DNA of 64,000 nt from Polaribacter marinaquae. Its GTDB lineage: Bacteria; Bacteroidota; Bacteroidia; Flavobacteriales; Flavobacteriaceae. Each line of letters starts with the position of its first letter. The first letter of the stretch is position 1. The notes under the pieces were generated by a model that did no database searches, had not been told where the DNA came from, and saw only the letters and a list, made by a program, of their open reading frames with translations. The translations under genes were made by a program, and so were the position numbers. Positions 1 to 64,000 of this stretch are shown piece by piece. The stretch lies in the NCBI RefSeq assembly GCF_038019025.1, contig NZ_CP150496.1, positions 1,380,001 through 1,444,000 of the forward strand, in the 5' to 3' direction.

Positions 1-872
<872 letters not shown>

Positions 873-1120
873 GTATATCTTAAATATTTTAATGAATAAG
901 TTTCAAAAGAATTTACATTATTAATAATGTGGTTATTCTACTCTTTGTTTACGCTGTCAATTTCAATATTTTCAATGAACTTTTAAGGTATCAAATCTTG
1001 CTCTTTAAAAACAAAACCTAAATCTTAATCTTGTAGAAATGATAGAATCGAACTACCTAACTTAAATTACCGTTATTCCAAAATCTCTCTGAACGTTTTT
1101 GCTATCTCGTTTAGCGGGTG
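873..1120 (-). other. rRNA operon leader region
   Basis: About 250 bases between the proximal rRNA promoter and the 16S 5' end, with no reading frame of note. On the minus strand it carries sequence of the kind normally found in pre-rRNA leaders (a TTGACAGCG block near 955-965), probably part of the processing stem that pairs with the 16S 3' flank outside the window. The pairing cannot be checked here. Confidence 0.55.
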
Positions 1121-1250
1121 CAAATATAAAACTTATTTCTAATCTAACAAGAAAAATAAATCTTTTTTTTAATTTAATTTCTTAACCCGAAAACAATAAA
1201 ACAATGAACTTAATTACTAACCCATATTTCCGTTAGCGGGTGCAAATATA
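1111..1250. repeat. 18-bp direct repeat carrying rRNA promoter cores
   Basis: The 18 bases at 1111-1128 recur exactly at 1233-1250. Each copy covers the -7 element and the discriminator downstream of it. The first 15 bases of the transcribed-strand version (TATATTTGCACCCGC) also occur at 21710-21724 upstream of tRNA-Arg. Confidence 0.85.
1121..1150 (-). promoter_or_regulatory. rRNA promoter, proximal (Bacteroidota type)
   Basis: On the minus strand, the -7 element TATATTTG (1121-1128) is preceded after exactly 19 bases by TTG (1148-1150), matching the Bacteroidota primary sigma consensus TTG-N19-TAnnTTTG. The -7 is followed by a GC-rich discriminator (GCACCCGC). Transcription would run toward the 16S gene. 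Confidence 0.8.
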
Positions 1251-1272
1251 CACCGCATTTTTAATCCCGCAA
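1243..1272 (-). promoter_or_regulatory. rRNA promoter, distal (Bacteroidota type)
   Basis: Second copy of the same architecture on the minus strand: TATATTTG at 1243-1250 and TTG at 1270-1272 with a 19-base spacer, followed by the same GC-rich discriminator. It lies 122 bases upstream of the proximal promoter, giving a tandem arrangement typical of rRNA operons. Confidence 0.78.
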
Positions 1273-1587
1273 CTATTTAATCAACCTTTTTTGAAATTAT
1301 TTTAAATTAAACCATTAAACAATTACAATTCAAATACTTATAATTTACAATAATTTTAAAAATTAAAACAAAACATATAATTCCTACTACTATTTCATGT
1401 ATTGACAACGATCATTAAGTTTTAAACCATTTTGTATATCACTCCAAAACAATAAGTTGACGGATTTAACACATAATCAACACCTCCATTTCTTGATCAG
1501 AATAACACAAAGACTACATTTAAACATCATGAAAATAATCCTTAAAAAAGGAAACATTATGATTTAGTTAATAAGTACATATATATA

Positions 1588-1618
1588 TTGTGTGAAATTA
1601 TGTTTTCTAATATCTTTG
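1588..1618 (+). promoter_or_regulatory. Promoter of the thrS-infC-rpmI-rplT operon
   Basis: TTG at 1588-1590 and TATCTTTG at 1611-1618 are separated by 20 bases, matching the Bacteroidota consensus. The start of transcription would fall near 1624, leaving a leader of about 18 bases before the thrS ATG. The discriminator is AT-rich, unlike the rRNA promoters. Confidence 0.72.
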
Positions 1619-1642
1619 CAAATTCAAACATTAATAAATTAA

Positions 1643-3583
1643 ATGATTAAAATTACATTACCAGACGGAACAGTTAAGGAGTTCGAAAAGAATAGTACTC
1701 CTATGGATGTTGCTAAAAGCATTAGTGAAGGTTTTGCTAGAAACGTAATATCTGCAAATTTCAATGATAAAACAGTTGAAACCACCACTCCGTTAACCAC
1801 CGATGGTTCTTTAATTTTATATACATTTAATGATGAAGGTGGTAAAAAAGCATTTTGGCACTCATCTGCTCACGTTTTAGCAGAAGCAATCTTAAGTTTT
1901 TATCCTAAAGCAAAACTAACAATAGGACCCGCAATAGAAAATGGGTTTTATTATGATGTAGATTTAGGCGATGAAGTAATTTCTGATAAAAACTTTAAAG
2001 AAATAGAAACTAAATTTTTAGAAATAGCTCGTGGTAAACATGAATTTTCTTTAAGATCTGTTTCTAAAGCAGACGCGTTAGAGTTATATAAGAAAGAAAA
2101 CAATGAATATAAAGTTGAATTAATAGAAAATTTAACTGACGGTGATATAACTTTTTGTGATCATAGCAATTTTACAGATTTATGTAGAGGAGGACACATT
2201 CCTAATACTGGAATTATAAAAGCGATAAAAATAATGAGTGTTGCTGGTGCCTACTGGCGTGGCGATGAAAAGAATAATCAATTGACAAGAGTTTACGGAA
2301 TCTCATTTCCGAAACAAAAAATGTTAACTGAATATTTACAAATTTTAGAAGAAGCTAAAAAACGTGATCACAGAAAACTTGGTAAAGAATTAGAACTTTT
2401 TACTTTTTCACAAAAAGTTGGCGCTGGTTTACCTTTATGGTTGCCAAAAGGAGCTGCTTTACGTTCTAGATTAGAAAACTTTTTGAAAGCAGCTCAGAAA
2501 AAAGCTGGTTATGAAATGGTAATGACACCGCATATTGGTCAAAAAGAGCTTTATGTAACTTCTGGTCATTATGAAAAATATGGAGAAGATAGCTTTCAGG
2601 CAATAAAAACTCCTAAAATGGATGAGGAATTCTTACTAAAACCAATGAATTGTCCTCACCACTGTGAAGTCTACAACTTTAAACCATATTCTTATAAAGA
2701 TTTACCAAAACGTTTTGCAGAATTTGGTACAGTATATAGGTATGAGCAAAGTGGAGAATTGCATGGTTTAACACGTGTAAGAGGTTTTACTCAAGATGAT
2801 GCACATATATTTTGTACACCAGAACAATTAGATCAAGAATTTAAAGATGTAATTGATTTGGTTCTTTATGTATTTGGATCTTTAGGTTTTGAAGACTTTA
2901 CAGCTCAAGTTTCTATAAGAGACAAAAGCAATCCAGAGAAATACATTGGAGATACCGACACTTGGGAAATTGCAGAAAACGCAATTATTAGTGCAGCAAA
3001 AGACAAAGGATTGGATTATGTTGTAGAAGAAGGTGAAGCTGCTTTTTATGGTCCAAAGTTAGATTTTATGGTAAAAGATGCTTTAGGTAGAAGCTGGCAA
3101 CTTGGTACAATACAAGTAGACTACAACTTACCTAAGCGTTTTGATTTGACCTATAAAGGATCTGACAATCAACAACACAGACCAGTAATGATACATAGAG
3201 CTCCTTTTGGTTCTATGGAAAGATTTATTGCTGTTTTGTTAGAACATACAAGTGGAAATTTCCCACTTTGGCTAACTCCAGATCAAGTTATCTTATTGCC
3301 AATCAGTGATAAATATCAAAAATATTCAGAAAAAGTTTTAGAATCGTTAGAAAATTCCGAAATTCGCGCCCTAGTAGACAATAGAAGTGAAAAAACTGGT
3401 CGTAAGATTAGAGATGCAGAAGTAAGCAAAATACCTTTTATGGTAATTGTTGGTGAGAAAGAAGAACAAGATGGCACAGTTTCTGTAAGAAGACATGGAG
3501 AAGGAGATATTGGAACCTTTACAATTGAAGAATTTATTTCTTTAATTAAAACAGAAGAAAGTAAAACATTGAAGAAATTTTAA
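1643..3583 (+). CDS. thrS: Threonine--tRNA ligase
   Basis: Cytoplasmic class II aminoacyl-tRNA synthetase that charges tRNA-Thr. The 646-aa protein has the family's full order: TGS domain (about 1-61), the editing domain with HSSAH at 73-77, the second editing-site motif CRGGH (about 180-184), the catalytic core with MNCPHH supplying the zinc-binding cysteine, motif 2 around the [15 protein letters not shown] stretch, and a C-terminal anticodon-binding domain from about 545. The ATG start follows a predicted promoter by about 25 bases and has no Shine-Dalgarno sequence. It heads a translation operon with infC, rpmI and rplT. Length is normal. Confidence 0.97.
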
Positions 3584-3653
3584 TTAATTTTGAATTTCAA
3601 CAAAAATAAAAGGTTGGTAACACAACTAAATGTATAATTTAAATTTATAAGTC

Positions 3654-4214
3654 ATAGCAATACGTAGAAGTAGGTCGAGAAGACCGTTAAGAGTAATCAA
3701 AGAAGATCAACATAGGATTAATGAAAAAATAAAATATGTTGACGAAGTTCGTCTTGTGGGCGATAATGTAGAAGTTGGTGTATATCCTTTAGCTAAAGCT
3801 AAAGAATTAGCCAGAGAACAGGAATTGGATTTGGTAGAGATTTCACCAAAAGCGAAACCACCTGTTTGTAAAATTATTGATTACAAGAAATTCTTGTATG
3901 AGCAAAAGAAACGTGAAAAAGCTTTAAAATCTAAAGCTACTAAAGTAACTATTAAAGAAATACGTTTTGGACCTCAAACAGATGAGCATGATTATGAATT
4001 TAAGAAAAAGCATGCCATTAAATTCTTACAAGAAGGAGCTAAATTAAAAGCGTTTGTATTCTTTAAAGGTCGTTCTATTATATTTAAAGAACAAGGACAA
4101 ATTTTACTTTTAAAGTTAGCACAAGAATTAGAAGAGTATGGTAAAGTGGAGCAGCTTCCAAAATTAGAAGGTAAACGTATGATTATGTTTATTGCTCCTA
4201 AAAAAGTAAAATAA
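3654..4214 (+). CDS. infC: Translation initiation factor IF-3, probable ATA start
   Basis: IF-3 binds the 30S subunit, monitors start-codon selection and prevents premature 50S joining. The C-terminal part is clear ([39 protein letters not shown]). No ATG exists for the N-terminal domain. In-frame conserved sequence ([14 protein letters not shown] then [10 protein letters not shown]) continues upstream from the GTG at 3756 to a stop at 3648. The best initiation codon is ATA at 3654, giving M-AIRR and 186 aa, the usual family size; ATA at 3660 is an alternative. A rare start codon fits the known autoregulation of infC in other bacteria (AUU in E. coli), since IF-3 itself discriminates against such codons. 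A GTG start at 3756 would delete half of the N-terminal domain. Confidence 0.9.
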
Positions 4215-4247
4215 CAATCTTATAAGCAAGATAAAAACGAAGGAGAA

Positions 4248-4445
4248 ATGCCTAAAATGAAAACAAAATCTAGCGCCAAAAAACGATTTAAAGTTACTGG
4301 TACTGGAAAATTAAAAAGAAAGCACGCGTTTAAAAGTCACATCTTAACAAAGAAGTCTAAAAAACGTAAATTAAAGTTAACTCATGCAGCTTTAGTACAT
4401 AAAGCAGATGAGTCTAACATTAAGCAACAGTTAAACTTAAAATAA
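4248..4445 (+). CDS. rpmI: 50S ribosomal protein L35
   Basis: 65-aa, strongly basic protein ([20 protein letters not shown] start) of full normal length, part of the large ribosomal subunit. It lies between infC and rplT in the conserved infC-rpmI-rplT order. It is one of few genes here with a Shine-Dalgarno-like GGAG (4242-4245), although that sits only two bases from the ATG, closer than the usual optimum. Confidence 0.96.
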
Positions 4446-4539
4446 GTTTAACCAGGGAATTTAATTATTAACCATGGAGTTAGGCCAAATATGAAAAGTA
4501 TTCTGAAAAGAATCGCCTACTACAAAACACATTGAAATT

Positions 4540-4884
4540 ATGCCAAGATCAGTAAATTCAGTAGCCTCAAGAAAAAGAAGAAAAAAAATCTTGAAGGCAG
4601 CAAAAGGTTACTTCGGACGTAGAAAAAACGTTTACACAGTAGCAAAAAATGCGGTTGAAAAAGGAATGCTTTATGCATACCGTGACCGTAAAAACAATAA
4701 GAGAAACTTCCGTTCTTTATGGATTGTACGTATTAACGCTGCAGCTCGTTTACACGGAATGTCTTACTCTCAGTTTATGGGGAAAGTAAAAGCTAATAAT
4801 ATCGAATTAAACCGTAAGGTTTTAGCTGATTTAGCTGTTAACAACCCAGACGCTTTTAAGGCAGTTGTAGAGAAAATTAAATAA
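4540..4884 (+). CDS. rplT: 50S ribosomal protein L20
   Basis: 114-aa L20, an early assembly protein that binds 23S rRNA; in several bacteria L20 also represses its own operon by binding the leader mRNA. Full length, with the typical N-terminal basic extension ([19 protein letters not shown]) and [15 protein letters not shown] core ([14 protein letters not shown]). The 94 bases between rpmI and rplT are unusually long for this operon and could hold such a control site, but I could not draw a convincing fold. A strong terminator follows at 4908. Confidence 0.96.
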
Positions 4885-4907
4885 ATATAAATTACTTGCT
4901 TATAATA

Positions 4908-4937
4908 AAAACCCAAACGTATACGTTTGGGTTTTTT
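4908..4937 (+). terminator. Terminator after rplT
   Basis: Perfect hairpin: the arms AACCCAAACGT and ACGTTTGGGTT flank a very short loop and are followed by a run of T residues. It ends the translation operon. Confidence 0.9.
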
Positions 4938-4979
4938 TATTACTTTTATTATTTTAAAAATTATATCAAATATTATAAA

Positions 4980-5564
4980 ATGAGATTAAAACTGATAACA
5001 CTTACAGCTTTATTTATTACTGTAATTTCAATTGCACAAGAAACTACAAAACCAGAAGACACATCACTTAGCGGGCAGTTCGATAAAATATATAGAACTT
5101 CTACAACTTACCAAACATATAAGGTTATAAGTAAAGACAAGTTTTTACAGTTAAAACAAAATGTTTTAGATTCTCTTAAAAATTCTAAAGAATTAGTAAT
5201 CGAAAAGAACGGACTTTTAAATACAGAAAGGGAAAACACAAAAAAAACTTTAGAAACGCTTAACGATACAAAAAACAAGTTAGCAACTGCAATAAAGAAA
5301 GAAGGGTCTATATCTTTATTAGGTGCACAAGTTAGTAAAACAACGTACAACCTAATATTATGGACAATCATACTTGTCTTATTACTAAGTCTAGCCTATT
5401 TTATATTTAAATACACTAGAAACAATATACTTACTAAAAAAGCTAAAAGTGATCTTATAGAGGTAGAATCTGAATATGAAAAACATAGAAAAAAATCTAT
5501 TGAAAGAGAACAAAAACTTAGAAGAGAATTACAAGACGAAATTAATAAACAAAGAAATTCGTAA
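4980..5564 (+). CDS. Membrane-anchored coiled-coil protein, unknown function
   Basis: 194 aa from the ATG at 4980; an open frame extends upstream but that part crosses the rplT terminator, so 4980, which begins a clean signal peptide (MRLKLITLTALFITVISIAQ), is chosen. After cleavage the mature part has a polar region rich in K/E/N with helical coiled-coil character (about 45-115), one membrane segment (about 125-147) and a highly charged, K/E/R-rich cytoplasmic tail predicted to be a long helix. I recognise no enzymatic motif. It stands alone between rplT and the glycogen operon. Confidence 0.75.
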   Translation: MRLKLITLTALFITVISIAQETTKPEDTSLSGQFDKIYRTSTTYQTYKVISKDKFLQLKQNVLDSLKNSKELVIEKNGLLNTERENTKKTLETLNDTKNKLATAIKKEGSISLLGAQVSKTTYNLILWTIILVLLLSLAYFIFKYTRNNILTKKAKSDLIEVESEYEKHRKKSIEREQKLRRELQDEINKQRNS

Positions 5565-5694
5565 TTAAAATTAGTTAAATTGAGATAAATATAAATTAAA
5601 TAACTGATTATTAGGTTAATATTAATTTTTGCATTCAAAATTTATAGTTCTACTTATATTTTGTAACTTTAAGAACTAATCAACTAAATAAGTT

Positions 5695-7095
5695 TTGAAT
5701 ATACTACATATTAGTGCAGAGTGCTTTCCTATTGCAAAAGTAGGTGGTCTCGCAGATGTTGTAGGTGCTTTACCAAAGTACCAAAAAGAAATAGGCACTA
5801 CCAGTAATGTGGTAATGCCTTTTTACAATAATAAGTTTACTAAAAAAAATTCTTTTGATAAAATTCATGAAAATTTTATCGCTTTAGGACACAATTATTA
5901 CAACTTTAAGGTTTTAAAACTTAAAGACAATGATTTAGGTTATGACATTTTTTTTATTGACATACCAGATTTAACTCATAAAGAATATGTTTATTCTAAT
6001 GATGATACAAATCGTTTTTTAGCGTTTCAAATTGCCACTTTAGACTGGATTTTATCCATAGATAATAAACCAGATATTCTGCACGTTCATGATCACCACA
6101 CAGGATTAATTCCTTTTATGGTTTCGCAATGTCATAAATACATAGCTTTAAAAGATACGCCAACCATTTTAACTATTCATAATGCACAATACCAAGGTTG
6201 GTTTTCTCATAATAAAGTAAATTTAATTCCTCCGTTCGATTTTACAAAAGTTGGTCTTTTAGATTGGGACGGAAGTATAAATCCGTTAGCTGCAGCAATT
6301 AAATGTGCGTGGAAAGTTACAACGGTATCGCCTTCTTATATGGATGAATTAAAAAATAATGCTAATGGATTAGAGGCACTATTAAGACATGAAAGCAAAA
6401 AATGTATCGGTATATTAAACGGAATCGACACAGATGTATGGAACACTAATACAGACAATCGTTTAATAGAAAATTATACTATTGAAAATGCCCAAAAAGG
6501 AAAACTAACTAATAAAAAATGGCTTTGTGATAAATATAATTTAGATATCGATAAACCTCTGTTTGCTTTTATTGGACGTTTAGTTGGTGAAAAAGGTGCG
6601 GATTTATTTCCAGAGATATTCACAAGGGCGTTAGCCAATAATAATATTTCTATATTTTTATTAGGTTCTGGCCATAAAGAAACCGAAGAAAAACTTAATA
6701 AAATACCTAAAAATAACTTTAATACATTTATTGGTTATGATGAAAAATTGGCACACATAATTTATGCTGCTGCAGATTTTTTATTAATGCCATCTCGCGT
6801 AGAACCTTGTGGGCTTAATCAAATGTATTCTCTACGATACGGCACTGTGCCCGTTGTAAACGCCATTGGTGGTTTAAAAGATACAATTGTAGATATTAAA
6901 GATCAAAATGGTTTCGGAATTTGTCATAAAGGCGTAACAGTTTCTAATGTTACCAATGCTATTTTAAAAGCTACAGACTTTTATAAAGACAAGCAAAGAT
7001 TTAATAATAATATTCAAAATATAATGCAAATAGACCATTCTTGGAGCAATTCGGCTAAAGAATATGTCAATTTATATAATTCTTTAAAAAATTAA
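5695..7095 (+). CDS. glgA: Glycogen synthase (ADP-glucose), TTG start
   Basis: GT5-family enzyme that transfers glucose from ADP-glucose to growing alpha-1,4-glucan. The 466-aa protein shows the N-terminal ADP-glucose-binding motif KVGGLADVVGALP (about 15-27), the HVHDHHTGLIP segment, the GRLVGEKGADL motif of the C-terminal Rossmann half and the PSRVEPCGLNQMYSLRYG catalytic region. The start codon is TTG: the family N-terminus (ILHISAECFP) begins immediately after it and no in-frame ATG exists nearby. It heads the operon glgA-glgC-glgB, with glgC starting only four bases after its stop. Confidence 0.95.
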   Translation: MNILHISAECFPIAKVGGLADVVGALPKYQKEIGTTSNVVMPFYNNKFTKKNSFDKIHENFIALGHNYYNFKVLKLKDNDLGYDIFFIDIPDLTHKEYVYSNDDTNRFLAFQIATLDWILSIDNKPDILHVHDHHTGLIPFMVSQCHKYIALKDTPTILTIHNAQYQGWFSHNKVNLIPPFDFTKVGLLDWDGSINPLAAAIKCAWKVTTVSPSYMDELKNNANGLEALLRHESKKCIGILNGIDTDVWNTNTDNRLIENYTIENAQKGKLTNKKWLCDKYNLDIDKPLFAFIGRLVGEKGADLFPEIFTRALANNNISIFLLGSGHKETEEKLNKIPKNNFNTFIGYDEKLAHIIYAAADFLLMPSRVEPCGLNQMYSLRYGTVPVVNAIGGLKDTIVDIKDQNGFGICHKGVTVSNVTNAILKATDFYKDKQRFNNNIQNIMQIDHSWSNSAKEYVNLYNSLKN

Positions 7096-7099
7096 ACAA

Positions 7100-8362
7100 A
7101 TGATAAACGACAAAGTACTTGGAATTATTTTAGGAGGTGGTCAAGGTTCTAGATTGTATCCTTTAACTAAAAATAGATCTAAACCTGCTGTACCAATTGC
7201 AGGAAAATACCGTTTGGTAGATATTCCTATTTCAAATTGTATAAATGCAGATATTAAAAGAATGTATGTTTTAACTCAGTTTAACTCTGCCTCTTTAAAT
7301 CAGCACATAAAAAATACATATCATTTTAGCTTTTTTAGTTCTGCTTTTGTAGATGTTTTAGCAGCAGAACAAACCATGGAAAGTGATAAATGGTTTCAAG
7401 GAACTGCCGATGCTGTAAGACAAAGCATGCATCATTTTTTAGAACACGATTTTAAATATGCTTTAATTTTATCAGGAGATCAATTATATAACATGGATTT
7501 TAGAGATATGATTGCTAAACACGAAGAAAGTGGCGCAAAAATATCGATAGCAACATATCCTGTAAATGCTAAAGACGCAACTTCTTTTGGTATTTTAAAA
7601 ACAGATGAAAACAACACAATAACTTCTTTTATAGAAAAACCAAACGCAGAACTTTTACCAGATTGGAGGTCTGATGTGAGTGATGAAATGAAAGGTGAAG
7701 GTAGAAATTACCTGGCATCTATGGGAATTTATATTTTTAATCGAGAATTGTTGGTAGAATTAATGGCCAACCCAGATACTATCGATTTCGGTAAAGAAAT
7801 AATTCCGCAAGCAATTGGAGAACACAAAACAATGAGTTATCCATATGAAGGTTATTGGACAGATATAGGAAACATTGATTCGTTTTTCGAAGCAAACTTA
7901 GGACTAACCGACGATTTGCCTAAGTTTAATTTATACGACGAAAACAGAGTTTATACAAGAGCGAGAATTTTACCAACATCAAAAATTTCTAATACAAAAC
8001 TTAACAAAACAATAATTGCTGATGGATGTATTATAAATGCAGAAAAAATAGAAAAATCTGTGATTGGTATTCGTTCTAGAATTGGTAAAGAGACAATCGT
8101 TACAAATACTTACATGATGGGTAACGATTTTTACGAATCTTTAGAAGACATCAAAGAAAATAATATCGAAAATCAAGTTGGTATTGGAGACAGGTGTACA
8201 ATTAACAATTGTATTATAGATAAAAATTGTCGAATTGGTGATGATACTAAAATTAATGGCGGACCACATTTAGAAGATATCGAAACAGAAACTTATCAAA
8301 TTAAAGAAGGAATTGTTGTTGTTAAAAAAGGTGCAATTATACCCAAAGGAACAGTAATTTAA
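7100..8362 (+). CDS. glgC: Glucose-1-phosphate adenylyltransferase
   Basis: Makes ADP-glucose from glucose-1-phosphate and ATP, the committed step of bacterial glycogen synthesis. The 420-aa protein has the nucleotidyltransferase signature GGGQGSRLYPLT at the N-terminus, the SGDQLYNMDF metal/substrate motif, FIEKPN, and a C-terminal left-handed beta-helix with hexapeptide-like repeats (GVGDRCTINNCIID-type). Length is normal. It sits in an operon directly after glgA and 33 bases before glgB, so synthesis of donor, chain elongation and branching are co-expressed. Confidence 0.96.
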   Translation: MINDKVLGIILGGGQGSRLYPLTKNRSKPAVPIAGKYRLVDIPISNCINADIKRMYVLTQFNSASLNQHIKNTYHFSFFSSAFVDVLAAEQTMESDKWFQGTADAVRQSMHHFLEHDFKYALILSGDQLYNMDFRDMIAKHEESGAKISIATYPVNAKDATSFGILKTDENNTITSFIEKPNAELLPDWRSDVSDEMKGEGRNYLASMGIYIFNRELLVELMANPDTIDFGKEIIPQAIGEHKTMSYPYEGYWTDIGNIDSFFEANLGLTDDLPKFNLYDENRVYTRARILPTSKISNTKLNKTIIADGCIINAEKIEKSVIGIRSRIGKETIVTNTYMMGNDFYESLEDIKENNIENQVGIGDRCTINNCIIDKNCRIGDDTKINGGPHLEDIETETYQIKEGIVVVKKGAIIPKGTVI

Positions 8363-8395
8363 TATCTGATTATTTTCAATTTTTAAAAGCATTAC

Positions 8396-10303
8396 ATGTC
8401 TAAAGTTATAGCACATTCACTATTTTCAGATTTTGATATTAATTTATTTAAAGCTGGTAAGCATTACAGATTGTATGAAAAATTTGGCTCGCACATTACA
8501 ACAGTTGATGGTATAACTGGCACCTATTTTGCAGTTTGGGCACCAAGTGCTAAAGAAGTTTCTGTTGTAGGAGATTTTAATTATTGGAACGACAAAGAAC
8601 ATCAATTAAATGTAAGATGGGATTCTAGTGGTATTTGGGAAGGCTTTATCCCTTTTGTAGAAAAAGGAAGTGTTTACAAATATAAAATACAAAGTAACAA
8701 TAACAATATTGTAACAGAAAAGGCAGATCCTTATGCTCGAAGATGCGAGCATCCACCAAAAACAGCATCAATAGTTTGGGAAGATAATTATTCTTGGAAA
8801 GATCAAAAATGGATGAAATCTCGTAAAGAAAAGAACGCGTTAAACGCTCCTTATTCTGTTTACGAAGTTCATTTAAACTCTTGGAAACAAAAAATTGAAG
8901 AAAACCGATTTCTAAGTTATAATGAATTGGCCGAAGAATTGGTAAATTATGTGGTAGAAATGAATTTTACACACGTAGAATTTATGCCGATAATGGAATA
9001 TCCTTATGATCCAAGTTGGGGATATCAATTAACGGGTTATTTTGCGCCAACATCTAGATTTGGTTATCCTGATGAATTTAAATATTTAGTAGATAAATTT
9101 CACGAAAATAATATTGGTGTAATTTTAGATTGGGTTCCGTCTCACTTTCCTTCGGATGCTCATGGTTTAGGGTTTTTTGATGGCTCTAATTTATACGAAC
9201 ATCCAGATCTTAGAAAAGGTTATCATCAAGACTGGAAAAGTTTAATTTTTAACTACGGAAGAAATGAAGTAAAATCTTTCTTAATAAGTAATGCATTGTT
9301 TTGGTTAGATCAATATCATGCAGACGGTTTAAGAGTAGACGCTGTAGCATCCATGTTATTTTTAGATTATTCTAGAAAAGATGGCGAATGGGAACCTAAT
9401 GAATTTGGTGGTAGAGAAAACTTAGAAGCAATTGCATTTATTAAAGAAATGAATGTTGCCGTTTACGAAAACTACCCAGATGTTCAAACAATTGCAGAAG
9501 AATCAACATCATTTCCTAAAGTTTCTAGTCCTGTTTTTTCTGATGGCTTAGGTTTTGGAATGAAATGGATGATGGGTTGGATGCATGATTCTTTAGACTA
9601 TTTTGCCAAAGAACCAATTTATAGAAAACATCATCAAAACGATTTAACCTTTAGTTTAAATTATGCATTTACAGAAAACTTTATGTTACCGCTTTCGCAT
9701 GACGAAGTTGTCTACGGAAAAAAAGCAATTGTAGAGAAAATGCCTGGTGATGAGTGGCAAAAATTCGCCAACTTAAGACTATTATATAGTTTTATGTATA
9801 CACATCCAGGAACCAAACTTTTATTTCAAGGTGCAGAATTTGGTCAAACAAGTGAATGGAATTTTAACGGAAGTTTAGATTGGCATTTATTAGAATATGA
9901 TGTTCATAAAGGTGTTCAGAATCTGGTTAAAGAACTAAACTTATTTTACAAAACAGAACCAGCTTTACATCAAAAACAATTTTCGTTCGAAGGTTTCGAA
10001 TGGATAGATCATGGCGATCATGAGAATTCTGTACTATCTTTCATCAGAAAAGGAAACGAACCAAAAAATGATGTAATAATTGTTTTAAACCTAACACCTG
10101 TTCCTAGAGAAAATTACAGAATTGGCTTACCGAAATCGGGTACATTAAAAGAAGTTTTTAATAGTGATAAACAAATTTTTAATGGAACCAATAATTACAA
10201 AAACGTTAAACTAAAATCTAACAAAAAAAGTTGGAATAATAGATTAAATTCAATCGAATTAAACTTACCTCCGCTAAGTATGTTAGCTTTCAAATTTAAA
10301 TAA
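8396..10303 (+). CDS. glgB: 1,4-alpha-glucan branching enzyme
   Basis: GH13 enzyme that introduces alpha-1,6 branches in glycogen. The 635-aa protein has an N-terminal CBM48/isoamylase early-set domain (about 40-130, TYFAVWAPSAKEVSVVGDFN), then the (beta/alpha)8 barrel with FMPIMEYPYDPSWGYQ, GLRVDAVASML (nucleophile Asp about 315), IAEEST (acid/base Glu about 368) and LPLSHDEVVYGK. A C-terminal all-beta domain follows. It is the last gene of the glg operon and is followed by a hairpin. Size is typical. Confidence 0.96.
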   Translation: MSKVIAHSLFSDFDINLFKAGKHYRLYEKFGSHITTVDGITGTYFAVWAPSAKEVSVVGDFNYWNDKEHQLNVRWDSSGIWEGFIPFVEKGSVYKYKIQSNNNNIVTEKADPYARRCEHPPKTASIVWEDNYSWKDQKWMKSRKEKNALNAPYSVYEVHLNSWKQKIEENRFLSYNELAEELVNYVVEMNFTHVEFMPIMEYPYDPSWGYQLTGYFAPTSRFGYPDEFKYLVDKFHENNIGVILDWVPSHFPSDAHGLGFFDGSNLYEHPDLRKGYHQDWKSLIFNYGRNEVKSFLISNALFWLDQYHADGLRVDAVASMLFLDYSRKDGEWEPNEFGGRENLEAIAFIKEMNVAVYENYPDVQTIAEESTSFPKVSSPVFSDGLGFGMKWMMGWMHDSLDYFAKEPIYRKHHQNDLTFSLNYAFTENFMLPLSHDEVVYGKKAIVEKMPGDEWQKFANLRLLYSFMYTHPGTKLLFQGAEFGQTSEWNFNGSLDWHLLEYDVHKGVQNLVKELNLFYKTEPALHQKQFSFEGFEWIDHGDHENSVLSFIRKGNEPKNDVIIVLNLTPVPRENYRIGLPKSGTLKEVFNSDKQIFNGTNNYKNVKLKSNKKSWNNRLNSIELNLPPLSMLAFKFK

Positions 10304-10314
10304 ACTTAAAATAT

Positions 10315-10364
10315 AAATCCTCTTTATAAAAATACTAATAGTATCATAAAAAAAGAGGATTTAA
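10315..10364 (+). terminator. Hairpin after glgB
   Basis: Inverted repeat AAATCCTCTTT / AAAGAGGATTT with a loop of about 25 bases that itself has weak pairing. It lies just behind the glgB stop and probably ends the glg transcript, but the T run is weak, so the call is moderate. Confidence 0.55.
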
Positions 10365-10468
10365 ATTTTAAACTTCACAAAAATAAACGTCATTTTTAAG
10401 ACTTTAAAAAATCTTTTCTTATCATAGAAAAGAAATCTTATTTGCCTAATTTTTAAATAAATAAGTAA

Positions 10469-10476
10469 TATTTTTG
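10469..10476 (+). promoter_or_regulatory. Candidate -7 element for the GH31 gene
   Basis: TATTTTTG matches TAnnTTTG about 100 bases before the GH31 start. The nearest upstream TTG (10442-10444) is 24 bases away, longer than the usual spacer, so this is only a candidate. The rest of the 10365-10578 gap shows nothing else. Confidence 0.4.
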
Positions 10477-10578
10477 TTTTTAACACAGACTTAAACGTTA
10501 TCGTAGAAATAACATTTTTATTACTAAAAAATCTAAAACTTTAACGATTTTTGAATGAATATTTAAACAACCAAGATT

Positions 10579-12984
10579 ATGATTGTTAATACAGAATTAG
10601 AACAGAAAGGAAATTTATTTCCATCAGAAATAATAAGTTACCAAAAGGATGTAGATACACTTTATTTTAACACAAAAAATGGTGTTGTTTTACAAGTTAC
10701 TGTTGTTAGAGACAGTGTAATTCGTTTTCGATACAGCACAACTGGTAAATTCGAAAATGATTTTTCTTATGGTGTTACTATACACGCTAGCAGAGGATAT
10801 AGTTTTTTAGATGTATCAGAAGATGAAAAAAATTATATCATTACAACATCTAAACTTATCTGTAAAGTAGAAAAACTAAGTTTACAAGTAAAATTGTTCG
10901 ATGCTCTTGACAATAAACTTATTAATGAAGACGAAATTGGTTTTCATTGGGAAGAAAGCTACGAGTTTGGTGGCGACATTGTAAAAATGAGTAAAATCTG
11001 CCAAAAAGGAGAAAGCTTTTATGGTTTAGGTGACAAACCTGTAGAAGTAAATTTAAAAGGAAAACGTTTCGAAAATTGGGCAACAGATTCTTATGCTTTT
11101 GGTAAAAATACAGATCCTATTTATAAAGCAATTCCGTTTTATACAGCAATACAAGACAACAAATCTTACGGAGTTTTCTTTGACAATACTTTTAAAACTC
11201 ATTTTGACTTTGCACATGAAAGAAGAAATGTAGCAAGTTTTTGGGCGCAAGGTGGTGAAATGAATTATTATTTTATCTACGGACCAAAAATGGATGATGT
11301 TGTTAAAAATTATACAGATTTAACAGGTAAACCACATGCATTACCACCGTTATGGGCATTAGGTTTTCATCAATGTAAATGGAGTTATTACCCAGAAAGT
11401 AATGTAAAACAAATCACAAAAACATTTAGAGATTTACAAATTCCTTGTGATGCAATTTATTTAGACATCGATTATATGGATGGTTTTAGATGTTTTACTT
11501 GGGATAAAAATCATTTTCCAGATCCTAAGAGAATGGTGAAAGAATTAGAAGACGATGGTTTTAAAACTGTTGTAATAATAGATCCAGGAATTAAAATAGA
11601 TTTAGAATACGACGTTTTTAAAGAAGCTTTAGACAAAGATTATTTTTGTAAAAGAGCAGACGGACCTTATATGAAAGGTAAAGTTTGGCCTGGTGAATGT
11701 TATTTTCCTGATTATACAAAGCCAGAAGTTAGAGAATGGTGGTCTGGTTTGTTTAAAGAATTGATAGAAGATATTGGTGTAAAAGGAGTTTGGAATGATA
11801 TGAACGAACCTGCAGTAATGGATGTTCCTAACAAATCTTTTCCAAATGATGTACGTCATGATTATGATGGCAACCCTTGTTCTCATAGAAAAGCACACAA
11901 TATTTATGGTACACAAATGGCACGTGCAACTTACCATGGTTTAAAAAAATATGCATATCCAAAAAGACCTTTTGTAATTACAAGATCTGCATATTCTGGT
12001 GCACAACGTTACACATCAACCTGGATGGGAGATAATGTTGCAACTTGGGAACATTTAGCAATTGCAAACAATCAAGCGCAAAGAATGGCAATGTCTGGTT
12101 TTTCTTTTGCCGGAAGTGATATTGGCGGTTTTGCAGAACAACCTCAAGGAGAATTATTTGCTAGATGGATTCAGTTAGGTGTATTTCATGCATTTTGTAG
12201 AGTACATTCTTCTGGAGATCACGGAGATCAAGAACCTTGGGTTTTTGGAACTGAAATAACAGATATTGTTAGAAAATTCGTGGAACTTAGATATCAATTA
12301 TTGCCTTATTTATATACCGCTTTTTGGAAATATATAAATGATGGTAGTCCTATTTTAAAATCTTTGGTTTTATACGATCAAGAAGATACCTCTACACATT
12401 ATAGAAGTGATGAGTTTGTTTACGGAGAACAAATTTTAATTTGTCCAATTATAGAACCGAATGCCAAAGGTAGAAGAATGTATATACCAAGAGGAAAATG
12501 GTATAACTTCTGGACAAACGAAGTTGTAGAAGGTGGTAAAGAAATGTGGGTAGATGCAGATATTGATAGCATGCCAATTTTTATTAAAGAAGGTGCTGTT
12601 ATTCCTAAGTATCCTGTACAACAATATGTAGGTGAAAAAGAATTTGATGAAATAACATTAGATGTTTATTACAAAAAAGGAAAAGAAACCTCTCAATTAT
12701 TTGACGACGCTCACGATGGTTACGACTATAAGAAAGGAAGATTTAGCTTAAGAACTTTTAAAGTTACTGGTAAAAAAGAAGAATTAATTTTACAACAACA
12801 CAAATCTGGAGATTTTGATGCAAACTATCATAGTTTTAAAATCAACTTCCATAATTTACCATTTGCAATTCAATCTGTTCAAATAGATAATGTTGAAATT
12901 GAACTAGACAATATTAATAGTGATAAAAATCAATCTATCACTATAAATAAAGAGTTTACAGAATTACACTTATTTGGAAATTAG
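10579..12984 (+). CDS. Glycoside hydrolase family 31 alpha-glucosidase
   Basis: Releases glucose from the non-reducing ends of alpha-glucans or related oligosaccharides. The 801-aa protein contains the N-terminal beta-sandwich of GH31, the catalytic barrel with WNDMNEPA (nucleophile Asp at about 407), the SYSG-like RSAYSGAQRYTSTWMGDN segment (acid/base Asp at about 485) and GSDIGGF, then C-terminal beta domains. No signal peptide is visible, so it probably acts in the cytoplasm. Placement behind glgACB, in the same direction but behind a hairpin, suggests a role in using storage glucan or imported alpha-glucosides. Xylosidase specificity cannot be excluded from motifs alone. Confidence 0.92.
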   Translation: MIVNTELEQKGNLFPSEIISYQKDVDTLYFNTKNGVVLQVTVVRDSVIRFRYSTTGKFENDFSYGVTIHASRGYSFLDVSEDEKNYIITTSKLICKVEKLSLQVKLFDALDNKLINEDEIGFHWEESYEFGGDIVKMSKICQKGESFYGLGDKPVEVNLKGKRFENWATDSYAFGKNTDPIYKAIPFYTAIQDNKSYGVFFDNTFKTHFDFAHERRNVASFWAQGGEMNYYFIYGPKMDDVVKNYTDLTGKPHALPPLWALGFHQCKWSYYPESNVKQITKTFRDLQIPCDAIYLDIDYMDGFRCFTWDKNHFPDPKRMVKELEDDGFKTVVIIDPGIKIDLEYDVFKEALDKDYFCKRADGPYMKGKVWPGECYFPDYTKPEVREWWSGLFKELIEDIGVKGVWNDMNEPAVMDVPNKSFPNDVRHDYDGNPCSHRKAHNIYGTQMARATYHGLKKYAYPKRPFVITRSAYSGAQRYTSTWMGDNVATWEHLAIANNQAQRMAMSGFSFAGSDIGGFAEQPQGELFARWIQLGVFHAFCRVHSSGDHGDQEPWVFGTEITDIVRKFVELRYQLLPYLYTAFWKYINDGSPILKSLVLYDQEDTSTHYRSDEFVYGEQILICPIIEPNAKGRRMYIPRGKWYNFWTNEVVEGGKEMWVDADIDSMPIFIKEGAVIPKYPVQQYVGEKEFDEITLDVYYKKGKETSQLFDDAHDGYDYKKGRFSLRTFKVTGKKEELILQQHKSGDFDANYHSFKINFHNLPFAIQSVQIDNVEIELDNINSDKNQSITINKEFTELHLFGN

Positions 12985-12994
12985 TTTACTTATA

Positions 12995-13055
12995 CCTGAA
13001 TTCAGGGTTATGTATCCCTGAATTCGGGGATACTAAAATTTCACTGATTTCAGGG
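12995..13055. repeat. Three TGAATTCAGG-type dyads upstream of a promoter
   Basis: Three related palindromic elements: CCTGAATTCAGG (12995-13006, a perfect 12-base palindrome), CCCTGAATTCGGGG (13016-13029) and CTGATTTCAGGG (13044-13055). Their centres are about 22 and 26 bases apart, roughly two helical turns. The third abuts the TTG of the predicted promoter at 13057. They look like repeated operator sites of a dimeric regulator; the regulator is unknown. Confidence 0.5.
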
Positions 13056-13056
13056 A

Positions 13057-13087
13057 TTGTGAGATACTCTTAACTACAATATCTTTG
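13057..13087 (+). promoter_or_regulatory. Promoter upstream of candidate small RNA
   Basis: TTG at 13057-13059 and TATCTTTG at 13080-13087 with a 20-base spacer, a full match to the Bacteroidota consensus. No reading frame of useful length follows before the terminator at 13160-13206. Confidence 0.65.
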
Positions 13088-13093
13088 TAGTGT

Positions 13094-13206
13094 TATTAGA
13101 TCAAATTCCCCCAAATTGTATAATTTATTGGATTTTTTAACGAATATTTGTTTAACACGAAAAAGGCGGTTATTAGTTTGTAATGAACTTTAATCGCTTT
13201 TTTATT
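13094..13206 (+). ncRNA. Candidate small non-coding RNA
   Basis: About 110 bases between a consensus promoter (13057-13087) and a terminator hairpin. The stretch has no start codon leading to a meaningful peptide on the plus strand. The 5' end is set about seven bases after the -7 element and the 3' end at the terminator T run; both are estimates. The upstream dyads suggest regulated expression. It overlaps nothing but converges on the small gene at 13207-13362. Confidence 0.45.
13160..13206 (+). terminator. Terminator of candidate small RNA
   Basis: Stem formed by AAAAAGGCGGTTA and TAATCGCTTTTTT with small mismatches, followed by T residues. The A run on the left arm would let it also act for the convergent small gene. 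Confidence 0.6.
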
Positions 13207-13362
13207 TTACATACTTTCATCGGTACCTAAACTTGCTTTTTCTTTTTTATTACTTTTATAAGCTACTGCAATAATTGCAATCTCTAATAAAAGTAAACCT
13301 ATTTTTGCTTTCTTACTCTTTGTTAACGCAGAAGTTAATCCTATAATTTTTGTAGCTATCAT
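13207..13362 (-). CDS. 51-aa single-pass membrane peptide, unknown function
   Basis: Short frame, read from ATG at 13362 to TAA at 13207. The peptide starts MIATKIIGLTSALTK, has a basic stretch SKKAKIG, one hydrophobic helix (LLLLEIAIIAVAYK, about residues 23-36) and a charged C-terminus KKEKASLGTDESM. The composition (Lys-rich flank plus one helix) is that of a real small membrane protein, and it fills an otherwise unexplained gap. It has a weak -7-like TATCTTTA about 20 bases upstream (13380-13387). I do not recognise a family. Confidence 0.6.
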   Translation of the reverse strand: MIATKIIGLTSALTKSKKAKIGLLLLEIAIIAVAYKSNKKEKASLGTDESM

Positions 13363-13437
13363 AATATTTGTTTTTATGTAAAGATAACTTCAACTTAAAA
13401 ATTAAATTAATTCATATCATTTAAAAAATACCTGAAA

Positions 13438-13474
13438 TAAAAAAGCCTCAGATTTAAATCTAAGGCTTTTTTTT
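13438..13474. terminator. Terminator after prfA
   Basis: Near-perfect hairpin with arms AAAAAAGCCTCAGATTT and AAATCTAAGGCTTTTTT. The minus-strand T run ends prfA, whose stop is at 13492. It is symmetrical and could work in both directions. Confidence 0.85.
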
Positions 13475-13491
13475 ATGAATTAACGATAAAA

Positions 13492-14568
13492 TTAAATTCC
13501 GTCATTTAAACTCTTTAGCTTTTCTGTATTTTCAGCAAGCATTAATTCGTCAATTATTTTCTGAATATCACCGTTTACAATATTTGGTAAATCATATAAA
13601 GACAAACCAATTCTATGATCTGTAACTCTACCTTGTGCATAATTATACGTTCTAATTTTCGCACTTCTATCTCCAGAAGAAACCATAGAACCACGTTTTA
13701 ACGCATCTTCTGCATTTTTCTTTTCTAGCTCCATATCATACAATCTAGAACGTAAAACTTTAAATGCTTTTTCTTTATTTTTATGTTGCGATTTTTGATC
13801 TTGACATTGCGCCACTAAACCTGTAGGAATGTGTGTTAAACGCACTGCAGAATATGTAGTGTTAACAGATTGCCCACCAGGACCAGAAGAACAGAAAAAG
13901 TCTATTCTTACATCTTTCGGATTAATTTCTACATCAAATTCTTCTGCTTCAGGAAAAACCATACATGTTGCTGCAGATGTATGTACTCTACCTTGAGTTT
14001 CTGTTTGCGGAACTCTTTGTACACGATGTACACCCGCTTCAAATTTTAAAGTACCATATACATCATTACCAGAAACCTCAAACTGAATTTCTTTAAAACC
14101 ACCATTTGTTCCTTCAGAATAATCTACAGTAGAAACTTTCCAACCTTTACTTTCGCAATATTTAGAATACATTCTAAATAAATCTCCTGCAAAAATACTT
14201 GCTTCATCTCCACCAGTTCCTGCACGTAATTCTACAACCGCATTTTTAGAATCTTCAGGGTCTTTTGGTATTAATAATATTTTAATTTCCTCTTCTAATT
14301 GAGGAATTCTAACATTAGCTTCTTCAATTTCCATCTTTGCCATTTCGTTCATCTCTGCATCAGAACCGTCGGCTAAAATTTCTTTAGCTTCTTCGATGTT
14401 GTTTGTTAAAGTTTGATATTCATCACCCTTTTTAACCACATCACCTAAATCTTTATATTCTTTCATTAATTGCGCGTAACGCTTTTGATCCATGATAATT
14501 TCTGGCTGAATAATCAAATCAGAAACCTCATCATAACGTTGCTTAACAATTCTTAATTTATCTAACAT
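13492..14568 (-). CDS. prfA: Peptide chain release factor 1
   Basis: Recognises UAA and UAG stop codons and triggers peptide release. The 358-aa protein has the universal GGQ motif at 231-233 ([12 protein letters not shown]), the HRVQRVP segment, the [13 protein letters not shown] motif and the C-terminal [16 protein letters not shown] typical of RF1. Length is normal. It has its own terminator at 13438 and is divergent from the lipoprotein gene at 14663, with a 94-base shared control region. No methyltransferase gene prmC is adjacent. Confidence 0.96.
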
Positions 14569-14662
14569 CTTCTACTCTTTTCTTGGATTGCGAATTTACA
14601 ATTTTTATCGGAAAGTTAAATGTTTCGTTTTGAGTATATTTGAATATTTCTAAATTTTAAAA

Positions 14663-15094
14663 ATGAAACCAACACTAATTTTATGCTGTTTCTTAATTAT
14701 TTTTTCTTGTAATAAAGAAAAAACAATATTAGAAAAACCTTCATTTTTAATAGGAAAATGGATTCGAGTAGAAAAAGCAGATAGCACTTTAACATTAGAA
14801 ACTTGGCATAAAAATTTCACAGGAGAAGGGATTACTCTAAAAGGTAAAGACACCACTTTTTACGAACAAATGGAAATTATTAATTTAAAAGATACTTTAT
14901 ATTTAAAAGTTACAGGCGTAAATGAAACTGCTACTCTTTTTAAATTTACAAAACAAACCGACACTTCTTTTATTTGTGAGAATTTAGAAAATGAGTTTCC
15001 CACAAAAATAAAATACTACCTAGAGAACAAACTTTTAAAAGCCGAAGTTTCTAACAACGATTTTAAGATTGATTTCGTTTTTAAGAAAAGATAA
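14663..15094 (+). CDS. Lipoprotein with DUF6265-like domain
   Basis: 143 aa with a short lipoprotein signal (MKPTLILCCFLIIFSC) and lipobox Cys near 16. The mature part holds the GxWxR...TLETW...GKDTTFYEQMEI pattern and FEN/FPTKIKYYL segment seen in the DUF6265 family, thought to form a small beta-barrel or sandwich. A role cannot be assigned. It is expressed away from prfA and ends in a hairpin shared with convergent purM. Confidence 0.72.
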   Translation: MKPTLILCCFLIIFSCNKEKTILEKPSFLIGKWIRVEKADSTLTLETWHKNFTGEGITLKGKDTTFYEQMEIINLKDTLYLKVTGVNETATLFKFTKQTDTSFICENLENEFPTKIKYYLENKLLKAEVSNNDFKIDFVFKKR

Positions 15095-15100
15095 TTCAAT

Positions 15101-15134
15101 AAAAAACTCTAAACGGTAATGTTTAGAGTTTTTA
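15101..15134. terminator. Bidirectional terminator between 14663 gene and purM
   Basis: Perfect stem AAAAACTCTAAAC / GTTTAGAGTTTTT with a six-base loop, between two convergent genes and with A/T runs on both sides. Confidence 0.88.
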
Positions 15135-15158
15135 GTAAAATTTATTTTTTTAATAAGC

Positions 15159-16337
15159 TTAATACTCAAAAGTACCAAACTCACTTTTTATTGTCAGTTT
15201 TTTAGTTTCTGATGCTTCTACTCTACCTACAATTTTAGCATCAACATTAAAAGATTTAGAAATCTCTATAATATTTTCTGCAATTTCCGGAGAAACATAC
15301 ACTTCCATTCTATGACCACAGTTAAATACTTGATACATTTCTTTCCAATCTGTTTTAGATTGTTCTTGTATCAATTTAAACAAAGGTGGTATTTCGAACA
15401 TGTTATCTTTTACAATGTGTAAATTATCTACAAAATGTAAAATTTTAGTTTGCGCTCCGCCAGAACAATGAATCATACCATGCACTTTATCCGAAGAAAA
15501 ATTATTTAAAATTTCTTTAATAATTGGCGCGTATGTTCTTGTTGGAGATAAAACTAATTTACCTGCATCGATAGGAGAATTTTCTACTTTATCTGTTAAT
15601 TTTGTATTACCAGAATACACTAAATCTTCTGGCACAGCCGCGTCAAAGCTTTCTGGATATTTTTCTGCTAAATATTTATGAAAAACATCGTGTCTAGCAG
15701 AAGTTAATCCGTTAGAACCCATTCCGCCATTATATTCAGTTTCATAAGTTGCTTGTCCAAAAGACTCTAAACCAACAATTACATCACCTGCTTTAATATT
15801 TGCATTGTCAATTACATCAGTACGTTTCATTCTTGCAGTTACTGTAGAATCTACAATAATTGTTCGCACCAAATCTCCAACATCTGCAGTTTCTCCTCCT
15901 GTAGAATGAATTGTAACTCCGAATTTCTTTAAATCTTCAATTAATTCTTCGGTACCATTTATAATTGCTGATAAAACTTCACCAGGAATTTTACTTTTAT
16001 TTCGTCCAATAGTAGACGATAACATAATATTATCTGTAGCACCAACACATAATAAATCGTCGATATTCATTATTAATGCATCTTGAGCAATACCTTTCCA
16101 AACAGAAACATCACCAGTTTCTTTCCAATACATGTATGCTAATGAAGATTTTGTACCAGCACCATCTGCGTGCATTATTAAGCAATAGTCATCATCGTTT
16201 GTTAAATAATCTGGCACAATTTTACAAAATGCCTTCGGAAACAAACCTTTATCTATATTTTTAATAGCATTATGTACATCTTCTTTAGATGCAGAAACAC
16301 CTCTTTGTGCGTATCTTTTAGAAACTTCTTTACTCAT
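15159..16337 (-). CDS. purM: Phosphoribosylformylglycinamidine cyclo-ligase (AIR synthase)
   Basis: Fifth step of purine synthesis: ATP-dependent closure of FGAM to aminoimidazole ribotide. Motifs of the PurM/SelD ATP-binding fold are visible: HADGAGTKSSLAYMYW, DALIMNIDDLLCVGA, STGGETADVGD, and VGLESFGQATYETEYNGGMGSNG, with the C-terminal domain ending in VFNCGHRMEVYV. The ATG at 16337 (MSKEVSKRYAQRG) is preferred over an upstream ATG that adds a Gln/His-rich eight-residue tail. This gives 392 aa, close to other Bacteroidota PurM proteins and longer than the E. coli form. Downstream of glnN on the same strand, 70 bases apart. Confidence 0.92.
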   Translation of the reverse strand: MSKEVSKRYAQRGVSASKEDVHNAIKNIDKGLFPKAFCKIVPDYLTNDDDYCLIMHADGAGTKSSLAYMYWKETGDVSVWKGIAQDALIMNIDDLLCVGATDNIMLSSTIGRNKSKIPGEVLSAIINGTEELIEDLKKFGVTIHSTGGETADVGDLVRTIIVDSTVTARMKRTDVIDNANIKAGDVIVGLESFGQATYETEYNGGMGSNGLTSARHDVFHKYLAEKYPESFDAAVPEDLVYSGNTKLTDKVENSPIDAGKLVLSPTRTYAPIIKEILNNFSSDKVHGMIHCSGGAQTKILHFVDNLHIVKDNMFEIPPLFKLIQEQSKTDWKEMYQVFNCGHRMEVYVSPEIAENIIEISKSFNVDAKIVGRVEASETKKLTIKSEFGTFEY

Positions 16338-16407
16338 GTTGTTGTGTTGTTGTTGATGCAAATTTAGTCTTTTGATTAAAAAAAGCCATACTTGTTCTGT
16401 TATATTT

Positions 16408-18591
16408 TTATCTAGTAAATAACAGCTCTCTGTATTTTGTTAAAGGCCAAATATTATCATCTACCATTGTTTCTAATTGATCGCAATGAAAACGAATTTC
16501 TTCGAAAAAAGGTTTTACTTTATTGCAATATTGTTGTGCAGATTTTAACCCATTTTGCTTATTTGCTTTCGATCTTTGTTCTTCCATTTTAATTACCAAA
16601 GCATTAATTTCTGTAATATGGTTAGAAATTACCATAATTAATTCTACTTGCTCTTTGGCTATCTTTTTAAACTCATCTCCAAAAATTTCTTTTAAATTCT
16701 TAGTATTCTCTAATAATGTATTCTGATAAATTATAGCTGTTGGCACAACATGGTTTCTTGCAACATCTGCCAAAACTCTGCTTTCTATTTGCATTCGTTT
16801 GGTGTACTCTTCTAATTTTATTTCGTAACGAGCCTCTACTTCTACTTTACTCATTACATCCATTTCTTCGTATAAGCTTACAACTTTATCCGAAGTAATA
16901 ATTTTTAATGCCTCTGGTGTATTTTTATTATTACTTAATCCTCTTTTTACAGCTTCTTTTTCCCAAGCATCACCGTAACCGTCTCCATCAAATCTAATTT
17001 TTTTAGACTCTTTAATATATTCTCTTAAAACATTAAAGACTGCTTCGTCTTTTTTAAGACTTTTTGTTTCGATTAATTTATCTACTTCAATTTTAAATTC
17101 TTTTAATTGTTTTGCAACAATTGTATTTAAAACAGTCATTGGTCCTGCACAATTTGCAGAAGAACCTACTGCTCTAAACTCAAATTTATTTCCAGTAAAA
17201 GCAAAAGGAGAAGTTCTATTTCTATCAGTATTATCTAATAAAATCTCTGGAATTTTACCAATGATATTTAATTTTAAATCTGTTTTTTCTTGAGGTGATA
17301 ATTTACCTTTAGTAACATTTTCTAATTCATCTAAAACTGCCGATAATTGATTTCCTATAAATACAGAAATTATTGGCGGTGGCGCTTCACTTGCTCCTAA
17401 CCTAAAATCATTTCCTGCAGATACTACAGAAGCTCTTAACAGTTCTTCATATTCGTAAACCGCTTTAATTGTATTTACAAAAAATGTAAGAAATTGTAGG
17501 TTTTTCATCGGCGTTTTACCTGGACTTAGCAAATTTGTACCATTATCTAATGATAAAGACCAGTTGTTATGTTTACCAGAACCGTTAATTCCTGCAAATG
17601 GCTTTTCGTGAAAAAGAACTCTAAAATTATGTCGTTTTGCAACTTTCTGCATAACATCCATCAGTAAAGAATTATGATCTACTGCTAAATTTGCTTCTTC
17701 AAAAATTGGGGCGACTTCAAACTGATTTGGAGCAACTTCATTATGCCTTGTTTTTACAGGAATTCCTAAAAGCATGCACTCTTCTTCTAAATCTTGCATA
17801 AAGCTCATAACTCTCACCGGAATAATACCAAAATAATGATCGTCTAATTGTTGACCCTTTGCAGAAAAATGGCCTAATAATGTTCTACCTGTTAATTGAA
17901 TATCTGGTCTAGACAATGCCAATGCATTATCAACTAAGAAAAATTCTTGCTCCCAACCTAAGGTTGCATTTACCTTGCTAATTGTTTTATCAAAATATTT
18001 ACAAACAGCTGTAGCGTGCGTATCGATGGCTTGTAAAGCTCTTAAAAGTGGAGTTTTATTATCTAAAGCTTCACCTGTATAAGCAACAAAAATAGTAGGT
18101 ATACATAATGTTCTTTCGTAAATAAAAGCAGGCGATGTAGGATCCCAAGCAGTATAACCTCTTGCTTCAAAAGTATTTCTTATACCGCCTGTAGGAAAAC
18201 TAGAAGCATCTGGTTCTTGTTGCACCAATTGTTCTCCGTCAAACTTTTCCATTGCCAAACTACCATTTATAGACTCGAAAAAAGCGTCATGCTTTTCTGC
18301 AGTTGCACCGGTTAATGGCTGAAACCAATGTGTATAATGAGTAGCACCTTTAGACATGGCCCAATCTTTCATGCTAACTGCAACCTGATCTGCAATTTTT
18401 CTATCTATTCTTGTACCATGCTCAATAGCATTCATTACACTTTCATAAGCGGAACGTGTAAGATACTGTTGCATAGCATATTTATTAAACACATTCTGTC
18501 CGAAAAGAGTAGATCTTTTTTCACTTTGTTGTACTTTAATCGGTTTTCTTCTTAAAGTTTCCTGTAAAGCATTGAACCTAATAATTGACAT
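16408..18591 (-). CDS. glnN: Glutamine synthetase, type III
   Basis: ATP-dependent synthesis of glutamine from glutamate and ammonium. At 727 aa it has the length of dodecameric GSIII, common in Bacteroidota and cyanobacteria. Features seen: N-terminal GSIII domain, THWFQPLTGATAEKHD, the E-rich WEQEFFLVD metal-binding motif, MSFMQDLEEECMLLGIPVKTRHNEVAPNQFEVAPIFEEAN, and NGSGKHNNWSLS. The C-terminal half has a long helical extension (about 560-727). It is divergent from a second, unrelated-type glutamine synthetase at 18759, sharing a 167-base control region. Confidence 0.95.
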   Translation of the reverse strand: MSIIRFNALQETLRRKPIKVQQSEKRSTLFGQNVFNKYAMQQYLTRSAYESVMNAIEHGTRIDRKIADQVAVSMKDWAMSKGATHYTHWFQPLTGATAEKHDAFFESINGSLAMEKFDGEQLVQQEPDASSFPTGGIRNTFEARGYTAWDPTSPAFIYERTLCIPTIFVAYTGEALDNKTPLLRALQAIDTHATAVCKYFDKTISKVNATLGWEQEFFLVDNALALSRPDIQLTGRTLLGHFSAKGQQLDDHYFGIIPVRVMSFMQDLEEECMLLGIPVKTRHNEVAPNQFEVAPIFEEANLAVDHNSLLMDVMQKVAKRHNFRVLFHEKPFAGINGSGKHNNWSLSLDNGTNLLSPGKTPMKNLQFLTFFVNTIKAVYEYEELLRASVVSAGNDFRLGASEAPPPIISVFIGNQLSAVLDELENVTKGKLSPQEKTDLKLNIIGKIPEILLDNTDRNRTSPFAFTGNKFEFRAVGSSANCAGPMTVLNTIVAKQLKEFKIEVDKLIETKSLKKDEAVFNVLREYIKESKKIRFDGDGYGDAWEKEAVKRGLSNNKNTPEALKIITSDKVVSLYEEMDVMSKVEVEARYEIKLEEYTKRMQIESRVLADVARNHVVPTAIIYQNTLLENTKNLKEIFGDEFKKIAKEQVELIMVISNHITEINALVIKMEEQRSKANKQNGLKSAQQYCNKVKPFFEEIRFHCDQLETMVDDNIWPLTKYRELLFTR

Positions 18592-18758
18592 ATTGTTATT
18601 TTTTTAAGTCTTTTTTTTACTTTTAAATAAATGACCCCCATTAAAATTAGGGATTAAATTATTTTTTTACAAAATTAGACATTTTACCCCTATTTTTTTT
18701 GATATGTAGGTAAAATATTTCATTTTTGTAATGTTAACATCATACACAATTATTTATT
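18592..18758. promoter_or_regulatory. Divergent control region between two glutamine synthetase genes
   Basis: A 167-base AT-rich region separating glnN and the type II enzyme. It contains C-rich/G-rich blocks unusual for this genome: GACCCCCATTAAAATTAGGGA (imperfect inverted repeat near 18631-18651) and TTTTACCCCTA (near 18681-18691). These may bind a nitrogen-responsive regulator. I could not place either promoter with confidence. Confidence 0.4.
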
Positions 18759-19784
18759 ATGGCAAAAATTAAATTAGAATACATTTGGTTAGATGGTTAT
18801 TACCCTACTCAGAACATGAGAAGTAAAACCAAAGTTGAAGAACATGAAAACTTTCAAGGAACAGTTGAAGAATTAAGTAATTGGTCTTTTGATGGTTCAT
18901 CTACAAAACAAGCTTCTGGAGGTGACTCTGATTGTTTATTAAAGCCTGTTGCAATCTATCCAGATCCAGCGAGAATAAACGGTTATTTAGTTATGACTGA
19001 AGTTTTAAATGCAGACGGAACACCACACGTTTCTAATGGTAGAGCTACAATTGATGATGATGATAACGATTTCTGGTTTGGTTTCGAACAAGAATACTTT
19101 ATTATGGATACGAAAACTCAATTACCTTTAGGTTTCCCTATTGGTGGTTATCCAGCTCCACAAGGAATGTATTACTGTTCTGTAGGTGGAAAAAATACTC
19201 ACGGAAGACTTTTAGTTGAAAAACATGCAGATCTTTGTATTGATGCAGGTTTAAATTTTGAAGGTATCAATCAAGAAGTTGCATCTGGTCAATGGGAGTT
19301 CCAATTATTTGCTAAAGGAGCAAAAAAAGCAGGTGATGAAATCTGGATTGCGCGTTACTTATTAGATAGATTAACTGAACAATATGGTTACTATATCGAT
19401 TATCATCCAAAACCATTAGGAAAAGATATGGATTGGAATGGTTCTGGTATGCACGCAAATTTCTCTAACGAAGTTTTAAGAACTTGTGGTTCTGAAGAAA
19501 TTTATGGTAAAATCTGTGAAGCATTTAGACCAGTTGTAAAAGAACATATTGCTGTTTACGGTGAGTTTAACGACCAACGTTTAACTGGTGATCATGAAAC
19601 TGCATCTATTAACGATTTCTCTTGGGGAATTTCTGATAGAGGAGCATCAATTAGAATACCAATTATTACAGTAGAAAAAGGATGGAAAGGATGGTTAGAA
19701 GACAGAAGACCTGCTTCTAATGGAGATCCATACAAAATTGCTGGTAGAATTATAAAGACTGTAAAGTCTGCAAACATTAGCTAA
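18759..19784 (+). CDS. Glutamine synthetase, type II (eukaryote-like)
   Basis: 341-aa glutamine synthetase with the sequence style of GSII: LEYIWLDGYYPTQNMRSKT, NWSFDGSSTKQASGGDSD, PVAIYPDPAR, the catalytic FGFEQEYFI, NFEGINQEVASGQWEFQ, GSGMHANFS and GDRGASIRIP-type end (ISDRGASIRIPI). It lacks the adenylylation loop of type I enzymes, so control by adenylylation is not expected. It forms a divergent pair with the type III enzyme, so this organism has two structurally different glutamine synthetases side by side. A strong terminator follows. Confidence 0.94.
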   Translation: MAKIKLEYIWLDGYYPTQNMRSKTKVEEHENFQGTVEELSNWSFDGSSTKQASGGDSDCLLKPVAIYPDPARINGYLVMTEVLNADGTPHVSNGRATIDDDDNDFWFGFEQEYFIMDTKTQLPLGFPIGGYPAPQGMYYCSVGGKNTHGRLLVEKHADLCIDAGLNFEGINQEVASGQWEFQLFAKGAKKAGDEIWIARYLLDRLTEQYGYYIDYHPKPLGKDMDWNGSGMHANFSNEVLRTCGSEEIYGKICEAFRPVVKEHIAVYGEFNDQRLTGDHETASINDFSWGISDRGASIRIPIITVEKGWKGWLEDRRPASNGDPYKIAGRIIKTVKSANIS

Positions 19785-19801
19785 GACTAATAATCAAAAC
19801 T

Positions 19802-19831
19802 AAAAAAGCTCGCAAATTGCGAGCTTTTTTT
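19802..19831. terminator. Bidirectional terminator
   Basis: Stem AAAAAAGCTCGCAA / TTGCGAGCTTTTTT with a tiny loop, between the convergent type II glutamine synthetase and the cation exchanger. Confidence 0.9.
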
Positions 19832-19842
19832 ATACCTAATTT

Positions 19843-20781
19843 TTAAAGAACTAAATAGATAAATAGTACATAAGCAATAAATAGAAATATACCTTTAAAC
19901 CTACTTAAAACATACTTTTTAGGCAGAAACACTAAAGGAATTAAAACAGCGGCAAAACCTAGCATCCAAAAGATATCTCTTGACAAAATTTGATCTTCTG
20001 TAACATAGATGTTTTTTACTAAAGATGTTACACCTAGTACAGATGCTATATTAAATATATTAGAACCAATTAAATTCCCTAGAGATATTGCTTTTTCTCC
20101 TTTAACAGCCGCTATTACAGATGCAGCCAATTCTGGTACACTAGTTCCTATCGCAATCATTGTTATTGATATCACTCCTTCACTTACCCCCATGTTTTTA
20201 GCAATATCCTTGGCTCCGTCAACTAGAAATTCAGATCCATAATAAAGTGCAATAGCTCCAATTAACAACCAAATAAAAATTTTGCCGTAACCAATTGACT
20301 CCAAAGCTTCATCAACATCCTCTAAAGAAACATCTTCTTTACGTGCATTCCTTATTAAAACAAATAAGAAAATAGTTAAACCTATTAATAAAATAATTCC
20401 TTCTGCTGTAGTTAAAATATTGTCGTTTTTTAAGAAATAATAAAGAACCAAAGAAAACACCATCATAACCGGCCAATTCAATTTATAAAACCCTTTATCT
20501 ACAGCTATTGGCCCAATAATCGCTGTAATACCTAAAACCAAACCAATATTTGCAATGTTAGAACCAATAACATTATTTATAGCAATTGCCGGAGAGCCAT
20601 CTAAAGCAGCTTGTAAACTTACAAGTAACTCTGGTGCAGAAGTAGCAAAAGAAACTACCGTCATACCAATAACCATTTTAGATATATTTAGTTTAAATGA
20701 CAAACCTATAGAAGATTTTACTAAAAACTCACCACCAACAACCAACATAACTAAACCAATAATTACATAAAAAATACTCAT
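19843..20781 (-). CDS. CaCA-family sodium/calcium (cation) exchanger
   Basis: Inner-membrane cation:proton or Na+/Ca2+ antiporter of the YrbG type. The 312-aa protein has about ten membrane helices and two alpha-repeats with the characteristic ion-binding residues: VSFATSAPELLVSLQAA...NNVIGSNIANIGLVLG in the N-terminal half and AIGTSVPELAASVIAA...GNLIGSNIFNIASVLG in the C-terminal half. An acidic cytoplasmic loop (about 150-165, EDVSLEDVDEALE) joins the halves. A -7-like TATCTTCG lies about 30 bases upstream on the minus strand. It is a single-gene unit. Confidence 0.92.
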   Translation of the reverse strand: MSIFYVIIGLVMLVVGGEFLVKSSIGLSFKLNISKMVIGMTVVSFATSAPELLVSLQAALDGSPAIAINNVIGSNIANIGLVLGITAIIGPIAVDKGFYKLNWPVMMVFSLVLYYFLKNDNILTTAEGIILLIGLTIFLFVLIRNARKEDVSLEDVDEALESIGYGKIFIWLLIGAIALYYGSEFLVDGAKDIAKNMGVSEGVISITMIAIGTSVPELAASVIAAVKGEKAISLGNLIGSNIFNIASVLGVTSLVKNIYVTEDQILSRDIFWMLGFAAVLIPLVFLPKKYVLSRFKGIFLFIAYVLFIYLVL

Positions 20782-21134
20782 AAAATTTGTTTTTTGCGAA
20801 GATACATTATTATCACTTTAAGATAAAGGAAAAGATAGAAAGCGAAAAATACTACATATAAAATATCTGTTTTGCTTTATTTTGAAAAAACAATAAAATA
20901 AAACGCTTAATTTAATTACATATTAAAACATTATTACAGTTACTGATTAATAAAACAAACTTATATAAAGAATAATAAGTTACATATTATAACTAATTAT
21001 TATTTTTTAATTACAAACTTAAAATCAATCTAATAAATAAGTATTAAAGTGTTTGGTAGCAAGCTTTCAATCTATATATATTGATAAGACAATTTCGAAA
21101 TTACCTCAATTTATTAACTTTTAAAACTTATATT
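20782..21134. other. Gene-free AT-rich gap
   Basis: About 350 bases with no supported frame, hairpin or RNA gene. It should contain the promoter of the cation exchanger (right to left) and that of the tiny gene at 21135. Confidence 0.5.
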
Positions 21135-21200
21135 ATGATACTTATTATTACAAAAACCGTTAAAGATATTGCAGACATTATTTTTTCTGTACTATTCTAA
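21135..21200 (+). CDS. Possible 21-aa hydrophobic peptide
   Basis: Very short frame starting at ATG 21135 and ending at TAA 21200. The peptide MILIITKTVKDIADIIFSVLF has the pattern of an amphipathic or membrane-inserting helix with only a few charged residues in the middle. A terminator hairpin follows eleven bases after the stop, so the frame sits in what looks like its own short transcription unit. Chance occurrence is possible at this length; the only support is composition and context. Confidence 0.35.
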   Translation: MILIITKTVKDIADIIFSVLF

Positions 21201-21210
21201 TCTTCATATA

Positions 21211-21240
21211 AAACAACTCTTTAAAAAGAGTTGTTTATTT
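21211..21240 (+). terminator. Terminator after the 21-aa frame
   Basis: Stem AAACAACTCTT / AAGAGTTGTTT with a short A/T loop and T-rich tail, lying 10 bases after the stop at 21200 and 30 bases before the next gene. Confidence 0.7.
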
Positions 21241-21271
21241 TCATTAAATTTGATATTGAAATTAACATCTA

Positions 21272-21424
21272 ATGAAAAAACGAGTATTTAAATTTCTTGC
21301 AAAAATTAATAAACTTTTTCTACCTTCTTATACTAAAAGAGGTTTAGATCTCTCTAAAGCTACAAAACTGCAAATGGCTATCATTGGTTGGCGAGCTTTT
21401 GTAACACAGAACTCATTAGAATAA
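21272..21424 (+). CDS. Small basic protein (50 aa), unknown function
   Basis: Frame from ATG 21272 to TAA 21424. The peptide is basic at the start (MKKRVFKFLAKINKLFLPSY), then TKRGLDLSKATKLQMAIIGWRAFVTQNSLE. The conserved-looking IIGWR segment and codon use like the neighbours make it a convincing gene, and I recall similar short proteins in other flavobacteria. No function can be assigned. It is 15 bases ahead of the DUF2007 gene and probably co-transcribed with it. Confidence 0.72.
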   Translation: MKKRVFKFLAKINKLFLPSYTKRGLDLSKATKLQMAIIGWRAFVTQNSLE

Positions 21425-21439
21425 AAAAAACTATATATT

Positions 21440-21670
21440 ATGAAAACAGAACATGTAACAATATTCTCTGGTTCTTTTATTATTGTAAAAGGACTACAAA
21501 ACAGATTAGACAGCATCAACATAGGGTCAATAATTAAAGATAGAGTAGAATCTGCCAGATTAGGTGGCTTTGGAGAACATAGAACAGCTGTTGAACTACT
21601 TATCTTAAAATCTGATATTGAAAAAGCCCAAACTATTATAGATACGTATGCTAAAGAAATAAATTCGTAA
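21440..21670 (+). CDS. DUF2007 domain protein, putative signal-transducing protein
   Basis: 76-aa protein made up of one DUF2007 domain, a ferredoxin-like alpha/beta fold related to ACT/PII-type regulators. Recognisable features are VTIFSGSFIIVKGLQNRLDS at the start, the D-R-V-E-S-A turn, and a C-terminal ELLILKSDIEKAQTIID helix-strand. No catalytic residues. It follows the 50-aa protein by 15 bases, and tRNA-Arg lies downstream on the same strand with its own promoter. Confidence 0.8.
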   Translation: MKTEHVTIFSGSFIIVKGLQNRLDSINIGSIIKDRVESARLGGFGEHRTAVELLILKSDIEKAQTIIDTYAKEINS

Positions 21671-21709
21671 AAAAACCGCATAAGATTTCTTAGTTTAAAA
21701 AAATGCATT

Positions 21710-21724
21710 TATATTTGCACCCGC
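21710..21724 (+). promoter_or_regulatory. tRNA-Arg promoter core
   Basis: TATATTTG (21710-21717) followed by the GC-rich discriminator CACCCGC. The 15 bases are identical to those in both rRNA promoters at 1111-1250. A clear TTG at the expected distance is not seen. Transcription should start a few bases before the tRNA 5' end at 21730. Confidence 0.7.
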
Positions 21725-21729
21725 AAAAA

Positions 21730-21803
21730 GGCCATGTGGCGCAACTGAATAGCGCACTTGATTACGGCTCAAGAGGTTCTAGGTTTGAATCCTAGCATGG
21801 TCA
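21730..21803 (+). tRNA. tRNA-Arg (anticodon ACG)
   Basis: Complete 74-base cloverleaf: acceptor stem GGCCATG/CATGGTC (one G-T pair), D arm GCGC/GCGC, anticodon stem CTTGA/TCAAG with loop TTACGGC giving anticodon ACG, T arm CTAGG/CCTAG with loop TTTGAAT, discriminator A. CCA is not encoded. The A34 of ACG is normally deaminated to inosine to read CGU, CGC and CGA. Confidence 0.96.
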
Positions 21804-21804
21804 C

Positions 21805-21837
21805 AAAAAAAGCTTCCATTTATATGGAAGCTTTTTT
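21805..21837 (+). terminator. Terminator after tRNA-Arg
   Basis: Perfect stem AAAAAGCTTCCAT / ATGGAAGCTTTTT with a TTAT loop, starting two bases after the tRNA. Confidence 0.9.
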
Positions 21838-21966
21838 ATTTAATTAAAAAATTAAATCCGTTTTAATAGTTATTATTCAAAAACAATTAACTAAATTTAA
21901 GTTTTTAATACTATTCTTAAAATTTATAACAATATATTATACCCCTTATCTTTACGCAATAAGCGT

Positions 21967-21994
21967 CCCACTTCTTTTGAAGTGGGTTTTTTTT
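21967..21994 (+). terminator. Orphan terminator
   Basis: Strong hairpin CCCACTTC-TTTT-GAAGTGGG followed by eight T. It is plus-strand oriented only, yet the 130 bases before it, back to the tRNA terminator, hold no gene. A -7-like TATCTTTA lies at 21947-21954. See findings. Confidence 0.8.
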
Positions 21995-21997
21995 ACA

Positions 21998-22033
21998 CAA
22001 AAAGACCTTAAACTTTCGTTTAAGGCCTTTTAT
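21998..22033 (-). terminator. Terminator of the proline-rich small protein gene
   Basis: Stem AAAGGCCTTAAAC / GTTTAAGGTCTTT (minus strand, one mismatch) with a GAAA loop and following T residues, 22 bases after the stop at 22056. Confidence 0.82.
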
Positions 22034-22055
22034 CTAACCAAACTTAGTATTAAAA

Positions 22056-22247
22056 CTAACTACTACTATCTTTAAATAATTTTTTTGAACCATAAGCTAC
22101 ACCTATAGCCAATAAGACACCTGTAAAACCATCTATTGGAAGACCTGGTGGCGGTGGCGGTGGAATTGGAGGTGGAACCATTTGACTGTAACCTAAAAAA
22201 GGAACCGTCAAAACCACTACAAATATTATTATAAATCTTAAATTCAT
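22056..22247 (-). CDS. Small exported protein with PPPPPPGLPIDG motif
   Basis: 63 aa from ATG 22247; an in-frame ATG 45 bases upstream would put extra hydrophobic residues before the signal peptide and is not favoured. Layout: signal peptide (MNLRFIIIFVVVLTVPFLGYSQ), a proline run (PPPIPPPPPPGLPIDG), a short hydrophobic helix (VLLAIGVAYGSKKLF) and a charged end. This resembles short Bacteroidota proteins with a P-x-G-L-P-I-D-G stretch followed by one membrane helix, of unknown function. Single-gene unit with its own terminator. Confidence 0.7.
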   Translation of the reverse strand: MNLRFIIIFVVVLTVPFLGYSQMVPPPIPPPPPPGLPIDGFTGVLLAIGVAYGSKKLFKDSSS

Positions 22248-22311
22248 TTCTTGCTTTCTATTATATAAGACACATACGAATATAAAAGTCACATGGTTTT
22301 TATAAAAAAAT

Positions 22312-22337
22312 AAAAAAACTTGAGATTTACCTCAAGT
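22312..22337 (-). terminator. Terminator of the prmA-clpS unit
   Basis: Minus-strand stem ACTTGAG / CTCAAGT with a six-base loop and a run of T; it begins right at the stop codon of the gene at 22338. Confidence 0.75.
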
Positions 22338-22610
22338 TTAGCCTAAATATTGCCTCAATGCAATTCTATGTTCTGGTTTACTTTTATCGTAATTTTGAAC
22401 TACTAATTCTAAAATTTCTGGCGCTTTTTGCCCTACTTCTTTTTTATTTGAAAATTTAGAAACATATAAATTATATATTGAATCTTCTTTCTCGAAAATT
22501 AAAAAATGAGTTTCATTTAAATCTGTAAAACAAATTTCATTCCCAGAAAAAGAACCTGACTCATCTTTAAAAAAGTCAGAAAATTCGAAATACTTAAAAA
22601 CGTTTTCCAT
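22338..22610 (-). CDS. Hypothetical 90-aa protein
   Basis: Acidic soluble protein (MENVFKYFEFSDFFKDES start; ends IALRQYLG). It looks like a small alpha/beta protein with beta-strand pairs (HFLIFEKEDSIYNLYVSKF) and a C-terminal helix; no family recognised. It lies five bases after clpS, so it is very likely translated from the prmA-clpS mRNA, which hints at a role linked to proteolysis or ribosome quality, but this is only position-based. Confidence 0.65.
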   Translation of the reverse strand: MENVFKYFEFSDFFKDESGSFSGNEICFTDLNETHFLIFEKEDSIYNLYVSKFSNKKEVGQKAPEILELVVQNYDKSKPEHRIALRQYLG

Positions 22611-22615
22611 ACACC

Positions 22616-22891
22616 TTATATTAATTCTGCTGATAAACCCAATTGTAATAATTTAGAGCATCTTGGCTCTAAATCTTTAAATTCACCAGATTTTACAGTA
22701 CACTTACCTTTATAATGCACTAAAGTTGCACATTGTTCTGCTTGCTCTACTGTATGATCACAAACACTTACTAAAGAATCTATTACATGATCAAAAGTGT
22801 TCACATCATCATTATGCAAAACTATTTCGTGCTGAAAAACTTCCTGCTCTAATACGTCTACCTCTTCTTGATTTTTTTCTTTTGTGCTCAT
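22616..22891 (-). CDS. clpS: ATP-dependent Clp protease adaptor ClpS
   Basis: Adaptor that delivers N-degron substrates to ClpAP-type protease. The 91-aa protein has the family signature HEIVLHNDDVNTFDHVI (residue-recognition NDD...T/F segment) and the Y-K-G-K-C region of the second half (VHYKGKCTVKSGEF), with a flexible acidic N-terminus. It follows prmA by 20 bases and precedes a hypothetical gene by five bases, forming a three-gene unit. Confidence 0.92.
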   Translation of the reverse strand: MSTKEKNQEEVDVLEQEVFQHEIVLHNDDVNTFDHVIDSLVSVCDHTVEQAEQCATLVHYKGKCTVKSGEFKDLEPRCSKLLQLGLSAELI

Positions 22892-22911
22892 ATTATAAAT
22901 ATATTAAAAAT

Positions 22912-23745
22912 TTATTTATTGTACTTTAACGCCACCCAATCGTTTCTCTTAATAAAAGTCTCTAGCTTTAAATTGTATTTAGAAACTTCTGCATCTATAA
23001 CAGGAATATCATCTTCATAGAACCCGCTTAATAACAAAACGCCGTTTTCATTTAAACATTCTGTATAGATTTTCATATCCATTAATAAGATATTTCTATT
23101 AATGTTCGCAATAATTACATCGAATTTTTTATTAATTAATAATGATGAATCTCCCTCAAAAACAGCAATATTCTTACAATTATTTCTAGCTACGTTTTCT
23201 AATGAATTTTCGTAGCACCAATTATCTATATCTATAGCTTCTAATTTAGAAGCTCCTTTCATTTCTGCAAAAATTGCTAAAATACCTGTACCGCATCCCA
23301 TATCTAGAACAGATTTACCTTCTAAATCTAAATTTATTAAATGTTGTACCATCATATGTGTAGTTTCATGATGACCTGTACCAAAACTCATTTTTGGCTC
23401 TATAACAATATCATATTTTAAATTAGGGTTTTCATGAAAAGGTGCACGAATACTAACTAAATCATCTACTTTGATTGGTGTAAAGTTTTTTTCCCATTCT
23501 GCATTCCAGTTGGTTTGTTCTACTTCATTTTTTGAATATTCTATAGAAAACTCATCAGAATTTAAGACAAAAATAGATTCTAGAATTTCTAAATTCCATT
23601 CGCTTTTCTGAATATAAGCTGTTACTCCGTTTTCATTTTCTACAAAACTTTCAAAACCAACGTTTCCTAACTCTGCTATTAAAATCTCTGTTGCTGGTTC
23701 TTTTGGTGAAACAGTAAAATTATACTCTATATATATGTTATCCAT
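22912..23745 (-). CDS. prmA: Ribosomal protein L11 methyltransferase
   Basis: SAM-dependent trimethylation of ribosomal protein L11. The 277-aa protein has a small N-terminal substrate-binding domain (to about 90), a linker and the Rossmann-like catalytic domain with motif I DMGCGTGILAIFAEMKGA, the FGTGHHETT turn just before it, EAIDIDNWC as motif II and the NINRNILL post-motif. It is first in the unit prmA-clpS-22338 gene and is separated from tpiA upstream by a terminator. Confidence 0.94.
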   Translation of the reverse strand: MDNIYIEYNFTVSPKEPATEILIAELGNVGFESFVENENGVTAYIQKSEWNLEILESIFVLNSDEFSIEYSKNEVEQTNWNAEWEKNFTPIKVDDLVSIRAPFHENPNLKYDIVIEPKMSFGTGHHETTHMMVQHLINLDLEGKSVLDMGCGTGILAIFAEMKGASKLEAIDIDNWCYENSLENVARNNCKNIAVFEGDSSLLINKKFDVIIANINRNILLMDMKIYTECLNENGVLLLSGFYEDDIPVIDAEVSKYNLKLETFIKRNDWVALKYNK

Positions 23746-23757
23746 AATTATTATATC

Positions 23758-23790
23758 AAAAAAAATGCATCGAGAAAATATCTCGATGCA
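23758..23790 (-). terminator. Terminator after tpiA
   Basis: Perfect stem TGCATCGAGA / TCTCGATGCA with a five-base loop; on the minus strand it is followed by a run of eight T. It separates tpiA from prmA. Confidence 0.88.
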
Positions 23791-23821
23791 AATTTATTGG
23801 TTTTCTTTTAAAGTTACCTAA

Positions 23822-24580
23822 TTAGATAGCATTAATAATTCCTGTAAAATCTTCTACTTTTAAAGCTGCTCCTCCTATTAATCCTCCGTCTACATCTGGT
23901 TTAGAGAAAATTTCTTCAGCATTTGCAGGTTTCACACTTCCGCCATATAAAATAGAAACACTATCTGCTACTTCTTTAGTATACTTTTTCTCTATAATAC
24001 TTCTAATAAAAGCGTGCATTTCTTGTGCTTGTTCTGGACTTGCAGTTTCACCTGTACCTATTGCCCAAACTGGTTCGTAAGCTAAAATTATGCTACCCCA
24101 ATCTTTTGCTTCTAAATGAAATAAAGCGTTAGAAAGCTGGCTTTCTACTACTTTAAAATGATTATCTGACTTTCTATCTTCTAACAATTCGCCGAAGCAA
24201 AAAATTGTTTCCATACCGTTTTCTAAAACCGCATCTACTTTTTCTGCCAATGCAGCATCAGTTTCATTAAAATAAGTTCTTCTTTCAGAATGACCTAAAA
24301 TTACAGTTTCTACTCCGATAGCTTTTAACATATCTGCAGAAACCTCACCTGTAAAGGCACCATTTTTAGCCTGATGCATATTTTGAGCAACTACTTCTAT
24401 CACAGATTTTTTTGCCGCTTTAACAGAAGATGATAAGTTTACAAAAGTAGGCGCTACTATTACACGTGTATTTTCTAACGGTAAATTTTTAATCGCTTTT
24501 TTTAATGATTTTATTAAACTTTTACTTTCTTCTTTATTGTTATTCAACTTCCAATTTCCTGCAACAATCTTTGTTCTCAT
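23822..24580 (-). CDS. tpiA: Triosephosphate isomerase
   Basis: Interconverts dihydroxyacetone phosphate and glyceraldehyde-3-phosphate in glycolysis. The 252-aa protein shows AGNWKLN (catalytic Lys), GHSERR (catalytic His), the loop-6 motif YEPVWAIGTG (catalytic Glu) and YGGSVKPAN for phosphate binding. Normal length for a bacterial TIM barrel. Single gene between the TlpA-like thioredoxin gene and its own terminator. Confidence 0.96.
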   Translation of the reverse strand: MRTKIVAGNWKLNNNKEESKSLIKSLKKAIKNLPLENTRVIVAPTFVNLSSSVKAAKKSVIEVVAQNMHQAKNGAFTGEVSADMLKAIGVETVILGHSERRTYFNETDAALAEKVDAVLENGMETIFCFGELLEDRKSDNHFKVVESQLSNALFHLEAKDWGSIILAYEPVWAIGTGETASPEQAQEMHAFIRSIIEKKYTKEVADSVSILYGGSVKPANAEEIFSKPDVDGGLIGGAALKVEDFTGIINAI

Positions 24581-24693
24581 AATTATTATTTTAAAAGCCT
24601 TAACAGCTATATTTTTAATTTTAATTTCTGATGTAAATTTAAGAAATGGAACTTAAATTATTAGTTACAATCGAAATTAGTTACTAAAACGAT

Positions 24694-25188
24694 TTATATA
24701 GCTTTATTTAGAGCATCTACAATAGCTCTATCTGAAGCCCTTGTTGCATTAAACAGTAAGATTCCTCCTTTTTCATCAACAACTAAATACCTAGGAATCC
24801 AACTAAGGTCTATAAAATCCACAAAGTCGCCGTTGTTCATTCCTTTAGGTAAATTATAATGTTCTCCATTAATTTGAAATCTTTTAATTCCATTTTTCCA
24901 TGCCGTTTGACTTTTATCCACAGATAAAAACAAAAAAACTACATCTGGATATTCTTTTTGAAGATTCTTAACACTTGGCAAACCCTTTAAACAATCTGAA
25001 CACCAAGAGGCCCAAACATCTATTACAATTTTCTTACCTTTATATTGATTTAAAACACTTTTAAATGTTTTTTGAGATCCATTTAAATCAAAAACAACTT
25101 CTTCTAAAGCTAAATTTGAAAATTCGGTTGGCTTTTCTAAATTACAACTAGAAATGATTACTACTAAAATTAATAAGATTTTTTTCAT
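24694..25188 (-). CDS. TlpA-like thioredoxin-family lipoprotein
   Basis: 164-aa exported thiol-disulfide protein. It begins with a lipoprotein signal (MKKILLILVVIISSC) and has one thioredoxin fold with the redox motif WASWCSDC, where CSDC is the active CxxC, and the cis-Pro region WIPRYLVVD. Such periplasmic proteins reduce or isomerise disulfides, for instance during cytochrome maturation. It is shorter than TlpA proteins with an N-terminal extra domain. Its start is 76 bases from the divergent pyrF frame. Confidence 0.85.
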   Translation of the reverse strand: MKKILLILVVIISSCNLEKPTEFSNLALEEVVFDLNGSQKTFKSVLNQYKGKKIVIDVWASWCSDCLKGLPSVKNLQKEYPDVVFLFLSVDKSQTAWKNGIKRFQINGEHYNLPKGMNNGDFVDFIDLSWIPRYLVVDEKGGILLFNATRASDRAIVDALNKAI

Positions 25189-25259
25189 TAGAGATACATA
25201 ATAATTTATTTTATGGTCTTCTTTACTTATTAAATCTTACAAATTAAAGTGAAATTAAG

Positions 25260-25267
25260 TATTTTTG
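25260..25267 (+). promoter_or_regulatory. -7 element of pyrF promoter
   Basis: TATTTTTG matches TAnnTTTG 18 bases before the pyrF ATG, implying a leader of about 12 bases. A clear TTG at -33 is not seen. Confidence 0.55.
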
Positions 25268-25285
25268 TGCAACTTTATTAAAATT

Positions 25286-26095
25286 ATGACAACACAAGAA
25301 TTAGTAGCTCAAATTAGAAAGAAAAAATCGTTTTTATGTATCGGATTAGATGTAGATCTAAACAAAATTCCGGAACATTTGCTTAAAGAAGAAGATCCTA
25401 TTTTCGAATTTAATAAAGCAATAATTGACGCTACACACCATTTATGTGTTGCCTATAAACCAAATACCGCTTTTTATGAAGCTTATGGTTTAAAAGGATG
25501 GAAATCTTTAGAAAAAACAATTAGCTACTTAAATAAAAAGTATCCAGAAATTTATACAATTGCAGATGCAAAACGTGGTGATATTGGAAACACCTCTACA
25601 ATGTACGCAAAAGCTTTTTTTGAAGATTTAGCATTTGACTCTGTAACTGTTGCGCCATATATGGGTAAAGATTCCGTAGAACCTTTTTTAGCTTTTGAAA
25701 ACAAACACACCATTATGTTGGCATTAACTTCTAATGAAGGTGCTTTTGATTTTCAAACAAAAAAAATTGATGATTTAGAAGTCTATAAACACGTATTAGA
25801 AACTTCTAAAAACTGGCAAAACTCTCAAAATCTAATGTATGTTGTTGGAGCAACAAAAGCCGAATATTTTAAAGAAATTAGAAAAATAGTACCAAATTCT
25901 TTTTTACTTGTGCCAGGTGTTGGTGCACAAGGCGGTAATTTAGAGGATGTGTGTAAGTATGGTTTATCAGAAAACATCGGACTTTTAATAAATTCTTCTA
26001 GAGGAATTATATATGCTTCTAAAGATGTAAACTTTGCCAATGAAGCTGCTAAAAAAGCCGAAGAACTTCAGGTTAAAATGGCTACTTTAATATAA
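25286..26095 (+). CDS. pyrF: Orotidine 5'-phosphate decarboxylase
   Basis: Last step of UMP synthesis, decarboxylating OMP. The 269-aa protein is of the longer type 2 form and shows [10 protein letters not shown], the catalytic K-R-G-D motif in [20 protein letters not shown], and the phosphate-binding [10 protein letters not shown]. The ATG at 25286 ([14 protein letters not shown]) is chosen because an upstream in-frame TTG at 25265 lies inside the predicted -7 promoter element. The next gene starts three bases after the stop. Confidence 0.94.
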
Positions 26096-26098
26096 GTA

Positions 26099-26863
26099 TT
26101 GAAAGACGATTTAAGAATCATATCATTAGTACCTAGCATAACCGAACTGCTCGTCGATTTAGGTTTAGAAGCTCAAATTGTTGGTATTACAAAGTTTTGT
26201 GTACATCCTAAAAATCTTTTAAAAGAAAAAACAGTTGTTGGTGGCACAAAAAATATCAAGATAGATAAAATTGAAGCTCTAAACCCAACAATTATTCTTT
26301 GCAATAAAGAAGAAAATACAAAAGAAATCGTAACAAAATGCAGCAAAATCACTAAAACTTATGTTTCTGATTTGTTTACTATTAAAGACGTACTTAATTT
26401 AATTGATTATTACGGAAAAATTCTTTTTTGTGAAGATAAAGCTTCTGAAATAATATCAGAAATTGAATTAAAATTGAACGATTTCAATCAATTTATTAAA
26501 AATAAACCTACCTTAAATGTTGTTTATTTTATATGGAAAAACCCATGGATGATTGCTGCTAATAACACATTCATTAATCACTTATTAGAAATAAATAATT
26601 TTAATAATATTTATAAAAATTTAAGTCGATATCCAGAGATAAACATTGATGATTTAAAAACCCGAAACATAGATTGTATCTTTTTATCATCAGAACCTTT
26701 TCCTTTTAAAGAAAAAAATAAAAATGATTTTATTTCTAACTCGAAAGTATATTTGGTTGATGGCGAATATTTTTCTTGGTACGGAACCAGACTTATAAAA
26801 GCGTTTGATTATTTTAAAAAATTAAGAAACGATATAGAATCATTTAATGCTTTAAATAATTAG
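26099..26863 (+). CDS. BtuF/TroA-like helical-backbone metal receptor protein, TTG start
   Basis: 254 aa with the fold of periplasmic cobalamin/iron-complex binding proteins: RIISLVPSITELLVDLGLEAQIVGIT and VGGTKNIKIDKIEALNPTIILCNKEEN in the N-lobe, a long linking helix, then the C-lobe with FIWKNPWMIAANNTFI and LVDGEYFSWYGTR. It lacks any signal peptide, so either it stays in the cytoplasm or the true ligand role differs from uptake. The start is TTG, three bases after pyrF, with no ATG alternative near the conserved start. No transporter genes lie nearby. Confidence 0.82.
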   Translation: MKDDLRIISLVPSITELLVDLGLEAQIVGITKFCVHPKNLLKEKTVVGGTKNIKIDKIEALNPTIILCNKEENTKEIVTKCSKITKTYVSDLFTIKDVLNLIDYYGKILFCEDKASEIISEIELKLNDFNQFIKNKPTLNVVYFIWKNPWMIAANNTFINHLLEINNFNNIYKNLSRYPEINIDDLKTRNIDCIFLSSEPFPFKEKNKNDFISNSKVYLVDGEYFSWYGTRLIKAFDYFKKLRNDIESFNALNN

Positions 26864-26885
26864 TTTTGTAAACTAAAATTTAGCA

Positions 26886-26918
26886 CAAAAAAACCACCTT
26901 TTTAAAGGTGGCTTTTTA
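26886..26918. terminator. Bidirectional terminator
   Basis: Stem AAAACCACCTTT / AAAGGTGGCTTTT between the convergent 26099 gene and susD, with A and T runs on both flanks. Confidence 0.85.
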
Positions 26919-26934
26919 CATATATAAATCAGAT

Positions 26935-28551
26935 TTAATTTTGATCTGCTTCAGTTAAATTTGGATTTGCATCAATTTCTCTTTGAGGAATTTTCCAGAT
27001 CCAAGCATCATTTAAAGAAGGTTTGTCTTGTTTAAATCCGGCTTGATACAATACTTCTGCAGCTCCAGAATTTGTTAAATCAATACCTTCATCCCAACGA
27101 ATATGATCTAACCAACTAAACCCTTCTCCATATAACTCTACCCTTCTTTGAAGTTTAATTTGATTCATTAGTTTTTCTTTTGTATCGAAAACAGTTACAT
27201 CAAAAGCACTATCTCTTTCTTCAGCTAAAGGTTTTAAAGCTGTTTGAGCGCCAGTTACATCGTTCATCATAGCTTCTGCTTCTGCTTCAATTAAATACAT
27301 TTCAGAAGAACGCATATAAATTACATCATCTGGATCTATAGTTCCTGGATTTTTTTGTCTAAATTTCACATGCATGTATGGGTGAGTATTATGTCTTGTT
27401 GTAACACCCCATTTACTTACAATTTCTGCTTTAGCTGCATCAAACTCCTCTTCAGTATCGTAGTTAGGATCTGTTAAAAAGCTTCCTCCTTCACCATTTG
27501 CAGCTGCACCATTTGTATTAGGAGCCATTGGTAAAAATAAATCTGCCCTGTAATCTGTATCCGGAATCGCATCGTAAACTTCTTTACTTATTGTTTTAGG
27601 GTTACCTCTGTTTTGACTTCCTTGAAAGGTAGGAGAAATATAATAGAAATAAGAACGGAAAAATGTAGTTTCAGATTGAATTACATTACCTCCCCAAATT
27701 ACTTCTGATAAATCTACTGTGTTAAACCCAGACTTCCAATCTGCTTCGTTAATTAAAGGATAACCTTCACGAGCTTTCTTTGCCGCATCAGAAGCAGCTT
27801 GCCAATCACCTTCAGATAAAGCAACTCTAGCTTTGATACCATATGCTGCATTTATATTTAATTGAGATTTATCTACTCTTGCAGATGCATTTTCAAAAAA
27901 TTCAATAGATTTTCCTAAATCTAAATTTATCTGATCATAAATGGCCTGAACAGAAGATCTTGGTTCACTTGTATAAGGCGCTTCTGTTTTAAATAACAAA
28001 GGCACACCAGGGTCTGTAGAAGGATTACCAATTAAATATCCTTTAGCATAAGTTGTAACTAAAGAATGATAAGCCCAAGCTCTATATGCATAAGCTTGCC
28101 CTAATATATTACTCATATTAGCATCGATGGTTAAACCATCTTCTTCTACTTTATTAATTATTGCGTTACAACTAGCTATAAAATGATAACGTTGATACCA
28201 TAATTGGCTTACTGATTCAGAAGTTTCTAAAGTATGAACATTCCATTGTAATTCTGCTCTCATCCATCCATTAGCCCTAGCCGTATGAATTAAATCTCCA
28301 GTTAAAACATCAAACATCGGAATCCAATATTGCATACCAGCTCTACTATTAGATCCACCAGGAATTATACCTGCTTGAGCATACATTAATCTATGTAGCC
28401 CATTTAAAACCAATGCCATATTTTCTGGCGTAGACAATGCATCTCCTGCAGAAATTGCATCTGTTGGTTTAGTTTCTAAAAAATCTTCGTTACATGATGT
28501 TAAAGTGATCGTTAAAACCACTAGCAACAATGCGCTTATTTTTTTTAACAT
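26935..28551 (-). CDS. SusD/RagB-family nutrient-binding outer-membrane lipoprotein
   Basis: Surface lipoprotein that binds glycans or peptides and covers the partner SusC pore. The 538-aa protein has a lipoprotein signal with lipobox at TSC (about 18-20), the LETKPTDAIS start, TPR-like helical repeats (QAYAYRAWAYHSLVTTYAKG) and the family's C-terminal VIYMRSSEMYLIEAEAEA and LWKIPQREIDANPNL-type end (WIWKIPQREIDANPN). It is 26 bases downstream of the SusC gene, the standard order. No glycosidase or peptidase gene accompanies the pair, so the substrate is unknown. Confidence 0.93.
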   Translation of the reverse strand: MLKKISALLLVVLTITLTSCNEDFLETKPTDAISAGDALSTPENMALVLNGLHRLMYAQAGIIPGGSNSRAGMQYWIPMFDVLTGDLIHTARANGWMRAELQWNVHTLETSESVSQLWYQRYHFIASCNAIINKVEEDGLTIDANMSNILGQAYAYRAWAYHSLVTTYAKGYLIGNPSTDPGVPLLFKTEAPYTSEPRSSVQAIYDQINLDLGKSIEFFENASARVDKSQLNINAAYGIKARVALSEGDWQAASDAAKKAREGYPLINEADWKSGFNTVDLSEVIWGGNVIQSETTFFRSYFYYISPTFQGSQNRGNPKTISKEVYDAIPDTDYRADLFLPMAPNTNGAAANGEGGSFLTDPNYDTEEEFDAAKAEIVSKWGVTTRHNTHPYMHVKFRQKNPGTIDPDDVIYMRSSEMYLIEAEAEAMMNDVTGAQTALKPLAEERDSAFDVTVFDTKEKLMNQIKLQRRVELYGEGFSWLDHIRWDEGIDLTNSGAAEVLYQAGFKQDKPSLNDAWIWKIPQREIDANPNLTEADQN

Positions 28552-28577
28552 AATTATTCTTTATTTTTTATTATTTA

Positions 28578-31500
28578 TTAAAATGACACATTTAAACCAA
28601 AAGTTATAGTCTTAGATGGATTAAAATCATTTCCAGAAGGAGTTCCTCCTAAATTATACTGTGGATTTAAACCTGTTCTAGCACTTTGTAAAAATAAATT
28701 TTCACCAGAAACATAAACCCTTAAACTATTTACACCAAATTTCTCTGTAATATCATTATTAAAAGCGTAACCAAAGTTTGCATTTTTTAAAGCTAAAAAA
28801 GAAGCACTAGTTAAAAATCTAGTTGATTGTGCCTGAACTTGATCTGTATTTCCAACTTCTAATCTTGGTACACTTGTAATATCACCTGGCTGTTTCCATG
28901 CGTTTAAAGCATCTGGGTGATATGAATCTCCGTATGATCCTGAGTGCATCATATCTGAATATCCGTAATCTAAAAACTTACCTCCAATACCATAAGTAAA
29001 TAATAAATCTAAAGAGAAACCTTTATAAGAAAAAGAATTAGATATAGAACCTAATACATCTGGAATAGTAGTCTCATCTGCATATGCTCTACCTGCATCT
29101 TGCCAACTATTGGTAGTATCGTGATTACCGTCTGCATCTAAAACAGGAACTCTATCTCCATTTTCTCCGTCTTCAAACATATAATATAATGCATCTCCGT
29201 TAGCAGGATCTACACCAGCTGAGTGAAAAATATAAAAATCATACCTAGACCTTCCTTCTTCCCATCTTTTTGATCCAGTAACAAAAGGATCTGGTAAAGA
29301 CGTAATTTCATTTTTAAATGTAGAAGCTTGTACACTTAAATCCCACTTAAAATCATTCTTGTTAATTAAATGCCCTGTTAATCCTAATTCATAACCAGAA
29401 TTATACATGTCTGCAATATTAAAAGGAGCAGAATTTATACCATTAGATAAAGGTATTGGTAAGTTGTATAATAAATCTGTAGAATTCTTTTTATAGTATT
29501 CTATAGAACCTTCTAAGAAATTATTAAATAAACCGAATTCTAAAGCAACATCCCAACTACCTACAGTTTCCCATGTTAATTCATTATTTCCTGGATCAGT
29601 AAAAACTAGACCAGGTGCACCTGCATTAGATGTAATACTGTATAAAGCTTGAGAAATAAAGAACCCTAAGTTATCGTTACCTACTTGACCATAAGATGCT
29701 CTTAATTTTAAACGATCTATAAATGAAACGTTTTCCATAAATTTTTCTTGGTCAATTCTCCAAGAAGCTCCTAAAGAATAAAAGTTACCCCATCTAGCGT
29801 CTCTACTAAAAGAAGACGAACCGTCTCTTCTAGCCGAAGCTGTTAAGTAATATTTATTATCAAAATTATAGTTTAATCTAGCAAAATAACCTTCTACTCT
29901 TTTTAAAGTACTAGAACCATTTAAACTAACTGGCACAGAAAAATTGTCGAATTCAAATATACCACTTGCAGTTTCTGTAGTTGCTAAAGCATTATTATTA
30001 GAAAATGCTCTATCATAGCTTTCGTGACCTGCAGTAATATCAAAATTATGCACATCATTAAAAGATTTTTTAAAGCTTAAAACTTGAGAAAAGTTTTGCA
30101 CATCTCTTCTAAATCTAGTTTCACCATATCTAGCCGTAGGTTGTCCGTCTCCAACAATTGGATTTTCATAACTTTTATTAATTCCTTCATTAATATCTCT
30201 ACCATAATTAAATTTTAAATTTAGCCCTTCTGCTAATTTAAAATCTGCATAATATCTAAAACCATAAGTATTATTTCTATTTAACTCATCGTTTAAAATA
30301 GCTTCTGCTATAGCATGACGACCAGCATTGTATGGTCTTTAACCTTGATTTAAAGAAAAATCTCCTTCTCCAAGATCATACTGAGGATTACCAGCAGCAT
30401 CTAATATTAAGTTACCATTTGCGTCATTTAAGTAAACTGGATAAATTGAAGCTATGTTTTTAGCAAAAGCAAATGGATTTGCGATACTAGTTCCTCTAGA
30501 CGGTGGTCCTTTAGATTCTGATATCGAAACGTTTGCACTACCTCCAATAGACAACCATTTGTTAACATCAAAATCTGCATTAAGACGAGTAGTAATTCTA
30601 TCGAATTTAGATGTTATTATATAACCTTCTTCTTCTAAATAAGATGTAGAGAAAAATACTTTGTGATTCTCACCACCAGTAGCCACATTTACAGAATGAT
30701 TAACTCTTGTACCAACCTGATCTAATTCGTCATACCAGTTTAAACTTTTATAAATTAAATTAGCGTTTGGATTTAATTTACCATCTACACCAACTATTTG
30801 ATCATTAGCAACATTAAAAGGATTATAACCTAGACGATTATAAATTTCTGCTGAAGCTCTCGATTCTCTATCCGCTCCTGTTAATGAGTTCTTGTAAGCT
30901 TCCCACATTAACTCGTAATATTGACCAGGATTGGCATAATCATATTCTGGTATACCTCTAGTTACTAAACCATACTGTGTAGAAAAGTTTACTTGTGTTT
31001 TACCTTTAGTACCACTTTTAGTAGTAATTAAAACTACACCATTTGCAGCACGAGCCCCATAAAGAGCTGTTGAAGCTGCATCTTTAAGAATAGTCATAGA
31101 TTCGATATCTTCTTGATTTATTGTATTTAACGAACCTTCAAATTGAATACCGTCTACAATATATAAAGGTGTAGCTGAACCATTTAACGTACCAACTCCT
31201 CTAATAACGATTCCTGGGGAAGAACCCGGTTGACCAGAAGAAGATACTATTTGAACACCAGTAGCCTTACCTTCTATAGCTGCAATAGGTGATGTAACAT
31301 TTCTTAATGCTAAATCTTTAGCACCAACTACGTCTGCAGAACCAGTAAATGCAGCTTTTGTTGTTGTACCATAAGCCACAACAACAACTTCATCTAAAAC
31401 ACTACTATCTTCTTTTAAGCTTACGTTAATAACATTAGAGTTACCTATTATTTTTTCAATAGTTTTATAACCTAAATAACGAAATACTAAAACATCTCCC

Positions 31501-31697
31501 TTGCTTGCATTTATCTTGTAAACACCATCAAAATTTGTTTCTGTACCATTGGTAGTTCCTTTTACCAAGACACTAACACCTGGCAAAATACCAGAGGGGT
31601 CAGTTACTGTTCCAGATACTGAAACTTGCTGCGCATTTGCCACAATTGCTCCCATAAAGAGAAATAGCAACAAAACATTCTTTTTAATTTTTTTCAT
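28578..31697 (-). pseudogene. SusC/RagA TonB-dependent receptor, interrupted by one in-frame stop
   Basis: Outer-membrane importer partner of the SusD protein. From ATG 31697 it has a signal peptide (MKKIKKNVLLLFLFMGAIVANAQ), a carboxypeptidase-regulatory-like domain (about 25-105), the TonB-box-like region VVVVAYG, and the plug (GVQIVSSSGQPGSSPGIVIRGVGT to NGVVLITTKSG). At codon 453 a TAA (30339-30341) follows SLNQG. The same frame then continues without another stop (RPYNAGRHAIAEAIL...) to 28578, giving a beta-barrel that ends in TFGLNVSF. The total of 1,039 codons is the full family length. So this is one point nonsense change, not a frameshift or deletion. It may be a recent pseudogene, a sequencing error or read-through. 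Confidence 0.93.
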
Positions 31698-31956
31698 AAA
31701 ATATTTGAGTTGAATTATTATTATAAAACGAATCTAAATATTATGTTAAGAATGAAGGTTGCAAAAGAAAAAATTAACACAGGCGTGGTAGATACTTTAA
31801 CAATTCCTTAACTAATCGGGATTGTAAGTTGAATTTTTTAAGGAAAATTTATTAAAACATAAAATCTACAAAGAATAATTTAACAAAACTTGTTAAATAA
31901 AAGTTAATTAAAAACTTAAAAAACTAAAAATGAGAGACATAACTTTGAAAAAAAAA
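31698..31956. other. Upstream region of the SusC gene
   Basis: About 260 bases without a gene. It should hold the susCD promoter (right to left), but no perfect TTG-N19-TAnnTTTG match was found. No clear hairpins. Confidence 0.4.
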
Positions 31957-32133
31957 TTAACGTTGCAAGTAATTAAGTTTGTTTAATTTTTCTAAAATTC
32001 TCATGGCTTTATATGCAGCAAAATCGCTTATAGTTTCATCTATAAAACGATAGCTGTTAGATTTTTCTAACAATTTAAAATAACTGTCTTCTAAATGCTT
32101 ACTGTAGGTATGTAGTTGATGTATACGTGACAT
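31957..32133 (-). CDS. Small conserved-type protein (58 aa)
   Basis: Frame from ATG 32133 to TAA 31957. The peptide MSRIHQLHTYSKHLEDSYF then KLLEKSNSYRFIDETISDF and AAYKAMRILEKLNK is rich in charged and aromatic residues and predicted as a helical hairpin. From memory it resembles a family of roughly 60-residue proteins widespread in Flavobacteriales (annotated with the Lacal_2735 family name), but this needs a search. A long perfect inverted repeat lies just upstream. Confidence 0.75.
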   Translation of the reverse strand: MSRIHQLHTYSKHLEDSYFKLLEKSNSYRFIDETISDFAAYKAMRILEKLNKLNYLQR

Positions 32134-32140
32134 AATTAAA

Positions 32141-32184
32141 ACAATTTGTCTTTAAATATAATAAAATATTTAAAGACAAATTGT
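32141..32184 (-). terminator. Perfect 19-bp inverted repeat between two small genes
   Basis: Arms 32141-32159 and 32166-32184 are perfectly complementary over 19 bases with a six-base AATAAA loop. On the minus strand it follows the DUF4197 gene by 17 bases and is followed by TTTTAATT, so it can serve as that gene's terminator. It ends eight bases before the ATG of the 58-aa gene, so it would also sit in the latter's leader if transcription reads through. Confidence 0.75.
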
Positions 32185-32201
32185 TAAAAATCAGTATTTT
32201 A

Positions 32202-32906
32202 TTAATCTTGTAAAGCAAAAACTTGCTTTAGTAGCGCTGTATTTCTTAATCCAACTTTTTCTCTAATTCCTTTTTCTTCAACCTCTATCATCGTAAATAC
32301 TCCTTTTAAGGCTTCTGTAGTTACATAATTCGTTAAATCTGGATTTACTTTTTTAACAAAAGGAATATTATTGTATTTTGAAATTAAATTATTCCAAACC
32401 TTATCTGCACCAACTTTAGAAAAAGACTTATCTATTACAGGTGTAAAACTTGCATATAAGTTTTGCTCTGTCTTTGTTTGCAAATAATTAGTTGCGGCGT
32501 TTTTATCTCCTAAAAGGATGTTTTTTGCATCATTAAAAGTTATTTCTTTTACCGCATTTACAAAAATTGGTGTGGCAGTTTTAACAGCATCCTCTGCCGC
32601 TCTATTTAAAACCTTAATACCTTCATCAGCTAAATTACCTAACCCTAAACTTCTTAAACCTTTATCTACAGCCTGAAGTTCTTCTGGTAAAATTATTTTA
32701 ACTAATTCATTTCTATAAAAGCCATCTTTAGAGGTTAACTTAGTAACTTGATTCTTGATACCGTTATCTAAAGCTTGTCTTAAACCATTACCAATTTGAT
32801 CTTGGGTTAAGCCACCTCCACTAGGTAAATTCTTTACTACATTTTGCAACTCTGCACAACCTACAAATTGAAGCGCTACAACTAAAACTAATATTCTTTT
32901 TATCAT
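32202..32906 (-). CDS. DUF4197 lipoprotein
   Basis: 234-aa exported lipoprotein with signal MIKRILVLVVALQFVGC and lipobox Cys at 17. The mature part has the DUF4197 pattern: GLTQDQIGNGLRQALDNGIKNQV near the start, YRNELVKIILPEELQAVDKGLRSLGLG, and a helical end KGVFTMIEVEEKGIREKVGLRNT. The family is alpha-helical and of unknown function, found mostly in the periplasm of Bacteroidota and Proteobacteria. Single gene with a hairpin after it. Confidence 0.85.
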   Translation of the reverse strand: MIKRILVLVVALQFVGCAELQNVVKNLPSGGGLTQDQIGNGLRQALDNGIKNQVTKLTSKDGFYRNELVKIILPEELQAVDKGLRSLGLGNLADEGIKVLNRAAEDAVKTATPIFVNAVKEITFNDAKNILLGDKNAATNYLQTKTEQNLYASFTPVIDKSFSKVGADKVWNNLISKYNNIPFVKKVNPDLTNYVTTEALKGVFTMIEVEEKGIREKVGLRNTALLKQVFALQD

Positions 32907-32963
32907 TATTTATTTTTTATACTTTATATTATTAAGATACTTTTAAAATTTTAAAGTCACTAT

Positions 32964-33128
32964 TTATTTAAAAGAATCTGTTTTTTTATCATAACCATAA
33001 GGGCAATGTTTACAACCACTTTTACAACAGTAACCTCTTCTAAGATGAAACTTTTCTGTAAAAACCTTATAACCCTGCTCGTTTATATAGTAATCGCCTT
33101 CTTCTAAAGGAATTCTTTTATTATACAT
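32964..33128 (-). CDS. DUF5522 small cysteine-containing protein (54 aa)
   Basis: Frame from ATG 33128 to TAA 32964. MYNKRIPLEEGDYYINEQGY is followed by VFTEKFHLRRGYCCKSGCKHCPYGY, the hallmark of DUF5522: a CC-x3-C-x2-C cluster that probably binds a metal. Function unknown. Full length for the family. It is flanked by the DUF4197 gene downstream and the DUF4136 gene with a terminator upstream. Confidence 0.85.
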   Translation of the reverse strand: MYNKRIPLEEGDYYINEQGYKVFTEKFHLRRGYCCKSGCKHCPYGYDKKTDSFK

Positions 33129-33153
33129 CCTGCAAAAGTATCAATTTAAAACA

Positions 33154-33180
33154 TAAAAAAAGCGCTCTTACGAACACTTT
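33154..33180 (-). terminator. Terminator after the DUF4136 gene
   Basis: Minus-strand stem AAAGTGTTC / GAGCGCTTT pairs over nine positions using two G-U pairs, with a GTAA loop and a T run following. Confidence 0.65.
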
Positions 33181-33191
33181 TCAATTAAATA

Positions 33192-33734
33192 TTATTCTTT
33201 TTTTTCTGGAGGAAATTTAGACACAATTTCTTTTACAAACTCCTTTATTCTTTCTTCCTTTTTTTCTCTGTTCTGAACTTTTAAGGCACCCGTACCAACA
33301 CCTTGCCAAACCAACTCTTTTTTATTTTTATCTATAAAATCAATAAATAAAGTACCTTCTGTATATTGCGAAACGTTAATATTATTGTTGCCATTCCACA
33401 TCCAAGGATTCCATCCCCAACCAAAACCATAACCTAAATTATTATTTTGATTTACATTTACTTTTTCTCTAGATTTTGTAAAAATACTCACTAACATATC
33501 TGGGTTTGTAGACTTTGTGAATCCTAAAAGCAACAACTCACTTTCTATAGCATTCAAAATTCTTTTTTTATCCAAATCTGAAATAGCTGCTTTATCTATG
33601 CCTGTTTTATAAAAAGCAAAGGTTTTGTACTTATTAAAGTCTACTTTTGTATCGTAATCTGTAACTACTTTTACAGAATTACACGACGAAAAAACAATAA
33701 CAAATAGCAATAACGTAATTTTAATATATCTCAT
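33192..33734 (-). CDS. DUF4136 lipoprotein
   Basis: 180-aa lipoprotein with signal MRYIKITLLLFVIVFSSC. The mature domain has VVTDYDTKVDFNKYKTFAFYK, AIESELLLLGFTKSTNPDMLVSIF and a late EGTLFIDFIDKNKKELVWQGVGTG segment, the standard DUF4136 pattern of an alpha/beta domain. An Asn/Gly/Trp-rich loop (about 102-122, GYGFGWGWNPWMW) is inserted in the middle. The family is found in outer-membrane lipoproteins of unknown role. Confidence 0.87.
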   Translation of the reverse strand: MRYIKITLLLFVIVFSSCNSVKVVTDYDTKVDFNKYKTFAFYKTGIDKAAISDLDKKRILNAIESELLLLGFTKSTNPDMLVSIFTKSREKVNVNQNNNLGYGFGWGWNPWMWNGNNNINVSQYTEGTLFIDFIDKNKKELVWQGVGTGALKVQNREKKEERIKEFVKEIVSKFPPEKKE

Positions 33735-33911
33735 AATGATTATTTTAACAGTTAAATTCTGCTTTAAAATACACCAATTATTATGCCATATTTAAAGAAA
33801 TTAAGCAACATCAACTTAATAAGATATTTTTAATTTATAAAACCATAAAGAATTGTAGAATTTTTTAAGATTTTCGTAAATTGCAACTTCAAATTATAAC
33901 ATTTATTACGA

Positions 33912-36900
33912 ATGGAACAAATTACACCATATAAACCTACATATAAAGTTAGAATAGTAACAGCTGCCGCTCTTTTTGATGGACACGATGCTGCTATTAA
34001 CATCATGCGAAGAATTATACAATCTACTGGCGTAGAAGTTATTCATTTAGGCCATGATAGATCTGTAGAAGAAGTTGTAAACTGCGCAATACAAGAAGAT
34101 GTAAATGCCATTGCAATTACTTCTTACCAAGGTGGTCACAACGAGTATTTTAAATACATGTACGATTTATTAAAAGAAAAAGGCGCTGGACACATCAAAA
34201 TTTTTGGTGGCGGTGGCGGTGTAATTCTTCCGGAAGAAATAAATGAATTAATGGATTACGGTATTACAAGAATTTATTCTCCGGATGACGGTAGAGAATT
34301 AGGTCTGCAAGGAATGATAAATGACTTGGTACAACAATCTGATTTTGCAATTGGAGATAAACTTGATATTGATGTATCTAAATTAGCCGAAAAAGAAATC
34401 GGACATATTGCAAGAGTTATTTCATCTGCAGAAAACTTTCCTGAAATTGCAAAGGACACTTTAGATGACATCCATAATAAAAATAAGAATTCTAAAACTC
34501 CGGTTTTAGGAATTACAGGAACTGGTGGAGCAGGAAAATCTTCTTTAGTAGATGAATTGGTTAGACGTTTTTTAATCGATTTTCCAGAAAAAACAATTGG
34601 TTTAATTTCTGTTGATCCATCAAAAAGAAAAACTGGTGGTGCACTTTTAGGTGACAGAATAAGAATGAACGCAATTAATAACTCTAGAGTTTATATGCGT
34701 TCTTTAGCAACTCGTCAATCTAACTTAGCTTTATCTAAATATGTAAACGAAGCGGTAGAGGTTTTAAAAGCTGCTGAATTCGATTTAATTATTTTAGAAA
34801 CTTCTGGAATTGGGCAATCTGATACAGAAATTATAGAACATTCTGATACTTCTTTATATGTTATGACGCCAGAATTTGGTGCTGCTACTCAATTAGAGAA
34901 AATAGACATGTTAGATTTTGCTGATTTAGTTGCAATTAATAAGTTTGATAAAAGAGGTGCTTTAGATGCTGTTAGAGATGTAAAAAAACAATATATGCGT
35001 AATAATAATTTATGGCATATACATCAAGATGACTTACCTGTTTATGGCACAATTGCTTCTCAATTTAATGACCCAGGAATGAATACTTTGTATAAAAGTA
35101 TTATGGATAAATTGGTAGAAAAAACAAATGCTGATTTGAAATCTAAAATGGAAATTACTAAAGAGATGTCAGAAAAAATCTTTGTAATTCCGCCGGCAAG
35201 AGTTCGCTATTTATCTGAAATCGCAGAGAATAACAGAGCTTACGACAAAACTGCTAATGACCAAGTTAAGGTTGCGCAAAAGTTATACGGAATTCACAAA
35301 ACTATCGAATCTATTGTAGAAAAATCCGTAGCAATTACAAAAGCTGGTATCGATTTAGATACAATAATTAATGATTTAAACAATGATGATACTGATTTTG
35401 TAAAATTATTAGTAGCTCAATTTGAAAAGGTTAAACTAAATTTAAATCCTTATAACTGGGAAATTATTTTAAATTGGCAAGAAAAAGTAGAAAAATATAA
35501 AAACCCTATTTATACGTTTAAAGTACGTGATAAAGAAATTAACATAGAAACACATTCAGAATCACTTTCTCATACGCAAATACCAAAAGTAGCATTACCT
35601 AAATATGAAGCTTGGGGTGATTTATTACGTTGGAATTTACAAGAAAATGTTCCTGGAGAATTTCCGTTTACAGCAGGTTTGTATCCGTTTAAAAGAACGG
35701 GTGAAGATCCTACAAGAATGTTTGCTGGAGAAGGAGGACCAGAAAGAACCAACAGACGTTTTCATTATGTAAGTTTAGGAATGGATGCCAAACGTTTGTC
35801 TACAGCTTTCGATTCTGTTACCTTATATGGTAATGATCCTGGTGAAAGACCAGATATTTATGGTAAAATTGGTAATGCCGGAGTTTCGATTTGTTGTTTA
35901 GATGATGCTAAGAAATTGTATTCTGGTTTCGACTTGAGCCATAATATGACATCAGTTTCAATGACAATTAATGGTCCTGCACCAATGTTGCTAGGTTTCT
36001 TTATGAATGCTGCCATCGATCAGAACTGCGAAAAATATATCAAAGAAAATAATCTTGAAGCAGATGTTGAAGCAAAATTCAAAGAAATTTATGATGATAA
36101 AGGATTAGAAAGACCAACTTATCAAGGTAATTTACCAGAAGGAAACAATGGTTTAGGACTAATGTTATTAGGTTTAACTGGTGATTTGGTTTTACCTTCG
36201 GATGTTTATCAGCAAATTAAAAAAGACACTTTAGCGCAAGTTAGAGGAACTGTACAAGCAGATATTTTAAAAGAAGATCAAGCACAAAATACTTGTATTT
36301 TTTCTACGGAATTCGCATTACGTTTAATGGGTGATGTACAAGAATACTTTATAGAAAAACAAGTTAGAAATTTTTATTCTGTTTCTATTTCTGGCTATCA
36401 TATTGCAGAAGCTGGCGCAAACCCAATTACCCAATTAGCGTTAACTTTATCTAACGGATTCACCTATGTAGAATATTATTTAAGTAGAGGAATGGATATT
36501 AACAAATTCGGACCAAACTTATCTTTTTTCTTCTCTAACGGAATTGATCCTGAATACTCTGTAATTGGTAGAGTTGCTCGTAAAATTTGGGCAAAAGCCA
36601 TGAAAAATAAATACGGAGCAAATTCTAGAGCACAAATGTTAAAGTATCATATTCAGACTTCTGGTAGATCTTTACACGCTCAAGAAATAGACTTTAATGA
36701 TATTAGAACTACGTTACAAGCTCTATATGCAATAAACGACAACTGTAATTCTTTACACACAAATGCCTATGATGAAGCCATTACAACACCTACAGAAGAA
36801 TCTGTAAGAAGAGCAATGGCGATTCAGTTAATCATCAACAAAGAATTAGGTTTAACTAAAAACGAAAACCCAATACAAGGTGCTTTTATTATTGAAGAAT

Positions 36901-37343
36901 TAACAGATCTTGTTGAAGAAGCTGTTTTACTAGAGTTTGATAGAATTACAGAACGTGGTGGTGTTTTAGGAGCTATGGAAACAATGTACCAACGTTCTAA
37001 AATTCAAGAAGAAAGTTTGTATTATGAAACACTTAAGCATAACGGAGAATTCCCTATTATTGGTGTTAACACGTTTTTAAGTTCTAAAGGTTCACCAACA
37101 GTGCAACCGGCAGAAGTTATTAGAGCAACAGAAGAAGAGAAAAAACATCAAATACAAACTAAGGAATTATTAAATAAGGCGAATCCTGAAAAAGTTGCTG
37201 CTCAAATTGAAATTTTACAAGAAGCAGCAATTCAGAACGAAAACTTATTTGATAAACTAATGGAGGCGACCAAAGTTTGTTCTTTAGGACAAATTACAGA
37301 AGCGCTGTTTAAAGTTGGTGGACAGTATAGAAGAAATATGTAA
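33912..37343 (+). CDS. icmF: Fused isobutyryl-CoA mutase / MeaB-type G-protein (IcmF)
   Basis: Single 1,143-aa polypeptide combining three parts in the order known for IcmF: an N-terminal B12-binding domain with DGHDAA at 23-28 (His25 as the lower cobalt ligand), a G3E GTPase chaperone domain with the P-loop GTGGAGKSS (about 203-211), and the substrate-binding TIM barrel from about 560. The barrel carries [11 protein letters not shown] and [15 protein letters not shown]; the Phe in YPF, in place of the Tyr/Met pattern of methylmalonyl-CoA mutase, points to isobutyryl/butyryl-CoA or a similar substrate. The reaction is a radical carbon-skeleton rearrangement needing adenosylcobalamin. It is followed 38 bases later by a plug-only receptor fragment. 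Confidence 0.92.
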
Positions 37344-37381
37344 TATCTTTTTATTACCTTAACAATCTCAAAATTATTTAC

Positions 37382-37993
37382 ATGAAAAAAAAACTCACTA
37401 TTCTACTAAGCTTTTTATTATTAAGTTTTGGTATTAATTCTCAATCACAAAAAATCACTATCAAAGTAAAAAACCAAAGAAATAAACCTATTTCTGGTGC
37501 AATTATTTTAATAGATGATTTAAAGCAAGATAAAACTACTAATTTTAATGGAGTATTTAAAACTCGATTAAATAAAAAACCAAAAACAATTAGTGCATTT
37601 CATCCAGAGATTGGAATTACTAAAATTGCATACAACGGAAAAGAGAAAATTAACATTTACATAAGAGGTGGTAATGAAAAAGTAATAGTAAAAAATGCTG
37701 CAAATGAAGTCTCAGGAAACTCAATACAGTTTAATTCTATTTATGACTATCTAAGAGGAAAAGTTTCTGGAGTTAGTATTTCTGCTGATAATGTTATAAG
37801 AATAAGAGGTTATAATAGTTTCTCTGGAAATATGGATCCGTTATTCGTTCTTAATAATATTGAAGTACCAGAAAGTGTATTTGCAGCTATAGATCCAAAT
37901 GAAGTAAAAAAAGTCACCATACTTAAAGGACCAGATTCATCTAGCTATGGTGTTAGAGGAGCAAATGGTGTTATTGTTATTAAAACTAAGTAA
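37382..37993 (+). CDS. Exported plug-domain protein without beta-barrel
   Basis: 203 aa with signal peptide (MKKKLTILLSFLLLSFGINSQ), a carboxypeptidase-regulatory-like beta-sandwich (about 25-95, KNQRNKPISGAIILIDD) and then a TonB-receptor plug-like module (YDYLRGKVSGVSIS, IRIRGYNSFSG, PLFVLNNIEV, VTILKGPDSSSYGVRGANGV). It stops at VIVIKTK, precisely where the barrel would begin in SusC proteins. The frame is intact with a normal terminator after it, so it looks like a genuine stand-alone form. Function unknown; it could sit in the periplasm and interact with TonB. Confidence 0.8.
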   Translation: MKKKLTILLSFLLLSFGINSQSQKITIKVKNQRNKPISGAIILIDDLKQDKTTNFNGVFKTRLNKKPKTISAFHPEIGITKIAYNGKEKINIYIRGGNEKVIVKNAANEVSGNSIQFNSIYDYLRGKVSGVSISADNVIRIRGYNSFSGNMDPLFVLNNIEVPESVFAAIDPNEVKKVTILKGPDSSSYGVRGANGVIVIKTK

Positions 37994-38045
37994 TTTACTT
38001 TTAAGTTCTAATAAGTCTAAAAAAATCATTCTTTTAATAATTGAT

Positions 38046-38077
38046 AAACTCCGCATAAATTATGCGGAGTTTTTTTT
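38046..38077 (+). terminator. Terminator after the plug-domain gene
   Basis: Stem AACTCCGCATAA / TTATGCGGAGTT with a short loop followed by eight T. Confidence 0.88.
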
Positions 38078-38268
38078 ATAAACTTACTGCGTTACTTAAA
38101 TCTTTTTAATAGCGTTTTTATCTGTTTTTTACTTCAATCAATTATACTTTAAAATTCAAATCTCCACTCTTTTTTAATAATACTATTATTTTAAATAAAA
38201 AAGATTTTAAATTAATGCGTCTTTTTAAACTTTTTTGAGTCTATTATATGAACATTAAAACAAATATC

Positions 38269-38370
38269 ATGAAAAATAAAAATTGTACATGCGATTGTAA
38301 TGGCTGCAAAAACGGATCTTGTAAAGACTGCACTTGCGTTAATTGCACATGTAATTCTTGTAATTGCTAA
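38269..38370 (+). CDS. 33-aa cysteine-rich, metallothionein-like peptide
   Basis: Frame from ATG 38269 to TAA 38370. The peptide has 11 cysteines in 33 residues, at positions 6, 8, 10, 13, 18, 21, 23, 26, 28, 31 and 33, arranged as C-x-C and C-x2-C pairs separated by Asn, Asp, Lys, Gly, Thr and Ser, with no aromatic or large hydrophobic residues. That is the composition of a metallothionein-type thiolate cluster, although it does not match a bacterial SmtA pattern I know. It has its own terminator at 38383, and a SigZ-like sigma gene with a Cys-rich tail follows 76 bases on. Chance is very unlikely given the periodic Cys codons. Confidence 0.75.
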   Translation: MKNKNCTCDCNGCKNGSCKDCTCVNCTCNSCNC

Positions 38371-38382
38371 AAATTAATTCAC

Positions 38383-38426
38383 AAAAAACGAAACAATCTT
38401 AACACTTTAAAATTGTTTCGTTTTTT
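38383..38426 (+). terminator. Terminator after the Cys-rich peptide gene
   Basis: Stem AAAAAACGAAACAAT / ATTGTTTCGTTTTTT with a loop of about 14 bases. It makes the peptide gene a separate transcription unit ahead of sigZ. Confidence 0.85.
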
Positions 38427-38446
38427 ATATTTTTTTACATTTAAAA

Positions 38447-38986
38447 ATGACTACAAAAGAAGTTTGGACATCTTATTCTGATGATTTAAAAAATTTTATA
38501 CTAAGTAAAGTAAAAAACTCTGAAATAGCAGATGATATTTTACAAGAAACTTTTATAAAAATACACACCAATCTTCATACTTTAAAAGATTTAAATAAAT
38601 TAAAATCTTGGTGTTTTACCATTGCTAGAAATTCAGTTTTAAATTATTGGAAAACCACAAATCAAACTTTTGAAATCGCAAATTTCGAATCTGAAACGAA
38701 CATTACTCTAAATAACCACACAGAAAAAGATTGCCTTAGAGGAATTATACAAAGTCTGCCAGAAAAATATAGAAAACCATTATTTTTATCTGATATCAAA
38801 GGTCTAAAACAACAGGATATTGCCTTTAAATTAGAACAAAGTTTATCAACCACAAAATCTCAAATTCAACGTGCAAGAAAACTAATTGCAAAAGGCTTTA
38901 TTGATTGTTGTGGCTTTAAATTCGATAAAAAAGGGAATTTAATAGGTGAAATTCAAGATAAAAAGGACTGTAAAGTCTGTAAATAA
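38447..38986 (+). CDS. sigZ: ECF sigma factor, SigZ-like, with Cys-rich tail
   Basis: 179-aa alternative sigma factor. Region 2 is at about 8-70 (ADDILQETFIKIH and SWCFTIARNSVLNYWK), region 4 at about 97-150 (LPEKYRKPLFLSDIKGLKQQ and STTKSQIQRARKLI). The C-terminal extension (151-179) carries CC at 154-155 and C-x2-C at 175 and 178, as in SigZ-type proteins; it may bind a metal or respond to thiol stress. No anti-sigma gene is adjacent, so the tail may replace one. Next come a PAS protein and two enzymes on the same strand. The SigZ name is by resemblance of size and tail. Confidence 0.85.
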   Translation: MTTKEVWTSYSDDLKNFILSKVKNSEIADDILQETFIKIHTNLHTLKDLNKLKSWCFTIARNSVLNYWKTTNQTFEIANFESETNITLNNHTEKDCLRGIIQSLPEKYRKPLFLSDIKGLKQQDIAFKLEQSLSTTKSQIQRARKLIAKGFIDCCGFKFDKKGNLIGEIQDKKDCKVCK

Positions 38987-39054
38987 GTTTTTTAACACAA
39001 ATTCTAAGCATTTTTTTATAGCTTAGCTTTTTAATTTAAAAAACTCTTTTTATT

Positions 39055-39618
39055 ATGAGAAATAATTTGGCTGGTATGATGTGTTTAGATTTGTTTATGT
39101 CTTCACAAAATGAACACGATTATACGTATTTAAAAAGTCAAATTTCATCTTCGGATTTTCTTAAAGCCCCAATAAAAAGTTTTGACTTTTACATAGATTA
39201 TTTTACTGATGAAATAAAAAAAATCAACAGAAAAAACGATATCAATACAATAAAAGACTTTGCAAATAAGTTTAATTGGTGTAATGATGTAGATGCTATT
39301 TTTAAAAATCAAGATTTCGAAACAATTGTGCTTACGAATAAAGCTCAGGAAATTATTTGGGTGAATGATGGCTTTAAAAAAATGACAGGTTTCAGTAAAA
39401 AGTACGCTATTAACAAAACACCAACTTTTCTTCAAGGAGACAATACTTGTGAAGAGACAAGAGCTAGAATTAGAAAAAAATTAATAGCAAACAAGCCTTT
39501 TGAAGAAACAGTTTTAAATTATAAGAAAGACAAAACTGCATATAAATGCGAAATTAAAATCTTCCCTTTATCAATAGAAAACACAACGCATTATATAGCT
39601 CTCGAAAAGGCAGTTTAA
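39055..39618 (+). CDS. PAS-domain protein, LOV-like but without the photoactive Cys
   Basis: 187 aa, soluble. An N-terminal helical region (1-85) precedes one PAS domain (about 86-187): IVLTNKAQEIIWVNDGFKKM, TGFSKKYAI, TPTFLQGDNTCEETRARIRK, NYKKDKTAYKCEIKIFPL. The FLQG and NYKKDxTxY segments match LOV flavin domains, but the GxNCRFLQ Cys is Pro123 here (NKTPTFLQG), so no cysteinyl-flavin adduct can form. It could still bind a flavin or another ligand. No output domain is present, so it probably acts through protein contacts, perhaps with the sigma factor encoded 68 bases upstream. Confidence 0.8.
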   Translation: MRNNLAGMMCLDLFMSSQNEHDYTYLKSQISSSDFLKAPIKSFDFYIDYFTDEIKKINRKNDINTIKDFANKFNWCNDVDAIFKNQDFETIVLTNKAQEIIWVNDGFKKMTGFSKKYAINKTPTFLQGDNTCEETRARIRKKLIANKPFEETVLNYKKDKTAYKCEIKIFPLSIENTTHYIALEKAV

Positions 39619-39700
39619 CTTAAACTTAAACGTTAAATATAATATTTTACTTCATTTTTAAGTACTTTAGATTTAAATTAGAATCCTAAATAAAAGCAAC

Positions 39701-40588
39701 ATGCAAAATTTAAAAAAAGAAGATATAAGTCAAGAAGTTTTTGATTTATATGACGATTATGCGCACAATAAAATGGACAGAAAAGAATTTTTACAAAAAC
39801 TTTCTTTATTTGCTGTTGGTGCAATTACCTTACCTTCTTTGTTAAGTTTTATTTCTCCTAATTATATTGATGCCATTACGGTTCGACCAGACGATCCAAG
39901 ATTAAAATCAGAAACAATACATTACGAATCTCCAAAAGGAGGTAAAAAAATGAATGGATTACTTTCTAAACGTGCAAAAAATATTAGAAAACTACCTGGC
40001 TTAATAGTAGTTCATGAAAATAGAGGTTTAAATCCGTATATAAAAGATGTTGGTAGAAGAGCAGCTTTAGATGGTTTTATAACATTAGCTCCAGATGCAT
40101 TAGCCCCTTTAGGAGGTTACCCAGGAAGTGATGATGAAGGTAGAGCAATGCAGAAGAAAAGAGATCGAATAGAAATGCTAGAAGACTTTATTGCTGGTTA
40201 CAATTATTTAAAAAATCATAAAGATTGCAACGGTAAAGTTGGTGTTGTAGGTTTTTGTTTTGGCGGATGGATTTCTAATATGATGGCGGTAAGATTACCA
40301 GAATTATCTGCTGCTGTACCTTATTACGGTAGACAACCAGAAGCAAAAGATGCAGTTAAAATAAAAGCTCCTTTACTTTTACAATATGCTGGTTTAGACA
40401 AAAGGGTAAACGAAGGTTGGCCTACATTTGAAAAAGTATTGAAAGAAAATAAAATAACATATACTGCACATTTTTACCCAGAAGTTAATCATGGTTTTCA
40501 TAACAATACAACACCAAGATTTGATGAAGCTGCTGCAGATTTATCTTGGGAAAGAACTATAGCTTTCTTAAAAACACACGTTAGATAA
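39701..40588 (+). CDS. Dienelactone hydrolase family alpha/beta-hydrolase
   Basis: 295 aa with an N-terminal helix and a hydrophobic stretch (about 30-50, FLQKLSLFAVGAITLPSLLS) that looks like a non-cleaved anchor or Tat-like export region after MDRKEF. The catalytic domain has the elbow GFCFGG (nucleophile Cys), D in GLDKRV and H in NHGFHN, the Cys-Asp-His triad of dienelactone hydrolases. The E-x-x-G segment VHENRGLNPYIKDVGRRAA is also present. Substrate unknown: cleavage of lactones or esters is implied. It follows the PAS gene by 82 bases. Confidence 0.88.
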   Translation: MQNLKKEDISQEVFDLYDDYAHNKMDRKEFLQKLSLFAVGAITLPSLLSFISPNYIDAITVRPDDPRLKSETIHYESPKGGKKMNGLLSKRAKNIRKLPGLIVVHENRGLNPYIKDVGRRAALDGFITLAPDALAPLGGYPGSDDEGRAMQKKRDRIEMLEDFIAGYNYLKNHKDCNGKVGVVGFCFGGWISNMMAVRLPELSAAVPYYGRQPEAKDAVKIKAPLLLQYAGLDKRVNEGWPTFEKVLKENKITYTAHFYPEVNHGFHNNTTPRFDEAAADLSWERTIAFLKTHVR

Positions 40589-40667
40589 TATTTATTTACA
40601 ATCACTTTTACGGTTTTATACTTAATTGTTTTAAATTATTTACTTTTAACTTTTTTAAAAGTACAAC

Positions 40668-41489
40668 TTGAAGAAACAGCAATTAATTAGTAAAGAATTA
40701 GAAGATTTTTACAACAAAGCTTCCGAAGAAACTCGCCTAGAAAAAGGTATGGGAATTTTTGAATTTGAACGTATTAAAGAATTAATACAACTTCATATTT
40801 TAAAAGATAAAATTACTGTTGTAGATGTTGGTGGTGGAACTGGCAAATATTCTGAATGGTTAGCGAAACAAAATCATACAGTGCATTTAATAGAACCTGT
40901 TTTAAAACATATAAAGCTTGCAGAAAAAAGAGCAAAAAAATTAAAAAAACCTTTTTCTGTAACTATTGGCGAAGCAAAAGAACTTCCTTTCAAAGACAAC
41001 TCAGCAGATTTAGTGATATTACATGGCCCTTTATATCATCTACAAAAAAGAGAAGATAGAATTGCAGCAATACTAGAAGCAAAAAGAGTTCTTAAAAAAG
41101 GCGGAATTATTTTAGGTTTCGCAATAAACGCAACTGCATCTACTGTTGTTGGGCTAATGAACGGAATGATACATGCAAATTCATTTTTTGATATGTGTAA
41201 AAAAGAATTAACTTCTGGTGTGCATAATGCGCCTAAAGATTTTCCTTTTTTATTAGCTGATTCCTATTATCATAAACCTGCAACTTTAAAAACAGAGTTT
41301 TTAGAGCAAAACCTTTCTTTTATAAATCTTTATGCTGTCGAAGGTATGATTTGGTTAGACAATGAATACTTTGCAAATATGTTAGATAAAAAGAAATCTA
41401 AAACTTTAAAATCTTTACAGAAATTAACTCAGAATGACGAGTATTTACTTCCATTTAGTCCGCACATGATGATTGCTGTAAAAAAATAA
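40668..41489 (+). CDS. Class I SAM-dependent methyltransferase, TTG start
   Basis: 273 aa with a Rossmann-like methyltransferase core: motif I VVDVGGGTGKYSEWL (about 50-64), acidic loop VHLIEPV, GEAKELPFKDNSADLVILHGPLYHL as motifs II-IV, and a C-terminal lid. The start is TTG at 40668; the frame has no ATG until residue 28, which would cut off the first helices (KKQQLISKELEDFY). Substrate unknown, small-molecule type by length. It is last in the sigZ-PAS-hydrolase run and ends at a shared terminator. Confidence 0.86.
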   Translation: MKKQQLISKELEDFYNKASEETRLEKGMGIFEFERIKELIQLHILKDKITVVDVGGGTGKYSEWLAKQNHTVHLIEPVLKHIKLAEKRAKKLKKPFSVTIGEAKELPFKDNSADLVILHGPLYHLQKREDRIAAILEAKRVLKKGGIILGFAINATASTVVGLMNGMIHANSFFDMCKKELTSGVHNAPKDFPFLLADSYYHKPATLKTEFLEQNLSFINLYAVEGMIWLDNEYFANMLDKKKSKTLKSLQKLTQNDEYLLPFSPHMMIAVKK

Positions 41490-41519
41490 CCATTAAATCA
41501 TAGTAAATTTAATGGTTAT
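41486..41519. terminator. Bidirectional terminator
   Basis: Perfect 13-base stem ATAACCATTAAAT / ATTTAATGGTTAT, eight-base loop, between the convergent methyltransferase and YgiQ-type genes. T runs are weak, so efficiency is uncertain. Confidence 0.7.
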
Positions 41520-41533
41520 CACTTTTTATTAAT

Positions 41534-43498
41534 TTATCGTCTTCTTTTTTTAGAAGAACTTCTACTAACTTTTTTCTTTCTTCTATTAAAAGGAACAGCA
41601 TCATCAAAAGTATTTTTAGCAGGTTTTGCTTTTTTATTCTTTTGCCACGAATTTGTTTCGGGTAATAATACTTTTAATAAATCTGGCCTACCAACTTTAC
41701 TTAACGTATTTCGAATCCAATCTTTATTTTCTTTTTTGTACCAAAAGAAAAATTTATGCTGATCTTCTCTTTCCTTTTTTGTTTTAGGAGTTTTGGTTGG
41801 TTTTAATGTATATGGATGATAACCTGAATAATAAATTACGGTTGCAACAGTCATAGGCGTTGGTGTAAACCCCTGAACTTGCTCTAACTGAAACCCCATA
41901 TCTTTGGTTTCTGCAGCTAAATTTGCCATATCTTCTACTTCACTTGCCGGATGACTTGAAATAAAATAAGGTATCAATTGTAGGTTTAATCTTCTCTTGA
42001 TATTTATTTTGTCAAAACGCTCTTTAAATAAATGAAAATATTTAAACGAGGGTTTACGCATCAATTTTAAAACAGGATCAGATGTATGTTCTGGCGCAAC
42101 TTTTAAACGCCCAGAAACATGTTTTGTCATTACTTCTTCTGTATACGCATCTAATTCTTTTGCATCTGCATTTTTATTGAATTCTGGCACCAACATGTCA
42201 TGTCTAATTCCACTACCAATAAAAGATTTTTTTATCTTCGGATGTTTATCTACAGCTTGATATAATTCTGTTAAAGGTTTGTGAGAAGTATCTAAATTAG
42301 AACAAATTACTGGCGAAATACAACTTGGTGCAACACACTTATCGCAAATAGATTGTACTTTACCTTTCATTTGATACATATTTGCAGACGGACCACCAAT
42401 ATCAGATAAATATCCTTTAAAATCTGGCATATTTGCAACTTTATCAACCTCCTTTAAGACAGATTCTTGACTTCTACTTGCAATAAATTTACCTTGATGC
42501 GCAGAAATTGTACAAAAGCTACATCCACCAAAACATCCTCTATGTATATTTATTGAGAATTTAATCATTTCAAACGCAGGTATTGGTCCACGTTTGTTAT
42601 ATTTTGGATGCGGTAAACGAGTGTAAGGTAAATCGAAAGACCCATCAATTTCCTTTTCTGTCATTGTTGGGTAAGGCGGATTAATTACCAAGGTATTCTC
42701 TCCTATTCCTTGTAGAATTCTTCTAGCTTTTAACTTGTTAGATTCTTGTTCTATCACTTTAAAATTAGAAGCAAATGTTTTTTTATCTTTTAAACATGCT
42801 TCATGAGAATTAATTGTAACATCTTCCCAACCATTAACTACAGGTATTTTTTCTTCTTTTTGATTGATTAAAACCGCAGTTTGTTTGATGTTTTTTAAGC
42901 TAGAAAAAGGCACACCTTTTTGCAACAACTCTACAATTTCACGCAAGGGTTGTTCTCCCATTCCGTAAACCAACATATCTGCTTTAGAAGTTTCTAAAAT
43001 AGAAGGCAGTAACTTATCCGACCAATAATCATAATGAGTTACACGTCTTAACGATGCTTCAATTCCTCCAATTAAAACAGGTACATCAGGAAACTTTTCT
43101 TTTAAAATTTTAGAATATACAGAGGTTGCATAATCAGGTCTAAAACCTTTATCTCCGTTAGGTGTATATGCATCTTTATCTCGTCTTTTTTTACTTGCTG
43201 TATAATTAGAAACCATCGGATCCATACAACCACCAGTAGCGGCAAAGAATAAACGAGGTTTACCTAATTTTTCAAAATCTTGTAAGTTATCGTTTACACT
43301 TGGTTGTGGTACAATTGCCACACGCAAACCATAACTTTCTAAAATTCTACCAATTACAGCAGGCCCAAAAGACGGATGATCTACATAAGCATCTCCGCTA
43401 AATAGAATCACGTCTAATTCTTCCCAACCTCGAATTTTAACTTCTTTGTTTGTAGTTGGTAACCAATCTGTTAGTTGATGTTTCTTTGTTTCTTGCAT
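41534..43498 (-). CDS. YgiQ-family radical SAM protein
   Basis: 654-aa radical SAM enzyme. The cluster motif C-x3-C-x2-C is in INIHRGCFGGCSFCTISAHQG, preceded by an N-terminal B12-binding-like domain (about 20-260, DVILFSGDAYVDHPSFGP, VLIGGIEASLRRVTHYDYW) as in the YgiQ/UPF0313 family. The C-terminus has KAPEHTS and a Lys/Arg-rich tail (about 630-654) likely binding nucleic acid or ribosomes. The ATG at 43498 is preferred over a TTG at 43507. The -7-like TATTTTTG (43505-43512) lies only six bases before the ATG, suggesting a leaderless mRNA. Reaction unknown. Confidence 0.9.
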   Translation of the reverse strand: MQETKKHQLTDWLPTTNKEVKIRGWEELDVILFSGDAYVDHPSFGPAVIGRILESYGLRVAIVPQPSVNDNLQDFEKLGKPRLFFAATGGCMDPMVSNYTASKKRRDKDAYTPNGDKGFRPDYATSVYSKILKEKFPDVPVLIGGIEASLRRVTHYDYWSDKLLPSILETSKADMLVYGMGEQPLREIVELLQKGVPFSSLKNIKQTAVLINQKEEKIPVVNGWEDVTINSHEACLKDKKTFASNFKVIEQESNKLKARRILQGIGENTLVINPPYPTMTEKEIDGSFDLPYTRLPHPKYNKRGPIPAFEMIKFSINIHRGCFGGCSFCTISAHQGKFIASRSQESVLKEVDKVANMPDFKGYLSDIGGPSANMYQMKGKVQSICDKCVAPSCISPVICSNLDTSHKPLTELYQAVDKHPKIKKSFIGSGIRHDMLVPEFNKNADAKELDAYTEEVMTKHVSGRLKVAPEHTSDPVLKLMRKPSFKYFHLFKERFDKINIKRRLNLQLIPYFISSHPASEVEDMANLAAETKDMGFQLEQVQGFTPTPMTVATVIYYSGYHPYTLKPTKTPKTKKEREDQHKFFFWYKKENKDWIRNTLSKVGRPDLLKVLLPETNSWQKNKKAKPAKNTFDDAVPFNRRKKKVSRSSSKKRRR

Positions 43499-43627
43499 AG
43501 TTTGCAAAAATAAGGAGAAAATCTGTCAACTACTTAGACTTAAAAGGAATTTTTCTATTTTTTGATGAAAAACAAGCTCTACAAGAAATGCGCAAGTAAA
43601 TAGGAATTTATTACGCAAAATTATTGC

Positions 43628-44356
43628 TTAATCTACAATTAAATGTGGTACATTTTCTAAATTCCAATCTATAACTAAACCACCTGCTAACGATTTTGCT
43701 ATTTCCTTTCCGTACAAATACTCGCATAAATACAAAGCCGCTTCAAAAGATTTTGCGCCACCAGCAGAGGTAATTACGTTACCGTCATGCACAAATAAAA
43801 CTTCTTTTCTAATGTCTAAATCTGGAAACGTTTCTCTCATTTTATCTATATCACTAGGGAAAGTTGTCGAAATTTTATCTTTTAACAACCCTGCTTTGGC
43901 TAACACAAAAGCACCGTCGCAATGTGAAGTAATAAAACTTGCATCTTCAGCAACTTGTTTTAAAAAATCTATCATTTTTGTATCATCTAAATCTGTATCT
44001 AAATGATGTTCTGCAGACGGAACAACTAAAATATCTATTTTAGGTAACTTATCTTTTAGATAATTATAATCTGGTAAAATCCTCATTCCTTCAAATGTTG
44101 TAACAGCTTCATTTGTATTTGCTACCGTAAAAACATTCATAGCTTTTATATTTTTTCTAAAAATAGTATGCTGAAAAATATCAAATGGTGCTGTTAGTTC
44201 TGTATTAAATGTACCATCCATAATAAGAAATGCAACATTATATCTTCCGTCTACTAATGTTGGTAATGGTTTTTCTTTTATGTCTACTTGTTCTACTTTT
44301 TTATTTGAGCAACTCAAGCTAAAAAAACACAAAAACAATAAAAATATATTTTTCAT
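43628..44356 (-). CDS. DJ-1/PfpI-family lipoprotein
   Basis: 242-aa exported lipoprotein with signal MKNIFLLFLCFFSLSC and lipobox Cys near 16. The mature part is a class I glutamine amidotransferase-like domain of the DJ-1/PfpI type: VAFLIMDGTFNTELTAPFDIF, VVPSAEHHL, then SHCDGAFVLAKAGLL with the nucleophile Cys on the elbow, TSAGGAKSFEAALYL and the amphipathic end. Many such domains occur fused to AraC regulators; here it stands alone on the cell surface or in the periplasm. Enzyme activity (glyoxalase, hydratase or protease) cannot be told. Confidence 0.85.
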   Translation of the reverse strand: MKNIFLLFLCFFSLSCSNKKVEQVDIKEKPLPTLVDGRYNVAFLIMDGTFNTELTAPFDIFQHTIFRKNIKAMNVFTVANTNEAVTTFEGMRILPDYNYLKDKLPKIDILVVPSAEHHLDTDLDDTKMIDFLKQVAEDASFITSHCDGAFVLAKAGLLKDKISTTFPSDIDKMRETFPDLDIRKEVLFVHDGNVITSAGGAKSFEAALYLCEYLYGKEIAKSLAGGLVIDWNLENVPHLIVD

Positions 44357-44392
44357 AAGTATAGAATTTTAAGAAATCACAATATAAAGCAT

Positions 44393-44424
44393 AAAAAAAA
44401 CTTTCTAGGAAGAAAGTTTTTTAA
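44393..44424 (-). terminator. Terminator after the 44451 gene
   Basis: Stem AAAAAACTTTCT / AGAAAGTTTTTT (minus-strand reading similar) with a small loop, 27 bases beyond the stop at 44451. Confidence 0.82.
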
Positions 44425-44450
44425 TTTTAATTTAGTTTATAAAAGCAAAA

Positions 44451-44810
44451 TTAACTTGCAATTAATTCTTTAGAATTTAATGCTTTATTTAAATCTACTT
44501 TAATGTATTTGTGGCTTTTAAAAAAATAACGTCCAGATGTTAGTTCAATTACAGCTTCTAAACTACCATCTTTTTTTTCTTCTAAAGAAGTAACTTTCAC
44601 TTCTTTATTTACAACATTTTTATAAGTTGCAATACCACCTCTTTTAATAATAAAGTTATTTCTAGGAAATTTAATGTGCTTATAATTATTCATTTCAACT
44701 TTGCCTACTGTAAAAACATCACCTACTTTAATAGCGTCACTTTTAGATTGAGCAAAATTAGAAAATGACAAAAAACAACACATCACAAGTGTAAAAATTG
44801 AAGTTTTCAT
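44451..44810 (-). CDS. Small secreted protein, unknown function
   Basis: 119 aa with a Sec signal peptide (MKTSIFTLVMCCFLSFSNFAQ). The mature 98 residues are basic and predicted as a small beta-protein: IKVGDVFTVGKVEMNNYKHI, FIIKRGGIATYKNVVNKEVKV, then SLEAVIELTSGRYFFKSH, and a C-terminal helix. No family recognised. It has its own promoter region (44811-44993, divergent with the next gene) and terminator. Confidence 0.7.
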   Translation of the reverse strand: MKTSIFTLVMCCFLSFSNFAQSKSDAIKVGDVFTVGKVEMNNYKHIKFPRNNFIIKRGGIATYKNVVNKEVKVTSLEEKKDGSLEAVIELTSGRYFFKSHKYIKVDLNKALNSKELIAS

Positions 44811-44993
44811 AATTTATAGTTTTTAAATTTATCTATACAAAAATAAAAGATAAAGTCTAAAAAACCATGTATAACTAGAAGACACAATCAATTTTAAGAA
44901 ATAATTATGATTTTAACTAAGCCTCTTCTATGCTTTACTGGAGCAATTTAAGTTAAGTTTTTGTAGTTTTATAACCACAAACCAATCATCATT

Positions 44994-46907
44994 ATGAAAA
45001 CAAAATTTATCTTATTATTATTTAGCATTTTTATCATCACTTCTTGTGAAAAAACAACAGAAGAAGAAAAGAAAAAAGATTCTTACGTTGCAGATAATTA
45101 CACAAAAAAAGAGGTTGATATCGAAATGCGAGATGGTACTAAATTGCATACCACAATTTATTCTCCAAAAGATACTTCTAAAAAATATCCTATTCTAATG
45201 CAAAGAACTCCGTATAGTTCTACGCCATACGGAGAAGGTAAAATGAAATCTAAAATTGGCCCAAACGTTCATCTAATGAAAGAAGGCAACATTGTGGTTT
45301 ACCAAGATGTTCGTGGTAGATGGATGAGTGAAGGTGTTTATGATAACATGCGCGCCTACATCCCTAATAAAGAAGCAAACCAATCTGATGAAGTTTCTGA
45401 TACTTACGATACTATCGATTGGTTGGTTAAAAATGTTGAGAATAATAACGGAAACGTTGGTACTTGGGGAATTTCATATCCTGGACATTACGCTACTGTT
45501 TCTTCTATAGATGCACACCCGGCATTAAAAGCAGCTTCACCGCAAGCAAGTATTGGTGATTTTTTCTTTGATGATTTTCATCATAACGGAGCTTTTTTAT
45601 TAAGTTATTTTAGAGCAATTTCTTTATTCGGAACTTACAAAGACACACCAACAGATTCTGCTTGGTACTCTTTTCCTAAAATGGAATCTAAAGATCAATA
45701 TCAATTTTTCTTAGACAAAGGACCTTTAAAGAATTTAAATGAGTATTTTCAATATGACAAATTAGATGTAACTTCTGCTGAAAATAAAGATAGAATTGAT
45801 GATTTTTTCTGGAAGGAAATCGTAGAGCATCCTAATTATGATGAAAACTGGAAAAGTAAAGGAATCATTCAGCATTTAAACAGAGTTCCATCTACAGTTG
45901 CAACAATGGTTGTTGCTGGTGAGTTTGATGCAGAAGATTTATACGGACCTTTAGAAACTTACAAAGCTATAGAAAAACACGGTAAAGACAATTACAACAC
46001 GTTGGTTTTCGGCCCTTGGGATCACGGTAAATGGTCTAGAACTGGCGTAGAGAATTATGTTGGTAATTATTATTTTGGCGACTCTATTTCTTTAAAATTT
46101 CAAAAAGAAATTGAAACTAAATTTTTTAATCATTTCTTAAAAGGAAGTGGAGATAAAAACTCTGGTTTACCAGAAGCTTATGTTTTTGATTCTGGTAGAA
46201 AAGAATGGAAATCTTATGATACTTGGCCACCAAAAAACATTGTAAAAGAAAACTGGTTTTTATCTGAAAACCAAGAATTAACTGCATCAAAAAAATCGAC
46301 GAAAGCTGTTAAGTTTATTAGTGATATTAAACATCCTGTACCTTATTCTGAAGACATTAAAACGGTTTTTACACCAAGAAAGTACATGACAGATGACCAA
46401 CGTTTTGCCGCTAGAAGACCAGATGTTTTAGTATTTGAAACAGATGTTTTAACTGAAGATTTTACATTAGCAGGAGACATCTTAGCAAAATTAAAAGTAG
46501 CTACTACAGGTTCTGCAGCAGATTGGGTTGTAAAAGTTATAGATGTACATCCTGATAATGTGAAAGAAGACAATAAAAAACTTCAAAACCACTTAAAAAT
46601 GAGCAACTACCATTTAATGGTTAGAAGTGAAGTTTTAAGAGGAAGATTTAGAAATAGTTTTGAAAAACCAGAACCTTTTACTCCAAATAAAAAAACAGCT
46701 GTAAATATTAAACTACAAGACGTTTTTCACACATTTAAAAAAGGACACAAACTACAAATACAAGTGCAGAGTACATGGTTTCCTCTAATCGATTTAAATC
46801 CGCAGACCTATGTAGATAACATTTACAAAGCAGATGAAAAAGATTTTAAAACTCAAACACACACTGTATTTACAGATTCTTCAATAGAATTTTCTGTTTT
46901 AAAATAA
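44994..46907 (+). CDS. CocE/NonD-family S15-type hydrolase, lipoprotein
   Basis: 637-aa exported enzyme with signal MKTKFILLLFSIFIITSC and lipobox Cys 18. The catalytic alpha/beta-hydrolase domain has the elbow GTWGISYPGHYA (nucleophile Ser), the Asp in VVAGEFDAEDLYG and the His in FGPWDHGKW, the triad of the X-Pro dipeptidyl-peptidase S15 superfamily. A C-terminal jelly-roll domain (about 410-637, FTPRKYMTDDQRFAARRPDVL onward) is typical of CocE. It could hydrolyse acyl esters, amides or peptides. The next gene, ten bases on, is a related S15 enzyme, so they form a peptide/ester-degrading pair. Confidence 0.9.
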   Translation: MKTKFILLLFSIFIITSCEKTTEEEKKKDSYVADNYTKKEVDIEMRDGTKLHTTIYSPKDTSKKYPILMQRTPYSSTPYGEGKMKSKIGPNVHLMKEGNIVVYQDVRGRWMSEGVYDNMRAYIPNKEANQSDEVSDTYDTIDWLVKNVENNNGNVGTWGISYPGHYATVSSIDAHPALKAASPQASIGDFFFDDFHHNGAFLLSYFRAISLFGTYKDTPTDSAWYSFPKMESKDQYQFFLDKGPLKNLNEYFQYDKLDVTSAENKDRIDDFFWKEIVEHPNYDENWKSKGIIQHLNRVPSTVATMVVAGEFDAEDLYGPLETYKAIEKHGKDNYNTLVFGPWDHGKWSRTGVENYVGNYYFGDSISLKFQKEIETKFFNHFLKGSGDKNSGLPEAYVFDSGRKEWKSYDTWPPKNIVKENWFLSENQELTASKKSTKAVKFISDIKHPVPYSEDIKTVFTPRKYMTDDQRFAARRPDVLVFETDVLTEDFTLAGDILAKLKVATTGSAADWVVKVIDVHPDNVKEDNKKLQNHLKMSNYHLMVRSEVLRGRFRNSFEKPEPFTPNKKTAVNIKLQDVFHTFKKGHKLQIQVQSTWFPLIDLNPQTYVDNIYKADEKDFKTQTHTVFTDSSIEFSVLK

Positions 46908-46917
46908 ATAATAACGT

Positions 46918-48735
46918 ATGAAAAAAATACATCAATTTTTAATTATCTTTCTTATTGCTTTTACCATTAGTGCTCAAGAAAAATCGAAACCTTTTTTTAA
47001 AGATGGCGAAGCACAAATTGTTGAAGGTTTTAAAGATTCAAGCAAGTGGATTCGAACAGATTTATGGGTAGAAACCACCTTTGACACCGATGGTGACGGA
47101 AAACTAGATAGAATGCATGTAGATGTTACAAGACCTCTACAAACAGAAACAGAAGGTTTAAAATTACCTATTGTTTACGAATCTAGCCCTTATTATGCAG
47201 GAACAGCAAGTGACACACCTGGTTTATTTTGGGATGTTAAACATGAAATTGGCGCAAAAGAAAAACAAAGAACAAGAGTAGAAGTTGTTCGAAGAGGAAA
47301 AAGACCTATAATTTCAAATTCCCAAGTTAGAACTTGGGTTCCTAGAGGTTATATTGTTGTGCATTCATCATCACCAGGAACTGGTTTATCTGATGGATCT
47401 CCAACTGTTGGAGGAGACAATGAATCTTTAGCGCCAAAAGCAGTAATAGATTGGTTAAACGGACGAGCAAAAGGTTATACCGAAAGAGAAGGAAACAAAG
47501 AAGTTAAGGCATATTGGAGTACCGGAAAAGTTGGTATGACAGGTACTTCTTACAATGGTACAATTCCGTTAGCTGCAGCAACAACGGGTGTTAAAGGCTT
47601 AGAAGCAATTATACCTGTTGCACCAAATACTTCTTATTATCATTATTACAGATCTAACGGTTTGGTTAGATCTCCTGGCGGATATTTAGGTGAAGATATT
47701 GATGTTTTATACGATTACATTCATAGTGGTAAAGAAGAAAATAGATCACATAATAATAAGGTTATTCGAGATACTGAACTGGCCAACGGAATGGATAGGC
47801 AAACAGGAGATTATAATGATTTTTGGGCTGGTAGAGATTATCTAAATGATATGAAACCAATGAAAGCTGCATTATTAATGTCGCATGGTTTTAATGATTG
47901 GAACGTAATGCCAGAGCATAGTTACAGAATTTATGCAAAAGCAAAAGAAATGGGACTTCCATCTCAGATATTCTATCACCAGAACGGTCATGGTGGTCCA
48001 CCGCCAATGAAAATGATGAATCGTTGGTTTACGCGTTATTTACACGGTGTTCAAAATAACGTAGAAAAAGATGATAGAGCTTGGATTGTAAGAGAAAATG
48101 ATAAAAGAACGCAGCCAACTCCGTATAGAGATTATCCAAATCCGGCAGCAAAACCGGTAACTCTTTATTTAGAATCTGGTGCTCCAAAAGCTGGGAAACT
48201 AATAACAACTAATTCGTCTAATACAAAAGAAACTTTAGTTGATAATTATTCTTTTTCTGGCGAAAGTTTAGCGCAAGCAGAGAACACAAATCATCGTTTA
48301 ATTTATGTTTCTGAGGTTCTAAAAGAAGATTTACATATTTCTGGTTTGTCTTCTATAACAATTAAAGCATCAAGTAGTAAACCTGCAGTAAACTTATCTG
48401 TATGGTTAGTTTCTTTGCCATGGACCAAAGGTAGAAGAGCCAAAATAACAGACAATATTATTACTCGTGGTTGGGCAGATTTACAAAATCATAAATCCTT
48501 AACTAAAAGTGCTCCTTTAAAACCAGGTAAATTTTATGAAATGACTTTTGATTTACAACCAGATGATCAAATTATCAAAAAAGGACAACAAATTGGGTTA
48601 ATGATTTTTTCTAGTGATAATAATTTTACTTTATTACCAGAACCTGGCACAGAACTAACTGTAGATTTAAATGGTACTTCTATAACATTACCAATTGTTG
48701 GCGGAAAAAACGCTTTTGATAAAGCAACAAAATAA
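46918..48735 (+). CDS. Xaa-Pro dipeptidyl-peptidase-like S15 protein
   Basis: 605 aa with signal peptide MKKIHQFLIIFLIAFTISAQ. Catalytic triad in S15 order: GMTGTSYNGTIPLA (Ser), SHGFNDWNVMP (Asp) and YHQNGHGGPPP (His). N-terminal KFFFKDGEAQIVEGF-type region and WIRTDLWVETTFDTDGDGKLD (with a calcium-like DTDGDGKLD loop) precede it; a C-terminal jelly-roll ends in ELTVDLNGTSITLPIVGG. It cleaves X-Pro dipeptides from peptide N-termini, probably in the periplasm. Only ten bases separate it from the related upstream gene, which differs in sequence, so this is not a recent tandem duplication. Confidence 0.92.
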   Translation: MKKIHQFLIIFLIAFTISAQEKSKPFFKDGEAQIVEGFKDSSKWIRTDLWVETTFDTDGDGKLDRMHVDVTRPLQTETEGLKLPIVYESSPYYAGTASDTPGLFWDVKHEIGAKEKQRTRVEVVRRGKRPIISNSQVRTWVPRGYIVVHSSSPGTGLSDGSPTVGGDNESLAPKAVIDWLNGRAKGYTEREGNKEVKAYWSTGKVGMTGTSYNGTIPLAAATTGVKGLEAIIPVAPNTSYYHYYRSNGLVRSPGGYLGEDIDVLYDYIHSGKEENRSHNNKVIRDTELANGMDRQTGDYNDFWAGRDYLNDMKPMKAALLMSHGFNDWNVMPEHSYRIYAKAKEMGLPSQIFYHQNGHGGPPPMKMMNRWFTRYLHGVQNNVEKDDRAWIVRENDKRTQPTPYRDYPNPAAKPVTLYLESGAPKAGKLITTNSSNTKETLVDNYSFSGESLAQAENTNHRLIYVSEVLKEDLHISGLSSITIKASSSKPAVNLSVWLVSLPWTKGRRAKITDNIITRGWADLQNHKSLTKSAPLKPGKFYEMTFDLQPDDQIIKKGQQIGLMIFSSDNNFTLLPEPGTELTVDLNGTSITLPIVGGKNAFDKATK

Positions 48736-48756
48736 AAACAATTCTACACACATACT

Positions 48757-48792
48757 AAAAGTCTTGATATTAATTTATCAAGACTTTTTTTT
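48757..48792 (+). terminator. Terminator after the S15 pair
   Basis: Stem AAAAGTCTTGATA / TATCAAGACTTTT with a six-base loop and a T run. Confidence 0.88.
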
Positions 48793-48946
48793 GCTTAGAA
48801 AAATTAGAAGAAAACTCTTTACTAAAAATTTACGTACTTATAAAAGAGACTTCAGAATAGATTCAGTAATTTAGTAGAGCTTAAAAAAAGGTTTGTTCTG
48901 AAAACATTGAAACTCTGTTTTACAAAAATTGCAAACTAACTATAAA

Positions 48947-50008
48947 ATGAAAGAAAAATTAATTTACGGTATTCAGCAAATTGGTATTGGTGTAAAAAAT
49001 GCAGACATTGCTTTTAAATGGTACGCAACAAAACTTGGTGCAGATGCTTTAATTTTTGATGATAGTAATGAAGCAACATATATGGCAAAATATATGGGCG
49101 GTAAACCAAGAAAAAAAAGAGCTTTACTAGGCTTAAACATGCAAGGTGGTGGCGGTTACGAAATTTGGCAATACACAAATAGAAAACCATCTAAACCAGA
49201 AAATGAATTTAAAGTAGGCGATTTAGGCATTCAGTTTCCGTTTGTTAAAACAAATAATATTACAGCAACCTATAACCGCTTAAAAATTAGCAACGAAAAT
49301 ATTCTTTCTGAAATTAAAAAGGATCCAAGCGGCGTAAAATGTTTCTTTTTAAAAGATCCTTTTGATAATATTTTAAAAATAAAAGAGCACACTTCTTTCT
49401 ATCAAAATAAAAAAATTGATGTTGGTGGTATTTTTGGAGCAGCAATCGGAGTTTCTAATATTGATGTTTCACTAAAACTTTATAAAGACGTTTTGGGTTA
49501 TGATAAAGTTATTTTCGATAAAACTGATAATTTTGATGATCTTGAAAATTTAAAAAATGGTAGTAAAAGGTTTAGACGCATTTTACTTACACATTCTAAA
49601 AAGCGAGTTGGTGGCTTTTCGAAGTTTTTTGGAACCAGTGAAATAGAACTTATTCAGTGTTTAGAAAACGAGCCAACAAAAATATTTAAAAATAGATATT
49701 GGGGAGATTTAGGCTATATTCACTTATGCTTTGACGTTAAAATTTTAAAGGTATTAAAAGAAGAATGTAAACAAAAAGAAGTTCCTTTTCAGGTGATTAG
49801 TCAACCTTCTTTTAATATGGGTGATGCAAATGGGCATTGGGGATATATTGAAGATAATGATGGTACGCTTATCGAATTTATCGAAACAAATAAAGTACCG
49901 CTAATTAAAAATTTAGGCATTCATATCAATCTAAAAAATAGAAACCCTAAAAAACCTTTACCCAATTGGATGATTAAAGCTATGGCATTAAAACGTGTGA
50001 AAATATAA
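48947..50008 (+). CDS. Two-domain VOC (glyoxalase/dioxygenase-like) protein
   Basis: 353 aa from the ATG at 48947 (MKEKLIYGIQQIGIGV); a TTG 18 bases upstream is in frame but adds no conserved sequence. Two vicinal-oxygen-chelate modules are visible: GIQQIGIGVKNADIAFKWYATKLG (about 6-29) and FGAAIGVSNIDVSLKLYKDVLGYD (about 167-190), each followed by a second half (FPFVKTNNI; LGYIHLCFDV). The C-terminal DGTLIEFIE keeps a metal-binding Glu. Ligand and reaction unknown. The next gene starts three bases after the stop. Confidence 0.85.
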   Translation: MKEKLIYGIQQIGIGVKNADIAFKWYATKLGADALIFDDSNEATYMAKYMGGKPRKKRALLGLNMQGGGGYEIWQYTNRKPSKPENEFKVGDLGIQFPFVKTNNITATYNRLKISNENILSEIKKDPSGVKCFFLKDPFDNILKIKEHTSFYQNKKIDVGGIFGAAIGVSNIDVSLKLYKDVLGYDKVIFDKTDNFDDLENLKNGSKRFRRILLTHSKKRVGGFSKFFGTSEIELIQCLENEPTKIFKNRYWGDLGYIHLCFDVKILKVLKEECKQKEVPFQVISQPSFNMGDANGHWGYIEDNDGTLIEFIETNKVPLIKNLGIHINLKNRNPKKPLPNWMIKAMALKRVKI

Positions 50009-50011
50009 TTT

Positions 50012-50473
50012 ATGACATCAACAGAAATTGCACTTTTATTAAATGATGATTCTGAAAAAATTAAAAGAATTGGAGAAATTATTGGTAAAAAAATACCTGA
50101 AAAAAATAATTTTGAAAATTTAAACGAATTTGAAAAAACGTTTATTTATATAGATATTTTAGAAGATAATGTTACAAATGGCGGATTTATTCAGTTTTTT
50201 TTTAGTTCAGCAGGTGAATTTGCACATGAGATTTTTCATGCGTACTTAGCTATAAATGCAGAAAAGACAATAGATATTCTATCTGAAGCGATTATGTTAT
50301 TTCCGCAAATTCCAGTTCCAAAAGATCAAACAATAAGACAACGCATCTTAATGCAAAAGGAATCTAATATCGATCTTTGGGATGAATTAGATCATCGATT
50401 TTATAAATATGAAGACGATATTGTAAAGTTGACTTTAGCTTATGTTGAAAAAAATATATCAAATTTCGATTGA
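50012..50473 (+). CDS. DMP19/DUF4375-like protein
   Basis: 153-aa acidic soluble protein. The central motif DNVTNGGFIQFFFSSAGEFAHE and the following Ala-rich helix AEKTIDILSEAIMLFP match the DMP19-like/DUF4375 fold (four-helix, dimeric), which in some viruses mimics DNA. It lies three bases after the VOC gene and is probably translationally coupled. Function in bacteria unknown; it may be an immunity-like or DNA-mimic protein, but there is no toxin gene nearby. Confidence 0.72.
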   Translation: MTSTEIALLLNDDSEKIKRIGEIIGKKIPEKNNFENLNEFEKTFIYIDILEDNVTNGGFIQFFFSSAGEFAHEIFHAYLAINAEKTIDILSEAIMLFPQIPVPKDQTIRQRILMQKESNIDLWDELDHRFYKYEDDIVKLTLAYVEKNISNFD

Positions 50474-50476
50474 GTT

Positions 50477-50863
50477 TTATCTATCTAATATTTCTTTAAT
50501 ATTTGGTTTAAAATAATCAGGTCCTTTTAAAACTTTACCATCTTCTCGGTAAATTGGTTTTCCGTCTTCGCCTAACTTACTCATATTACTCCTATGAATT
50601 TCGTTAAAAACTTCGGTAATTTTATCTTGCATACCGTGTTCTATGATTGTGCCACACAAAATATATAGCATATCACCTAGAGCATCAGCAACCTCTACCA
50701 AATCGTTATTATTGGCAGCCTCTAAATATTCTTCATTTTCTTCTTTCATTAAATTATAACGAAGCAAATTTCTACTTTCTGTAATATTTGCAGTTGGTTC
50801 ATTTTTTATTCCTGCACCAAATGCTGTATGAAAATCGTGTACAGAATTAATTTTATCTTTCAT
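50477..50863 (-). CDS. MazG-like nucleotide pyrophosphohydrolase
   Basis: 128-aa all-alpha NTP pyrophosphatase-type protein. The metal-binding E-x2-E...E-x2-D pattern is present in MKEENEEYLEA and DLVEVADALGDMLYILCG. The C-terminal part has GKPIYREDGKVLKGPDYF, a feature of the longer single-domain HisE/MazG-like group. It likely hydrolyses non-canonical or excess NTPs. It converges on the DMP19-like gene with a gap of three bases and no hairpin between. Confidence 0.87.
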   Translation of the reverse strand: MKDKINSVHDFHTAFGAGIKNEPTANITESRNLLRYNLMKEENEEYLEAANNNDLVEVADALGDMLYILCGTIIEHGMQDKITEVFNEIHRSNMSKLGEDGKPIYREDGKVLKGPDYFKPNIKEILDR

Positions 50864-50998
50864 ATATATTTTAATTATTAGAAGTTTATAAATTCGTAAT
50901 TTTGCAACTTATAATGTTTGTTACATCTTTACAAGGTATCGAAAAATCTTAGATAAGAAAAAATAATAATTATTCAATTTTACAAAAAATTATAACCT

Positions 50999-51205
50999 AT
51001 GTTTTTAAGCGCTTATTTTACAACCGGTAGAATTATTTTTATGATTTTCTTTATTCTATCATTTATAGCTTTAATGGTTTATAGCTACAGAAAAGATATT
51101 AAAAGTCATGAAAGATATTACAAAAACGCTGGTAAAAAAGTACTAATTTATGGTAGTTTGGTTATCATTATATTTGTAACTATACGATTATTGGCAGGTA
51201 GTTAA
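50999..51205 (+). CDS. Small two-helix membrane protein, unknown function
   Basis: 68 aa with two membrane segments, about 8-28 (GRIIFMIFFILSFIALMVY) and 47-65 (KVLIYGSLVIIIFVTIRLL), linked by a charged loop KDIKSHERYYKNAGKK. Both ends are likely outside or both inside. No family assigned. It starts about 135 bases from the divergent MazG-like gene and converges on the 51207 gene with a one-base gap. Confidence 0.72.
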   Translation: MFLSAYFTTGRIIFMIFFILSFIALMVYSYRKDIKSHERYYKNAGKKVLIYGSLVIIIFVTIRLLAGS

Positions 51206-51206
51206 T

Positions 51207-51962
51207 TTATATCTTTTCTATATTCTTTAATCTTTTCCAAGCTATTTTATTGCGTTGAGTATAGATAAAGAAACAACCAATATCTAATAAAAAATAGAAC
51301 AAGCTAATACCACTTGGCGGATTATTACTAGGTAAAAAATCGAAAACACCAAAGGCCGTACTTGGCCATTTCCAGCAACCAAACGCTGTACCTCCTATTT
51401 CTAAAATCGCCACCAAAATGTACATCGAAAAAAAGAATAATTTTTCTTTTGGACGAGTCCACAGTAGCAAGAAAACTACAATAGTCATTACAAAACCAAA
51501 CACATCGTTAAAGAAAACTACATAAACTGTTGCCAATAAAACAATTATTAAAGCAAACAGTCCTTCTACTACCTCGTGGTATTTTCTAACTATTGGTGCT
51601 TTGCTAAACATAAAAATTCTACCATATAATGCTGCATGACCAAATGGTACATATAAAGGCACATTTTCTAATCTATATGTGTACATATTTAAAAGTCTCG
51701 AAAAAAGATACTCGCCTCCAAAGCCTAAAATTACCGCATAAATCATTAACTCTTGGGTTCTTTTATTCGCTCTAAAATACATTACTACAAAGCCAATTAA
51801 CATTAAAATATTAATGGGTAATTGAGAGTTTGTAACGTTTTCTGCAAAATATAAACTATCAAAAAATAGAAAAAACACAAATATTACAAATATGCCTATT
51901 CTTCTACTAAATGTATAAAATATAGCTTTTAAGTCTTTAGCTGGTACTTTTAAAATTTTCAT
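51207..51962 (-). CDS. Multi-span inner membrane protein, unknown function
   Basis: 251 aa with about seven hydrophobic segments spread from residue 20 to 235. Polar landmarks between helices are VPLYVPFGHAALYGRI and GCWKWPSTAFGVFDFLPS (about 195-213), rich in Trp/Pro/His, which suggests a conserved ligand or metal site facing the periplasm. No transporter signature recognised. Its start overlaps the tag stop by four bases (51959-51962), so it is translationally coupled to tag. Confidence 0.75.
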   Translation of the reverse strand: MKILKVPAKDLKAIFYTFSRRIGIFVIFVFFLFFDSLYFAENVTNSQLPINILMLIGFVVMYFRANKRTQELMIYAVILGFGGEYLFSRLLNMYTYRLENVPLYVPFGHAALYGRIFMFSKAPIVRKYHEVVEGLFALIIVLLATVYVVFFNDVFGFVMTIVVFLLLWTRPKEKLFFFSMYILVAILEIGGTAFGCWKWPSTAFGVFDFLPSNNPPSGISLFYFLLDIGCFFIYTQRNKIAWKRLKNIEKI

Positions 51963-52519
51963 TCTGTTGGATATTTAAAACAGTTTGTTGTGTGATCGTT
52001 AACCATACCGACAGCTTGCATATAAGCATAAACCACGGTAGAACCAACAAATTTGAATCCGCGTTTTTTTAAATCTTTAGAAATAATATCAGATAATTTA
52101 GTAGTTGCTGGCACGTCTTCTCTTTTATGAAATTTATTTAAAATTGGTTTATGATCTACATATGACCAAATAAACTTAGAAAATGAACCAAACTCTTTCT
52201 GTATATCAATAAACAATTGCGCATTTGTAATTGCACTTCTTATTTTTAATTTGTTTCTGATAATACCAGCATCTTGAAGCAAAGATTCATATTTTTTTTC
52301 TGAATATTTAGAAATTTTTTGATAATCAAAATTATCAAATGCTTTTCTAAAGTTTTCTCTTTTATTTAAAATTGTTATCCAACTTAAACCCGCCTGAAAA
52401 GTTTCTAAAACTAAAAATTCAAAGAGTGTTTCATCATCAAAAACTGGTTTTCCCCATTCGTTATCATGATAATCAATATATAATTGACTATCACTAACCC
52501 AAAAACACCTATTTTTCAT
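51959..52519 (-). CDS. tag: DNA-3-methyladenine glycosylase I
   Basis: Base-excision repair enzyme that removes 3-methyladenine from alkylated DNA. The 186-aa protein has the Tag pattern CFWV...YIDYHDNEWGKPV, the helix-hairpin-helix region ETFQAGLSWITILNKRENFR, and the zinc ligands: the N-terminal Cys, His in YHDNEWG and the C-terminal H-x3-C in DHTTNCFKY. Full length. It directly follows the M24 peptidase gene (no gap) and overlaps the membrane-protein gene by four bases. Confidence 0.93.
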   Translation of the reverse strand: MKNRCFWVSDSQLYIDYHDNEWGKPVFDDETLFEFLVLETFQAGLSWITILNKRENFRKAFDNFDYQKISKYSEKKYESLLQDAGIIRNKLKIRSAITNAQLFIDIQKEFGSFSKFIWSYVDHKPILNKFHKREDVPATTKLSDIISKDLKKRGFKFVGSTVVYAYMQAVGMVNDHTTNCFKYPTE

Positions 52520-53836
52520 CTACTTAATTTTAACTGGTATAATTTCAGTTTGCCTAGAATTTACATATTCAAAAATATTATTTCCAAAAAAACCAGCTTC
52601 TTCTAACATAATTCTAATGTTTTTGCCCCATTCTTTTAAAGCTACAGTTGTATTTAATTCTATGGCATATACTGTATTTTTATGTAAAGGATAATCTCCG
52701 TTTACTGGCACTCCGTTTTGAGAATCCCACATACCAATTGTTGTACCAGCACTATGCCCAAACATACCCAAAGGATGCGTATATATAGAAGGAACAAAAC
52801 CTTCTTTTCTTCCTTGAATTAAAGATTCTTTTAATATTTGATTTCCTGTTTTACCAACTTTCATGTTAGAAGTTAAAATATCTTGTACTCGATTTCCTTT
52901 TTTAAAGGCATCTACTAAAAATGTTGGCACAGAATTCTCGTTATCCTTTAAAACATATGCGTGCTGCTGGCAATCTGTATTTAGACCAATATAGGTAATT
53001 CCGAAATCGCAATGTAATAAATCGCCTTTTAAAATAATTTTCTTCTCTTTTCCTTTAGAAAAAGACTCTATGTGCGATTTTAAAACTTCGTTATTTCTTT
53101 GGATATCTATAGTAGGATGAAACCATGTTTCTAAACCTAAATCGGTTACTTTTTGACGTAGACACCACACCAAATCTTCTGTAGTAGTTTTACCTGGAAT
53201 GATTTTTTTTGATGAAAAAGTATCTGCAATAATATTGTGTGTAATTTGTACTAGCTCTTTGTACAATTTCATTTCTTTGGCAGTTCTTGTTTCAATCCAA
53301 CCAATGGCAAGTTTTTCTGCAGAAACCACTTTATTAACATACGATTTTGGTAGATTTTCTAATAACTCATCATAATCTGTTTTAACCAAACCATCTGCCA
53401 AAGCAAAATATTTAGAAATATTAACTCCTATTTTATTCGGATTTCTATTCTTTATAATTTCCGATAAAGCTTTCCATTGATCTGGCTCTTTTTCTTTATC
53501 CCAAGCAGATTTTATATTTTTACCAATATCATATCTTGCAACAGCTAATCTTTCTAACGTATTTTTAGCTTTATCTCTATAAAAAACAATAATAGTTCTT
53601 CTTCGCGCATTTAACCAAGTAGCGGGTAACATGGTTTTTAAAACAGGATCTTCGTTGTATTCTCTAGAAATTAACAGCCACATATCTATGTCTGCAGCAT
53701 CCATTAATTGTGGCAATAAATTAGTAAATCGGTCTTCTAATAAATTATCTTTTAATATTGCTCTTTCTCTTTCTGATAAAATCTGAGCTTGAGAAAATTG
53801 AAAAGTAAAGACAAAAAGTAGAATTAAATATTTCAT
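52520..53836 (-). CDS. M24-family Xaa-Pro peptidase-like protein, exported
   Basis: 438 aa with signal peptide MKYLILLFVFTFQFSQAQ. An N-terminal creatinase-like domain (about 25-180) is followed by the pita-bread metallopeptidase fold: D in LLHCDFGITYIG and D in GLNTDCQQH, H in HPLGMFGHSAGTTIG, E in AIELNTTV and E in IMLEEAGF, the five ligands for a two-metal centre. It cleaves N-terminal residues next to proline, here outside the cytoplasm. Together with the S15 enzymes at 44994-48735 it supports breakdown of proline-rich peptides. It is immediately adjacent to tag. Confidence 0.9.
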   Translation of the reverse strand: MKYLILLFVFTFQFSQAQILSERERAILKDNLLEDRFTNLLPQLMDAADIDMWLLISREYNEDPVLKTMLPATWLNARRRTIIVFYRDKAKNTLERLAVARYDIGKNIKSAWDKEKEPDQWKALSEIIKNRNPNKIGVNISKYFALADGLVKTDYDELLENLPKSYVNKVVSAEKLAIGWIETRTAKEMKLYKELVQITHNIIADTFSSKKIIPGKTTTEDLVWCLRQKVTDLGLETWFHPTIDIQRNNEVLKSHIESFSKGKEKKIILKGDLLHCDFGITYIGLNTDCQQHAYVLKDNENSVPTFLVDAFKKGNRVQDILTSNMKVGKTGNQILKESLIQGRKEGFVPSIYTHPLGMFGHSAGTTIGMWDSQNGVPVNGDYPLHKNTVYAIELNTTVALKEWGKNIRIMLEEAGFFGNNIFEYVNSRQTEIIPVKIK

Positions 53837-53938
53837 AATTAAAGGTTGGTTAATGGATAAAATTAATGTTAAATCAATTAAAAATCAATCTATTTTAGAT
53901 TATTTTTTGCAACTTTACTAACATTAAAATCTCTGATT

Positions 53939-54373
53939 ATGAAAATCTTAAAATATATTTCTTTTCTAATTTTATCTTGTATTGTACTTTTTTCTTGTGC
54001 ATCTACATTAAGCAACTCAAATAATAACACTAAAGAAGAACCTGTTGTAATTGCAAATGATAGTTTAGAATACGAAATAATTATTATTGATCCGGGTTTT
54101 TCATCTTACCTTGCTAGTGTTGCAAAACCAGAAGGGTTTTATGACCAAAATTATCTAGAAGCTAGAAATAAAGCTTGGGTACTTACCTGGAATCAGCGCG
54201 CTCAGAATCCAACAAATTATAATCAAGGAGTTTATGAAAACATAATAGATTATAATTCTAACACAGATTATGGCTATGAAGTTAACTACAAACTTTTTAA
54301 TTATTTTTTATTTGCTCAAAGAAAATATAAAATGAGTTTGGTAGGCGGTTTTAGAACCGGAAGAATTAATTAA
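53939..54373 (+). CDS. DUF6146 family lipoprotein
   Basis: 144 aa with lipoprotein signal MKILKYISFLILSCIVLFSC (lipobox Cys about 20). After a short Asn-rich linker the domain has EYEIIIIDPGFSSYLASVAKP, YLEARNKAWVLTWNQRAQNP and YNSNTDYGYEVNYKLFNYF, the aromatic pattern of DUF6146, found mainly in Bacteroidota. Function unknown. Its stop codon lies inside an eight-base palindrome shared with the convergent folA stop. Confidence 0.8.
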   Translation: MKILKYISFLILSCIVLFSCASTLSNSNNNTKEEPVVIANDSLEYEIIIIDPGFSSYLASVAKPEGFYDQNYLEARNKAWVLTWNQRAQNPTNYNQGVYENIIDYNSNTDYGYEVNYKLFNYFLFAQRKYKMSLVGGFRTGRIN

Positions 54374-54857
54374 CTTTTGTATAAGAAACAAAACTGTAAT
54401 CTAATTTATTTTTTTCATCCGCTGTAAAATCTTCCCTTGAATCTTCTTTCCAAATTTTTGGGTCTATTTCCGGAAAAAATACATCCGCTTCAAAAGATTT
54501 ATGAACCAATGTAATATCTAGTCGATCTGCTAAATTTTTAGCAATTGTTTCTTTGTAAATTTGTGCACCACCAATTATAAAAATCTTTTCTTCTTCTTTC
54601 GCCATTTCAATAGCTTCTTCTAAACTATTAGCAATTAAGCAACCATCTTTAAAGTAATTTTTATTTCTTGTAATAATAATTGTGGTTCTATTTGGCAAAG
54701 GCTTACCAATAGATTCAAAAGTATTTCTACCCATTAATATATAATGACCAGTTGTAACTTTTTTAAATCTTTTTAAATCTGCAGGTAAATGCCAAATTAA
54801 ATCGTTGTCTTTACCTAAAGCGTAATTTTGTGCAATAGCAGCTATAACTGTAATCAT
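54366..54857 (-). CDS. folA: Dihydrofolate reductase
   Basis: NADPH-dependent reduction of dihydrofolate, needed after thymidylate synthesis. The 163-aa protein has IAAIAQNYALGKDNDLIWHLPADLKRFK (Met20-loop region, WHLP), the NADPH motif GRNTFESIGKPLPNRTTIIITRN, FIIGGAQIY and the C-terminal Phe-rich strand. Typical length for a DHFR, similar to the trimethoprim-sensitive chromosomal form. thyA is 1.4 kb away. The gene overlaps the convergent lipoprotein gene by eight bases. Confidence 0.95.
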   Translation of the reverse strand: MITVIAAIAQNYALGKDNDLIWHLPADLKRFKKVTTGHYILMGRNTFESIGKPLPNRTTIIITRNKNYFKDGCLIANSLEEAIEMAKEEEKIFIIGGAQIYKETIAKNLADRLDITLVHKSFEADVFFPEIDPKIWKEDSREDFTADEKNKLDYSFVSYTKVN

Positions 54858-54858
54858 A

Positions 54859-55287
54859 TTAATTGAATAAATTATTAATTTTACTATTTATCTTAAAAGG
54901 TAGAATAAATGTTACTGCCACACTTTTGCCATTTAGCTTTGCTGCTTTTTTAACTTTAAACTCTTCTACCACTCGTACGATTTCCTTATGTAAATCTTTA
55001 TCTTTCTCACTTGTATTTATAACTTTTACATTCTTATTTAGATCAATATGAATTTCAACATAAAATTTATAATCAGTTATTACAAGTCCTAAAATTTTAT
55101 AATCTACTTTAGATAGGAACTTTTTTTGTAAAAAGGAATTGAACTTTGCTCTATTTTTTGAATACAAAGCCTTTGTTCCTTTAAATAATGGATACTCATC
55201 TACTTGAATTAATTTATAACTCTTAGTTTCTTGAGCATTACTGTAACAGGTAACTATTAATGCAATTATTATAAATATCTTTTTCAT
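54859..55287 (-). CDS. Secreted TonB C-terminal-like domain protein
   Basis: 142 aa with signal peptide MKKIFIIIALIVTCYSNAQ. The mature part resembles a TonB C-terminal domain: VDEYPLFKGTKAL at the start, a central HIDLNKNVKVINTSEKD strand-turn, and HKEIVRVVEEFKVKKAAKLNGKS with VTFILPFKI at the end. It lacks the TonB membrane anchor and proline linker, so it cannot replace TonB. It probably interacts with outer-membrane proteins or is a degenerate paralogue. It ends one base before folA begins and is probably co-transcribed with it. Confidence 0.7.
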   Translation of the reverse strand: MKKIFIIIALIVTCYSNAQETKSYKLIQVDEYPLFKGTKALYSKNRAKFNSFLQKKFLSKVDYKILGLVITDYKFYVEIHIDLNKNVKVINTSEKDKDLHKEIVRVVEEFKVKKAAKLNGKSVAVTFILPFKINSKINNLFN

Positions 55288-55518
55288 TATACAAAAATAA
55301 GAGAAACTTTACTTAGTTACACTTTTTTATGCCTTTTTACAATTATACAAGAAAAAATTTAAATCGATTTCGTTAGAAACTACTGATTTTCAAGTGATAA
55401 AAAGATTAAAAACTATTGTATAAATACTAAATTAAAAGAATCATTTTATAGATTTTATAATATAATTATATCAGAATTACAAAAGTGATAATTCTTTATT
55501 AAAACACTAATTTTAGGC

Positions 55519-55548
55519 TTGTTATGTTCTAATACTTGTATACTTTTA
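55519..55548 (+). promoter_or_regulatory. Promoter of the CBM48 gene
   Basis: TTG at 55519-55521 and TACTTTTA at 55541-55548 with a 19-base spacer; one mismatch to TAnnTTTG. The rest of the 300-base gap 55288-55585 shows nothing else. Confidence 0.55.
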
Positions 55549-55585
55549 CTTAAAAATTTGAGACAATTTTTAAATACAAAATACT

Positions 55586-55882
55586 ATGGCAATTAAAAAA
55601 CAATTTTTAAAAAGCAAACCTGTTTGCAAAGTAACTTTCTCTATTTCACCAAAAGAAGCTAGTAATGTAGCTGTAGTAGGAAGTTTTAACGAATGGAATG
55701 CTGCTTCTACTCCTTTAAAGAAATTAAAGAACGGTACTTTTAAAACAACTGTAGATTTAGAAGCTAATAATTCTTACGAATTTAGATATGTAATAGACGG
55801 CGTTTACACTAATGATGCAGAAGCAGATAGTTTTTCTTGGAACGATTATGCAGGTGCAGAAAACAGCGTATTAACTGTATAA
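55586..55882 (+). CDS. Stand-alone CBM48 / glycogen-binding (AMPK-type) domain protein
   Basis: 98-aa cytoplasmic protein consisting of one early-set beta-sandwich: CKVTFSISPKEASNVAVVGSFNEWN, ASTPLKKLKNGTFKTTVDLEAN and YEFRYVIDGVYTNDAEADSF. The W in GSFNEWN and the DG/ND motif of the carbohydrate-binding groove are conserved, so it should bind alpha-glucan. It has no catalytic domain and lies far from the glycogen operon (5695-10303). It might tether other proteins to glycogen or regulate its metabolism. Confidence 0.85.
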   Translation: MAIKKQFLKSKPVCKVTFSISPKEASNVAVVGSFNEWNAASTPLKKLKNGTFKTTVDLEANNSYEFRYVIDGVYTNDAEADSFSWNDYAGAENSVLTV

Positions 55883-55885
55883 AAT

Positions 55886-55919
55886 AAAAAAGACTCTCAA
55901 TTAATTGAGAGTCTTTTTT
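55886..55919. terminator. Bidirectional terminator
   Basis: A perfect palindrome: each arm is the complement of the other over 16 bases (AAAAAGACTCTCAATT and AATTGAGAGTCTTTTT), between the CBM48 gene and convergent thyA. Confidence 0.92.
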
Positions 55920-55921
55920 AT

Positions 55922-56746
55922 TTAAATGGCAACTTTTCCTTTTATATGAGGATGCGGATTGTAGTCTAACAATTCGAAGTCTTCGAATGTAAAATCTTCA
56001 ATATTTTTTATATTCGAATTCATTTTCATTTTTGGTAAAGGCCTTAAATCTCTAGACAATTGCAATTCTAATTGTTCTTTATGATTATTATAAATATGAG
56101 CATCACCAAATGTGTGAATAAATTCTCCTGCCTCATAACCACAAACTTGTGCAACCATCATTGTAAATAAAGCATAAGAAGCAATATTAAAAGGTACACC
56201 TAAAAATATATCTGCACTTCTTTGGTATAATTGACATGATAATTTTCCGTCTGCTACGTAAAACTGAAAAAAAGCATGACAAGGAGGTAAAGCTGCTTTT
56301 CCGTTCGCTACATTTTCAGAAAATGAAACTGACGTATCTGGCATTACAGAAGGATTCCAAGCAGAAACCATCATTCTTCTAGAATTTGGATTTTCTTTTA
56401 AAGTTGCAATTACATCTTTTAATTGATCAATTTCATCACTATTCCAATTACGCCATTGATGCCCATAAACAGGACCTAAATCTCCGTTTTCATCTGCCCA
56501 CTCATTCCAGATTCTTACGCCATTTTCCTGCAAATATTTAATATTTGTATCTCCTTTTATAAACCATAAAAGTTCATAAATTATAGATTTTAAGTGTAAT
56601 TTCTTTGTGGTAACCATCGGAAAACCTTCACTTAAGTCAAATCTCATTTGATAACCAAAAACACTTTTTGTTCCTGTACCTGTTCTATCTCCTTTTTCGT
56701 TTCCGTTTTCTAAAACGTGCTTTACTAAATCGTGATATTGTTTCAT
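55922..56746 (-). CDS. thyA: Thymidylate synthase
   Basis: Methylates dUMP to dTMP using methylenetetrahydrofolate. The 274-aa protein has the catalytic [12 protein letters not shown] (nucleophile Cys), [18 protein letters not shown], the R-x-R phosphate motif in [12 protein letters not shown], and the C-terminal [10 protein letters not shown] end. Length matches bacterial ThyA. Works with folA (54366). Divergence: the gene has its own terminator zone downstream (55886). Confidence 0.96.
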
Positions 56747-56803
56747 TTTATGATGTAAAGTGTTAATTAGATTTATTTTTCTAAAATAAATAAGTGTAAA
56801 AAT

Positions 56804-56837
56804 AAAAAAAGCTTCAAATGGTTTTATGAAGCTTTTT
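56804..56837 (-). terminator. Terminator of the nucleoside transporter gene
   Basis: Stem AAAAAGCTTCA / TGAAGCTTTTT with a ten-base loop, about 50 bases after the stop at 56886. Confidence 0.85.
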
Positions 56838-56885
56838 AAATAATATTTTAAAGTTATTAACTATTTAAAAAATAGTTTTTTTGTC

Positions 56886-58643
56886 TTAACCAATAATCAT
56901 ACCTGCAATAGTTGCAGACATTAAAGAGGCAATTGTACCACCAATTAATGCTTTCATTCCGAATTCTGACAATACTTTTCTTTGACCAGGAGCCAAAGAA
57001 CCAATACCACCAATTTGAATACCGATTGAAGCAAAATTCGCAAAACCACATAACATATAAGTCGCCATAATTATCGATTTATTATATGCTAAATGTGTTG
57101 CATTTGCAACATTTTTTAATTCTGCTAACTGTATGTAACCAACAAATTCACTTGCTGCTAGTTTAATACCTAATAATTGCCCCATAAGTGTCATATCTTC
57201 TGTTGGCACACCTATTAACCACATTAAAGGTGCAAAAACATATCCTAAAATAAACTCTAAAGACAACTGATCATATGCTGTATTATTTGCTATAATTTCA
57301 TTTAAAGAAGTTAAATCTCCTATTAAACCTAAACCTCCGTTTATCATTGCAATTACAGCTACAAAAACCAATAACATTGCACCAACATTTACAGCCAATC
57401 GCAAACCTTCTGTTGTTCCGTTTGCAATTGCATCTAAAATATTAGAACCTATTTTTTCTTGCGAAACGGTAACATCTGTATTTACCTCTTCTGTTTGCGG
57501 ATATAGAATTTTAGAAATTACAATTGCACCAGGAGCTGCCATAACAGACGCTGCTAATAAATGCTTTGCAAAAACCAATTCTAATTCTTTGTCTCCGCCA
57601 CCCAAAAAGCCAATGTAAGCAGCCAATACTGCTCCGGCAACTGTTGCCATTCCGCCAATCATTACTAAAAGCATTTCAGATTTATTCATCTTTTCTAAAT
57701 ATGCTTTAATTAATAATGGTGCTTCTGTTTGTCCTAAGAAAATATTACCTGCAACAGATAAACTTTCCATACCAGAAATACCTAAAAACTTAGACAATAC
57801 AATTGCTAAGATTTTAACCATCCATTGTATAATTCCTAAATAAAATAACAGTGAAGTTAATGCAGAGAAAAATATAATTGTAGGTAAAACTTGAAAAGCA
57901 AAAATGTATCCAAACGTGTCCATATCTGCAATTAAACCATCAAATAAAAACTTACTTCCAGCTTTTGTATATTCTAAGATTTCAATAAAAAGCTTACCAA
58001 CCAATTCAAATGCTTTCTGAATAAAAGATACTTTTAAAACGCCAATTGCAATAATTAACTGTAGCGCTAAACCAATTCCTACTTTTTTCCAATCGATAGC
58101 TTTCTTTTTAGAACTAAATAAAAAAGCGATTACAATTAAAGAAAACATACCTAATGCACCACGCCAAAAACTCGTAAAAGTAAAGCTACCACTTTCTATA
58201 ATACCTTCATTTTCTACAACTGATTTTGTTTCTTCTACTTCTTCTACCTTTTTAATTGGTGTTACGTTATCTGTTTCTGCTAATACAATTTTAGTATATT
58301 CTGGCGATGCTAATGTATATGTTACATCTCCTTCAGATAAAACCAAGCTTGCATTATCAAAAGATACAATATTAAAATATCTTAATTCTTCTTTTGGTGT
58401 TGTAGCATTAAGAATTATAAGATTATTTTGTCTTAAGTAAGTTCCTGTAGAAGCTGGTTTATATGCGTATGCAGGAAGTTGAAATTTACCATCGGATAAA
58501 GAAAAAACTTTTGTTTCTTCTGATTGAAGTAAAGATGTCCCGTCTGATTTTTTTACTGAATTAAAGGTCCAATTTTGTTCTAAATCTTGCCCAAAAATTG
58601 AAATTGAAATAAAACAAAAGGCAATTAAAAATATATTTTTCAT
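56886..58643 (-). CDS. NupC/CNT-type nucleoside transporter with exported N-terminal domain
   Basis: 585-aa concentrative nucleoside transporter. Residues about 165-585 carry the CNT core with GQTEAPLLIKAYLEKM and CGFANFASIGIQIGGIG nucleoside-binding motifs and about ten helices. CNT proteins are usually near 400 aa; this one has an extra N-terminus of about 165 residues with a signal peptide (MKNIFLIAFCFISISIFGQ) and a small beta-rich domain (TFNSVKKSDGTSLLQ to YTKIVLAET), joined by an acidic linker. That domain should lie in the periplasm. It sits between thyA and the bifunctional nuclease gene and supplies nucleosides for salvage. Confidence 0.88.
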   Translation of the reverse strand: MKNIFLIAFCFISISIFGQDLEQNWTFNSVKKSDGTSLLQSEETKVFSLSDGKFQLPAYAYKPASTGTYLRQNNLIILNATTPKEELRYFNIVSFDNASLVLSEGDVTYTLASPEYTKIVLAETDNVTPIKKVEEVEETKSVVENEGIIESGSFTFTSFWRGALGMFSLIVIAFLFSSKKKAIDWKKVGIGLALQLIIAIGVLKVSFIQKAFELVGKLFIEILEYTKAGSKFLFDGLIADMDTFGYIFAFQVLPTIIFFSALTSLLFYLGIIQWMVKILAIVLSKFLGISGMESLSVAGNIFLGQTEAPLLIKAYLEKMNKSEMLLVMIGGMATVAGAVLAAYIGFLGGGDKELELVFAKHLLAASVMAAPGAIVISKILYPQTEEVNTDVTVSQEKIGSNILDAIANGTTEGLRLAVNVGAMLLVFVAVIAMINGGLGLIGDLTSLNEIIANNTAYDQLSLEFILGYVFAPLMWLIGVPTEDMTLMGQLLGIKLAASEFVGYIQLAELKNVANATHLAYNKSIIMATYMLCGFANFASIGIQIGGIGSLAPGQRKVLSEFGMKALIGGTIASLMSATIAGMIIG

Positions 58644-58658
58644 AAGGTAAGTTTCGTG

Positions 58659-59270
58659 TTAAGACCGTTTACTAATTTCGTCTCTAATTTTTGCTGCCAA
58701 TTCATAATTTTCATTAGCAACTGCTTTGTCTAACTCTTGATTTAGCTCTGTTATAGATTTTTCTGCATAAGAATCTGATTTATCTACTTCTAAAATTGTA
58801 TCAATTTCTGATGTAATTTCATCTTCAGCATCATCTGTTAAACCTAATTCTTCTTCAATTTTTAAATAAACACCTGCTTTGTCTAAAATGTTTTCGTAGG
58901 TATAAATTGGTGCTTGAAAACGTACTGCAATTGCAATTGCATCTGATGTTCTTGCATCTATAACTTCTTGTTCTCCGTCTTTTTCGCAAATTAAACTAGA
59001 AAAGAAAACACCGTCTACTAATTTATGAATAATTACCTCTTTTATTTCTATTTGAAATCTATCTGAAAAGGTTTTAAACAAATCGTGTGTTAATGGTCTA
59101 GGTGGTCTTATTTCTTTTTCTAAAGCTATGGCTATAGATTGTGCTTCAAAGGCTCCAATAATTATTGGTAAAGTTCTACTTCCTTCCATTTCACTTAAAA
59201 CTAATGCGTATGCACCAGTTTGTGTTTGGCTGTAAGAAATTCCTTTTATGGTTAGTTTTATTAAACTCAT
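58659..59270 (-). CDS. Bifunctional nuclease (DUF151) with UVR motif
   Basis: 203-aa protein with a DUF151/BFN nuclease-like domain (about 1-145: LTIKGISYSQTQTGAYALVLSEMEG, IGAFEAQSIAIALE, VIDARTSDAIAIAVRF) and a C-terminal UVR/UvrB-UvrC interaction helix pair (about 170-203: ELNQELDKAVANENYELAAKIRDEI). This domain order is standard for Bacteroidota. It may act in DNA or RNA metabolism and could contact UvrA- or Clp-like partners via the UVR motif. It lies 15 bases upstream of the nucleoside transporter gene, same strand. Confidence 0.88.
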   Translation of the reverse strand: MSLIKLTIKGISYSQTQTGAYALVLSEMEGSRTLPIIIGAFEAQSIAIALEKEIRPPRPLTHDLFKTFSDRFQIEIKEVIIHKLVDGVFFSSLICEKDGEQEVIDARTSDAIAIAVRFQAPIYTYENILDKAGVYLKIEEELGLTDDAEDEITSEIDTILEVDKSDSYAEKSITELNQELDKAVANENYELAAKIRDEISKRS

Positions 59271-59400
59271 ATATCTTTCTGCGGGAAATAAAATTAGCTT
59301 TTTTTAAAATTATTTTAGGCTAATTTTTAAGGGCACAATTTACTAAAAAATTAGATAGTGAAAACAGTTATTTTTTATACTTTACTTTTTTAGTTATAAT

Positions 59401-59500
59401 AAAGCCTGCCTGAAGGATAGAGCTATTGTTTGAGCTCTTTTGTTTTGTGAAATAAAATGGAACAAAACAAAAAGCGAGTAGCGAAAGCCTGACGAAATTA
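59401..59500. repeat. Structured intergenic element with nested inverted repeats
   Basis: About 100 bases in an otherwise empty 330-base gap (59271-59604). It contains AGAGCT/AGCTCT (59419-59424 with 59433-59438) and TTTTGTTTTGT/ACAAAACAAAA (59438-59448 with 59462-59472), plus AGCGAGTAGCGAAAGCCTGACG. Its base composition is markedly higher in G+C than the flanks. It resembles dispersed intergenic repeat elements I have seen in other flavobacterial genomes, but only one copy is in this window, so the repeat nature is inferred. The remaining gap shows nothing. Confidence 0.45.
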
Positions 59501-59523
59501 TGATTTTAGAAATTGTTTAATTT

Positions 59524-59562
59524 AAAAAAACCTATCAAAACAATAAATTCTGATAGGTTTTT
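59524..59562 (-). terminator. Terminator after etfA
   Basis: Stem AAAAACCTATCA / TGATAGGTTTTT with a loop of about 13 bases, downstream of etfA on the minus strand. Confidence 0.83.
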
Positions 59563-59604
59563 GAAATGCTATTACTTCATAATTTGGGCACGCCCAAACT
59601 ATTT

Positions 59605-60561
59605 TTAAGCAGCTTTAAACGCTTTTAATTTTTCTATTAATTTAGGTACAACTTCAAAAGCATCTCCTACAACTCCGTAATCTGCTGCCTTAAAAAATGG
59701 TGCTTCTGGATCTGTGTTAATAACTACTTTTACTTTAGATGCATTTATACCTGCCAAATGCTGTATTGCACCAGAAATACCAATTGCAATATATAAATTA
59801 GAAGCAACTGGTTTACCTGTTTGCCCAACATGCTCTCCGTGAGGTCTCCAACCTAAATCTGAAACTGGTTTAGAACAAGCTGTTGCAGCGCCTAAAACTT
59901 CTGCTAACTCTTCTACCATTCCCCAATTTTCTGGTCCTTTTAAACCTCTACCAGCAGAAACTACAGTATCTGCATCTGCAATTGTTACTTTACCGGTTAC
60001 TCTTTCTATATTTTCTGATGTTACGCCTGATGCAGCAACTTCTGCATCAAAAGCCTCTACAGTTCCTTCTACTGCATTCTCATGTATACCAAAAGAATTT
60101 TTTGCTAAACCAATAACTTTTTTGTCTGTAGAAATTACAGTATTAGAAAATGCTTTGTTAGAAAATGCCTTTCTTTTTACTGTAAAAGGACTTGTACTAG
60201 ATGGTGCAGCAACTACATTAGATGCATAACCTGCTTCTAAAGAAACGGCTACTAAAGGTGCTAAATACAAACCATCTATACTAGAATCTACAACTACAAC
60301 AGATGCACTTTCTTTTGCTGCTGCTTGTTGTACTACTGCTGCATATTGTTTTGCATTAAATGTTGCTAAACTATCGTTAGAAACCGCTAAAACTTTTTCT
60401 GCACCATATTTATGTAATTCTGAAGAATCAGCAGCGTTTATTGTTAAAACAACAACATTTTCACCTAACTGTTCTGCAACTTTTTTTCCGTAAGAAACTA
60501 CTTCAAAAGCAGTTTTCTTAAATTTTCCGTCTGTTGAATCGGCAAATACTAAAACTGACAT
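59605..60561 (-). CDS. etfA: Electron transfer flavoprotein, subunit alpha
   Basis: Carries electrons from acyl-CoA dehydrogenases to the quinone pool. The 318-aa protein has the N-terminal nucleotide-binding half (VLVFADSTDGKFKKTAFEV) and the C-terminal FAD-binding domain with GRGLKGPENWGMVEELA, DLGWRPHGEHVGQTGK, the FAD motif in AIGISGAIQHLAGI and INTDPEAPFFKAADYG. Full length. Its partner etfB is 102 bases upstream, same strand. It supports fatty-acid or branched-chain oxidation, which fits icmF at 33912. Confidence 0.95.
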   Translation of the reverse strand: MSVLVFADSTDGKFKKTAFEVVSYGKKVAEQLGENVVVLTINAADSSELHKYGAEKVLAVSNDSLATFNAKQYAAVVQQAAAKESASVVVVDSSIDGLYLAPLVAVSLEAGYASNVVAAPSSTSPFTVKRKAFSNKAFSNTVISTDKKVIGLAKNSFGIHENAVEGTVEAFDAEVAASGVTSENIERVTGKVTIADADTVVSAGRGLKGPENWGMVEELAEVLGAATACSKPVSDLGWRPHGEHVGQTGKPVASNLYIAIGISGAIQHLAGINASKVKVVINTDPEAPFFKAADYGVVGDAFEVVPKLIEKLKAFKAA

Positions 60562-60663
60562 ATTTTTTATTTTTATATTTTCTAAAGCATTAAAGCGCTT
60601 AGAGAAAATGAATTTTTAATTATTTTTTTGATAAAATTTAGAATGTAAAACTTTTACCGAAAC

Positions 60664-61410
60664 TTAAATAACTTTAGCCTCGTTGTGTAATAAGTTAATT
60701 AACTCATCTAAATTATCTGCATCTACTAATTTAACAGCTCCTTTTGGTGCTGGTTTTTCGTAAGTTTGAATATTTGTTGATGCATTTGCGCCAGTAGCTT
60801 CTACTACTTGTAATGGTTTTTTACGTGCCATCATAATTCCTCTCATGTTAGGAATACGCAAGTCTTTTTCTTCTACAATACCTTTTTGTCCACCAACTAC
60901 TAATGGTAAAGTTGTTGCTAAAGATTCTGTACCACCATCAATTTCTCTTTTTGCATTTACGCTTGTACCGTCTACTTCCATCTCTACACAACCGTTAACA
61001 AAGTTAAAATCTATTAATGATGCTAACATTCCTGGTACCATTTGACCATTATAATCTGCAGATTCTTTACCTGCTAAAACTAAATCGAAACCACCGTTTT
61101 TTACAACTTCTGCTAATTCTTTAGCTACTAAAAACCCATCTGTTGGTTTTGCATTTATTCTAATAGCGTCATCTGCACCAATTGCCAAAGCTTTTCTTAG
61201 CGTTGGTTCTGTTTCTGCACCACCAACATTAACAACCGTTACTGTAGCACCTTGCTTTTCTTTAAACCACATTGCTCTTGTTAAACAAAATTCGTCATAA
61301 GGATTAATTACAAACTGCACACCGTTTTTATCAAACTCAGCATCATTATTTGTAAAATTAATTTTTGAAGTGGTATCAGGTACGTGACTAATACAAACTA
61401 ATATTTTCAT
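60664..61410 (-). CDS. etfB: Electron transfer flavoprotein, subunit beta
   Basis: Partner of EtfA in the flavin-containing heterodimer. The 248-aa protein begins MKILVCISHVPDTTSKINF, has the AMP-binding-type domain (NPYDEFCLTRA, ALAIGADDAIRI), the V-L-A-G-K-E-S-A-D motif and the recognition loop region MRGIMMARKKPL that docks on dehydrogenases, with the last helix after it. Typical length. A -7-like TAATTTCG is seen upstream on the minus strand. The etfB-etfA order is the usual one. Confidence 0.95.
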   Translation of the reverse strand: MKILVCISHVPDTTSKINFTNNDAEFDKNGVQFVINPYDEFCLTRAMWFKEKQGATVTVVNVGGAETEPTLRKALAIGADDAIRINAKPTDGFLVAKELAEVVKNGGFDLVLAGKESADYNGQMVPGMLASLIDFNFVNGCVEMEVDGTSVNAKREIDGGTESLATTLPLVVGGQKGIVEEKDLRIPNMRGIMMARKKPLQVVEATGANASTNIQTYEKPAPKGAVKLVDADNLDELINLLHNEAKVI

Positions 61411-61461
61411 AAATTATAATTTTATATTCTTTTCTTGTTGACGAAATTACGGCTTTTTTTT

Positions 61462-61491
61462 AAAAAATACTATGCGTGCATAGTATTTTTT
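61462..61491 (-). terminator. Terminator after the GT-C-like gene
   Basis: Perfect stem AAAAAATACTATGC / GCATAGTATTTTTT with only two unpaired bases, just past the stop at 61507. Its symmetry lets it work both ways. Confidence 0.85.
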
Positions 61492-61506
61492 TATTTATTT
61501 ATCAAT

Positions 61507-62661
61507 TTAAGATAAATTGTTGTTTAGATTTTTAGCCTTTTCTAAAAAATACATGAGAATAAATGGAAGTATCATAGACAAATACGAAATATCAAATAAA
61601 TTACCATGTATGTTTGCATAAAAACCTTCCTCAATTACATTTAATATAAAAGTAACAAACATTAATCCTGATAAAATATAGGTTGAAAACAAAAACACAT
61701 CACTACTATTTTTAACTTTAAACGAAAAAACGAATGGAAGTAATAGAGAAATTAAGATTAAAATCTTTGGAGCATATCTGGTTTGATGATTAAACGGATT
61801 GTGTTCTTTTATGAATGTTAAACTTGGTAAGTCTATAAAAACAGGTAATGAAATAAAAATTAATGACATTAAAAAACATAAAATAAAAAGCAACTTCTTA
61901 TAAGGTTTTACTTTTATAAATTCTGAAAACATAAATATGGTTAAGGGTATTGCGACAATACCTCTTGTTAATACTAAAAAAGCAGAAAAGAATGCAATTA
62001 AATAGGACTGTTTAAAAATATTATTCTTGAATTTTTGCTGCCAAATTGAAATAAAAAGAAGGACTAAAATACAATTACTCATCAAATCGCTTTTACCAAT
62101 AACTTCCCAAAAATATGAAGGTGCTAACGTAAATAGTAAAAAAATAAAAACCTTTTCATCATTTTTAATTTTAGAAAGTATAATAAATATAGACAAAAAC
62201 AAAAAAGTAAATGGTTGTAAAAAACCAACATCTCCTAACAAATAAAATGGCAACCCAACATAAAATAAACCTGGTAAGTTAGAGGTAGTATTGCCCAAAT
62301 GATCTAAAATAGCATAAGGATATTTTCCTTCTAAAATACTTTTTATTAAAACCTCTAAAGCAGACCATCTATCCGTATTTAAGCTTAATCCGTCTACTTT
62401 TAAATTAATAAACATCAACAAGCAAAAAAAACACAAAGAAAAAGCAAACAAGATAAAATTCATTTTTTTAACATTGTTTAAAATTGCTTTTACTTTATTA
62501 TACAGTAATAGACTAAAAATAATTAAAACAATATAAAATAGCATAAAAATAAAACTAGGTAACCCCTCTATTCTATTTGAATACTTTAAAACAAAAAGTG
62601 AATTTATAATTATATATACAATTAAAAAAAACTTTTTTTTACTAACAAAATCAATAAACAT
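61507..62661 (-). CDS. Multi-span membrane protein, possible GT-C glycosyltransferase
   Basis: 384 aa with ten or more hydrophobic segments. A conserved-looking extracytoplasmic stretch, LSLNTDRWSALEVLIKSILEGKYPYAILDH (residues about 90-120; acidic D and E near the first helices), resembles loop 1 of lipid-linked-sugar GT-C enzymes, and HNPFNHQTRY lies in a later loop. The ATG at 62661 (MFIDFVSKKKFF) is preferred to a TTG six bases upstream. No neighbouring cell-wall genes. Alternative: polymerase or ligase of a surface polysaccharide. Confidence in the class is low. Confidence 0.55.
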   Translation of the reverse strand: MFIDFVSKKKFFLIVYIIINSLFVLKYSNRIEGLPSFIFMLFYIVLIIFSLLLYNKVKAILNNVKKMNFILFAFSLCFFCLLMFINLKVDGLSLNTDRWSALEVLIKSILEGKYPYAILDHLGNTTSNLPGLFYVGLPFYLLGDVGFLQPFTFLFLSIFIILSKIKNDEKVFIFLLFTLAPSYFWEVIGKSDLMSNCILVLLFISIWQQKFKNNIFKQSYLIAFFSAFLVLTRGIVAIPLTIFMFSEFIKVKPYKKLLFILCFLMSLIFISLPVFIDLPSLTFIKEHNPFNHQTRYAPKILILISLLLPFVFSFKVKNSSDVFLFSTYILSGLMFVTFILNVIEEGFYANIHGNLFDISYLSMILPFILMYFLEKAKNLNNNLS

Positions 62662-62725
62662 GTTCAAAATATAAAATTCTTCTATTTTTGATATAAAAGT
62701 ACATTTTATTTACTCATAAATTCCT

Positions 62726-62733
62726 TACTTTTG
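62726..62733 (+). promoter_or_regulatory. -7 element of pdhB promoter
   Basis: TACTTTTG matches TAnnTTTG about 33 bases before the pdhB ATG. The -33 region is only T-rich. Confidence 0.55.
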
Positions 62734-62765
62734 CTTATCAAAAAACAAACAATAATTTAGATTCA

Positions 62766-63743
62766 ATGAAGACAGTTCAATTTAGAGAGGCAATTTGTGA
62801 AGCCATGAGCGAAGAAATGCGCAGAGATGAAAGCATTTACTTAATGGGTGAAGAAGTTGCAGAATATAATGGAGCTTATAAAGCTAGTAAAGGAATGTTA
62901 GACGAGTTTGGTGCAAAAAGAGTTATAGATACTCCTATTGCAGAACTTGGTTTTGCAGGTATTGCAATTGGTTCTGCTATGAATGGCAATAGACCTATTG
63001 TAGAATACATGACTTTTAACTTCTCTTTAGTTGGTATTGATCAAATTATTAACAACGCAGCAAAAATTAGACAAATGTCTGGTGGGCAATTCAATTGTCC
63101 TATTGTTTTTAGAGGACCAACTGCATCTGCAGGTCAATTAGGAGCAACACACTCTCAAGCATTTGAAAACTGGTTTGCAAACACACCTGGTTTAAAAGTT
63201 ATTGTACCATCTAACCCATACGACGCTAAAGGATTATTAAAAGCAGCTATTAGAGATGATGATCCGGTAATTTTTATGGAGTCTGAACAAATGTATGGTG
63301 ATAAGATGGAAATTCCGGAAGGAGAGTACATTATACCTATTGGTGTTGCGGACATTAAAAGAGAAGGTACAGATGTAACTATTGTTTCTTTTGGTAAAAT
63401 TATTAAAGAAGCTTACAAAGCTGCAGACGAATTAGCAAAAGACAATATTTCTGTTGAAATTATAGATTTAAGAACTGTGCGCCCAATGGATCACGCAGCT
63501 ATTTTAACTTCTGTAAAGAAAACAAATAGATTGGTAGTGTTAGAAGAAGCGTGGCCATTTGCAAGTGTAGCGTCAGAAATTACATATAGAATTCAAAACG
63601 AAGCATTCGATTATTTAGATGCTCCAATCAAAAGAATAACTACTGCAGATGCACCAGCACCTTACTCTCCGGTTTTATTCGAAAAATGGATTCCGAATGC
63701 ACAAGATGTTATAAAAGCAGTAAAAGAAGTAATGTATATTTAA
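62766..63743 (+). CDS. pdhB: Pyruvate dehydrogenase E1 component, subunit beta
   Basis: Beta half of the thiamine-diphosphate-dependent E1 that decarboxylates pyruvate for acetyl-CoA synthesis. The 325-aa protein has the N-terminal EAICEAMSEEMRRD, GEEVAEYNGAYKASKGM, the TPI-AE-G motif DTPIAELGFAGIAIG, GPTASAGQLGATHSQAFE, the C-terminal transketolase domain with DLRTVRPMD and VVLEEAWPFASVASEI. Typical length. The alpha subunit (pdhA) and E2 are not in the window. Terminator behind the gene. Confidence 0.94.
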   Translation: MKTVQFREAICEAMSEEMRRDESIYLMGEEVAEYNGAYKASKGMLDEFGAKRVIDTPIAELGFAGIAIGSAMNGNRPIVEYMTFNFSLVGIDQIINNAAKIRQMSGGQFNCPIVFRGPTASAGQLGATHSQAFENWFANTPGLKVIVPSNPYDAKGLLKAAIRDDDPVIFMESEQMYGDKMEIPEGEYIIPIGVADIKREGTDVTIVSFGKIIKEAYKAADELAKDNISVEIIDLRTVRPMDHAAILTSVKKTNRLVVLEEAWPFASVASEITYRIQNEAFDYLDAPIKRITTADAPAPYSPVLFEKWIPNAQDVIKAVKEVMYI

Positions 63744-63765
63744 TACATAATTTTACATAAATTTT

Positions 63766-63802
63766 AAAAATCCTTTTTTCTTAGTTTGAAAAAAGGATTT
63801 TT
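63766..63802 (+). terminator. Terminator after pdhB
   Basis: Stem AAAAATCCTTTTTTC / GAAAAAAGGATTTTT with a seven-base loop. Confidence 0.88.
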
Positions 63803-63852
63803 AAATTCTAGATAAGTTCGAAAACCATTGCGCAAATACACTATAAAATATA

Positions 63853-63882
63853 TTGAAAAACTTATAAGATTTACTACTTTTG
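63853..63882 (+). promoter_or_regulatory. Promoter of ppa
   Basis: TTG at 63853-63855 and TACTTTTG at 63875-63882 with a 19-base spacer, a full consensus match about 30 bases before the ppa ATG. Confidence 0.72.
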
Positions 63883-63912
63883 CAATAAGTTTAAAAGATA
63901 AATAAGAAATTT

Positions 63913-64000
63913 ATGAGTTCAGAAGATAAGAAGACTTTTGATGTTTTAATAGAGATACCTAAAGGAAGTAGAAATAAATATGAGTATGATTTTGATTTAA
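63913..64000 (+). CDS. ppa: Inorganic pyrophosphatase, N-terminal fragment (cut by window edge)
   Basis: Only the first 29 codons are in the window. The visible start (MSSEDKKTFDVLIEIPKGS followed by RNKYEYDFD) matches the N-terminus of family I soluble pyrophosphatases, where the E-I-P-K-G-S-R-N-K-Y-E segment contributes to the phosphate-binding active site. The enzyme hydrolyses pyrophosphate released by biosynthesis, for example by GlgC. A consensus promoter precedes it. Confidence 0.88.
   Translation, partial: MSSEDKKTFDVLIEIPKGSRNKYEYDFDL

Follow-up and report, generated by a model that had tools for sequence, protein, structure and literature searches.

Sigma factors that carry their own cysteine sensor for a metal are exemplified by CorE2 for Cd/Zn and OrbS for Fe (PMC8999054, PMC9023288, PMC3107203). 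CorE2 of Myxococcus xanthus is activated by Cd/Zn via a Cys-rich tail containing a CC pair (PMC9023288, PMC8999054), and the former group ECF44, to which CorE and CorE2 belonged, is ECF238 in the new scheme, with CorE itself now unclassified (PMC8999054). OrbS of Burkholderia cenocepacia, likewise an ECF factor, senses metal through a Cys cluster of its own (PMC9023288). The locus described here lies in the window, the stretch of 64,000 nucleotides of Polaribacter marinaquae DNA that was analysed, and combines an ECF sigma factor bearing a Cys-rich tail with a 33-residue peptide that contains 11 cysteines. The family closest to this sigma factor is SigZ (TIGR02959/NF007215), which takes its name from the SigZ of Bacillus subtilis and for which we know of no assigned function. 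The metallothioneins, to which the peptide can be compared, comprise the bacterial SmtA/BmtA and MymT types as well as fungal and animal types; the known bacterial ones are under SmtB/CsoR-type repressors, whereas the mini-protein described here would be under an ECF sigma factor. A sequence-only reading of the window had proposed that a Cys-tailed regulator and a metallothionein-like peptide form one metal-response locus. The core of this hypothesis is supported by conservation and by a promoter shared with metal exporters, and further by the finding of Cys-rich mini-proteins beside other SigZ relatives.

The sigma factor gene (38447..38986, plus strand) encodes 179 residues, in which regions 2 and 4, the only Sigma70 regions found, score above the Pfam cut-offs, as befits an ECF factor. 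NF007215 and TIGR02959 are the two best of its 88 NCBIfam matches, and the former aligns with residues 1-178, tail included. We use the name SigZ-like because the scores, 172.8 bits against a cut-off of 212 for NF007215 and 156.6 against 168.65 for TIGR02959, are below both curated cut-offs. The tail with CC and C-x2-C described in the sequence-only reading is indeed present and reads DCC...DCKVCK. Its cysteines, C154 C155 ... C175-x2-C178 (38906..38983, plus strand), which we propose as the metal-sensing site, are all invariant in an alignment of 25 of the 41 close relatives, as are H91, T92, E93, D95 and C96 of the HTEKDC motif (His91 to Cys96; 38717..38734, plus strand), where the interdomain linker meets region 4. 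Among 25 diverse relatives, which were picked for having Cys tails and include Bacillota and Rhodospirillales records, C154, C155, G163, C175 and C178 are invariant and C96 is conserved in at least 90%. The window protein shows the features by which we recognise SigZ-like relatives here, namely a CC-x-C-x(1-3)-C tail, G163 and Cys96; the tail is incomplete in five SigZ relatives (L224, L228, L229, L234 and L238). An AlphaFold model (mean pLDDT 82, pTM 0.44) shows clear ECF domains and a moderately confident tail, and the matches of a structure look-up covered mainly residues 1-158, with the tail outside. In one genome of the genus, a second, partial SigZ copy (residues 103-178; G004:C22:9349-9576) lies downstream of the full-length one.

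The comparison with the described systems shows both likenesses and differences. As with CorE2, the protein is an ECF sigma factor with a Cys-rich C-terminal tail and no anti-sigma factor known (PMC9023288, PMC8999054). The linker CXC of CorE (PMC8999054) is replaced here by a single cysteine, C96, in HTExDC at the linker end, and the tail is spaced CC-x19-C-x2-C, as against CC-x3-C-x2-C-x-C in CorE2 (PMC9023288). Because neither the linker nor the tail spacing agrees, the best reading, by analogy, is that the SigZ-like factor would work like CorE2 without being a CorE member. A further difference from CorE and CorE2 is that the most constant target here is a mini-protein. OrbS differs in that Fe(II) inhibits it, in its Cys spacing and in its siderophore targets (PMC9023288). 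Judged by analogy with these factors, direct sensing of metal by the SigZ tail appears reasonably probable.

The mini-protein gene (38269..38370, plus strand) was correctly read as a frame of 33 residues with 11 cysteines, and the gap of 76 nt that separates it from the sigma factor gene was also given correctly. A further ATG upstream, at 38248, shares the reading frame in no more than 4 of the 41 loci (the window, L068, L088 and L102), so that 38269 is the likely start codon. In the same GTDB genus, the peptide was matched in 42 of 58 genomes (E of 1 or better), and since one of these matches (G052) was spurious and was dropped, 41 genuine peptide genomes are left; at five weak secondary matches in the genus, no ATG-started Cys-rich ORF was found. 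Peptide and close SigZ occur together in these 41 genomes, and both are absent in the other 17. The peptide is always upstream of sigZ in the 40 fetched loci and in the window, at a distance of 2-167 nt in 40 of these 41 loci and of 702 nt in one. Profile searches of 397 genomes of the family detected the peptide in 67, SigZ (E 1e-55 or better) in 49 and both in 48. The sole SigZ genome of the 49 without a peptide match, G660, has a sigZ frame with two in-frame stop codons (G660:C3:142262-142795, L373), and no Cys-rich ATG ORF was found within 5 kb around it. In a set of 395 genomes of the phylum, the window-type peptide is present in five, each with a SigZ match above 245 bits.

Both the reading frame and the Cys spacing, whose conservation the sequence-only reading had taken as its touchstone, are conserved in relatives. 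A common Cys frame, CxCxCxxCx4CxxCxCxxCxCxxCxC, is found in 39 of the 41 peptides, with L100 and L106 deviating, and in these 39 a pN/pS of 0.18 indicates strong selection on the peptide; positions 1 and 2 of the Cys codons are invariant and position 3 is variable, and the conservation extends to the non-Cys residues and their spacing. In a chance control with much weaker criteria, only 12 of 4400 trials with Markov-resampled SigZ flanks yielded a Cys-rich ORF. The pairing of peptide and SigZ is not due to chance, and the peptide is almost certainly a real protein. Pfam and NCBIfam contain no family that matches the window peptide. At the Pfam level, none of 35 window-type peptides matched at E 0.01 and none of nine other mini-proteins at E 1, in searches run without a positive control and with composition filters that may hide Cys-rich matches. 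A PDB profile search with the peptides gave no match, and protein-database searches with a 40-aa reading of the peptide and with a 48-aa Pontibacter mini-protein returned nothing, by a method that requires shared exact words and makes such absence weak.

Upstream of the mini-protein, alignment of 41 upstream regions delineates a SigZ-type ECF promoter with -35 and -10 elements, TGCGTCTTTT-N13-GTCTA (38216..38243, plus strand), which begins TGCGTC... in the window and with which the conserved unit starts. A promoter of the type TGCATCTTTT-N13-GTCTA precedes the peptide in 41 of 41 loci with 0-1 mismatches. The spacing between -35 and -10 is 13 in 40 loci and 14 in one (L100), L088 has one change within the -35 element, five loci have an earlier TTCT with the -10 at the standard place in their sequences, and 24-29 nt separate the end of the -10 from the peptide ATG. 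In the window's genome, the site before the peptide and sigZ is the only one with at most one mismatch; up to two mismatches, 29 sites compare with 23 for the reversed control. Exact N13 copies across the genus amount to 51 sites, at least one of which (L149) sits inside a gene, in 35 of the 41 SigZ-containing genomes, and to none in the 17 genomes that lack SigZ, where allowing one mismatch gives 13 sites against 6 for the reversed control. In all likelihood, the promoter is driven by SigZ. The assignment is not a unique one in genomes with several SigZ factors, because paralogues share the -35 element.

Between the mini-protein and sigZ, folding predicts a hairpin (38381..38428), a probable attenuator or terminator, with -15.7 kcal/mol and a z of -7.1 against 50 mononucleotide shuffles; a terminator scan flagged it on the minus strand only. 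A z of -2.5 or lower against such shuffles was obtained in 35 of the 36 loci folded, those with gaps of 21-259 nt, the other five of the 41 being left out. The earlier suggestion that the peptide has its own terminator stands as far as the presence of a hairpin in the gap is concerned. In four of the 41 loci, however, the gap is 2-3 nt and the hairpin is absent, and it can therefore be surmised that reducing read-through into sigZ is a likelier role of the hairpin than terminating the unit; this would probably give much peptide and little SigZ.

The genes that share this promoter in relatives provide the link to metals. When sites away from the peptide and DUF3703 genes were inspected in 20 regions, CDF genes were found downstream at L140, L141, L146, L147, L151 and L152, a CzcA-type gene at L156, a TonB receptor at L145 and a P-type ATPase at L143. 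Eight sites inside genes (L148, L149, L153-L155 and L157-L159) were dropped as chance, and four N14 sites were not counted as targets: that of L144, and those of L142, L143 and L150, which represent one gene set and overlap a frame of 355-380 codons. A directed test covered every match to zinc-exporter-like CDF proteins (E of 1e-40) among the 58 genus genomes, 19 in total, with an element defined by at most two mismatches and a 13-nt gap. Such an element lies 10-59 nt before the match in 16 of 17 CDF genes of SigZ-containing genomes and in neither of the two in genomes without SigZ (G054 and a distant one in G006); the exception among the former comes from a 68%-complete genome (G033). Only one SigZ match at E of 1e-20 is present in 12 of the 16 CDF-site genomes. 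The window's own genome has no CDF match at E of 1e-40 and no site above background except that of peptide and sigZ, so that the metal link there rests on relatives.

The identities of these targets agree with metal export. One CDF example scored above the NCBIfam cut-off for the CDF family, the best specific model, ZitB, being below its own cut-off, and single examples of the other genes exceeded the family cut-offs for heavy-metal and cadmium-family P-type ATPases, CusA/CzcA and the RND adaptor, so that Czc and ZntA-type genes are among the targets in relatives. The order is small His-rich protein, site, TonB receptor, site and CDF in L319-L321, site, CzcA, adaptor and ATPase in L323, and CzcA, adaptor, site and ATPase in L326, gene identities beyond the tested examples being assigned by sequence resemblance. 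In 19 of the 41 loci the peptide is preceded by a DUF3703 gene (PF12487, one example tested), and 17 of these 19 genes have the element. Among the few one-mismatch sites inspected, L328 precedes a desaturase-like gene and L329 and L330 fall inside genes. Sites before TonB receptor and CzcA genes are partly palindromic (CATCTTTT...AAAAGATG; L319 3732, L320 3608, L321 3765, L322 7352, L323 1062), and a second regulator may act there.

We propose that the SigZ-like ECF factor would carry its own sensor, Cys96 together with C154-C155...C175-x2-C178, onto which a thiophilic metal, most likely Zn/Cd and possibly As(III) or Cu, would be loaded. The metal-loaded holoenzyme would transcribe from TGCATCTTTT-N13-GTCTA, and its first product, the 33-aa, 11-Cys peptide, would act in the cytosol as a metallothionein-like buffer and sequester the metal, while more SigZ would come from attenuated transcription beyond the hairpin. 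In many relatives the same promoter would also drive the DUF3703, CDF, Czc and ZntA-type genes, and SigZ would go silent once the metal is chelated or exported. The role of a metal buffer is likely. The peptide is very short, consists of cysteine to one-third, contains CxC and CxxC repeats and is free of F, Y, W and H, in keeping with the small, Cys-rich, aromatic- and His-poor character expected of metallothioneins; its Cys spacing is unlike that of the metallothionein families known to us. That the locus is a metal-stress circuit is very likely, and its fuller form, an autoregulated circuit of Cys-tailed SigZ, metallothionein-like buffer and, in many species, Zn/Cd efflux, remains likely on the sequence evidence. 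It would give the SigZ-like family a concrete, testable role and add a family of metallothionein-like proteins, for whose window member a protein catalogue search returned nothing, while the shared promoter offers a handle for reading the regulon across many genomes, with relevance to marine flavobacteria. If this is true, control of a metallothionein by a sigma factor that has a built-in Cys sensor would constitute a new wiring of metal homeostasis. The open-licence full-text literature yielded no paper linking SigZ with metallothionein or, in Bacteroidota, with metals, and the papers that mention SigZ together with arsenic look incidental.

Beyond the window type, 105 ECF loci were examined, comprising 80 SigZ relatives and 25 fetched loci of the phylum, with window-type loci excluded. 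A CC...C-C tail is present in 44 of them, and 28 of these 44, all from Bacteroidota, have a Cys-rich mini-protein (a same-strand ORF of 15-90 aa no more than 500 nt away) beside them, as against none of the 61 loci without this tail; since the thresholds, which were identical for the 61 controls, were set after loci had been seen, the proportion of 28 in 44 is descriptive, and three of the 28 (L243, L247 and L254) are genomes already in the genus set. These loci include records of Capnocytophaga, Pontibacter, Winogradskyella, Lutibacter, Seonamhaeicola, Oceanihabitans, Gelidibacter, Bizionia and Flammeovirga, and their mini-proteins vary widely in length and sequence. That of Flammeovirga pacifica (L258) has 89 residues with many cysteines, and its only database match is one identical cluster that has neither a name nor a Pfam domain. 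Where the mini-protein is upstream of SigZ, the element is found before it in 22 of 22 loci with 0-3 mismatches, those of L214 and L218 (3 mismatches) being no better than the best of 100 shuffles. In the six loci with a downstream mini-protein (L216, L219, L223, L226, L257 and L258), sigZ itself has the element in all six with 1-3 mismatches, and the mini-protein has its own element in four, beating all 100 shuffles; in L216 (3 mismatches) and L223 (4), it only equals the best shuffle.

These wider relatives raise the question of the signal, and the most serious alternative is that arsenite or a different thiol stress (Cu, Hg, oxidants), and not Zn/Cd, is the main signal of the circuit. A gene of the ACR3, ArsM or ArsI cluster (one example per cluster checked) lies near nine of the 16 tailed loci that lack a mini-protein, and two mini-protein loci, L222 and L232, have ACR3-cluster genes immediately upstream, so that the wider SigZ family points to arsenic and thiol-loving metals. 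In the window's genus, however, the shared promoter leads to CDF, CzcA/CzcB and ZntA-type exporters, and the arsenic-linked paralogues (L331 and L335) use another spacing, N12. Zn/Cd is thus suggested for the genus by its exporters and arsenic by the wider family; we lean towards Zn/Cd as the main signal here, and consider the arsenite alternative doubtful.

Paralogous SigZ factors in the genus share the -35 element with other spacings. A TGCGTCTTTTT-N12-CGTCTA type element lies before sigZ and neighbouring genes in the arsenite-methyltransferase loci L331 and L335, and in L333 and L336 the SigZ paralogue is followed by a desaturase-like gene preceded by a TGCATCTTTTT-N14-CGACTA type element; several other paralogous SigZ genes of the genus have no such element. 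It can be hypothesised, with about even chances, that the SigZ-like kind forms a widespread class of sigma factors in which thiol sensors for metals and metalloids are built in. Bacteroidota would have coupled them to hidden, phylum-wide metallothionein-like proteins of 26-89 residues and several designs, largely missed by protein catalogues, and the regulons of paralogues within one genome would be separated by the length of the spacer that follows a common TGCRTCTTTT -35 element: N12 would stand for arsenic, N13 for the mini-protein and Zn/Cd efflux, and N14 for another target.

The peptide might instead be a small regulator of SigZ, either a metal- or thiol-sensing partner of the anti-sigma kind or a metal chaperone that loads or unloads the tail, and not a bulk buffer. 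Such a role would fit its strict adjacency to and co-occurrence with SigZ in the genus, where no gene of 70 aa or more, apart from SigZ, adjoins SigZ in all loci, and the stops in the SigZ frame of G660, the only SigZ genome of the family that lacks the peptide. The distribution in the family argues otherwise. Of the 67 peptide genomes, 19 have no SigZ at the strict threshold, and their loci were all fetched: three (L355, L362 and L372) have a more divergent SigZ right behind the peptide, with elements of 1-2 mismatches, and in 16 a tblastn search with the window SigZ (E 1e-3) found no match over the 2-4 kb fetched, which contig ends cut short in some cases, a scope that leaves room for a SigZ weaker than E 1e-55 elsewhere in the genome. 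A Cys-rich ATG ORF is present in 14 of these 16 loci, that of L359 differing from the profile match, and was not found in L357 and L370; in 13 genomes the peptide is retained with an ATG start while SigZ is missing from the roughly 2 kb around it. The best site upstream of the stand-alone ORFs has 3-7 mismatches, and none has two or fewer. The peptide persists without nearby SigZ, and the SigZ promoter is then lost, the pattern expected of an effector peptide and a SigZ-owned promoter; it also follows that SigZ is not the only possible driver. As the mini-proteins of relatives are too diverse in length and sequence for a specific binding partner, an obligate anti-sigma partner was set aside, and we regard a small regulator as unlikely. 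The sigZ-like match that follows the peptide in L372 has an ATG ORF of only 78 aa and seems to be interrupted. In L354 and L365, the stand-alone peptide lies upstream of an ORF that looks, by eye, like a beta-carbonic anhydrase, a zinc enzyme.

It is very improbable that the peptide is a functionless attenuation leader, whose Cys codons would stall ribosomes at scarce Cys-tRNA under thiol or metal stress and let the polymerase pass the hairpin into sigZ. With a Cys-rich ORF and then a hairpin ahead of a regulator gene, the locus shows the classical arrangement for such a device, which should always be upstream with an adjacent terminator. However, selection on the peptide also covers non-Cys residues and spacing, the four loci with 2-3 nt gaps have no hairpin, and one gap reaches 702 nt. 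Moreover, six mini-proteins are downstream of SigZ, four of them with a promoter element of their own better than all 100 shuffles, and the stand-alone copies of the 13 genomes have no nearby sigZ to attenuate. That the peptide is a secreted or modified, RiPP-like product made with the hydrolase and methyltransferase that lie downstream on the same strand in the window is hardly credible, as it lacks a leader segment, these two genes are not found near over half of the loci, and the genes under the shared promoter are metal exporters.

The sequence-only reading had placed a PAS protein, the hydrolase and the methyltransferase downstream on the same strand, as they are, but they lie outside the conserved core: relatives of the PAS-domain protein (39055..39618, plus strand) are found near 8 of the 41 loci, of the dienelactone-hydrolase-like, YghX-like protein (39701..40588, plus strand) near 18, and of the SAM methyltransferase with a TTG start (40668..41489, plus strand) near 17, the window being included in each count, and we consider them accessory. 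The PAS protein is similar to LOV domains of the YtvA type (NF052652, E 5.9e-17, below cut-off), with TPTFLQG, lacking Cys, where LOV domains hold their photoactive cysteine. Upstream of the promoter, at 37382-37993, a 203-aa protein has a TonB plug and a SusC/RagA signature without the barrel, and its cluster is found near 4 of the 41 loci.
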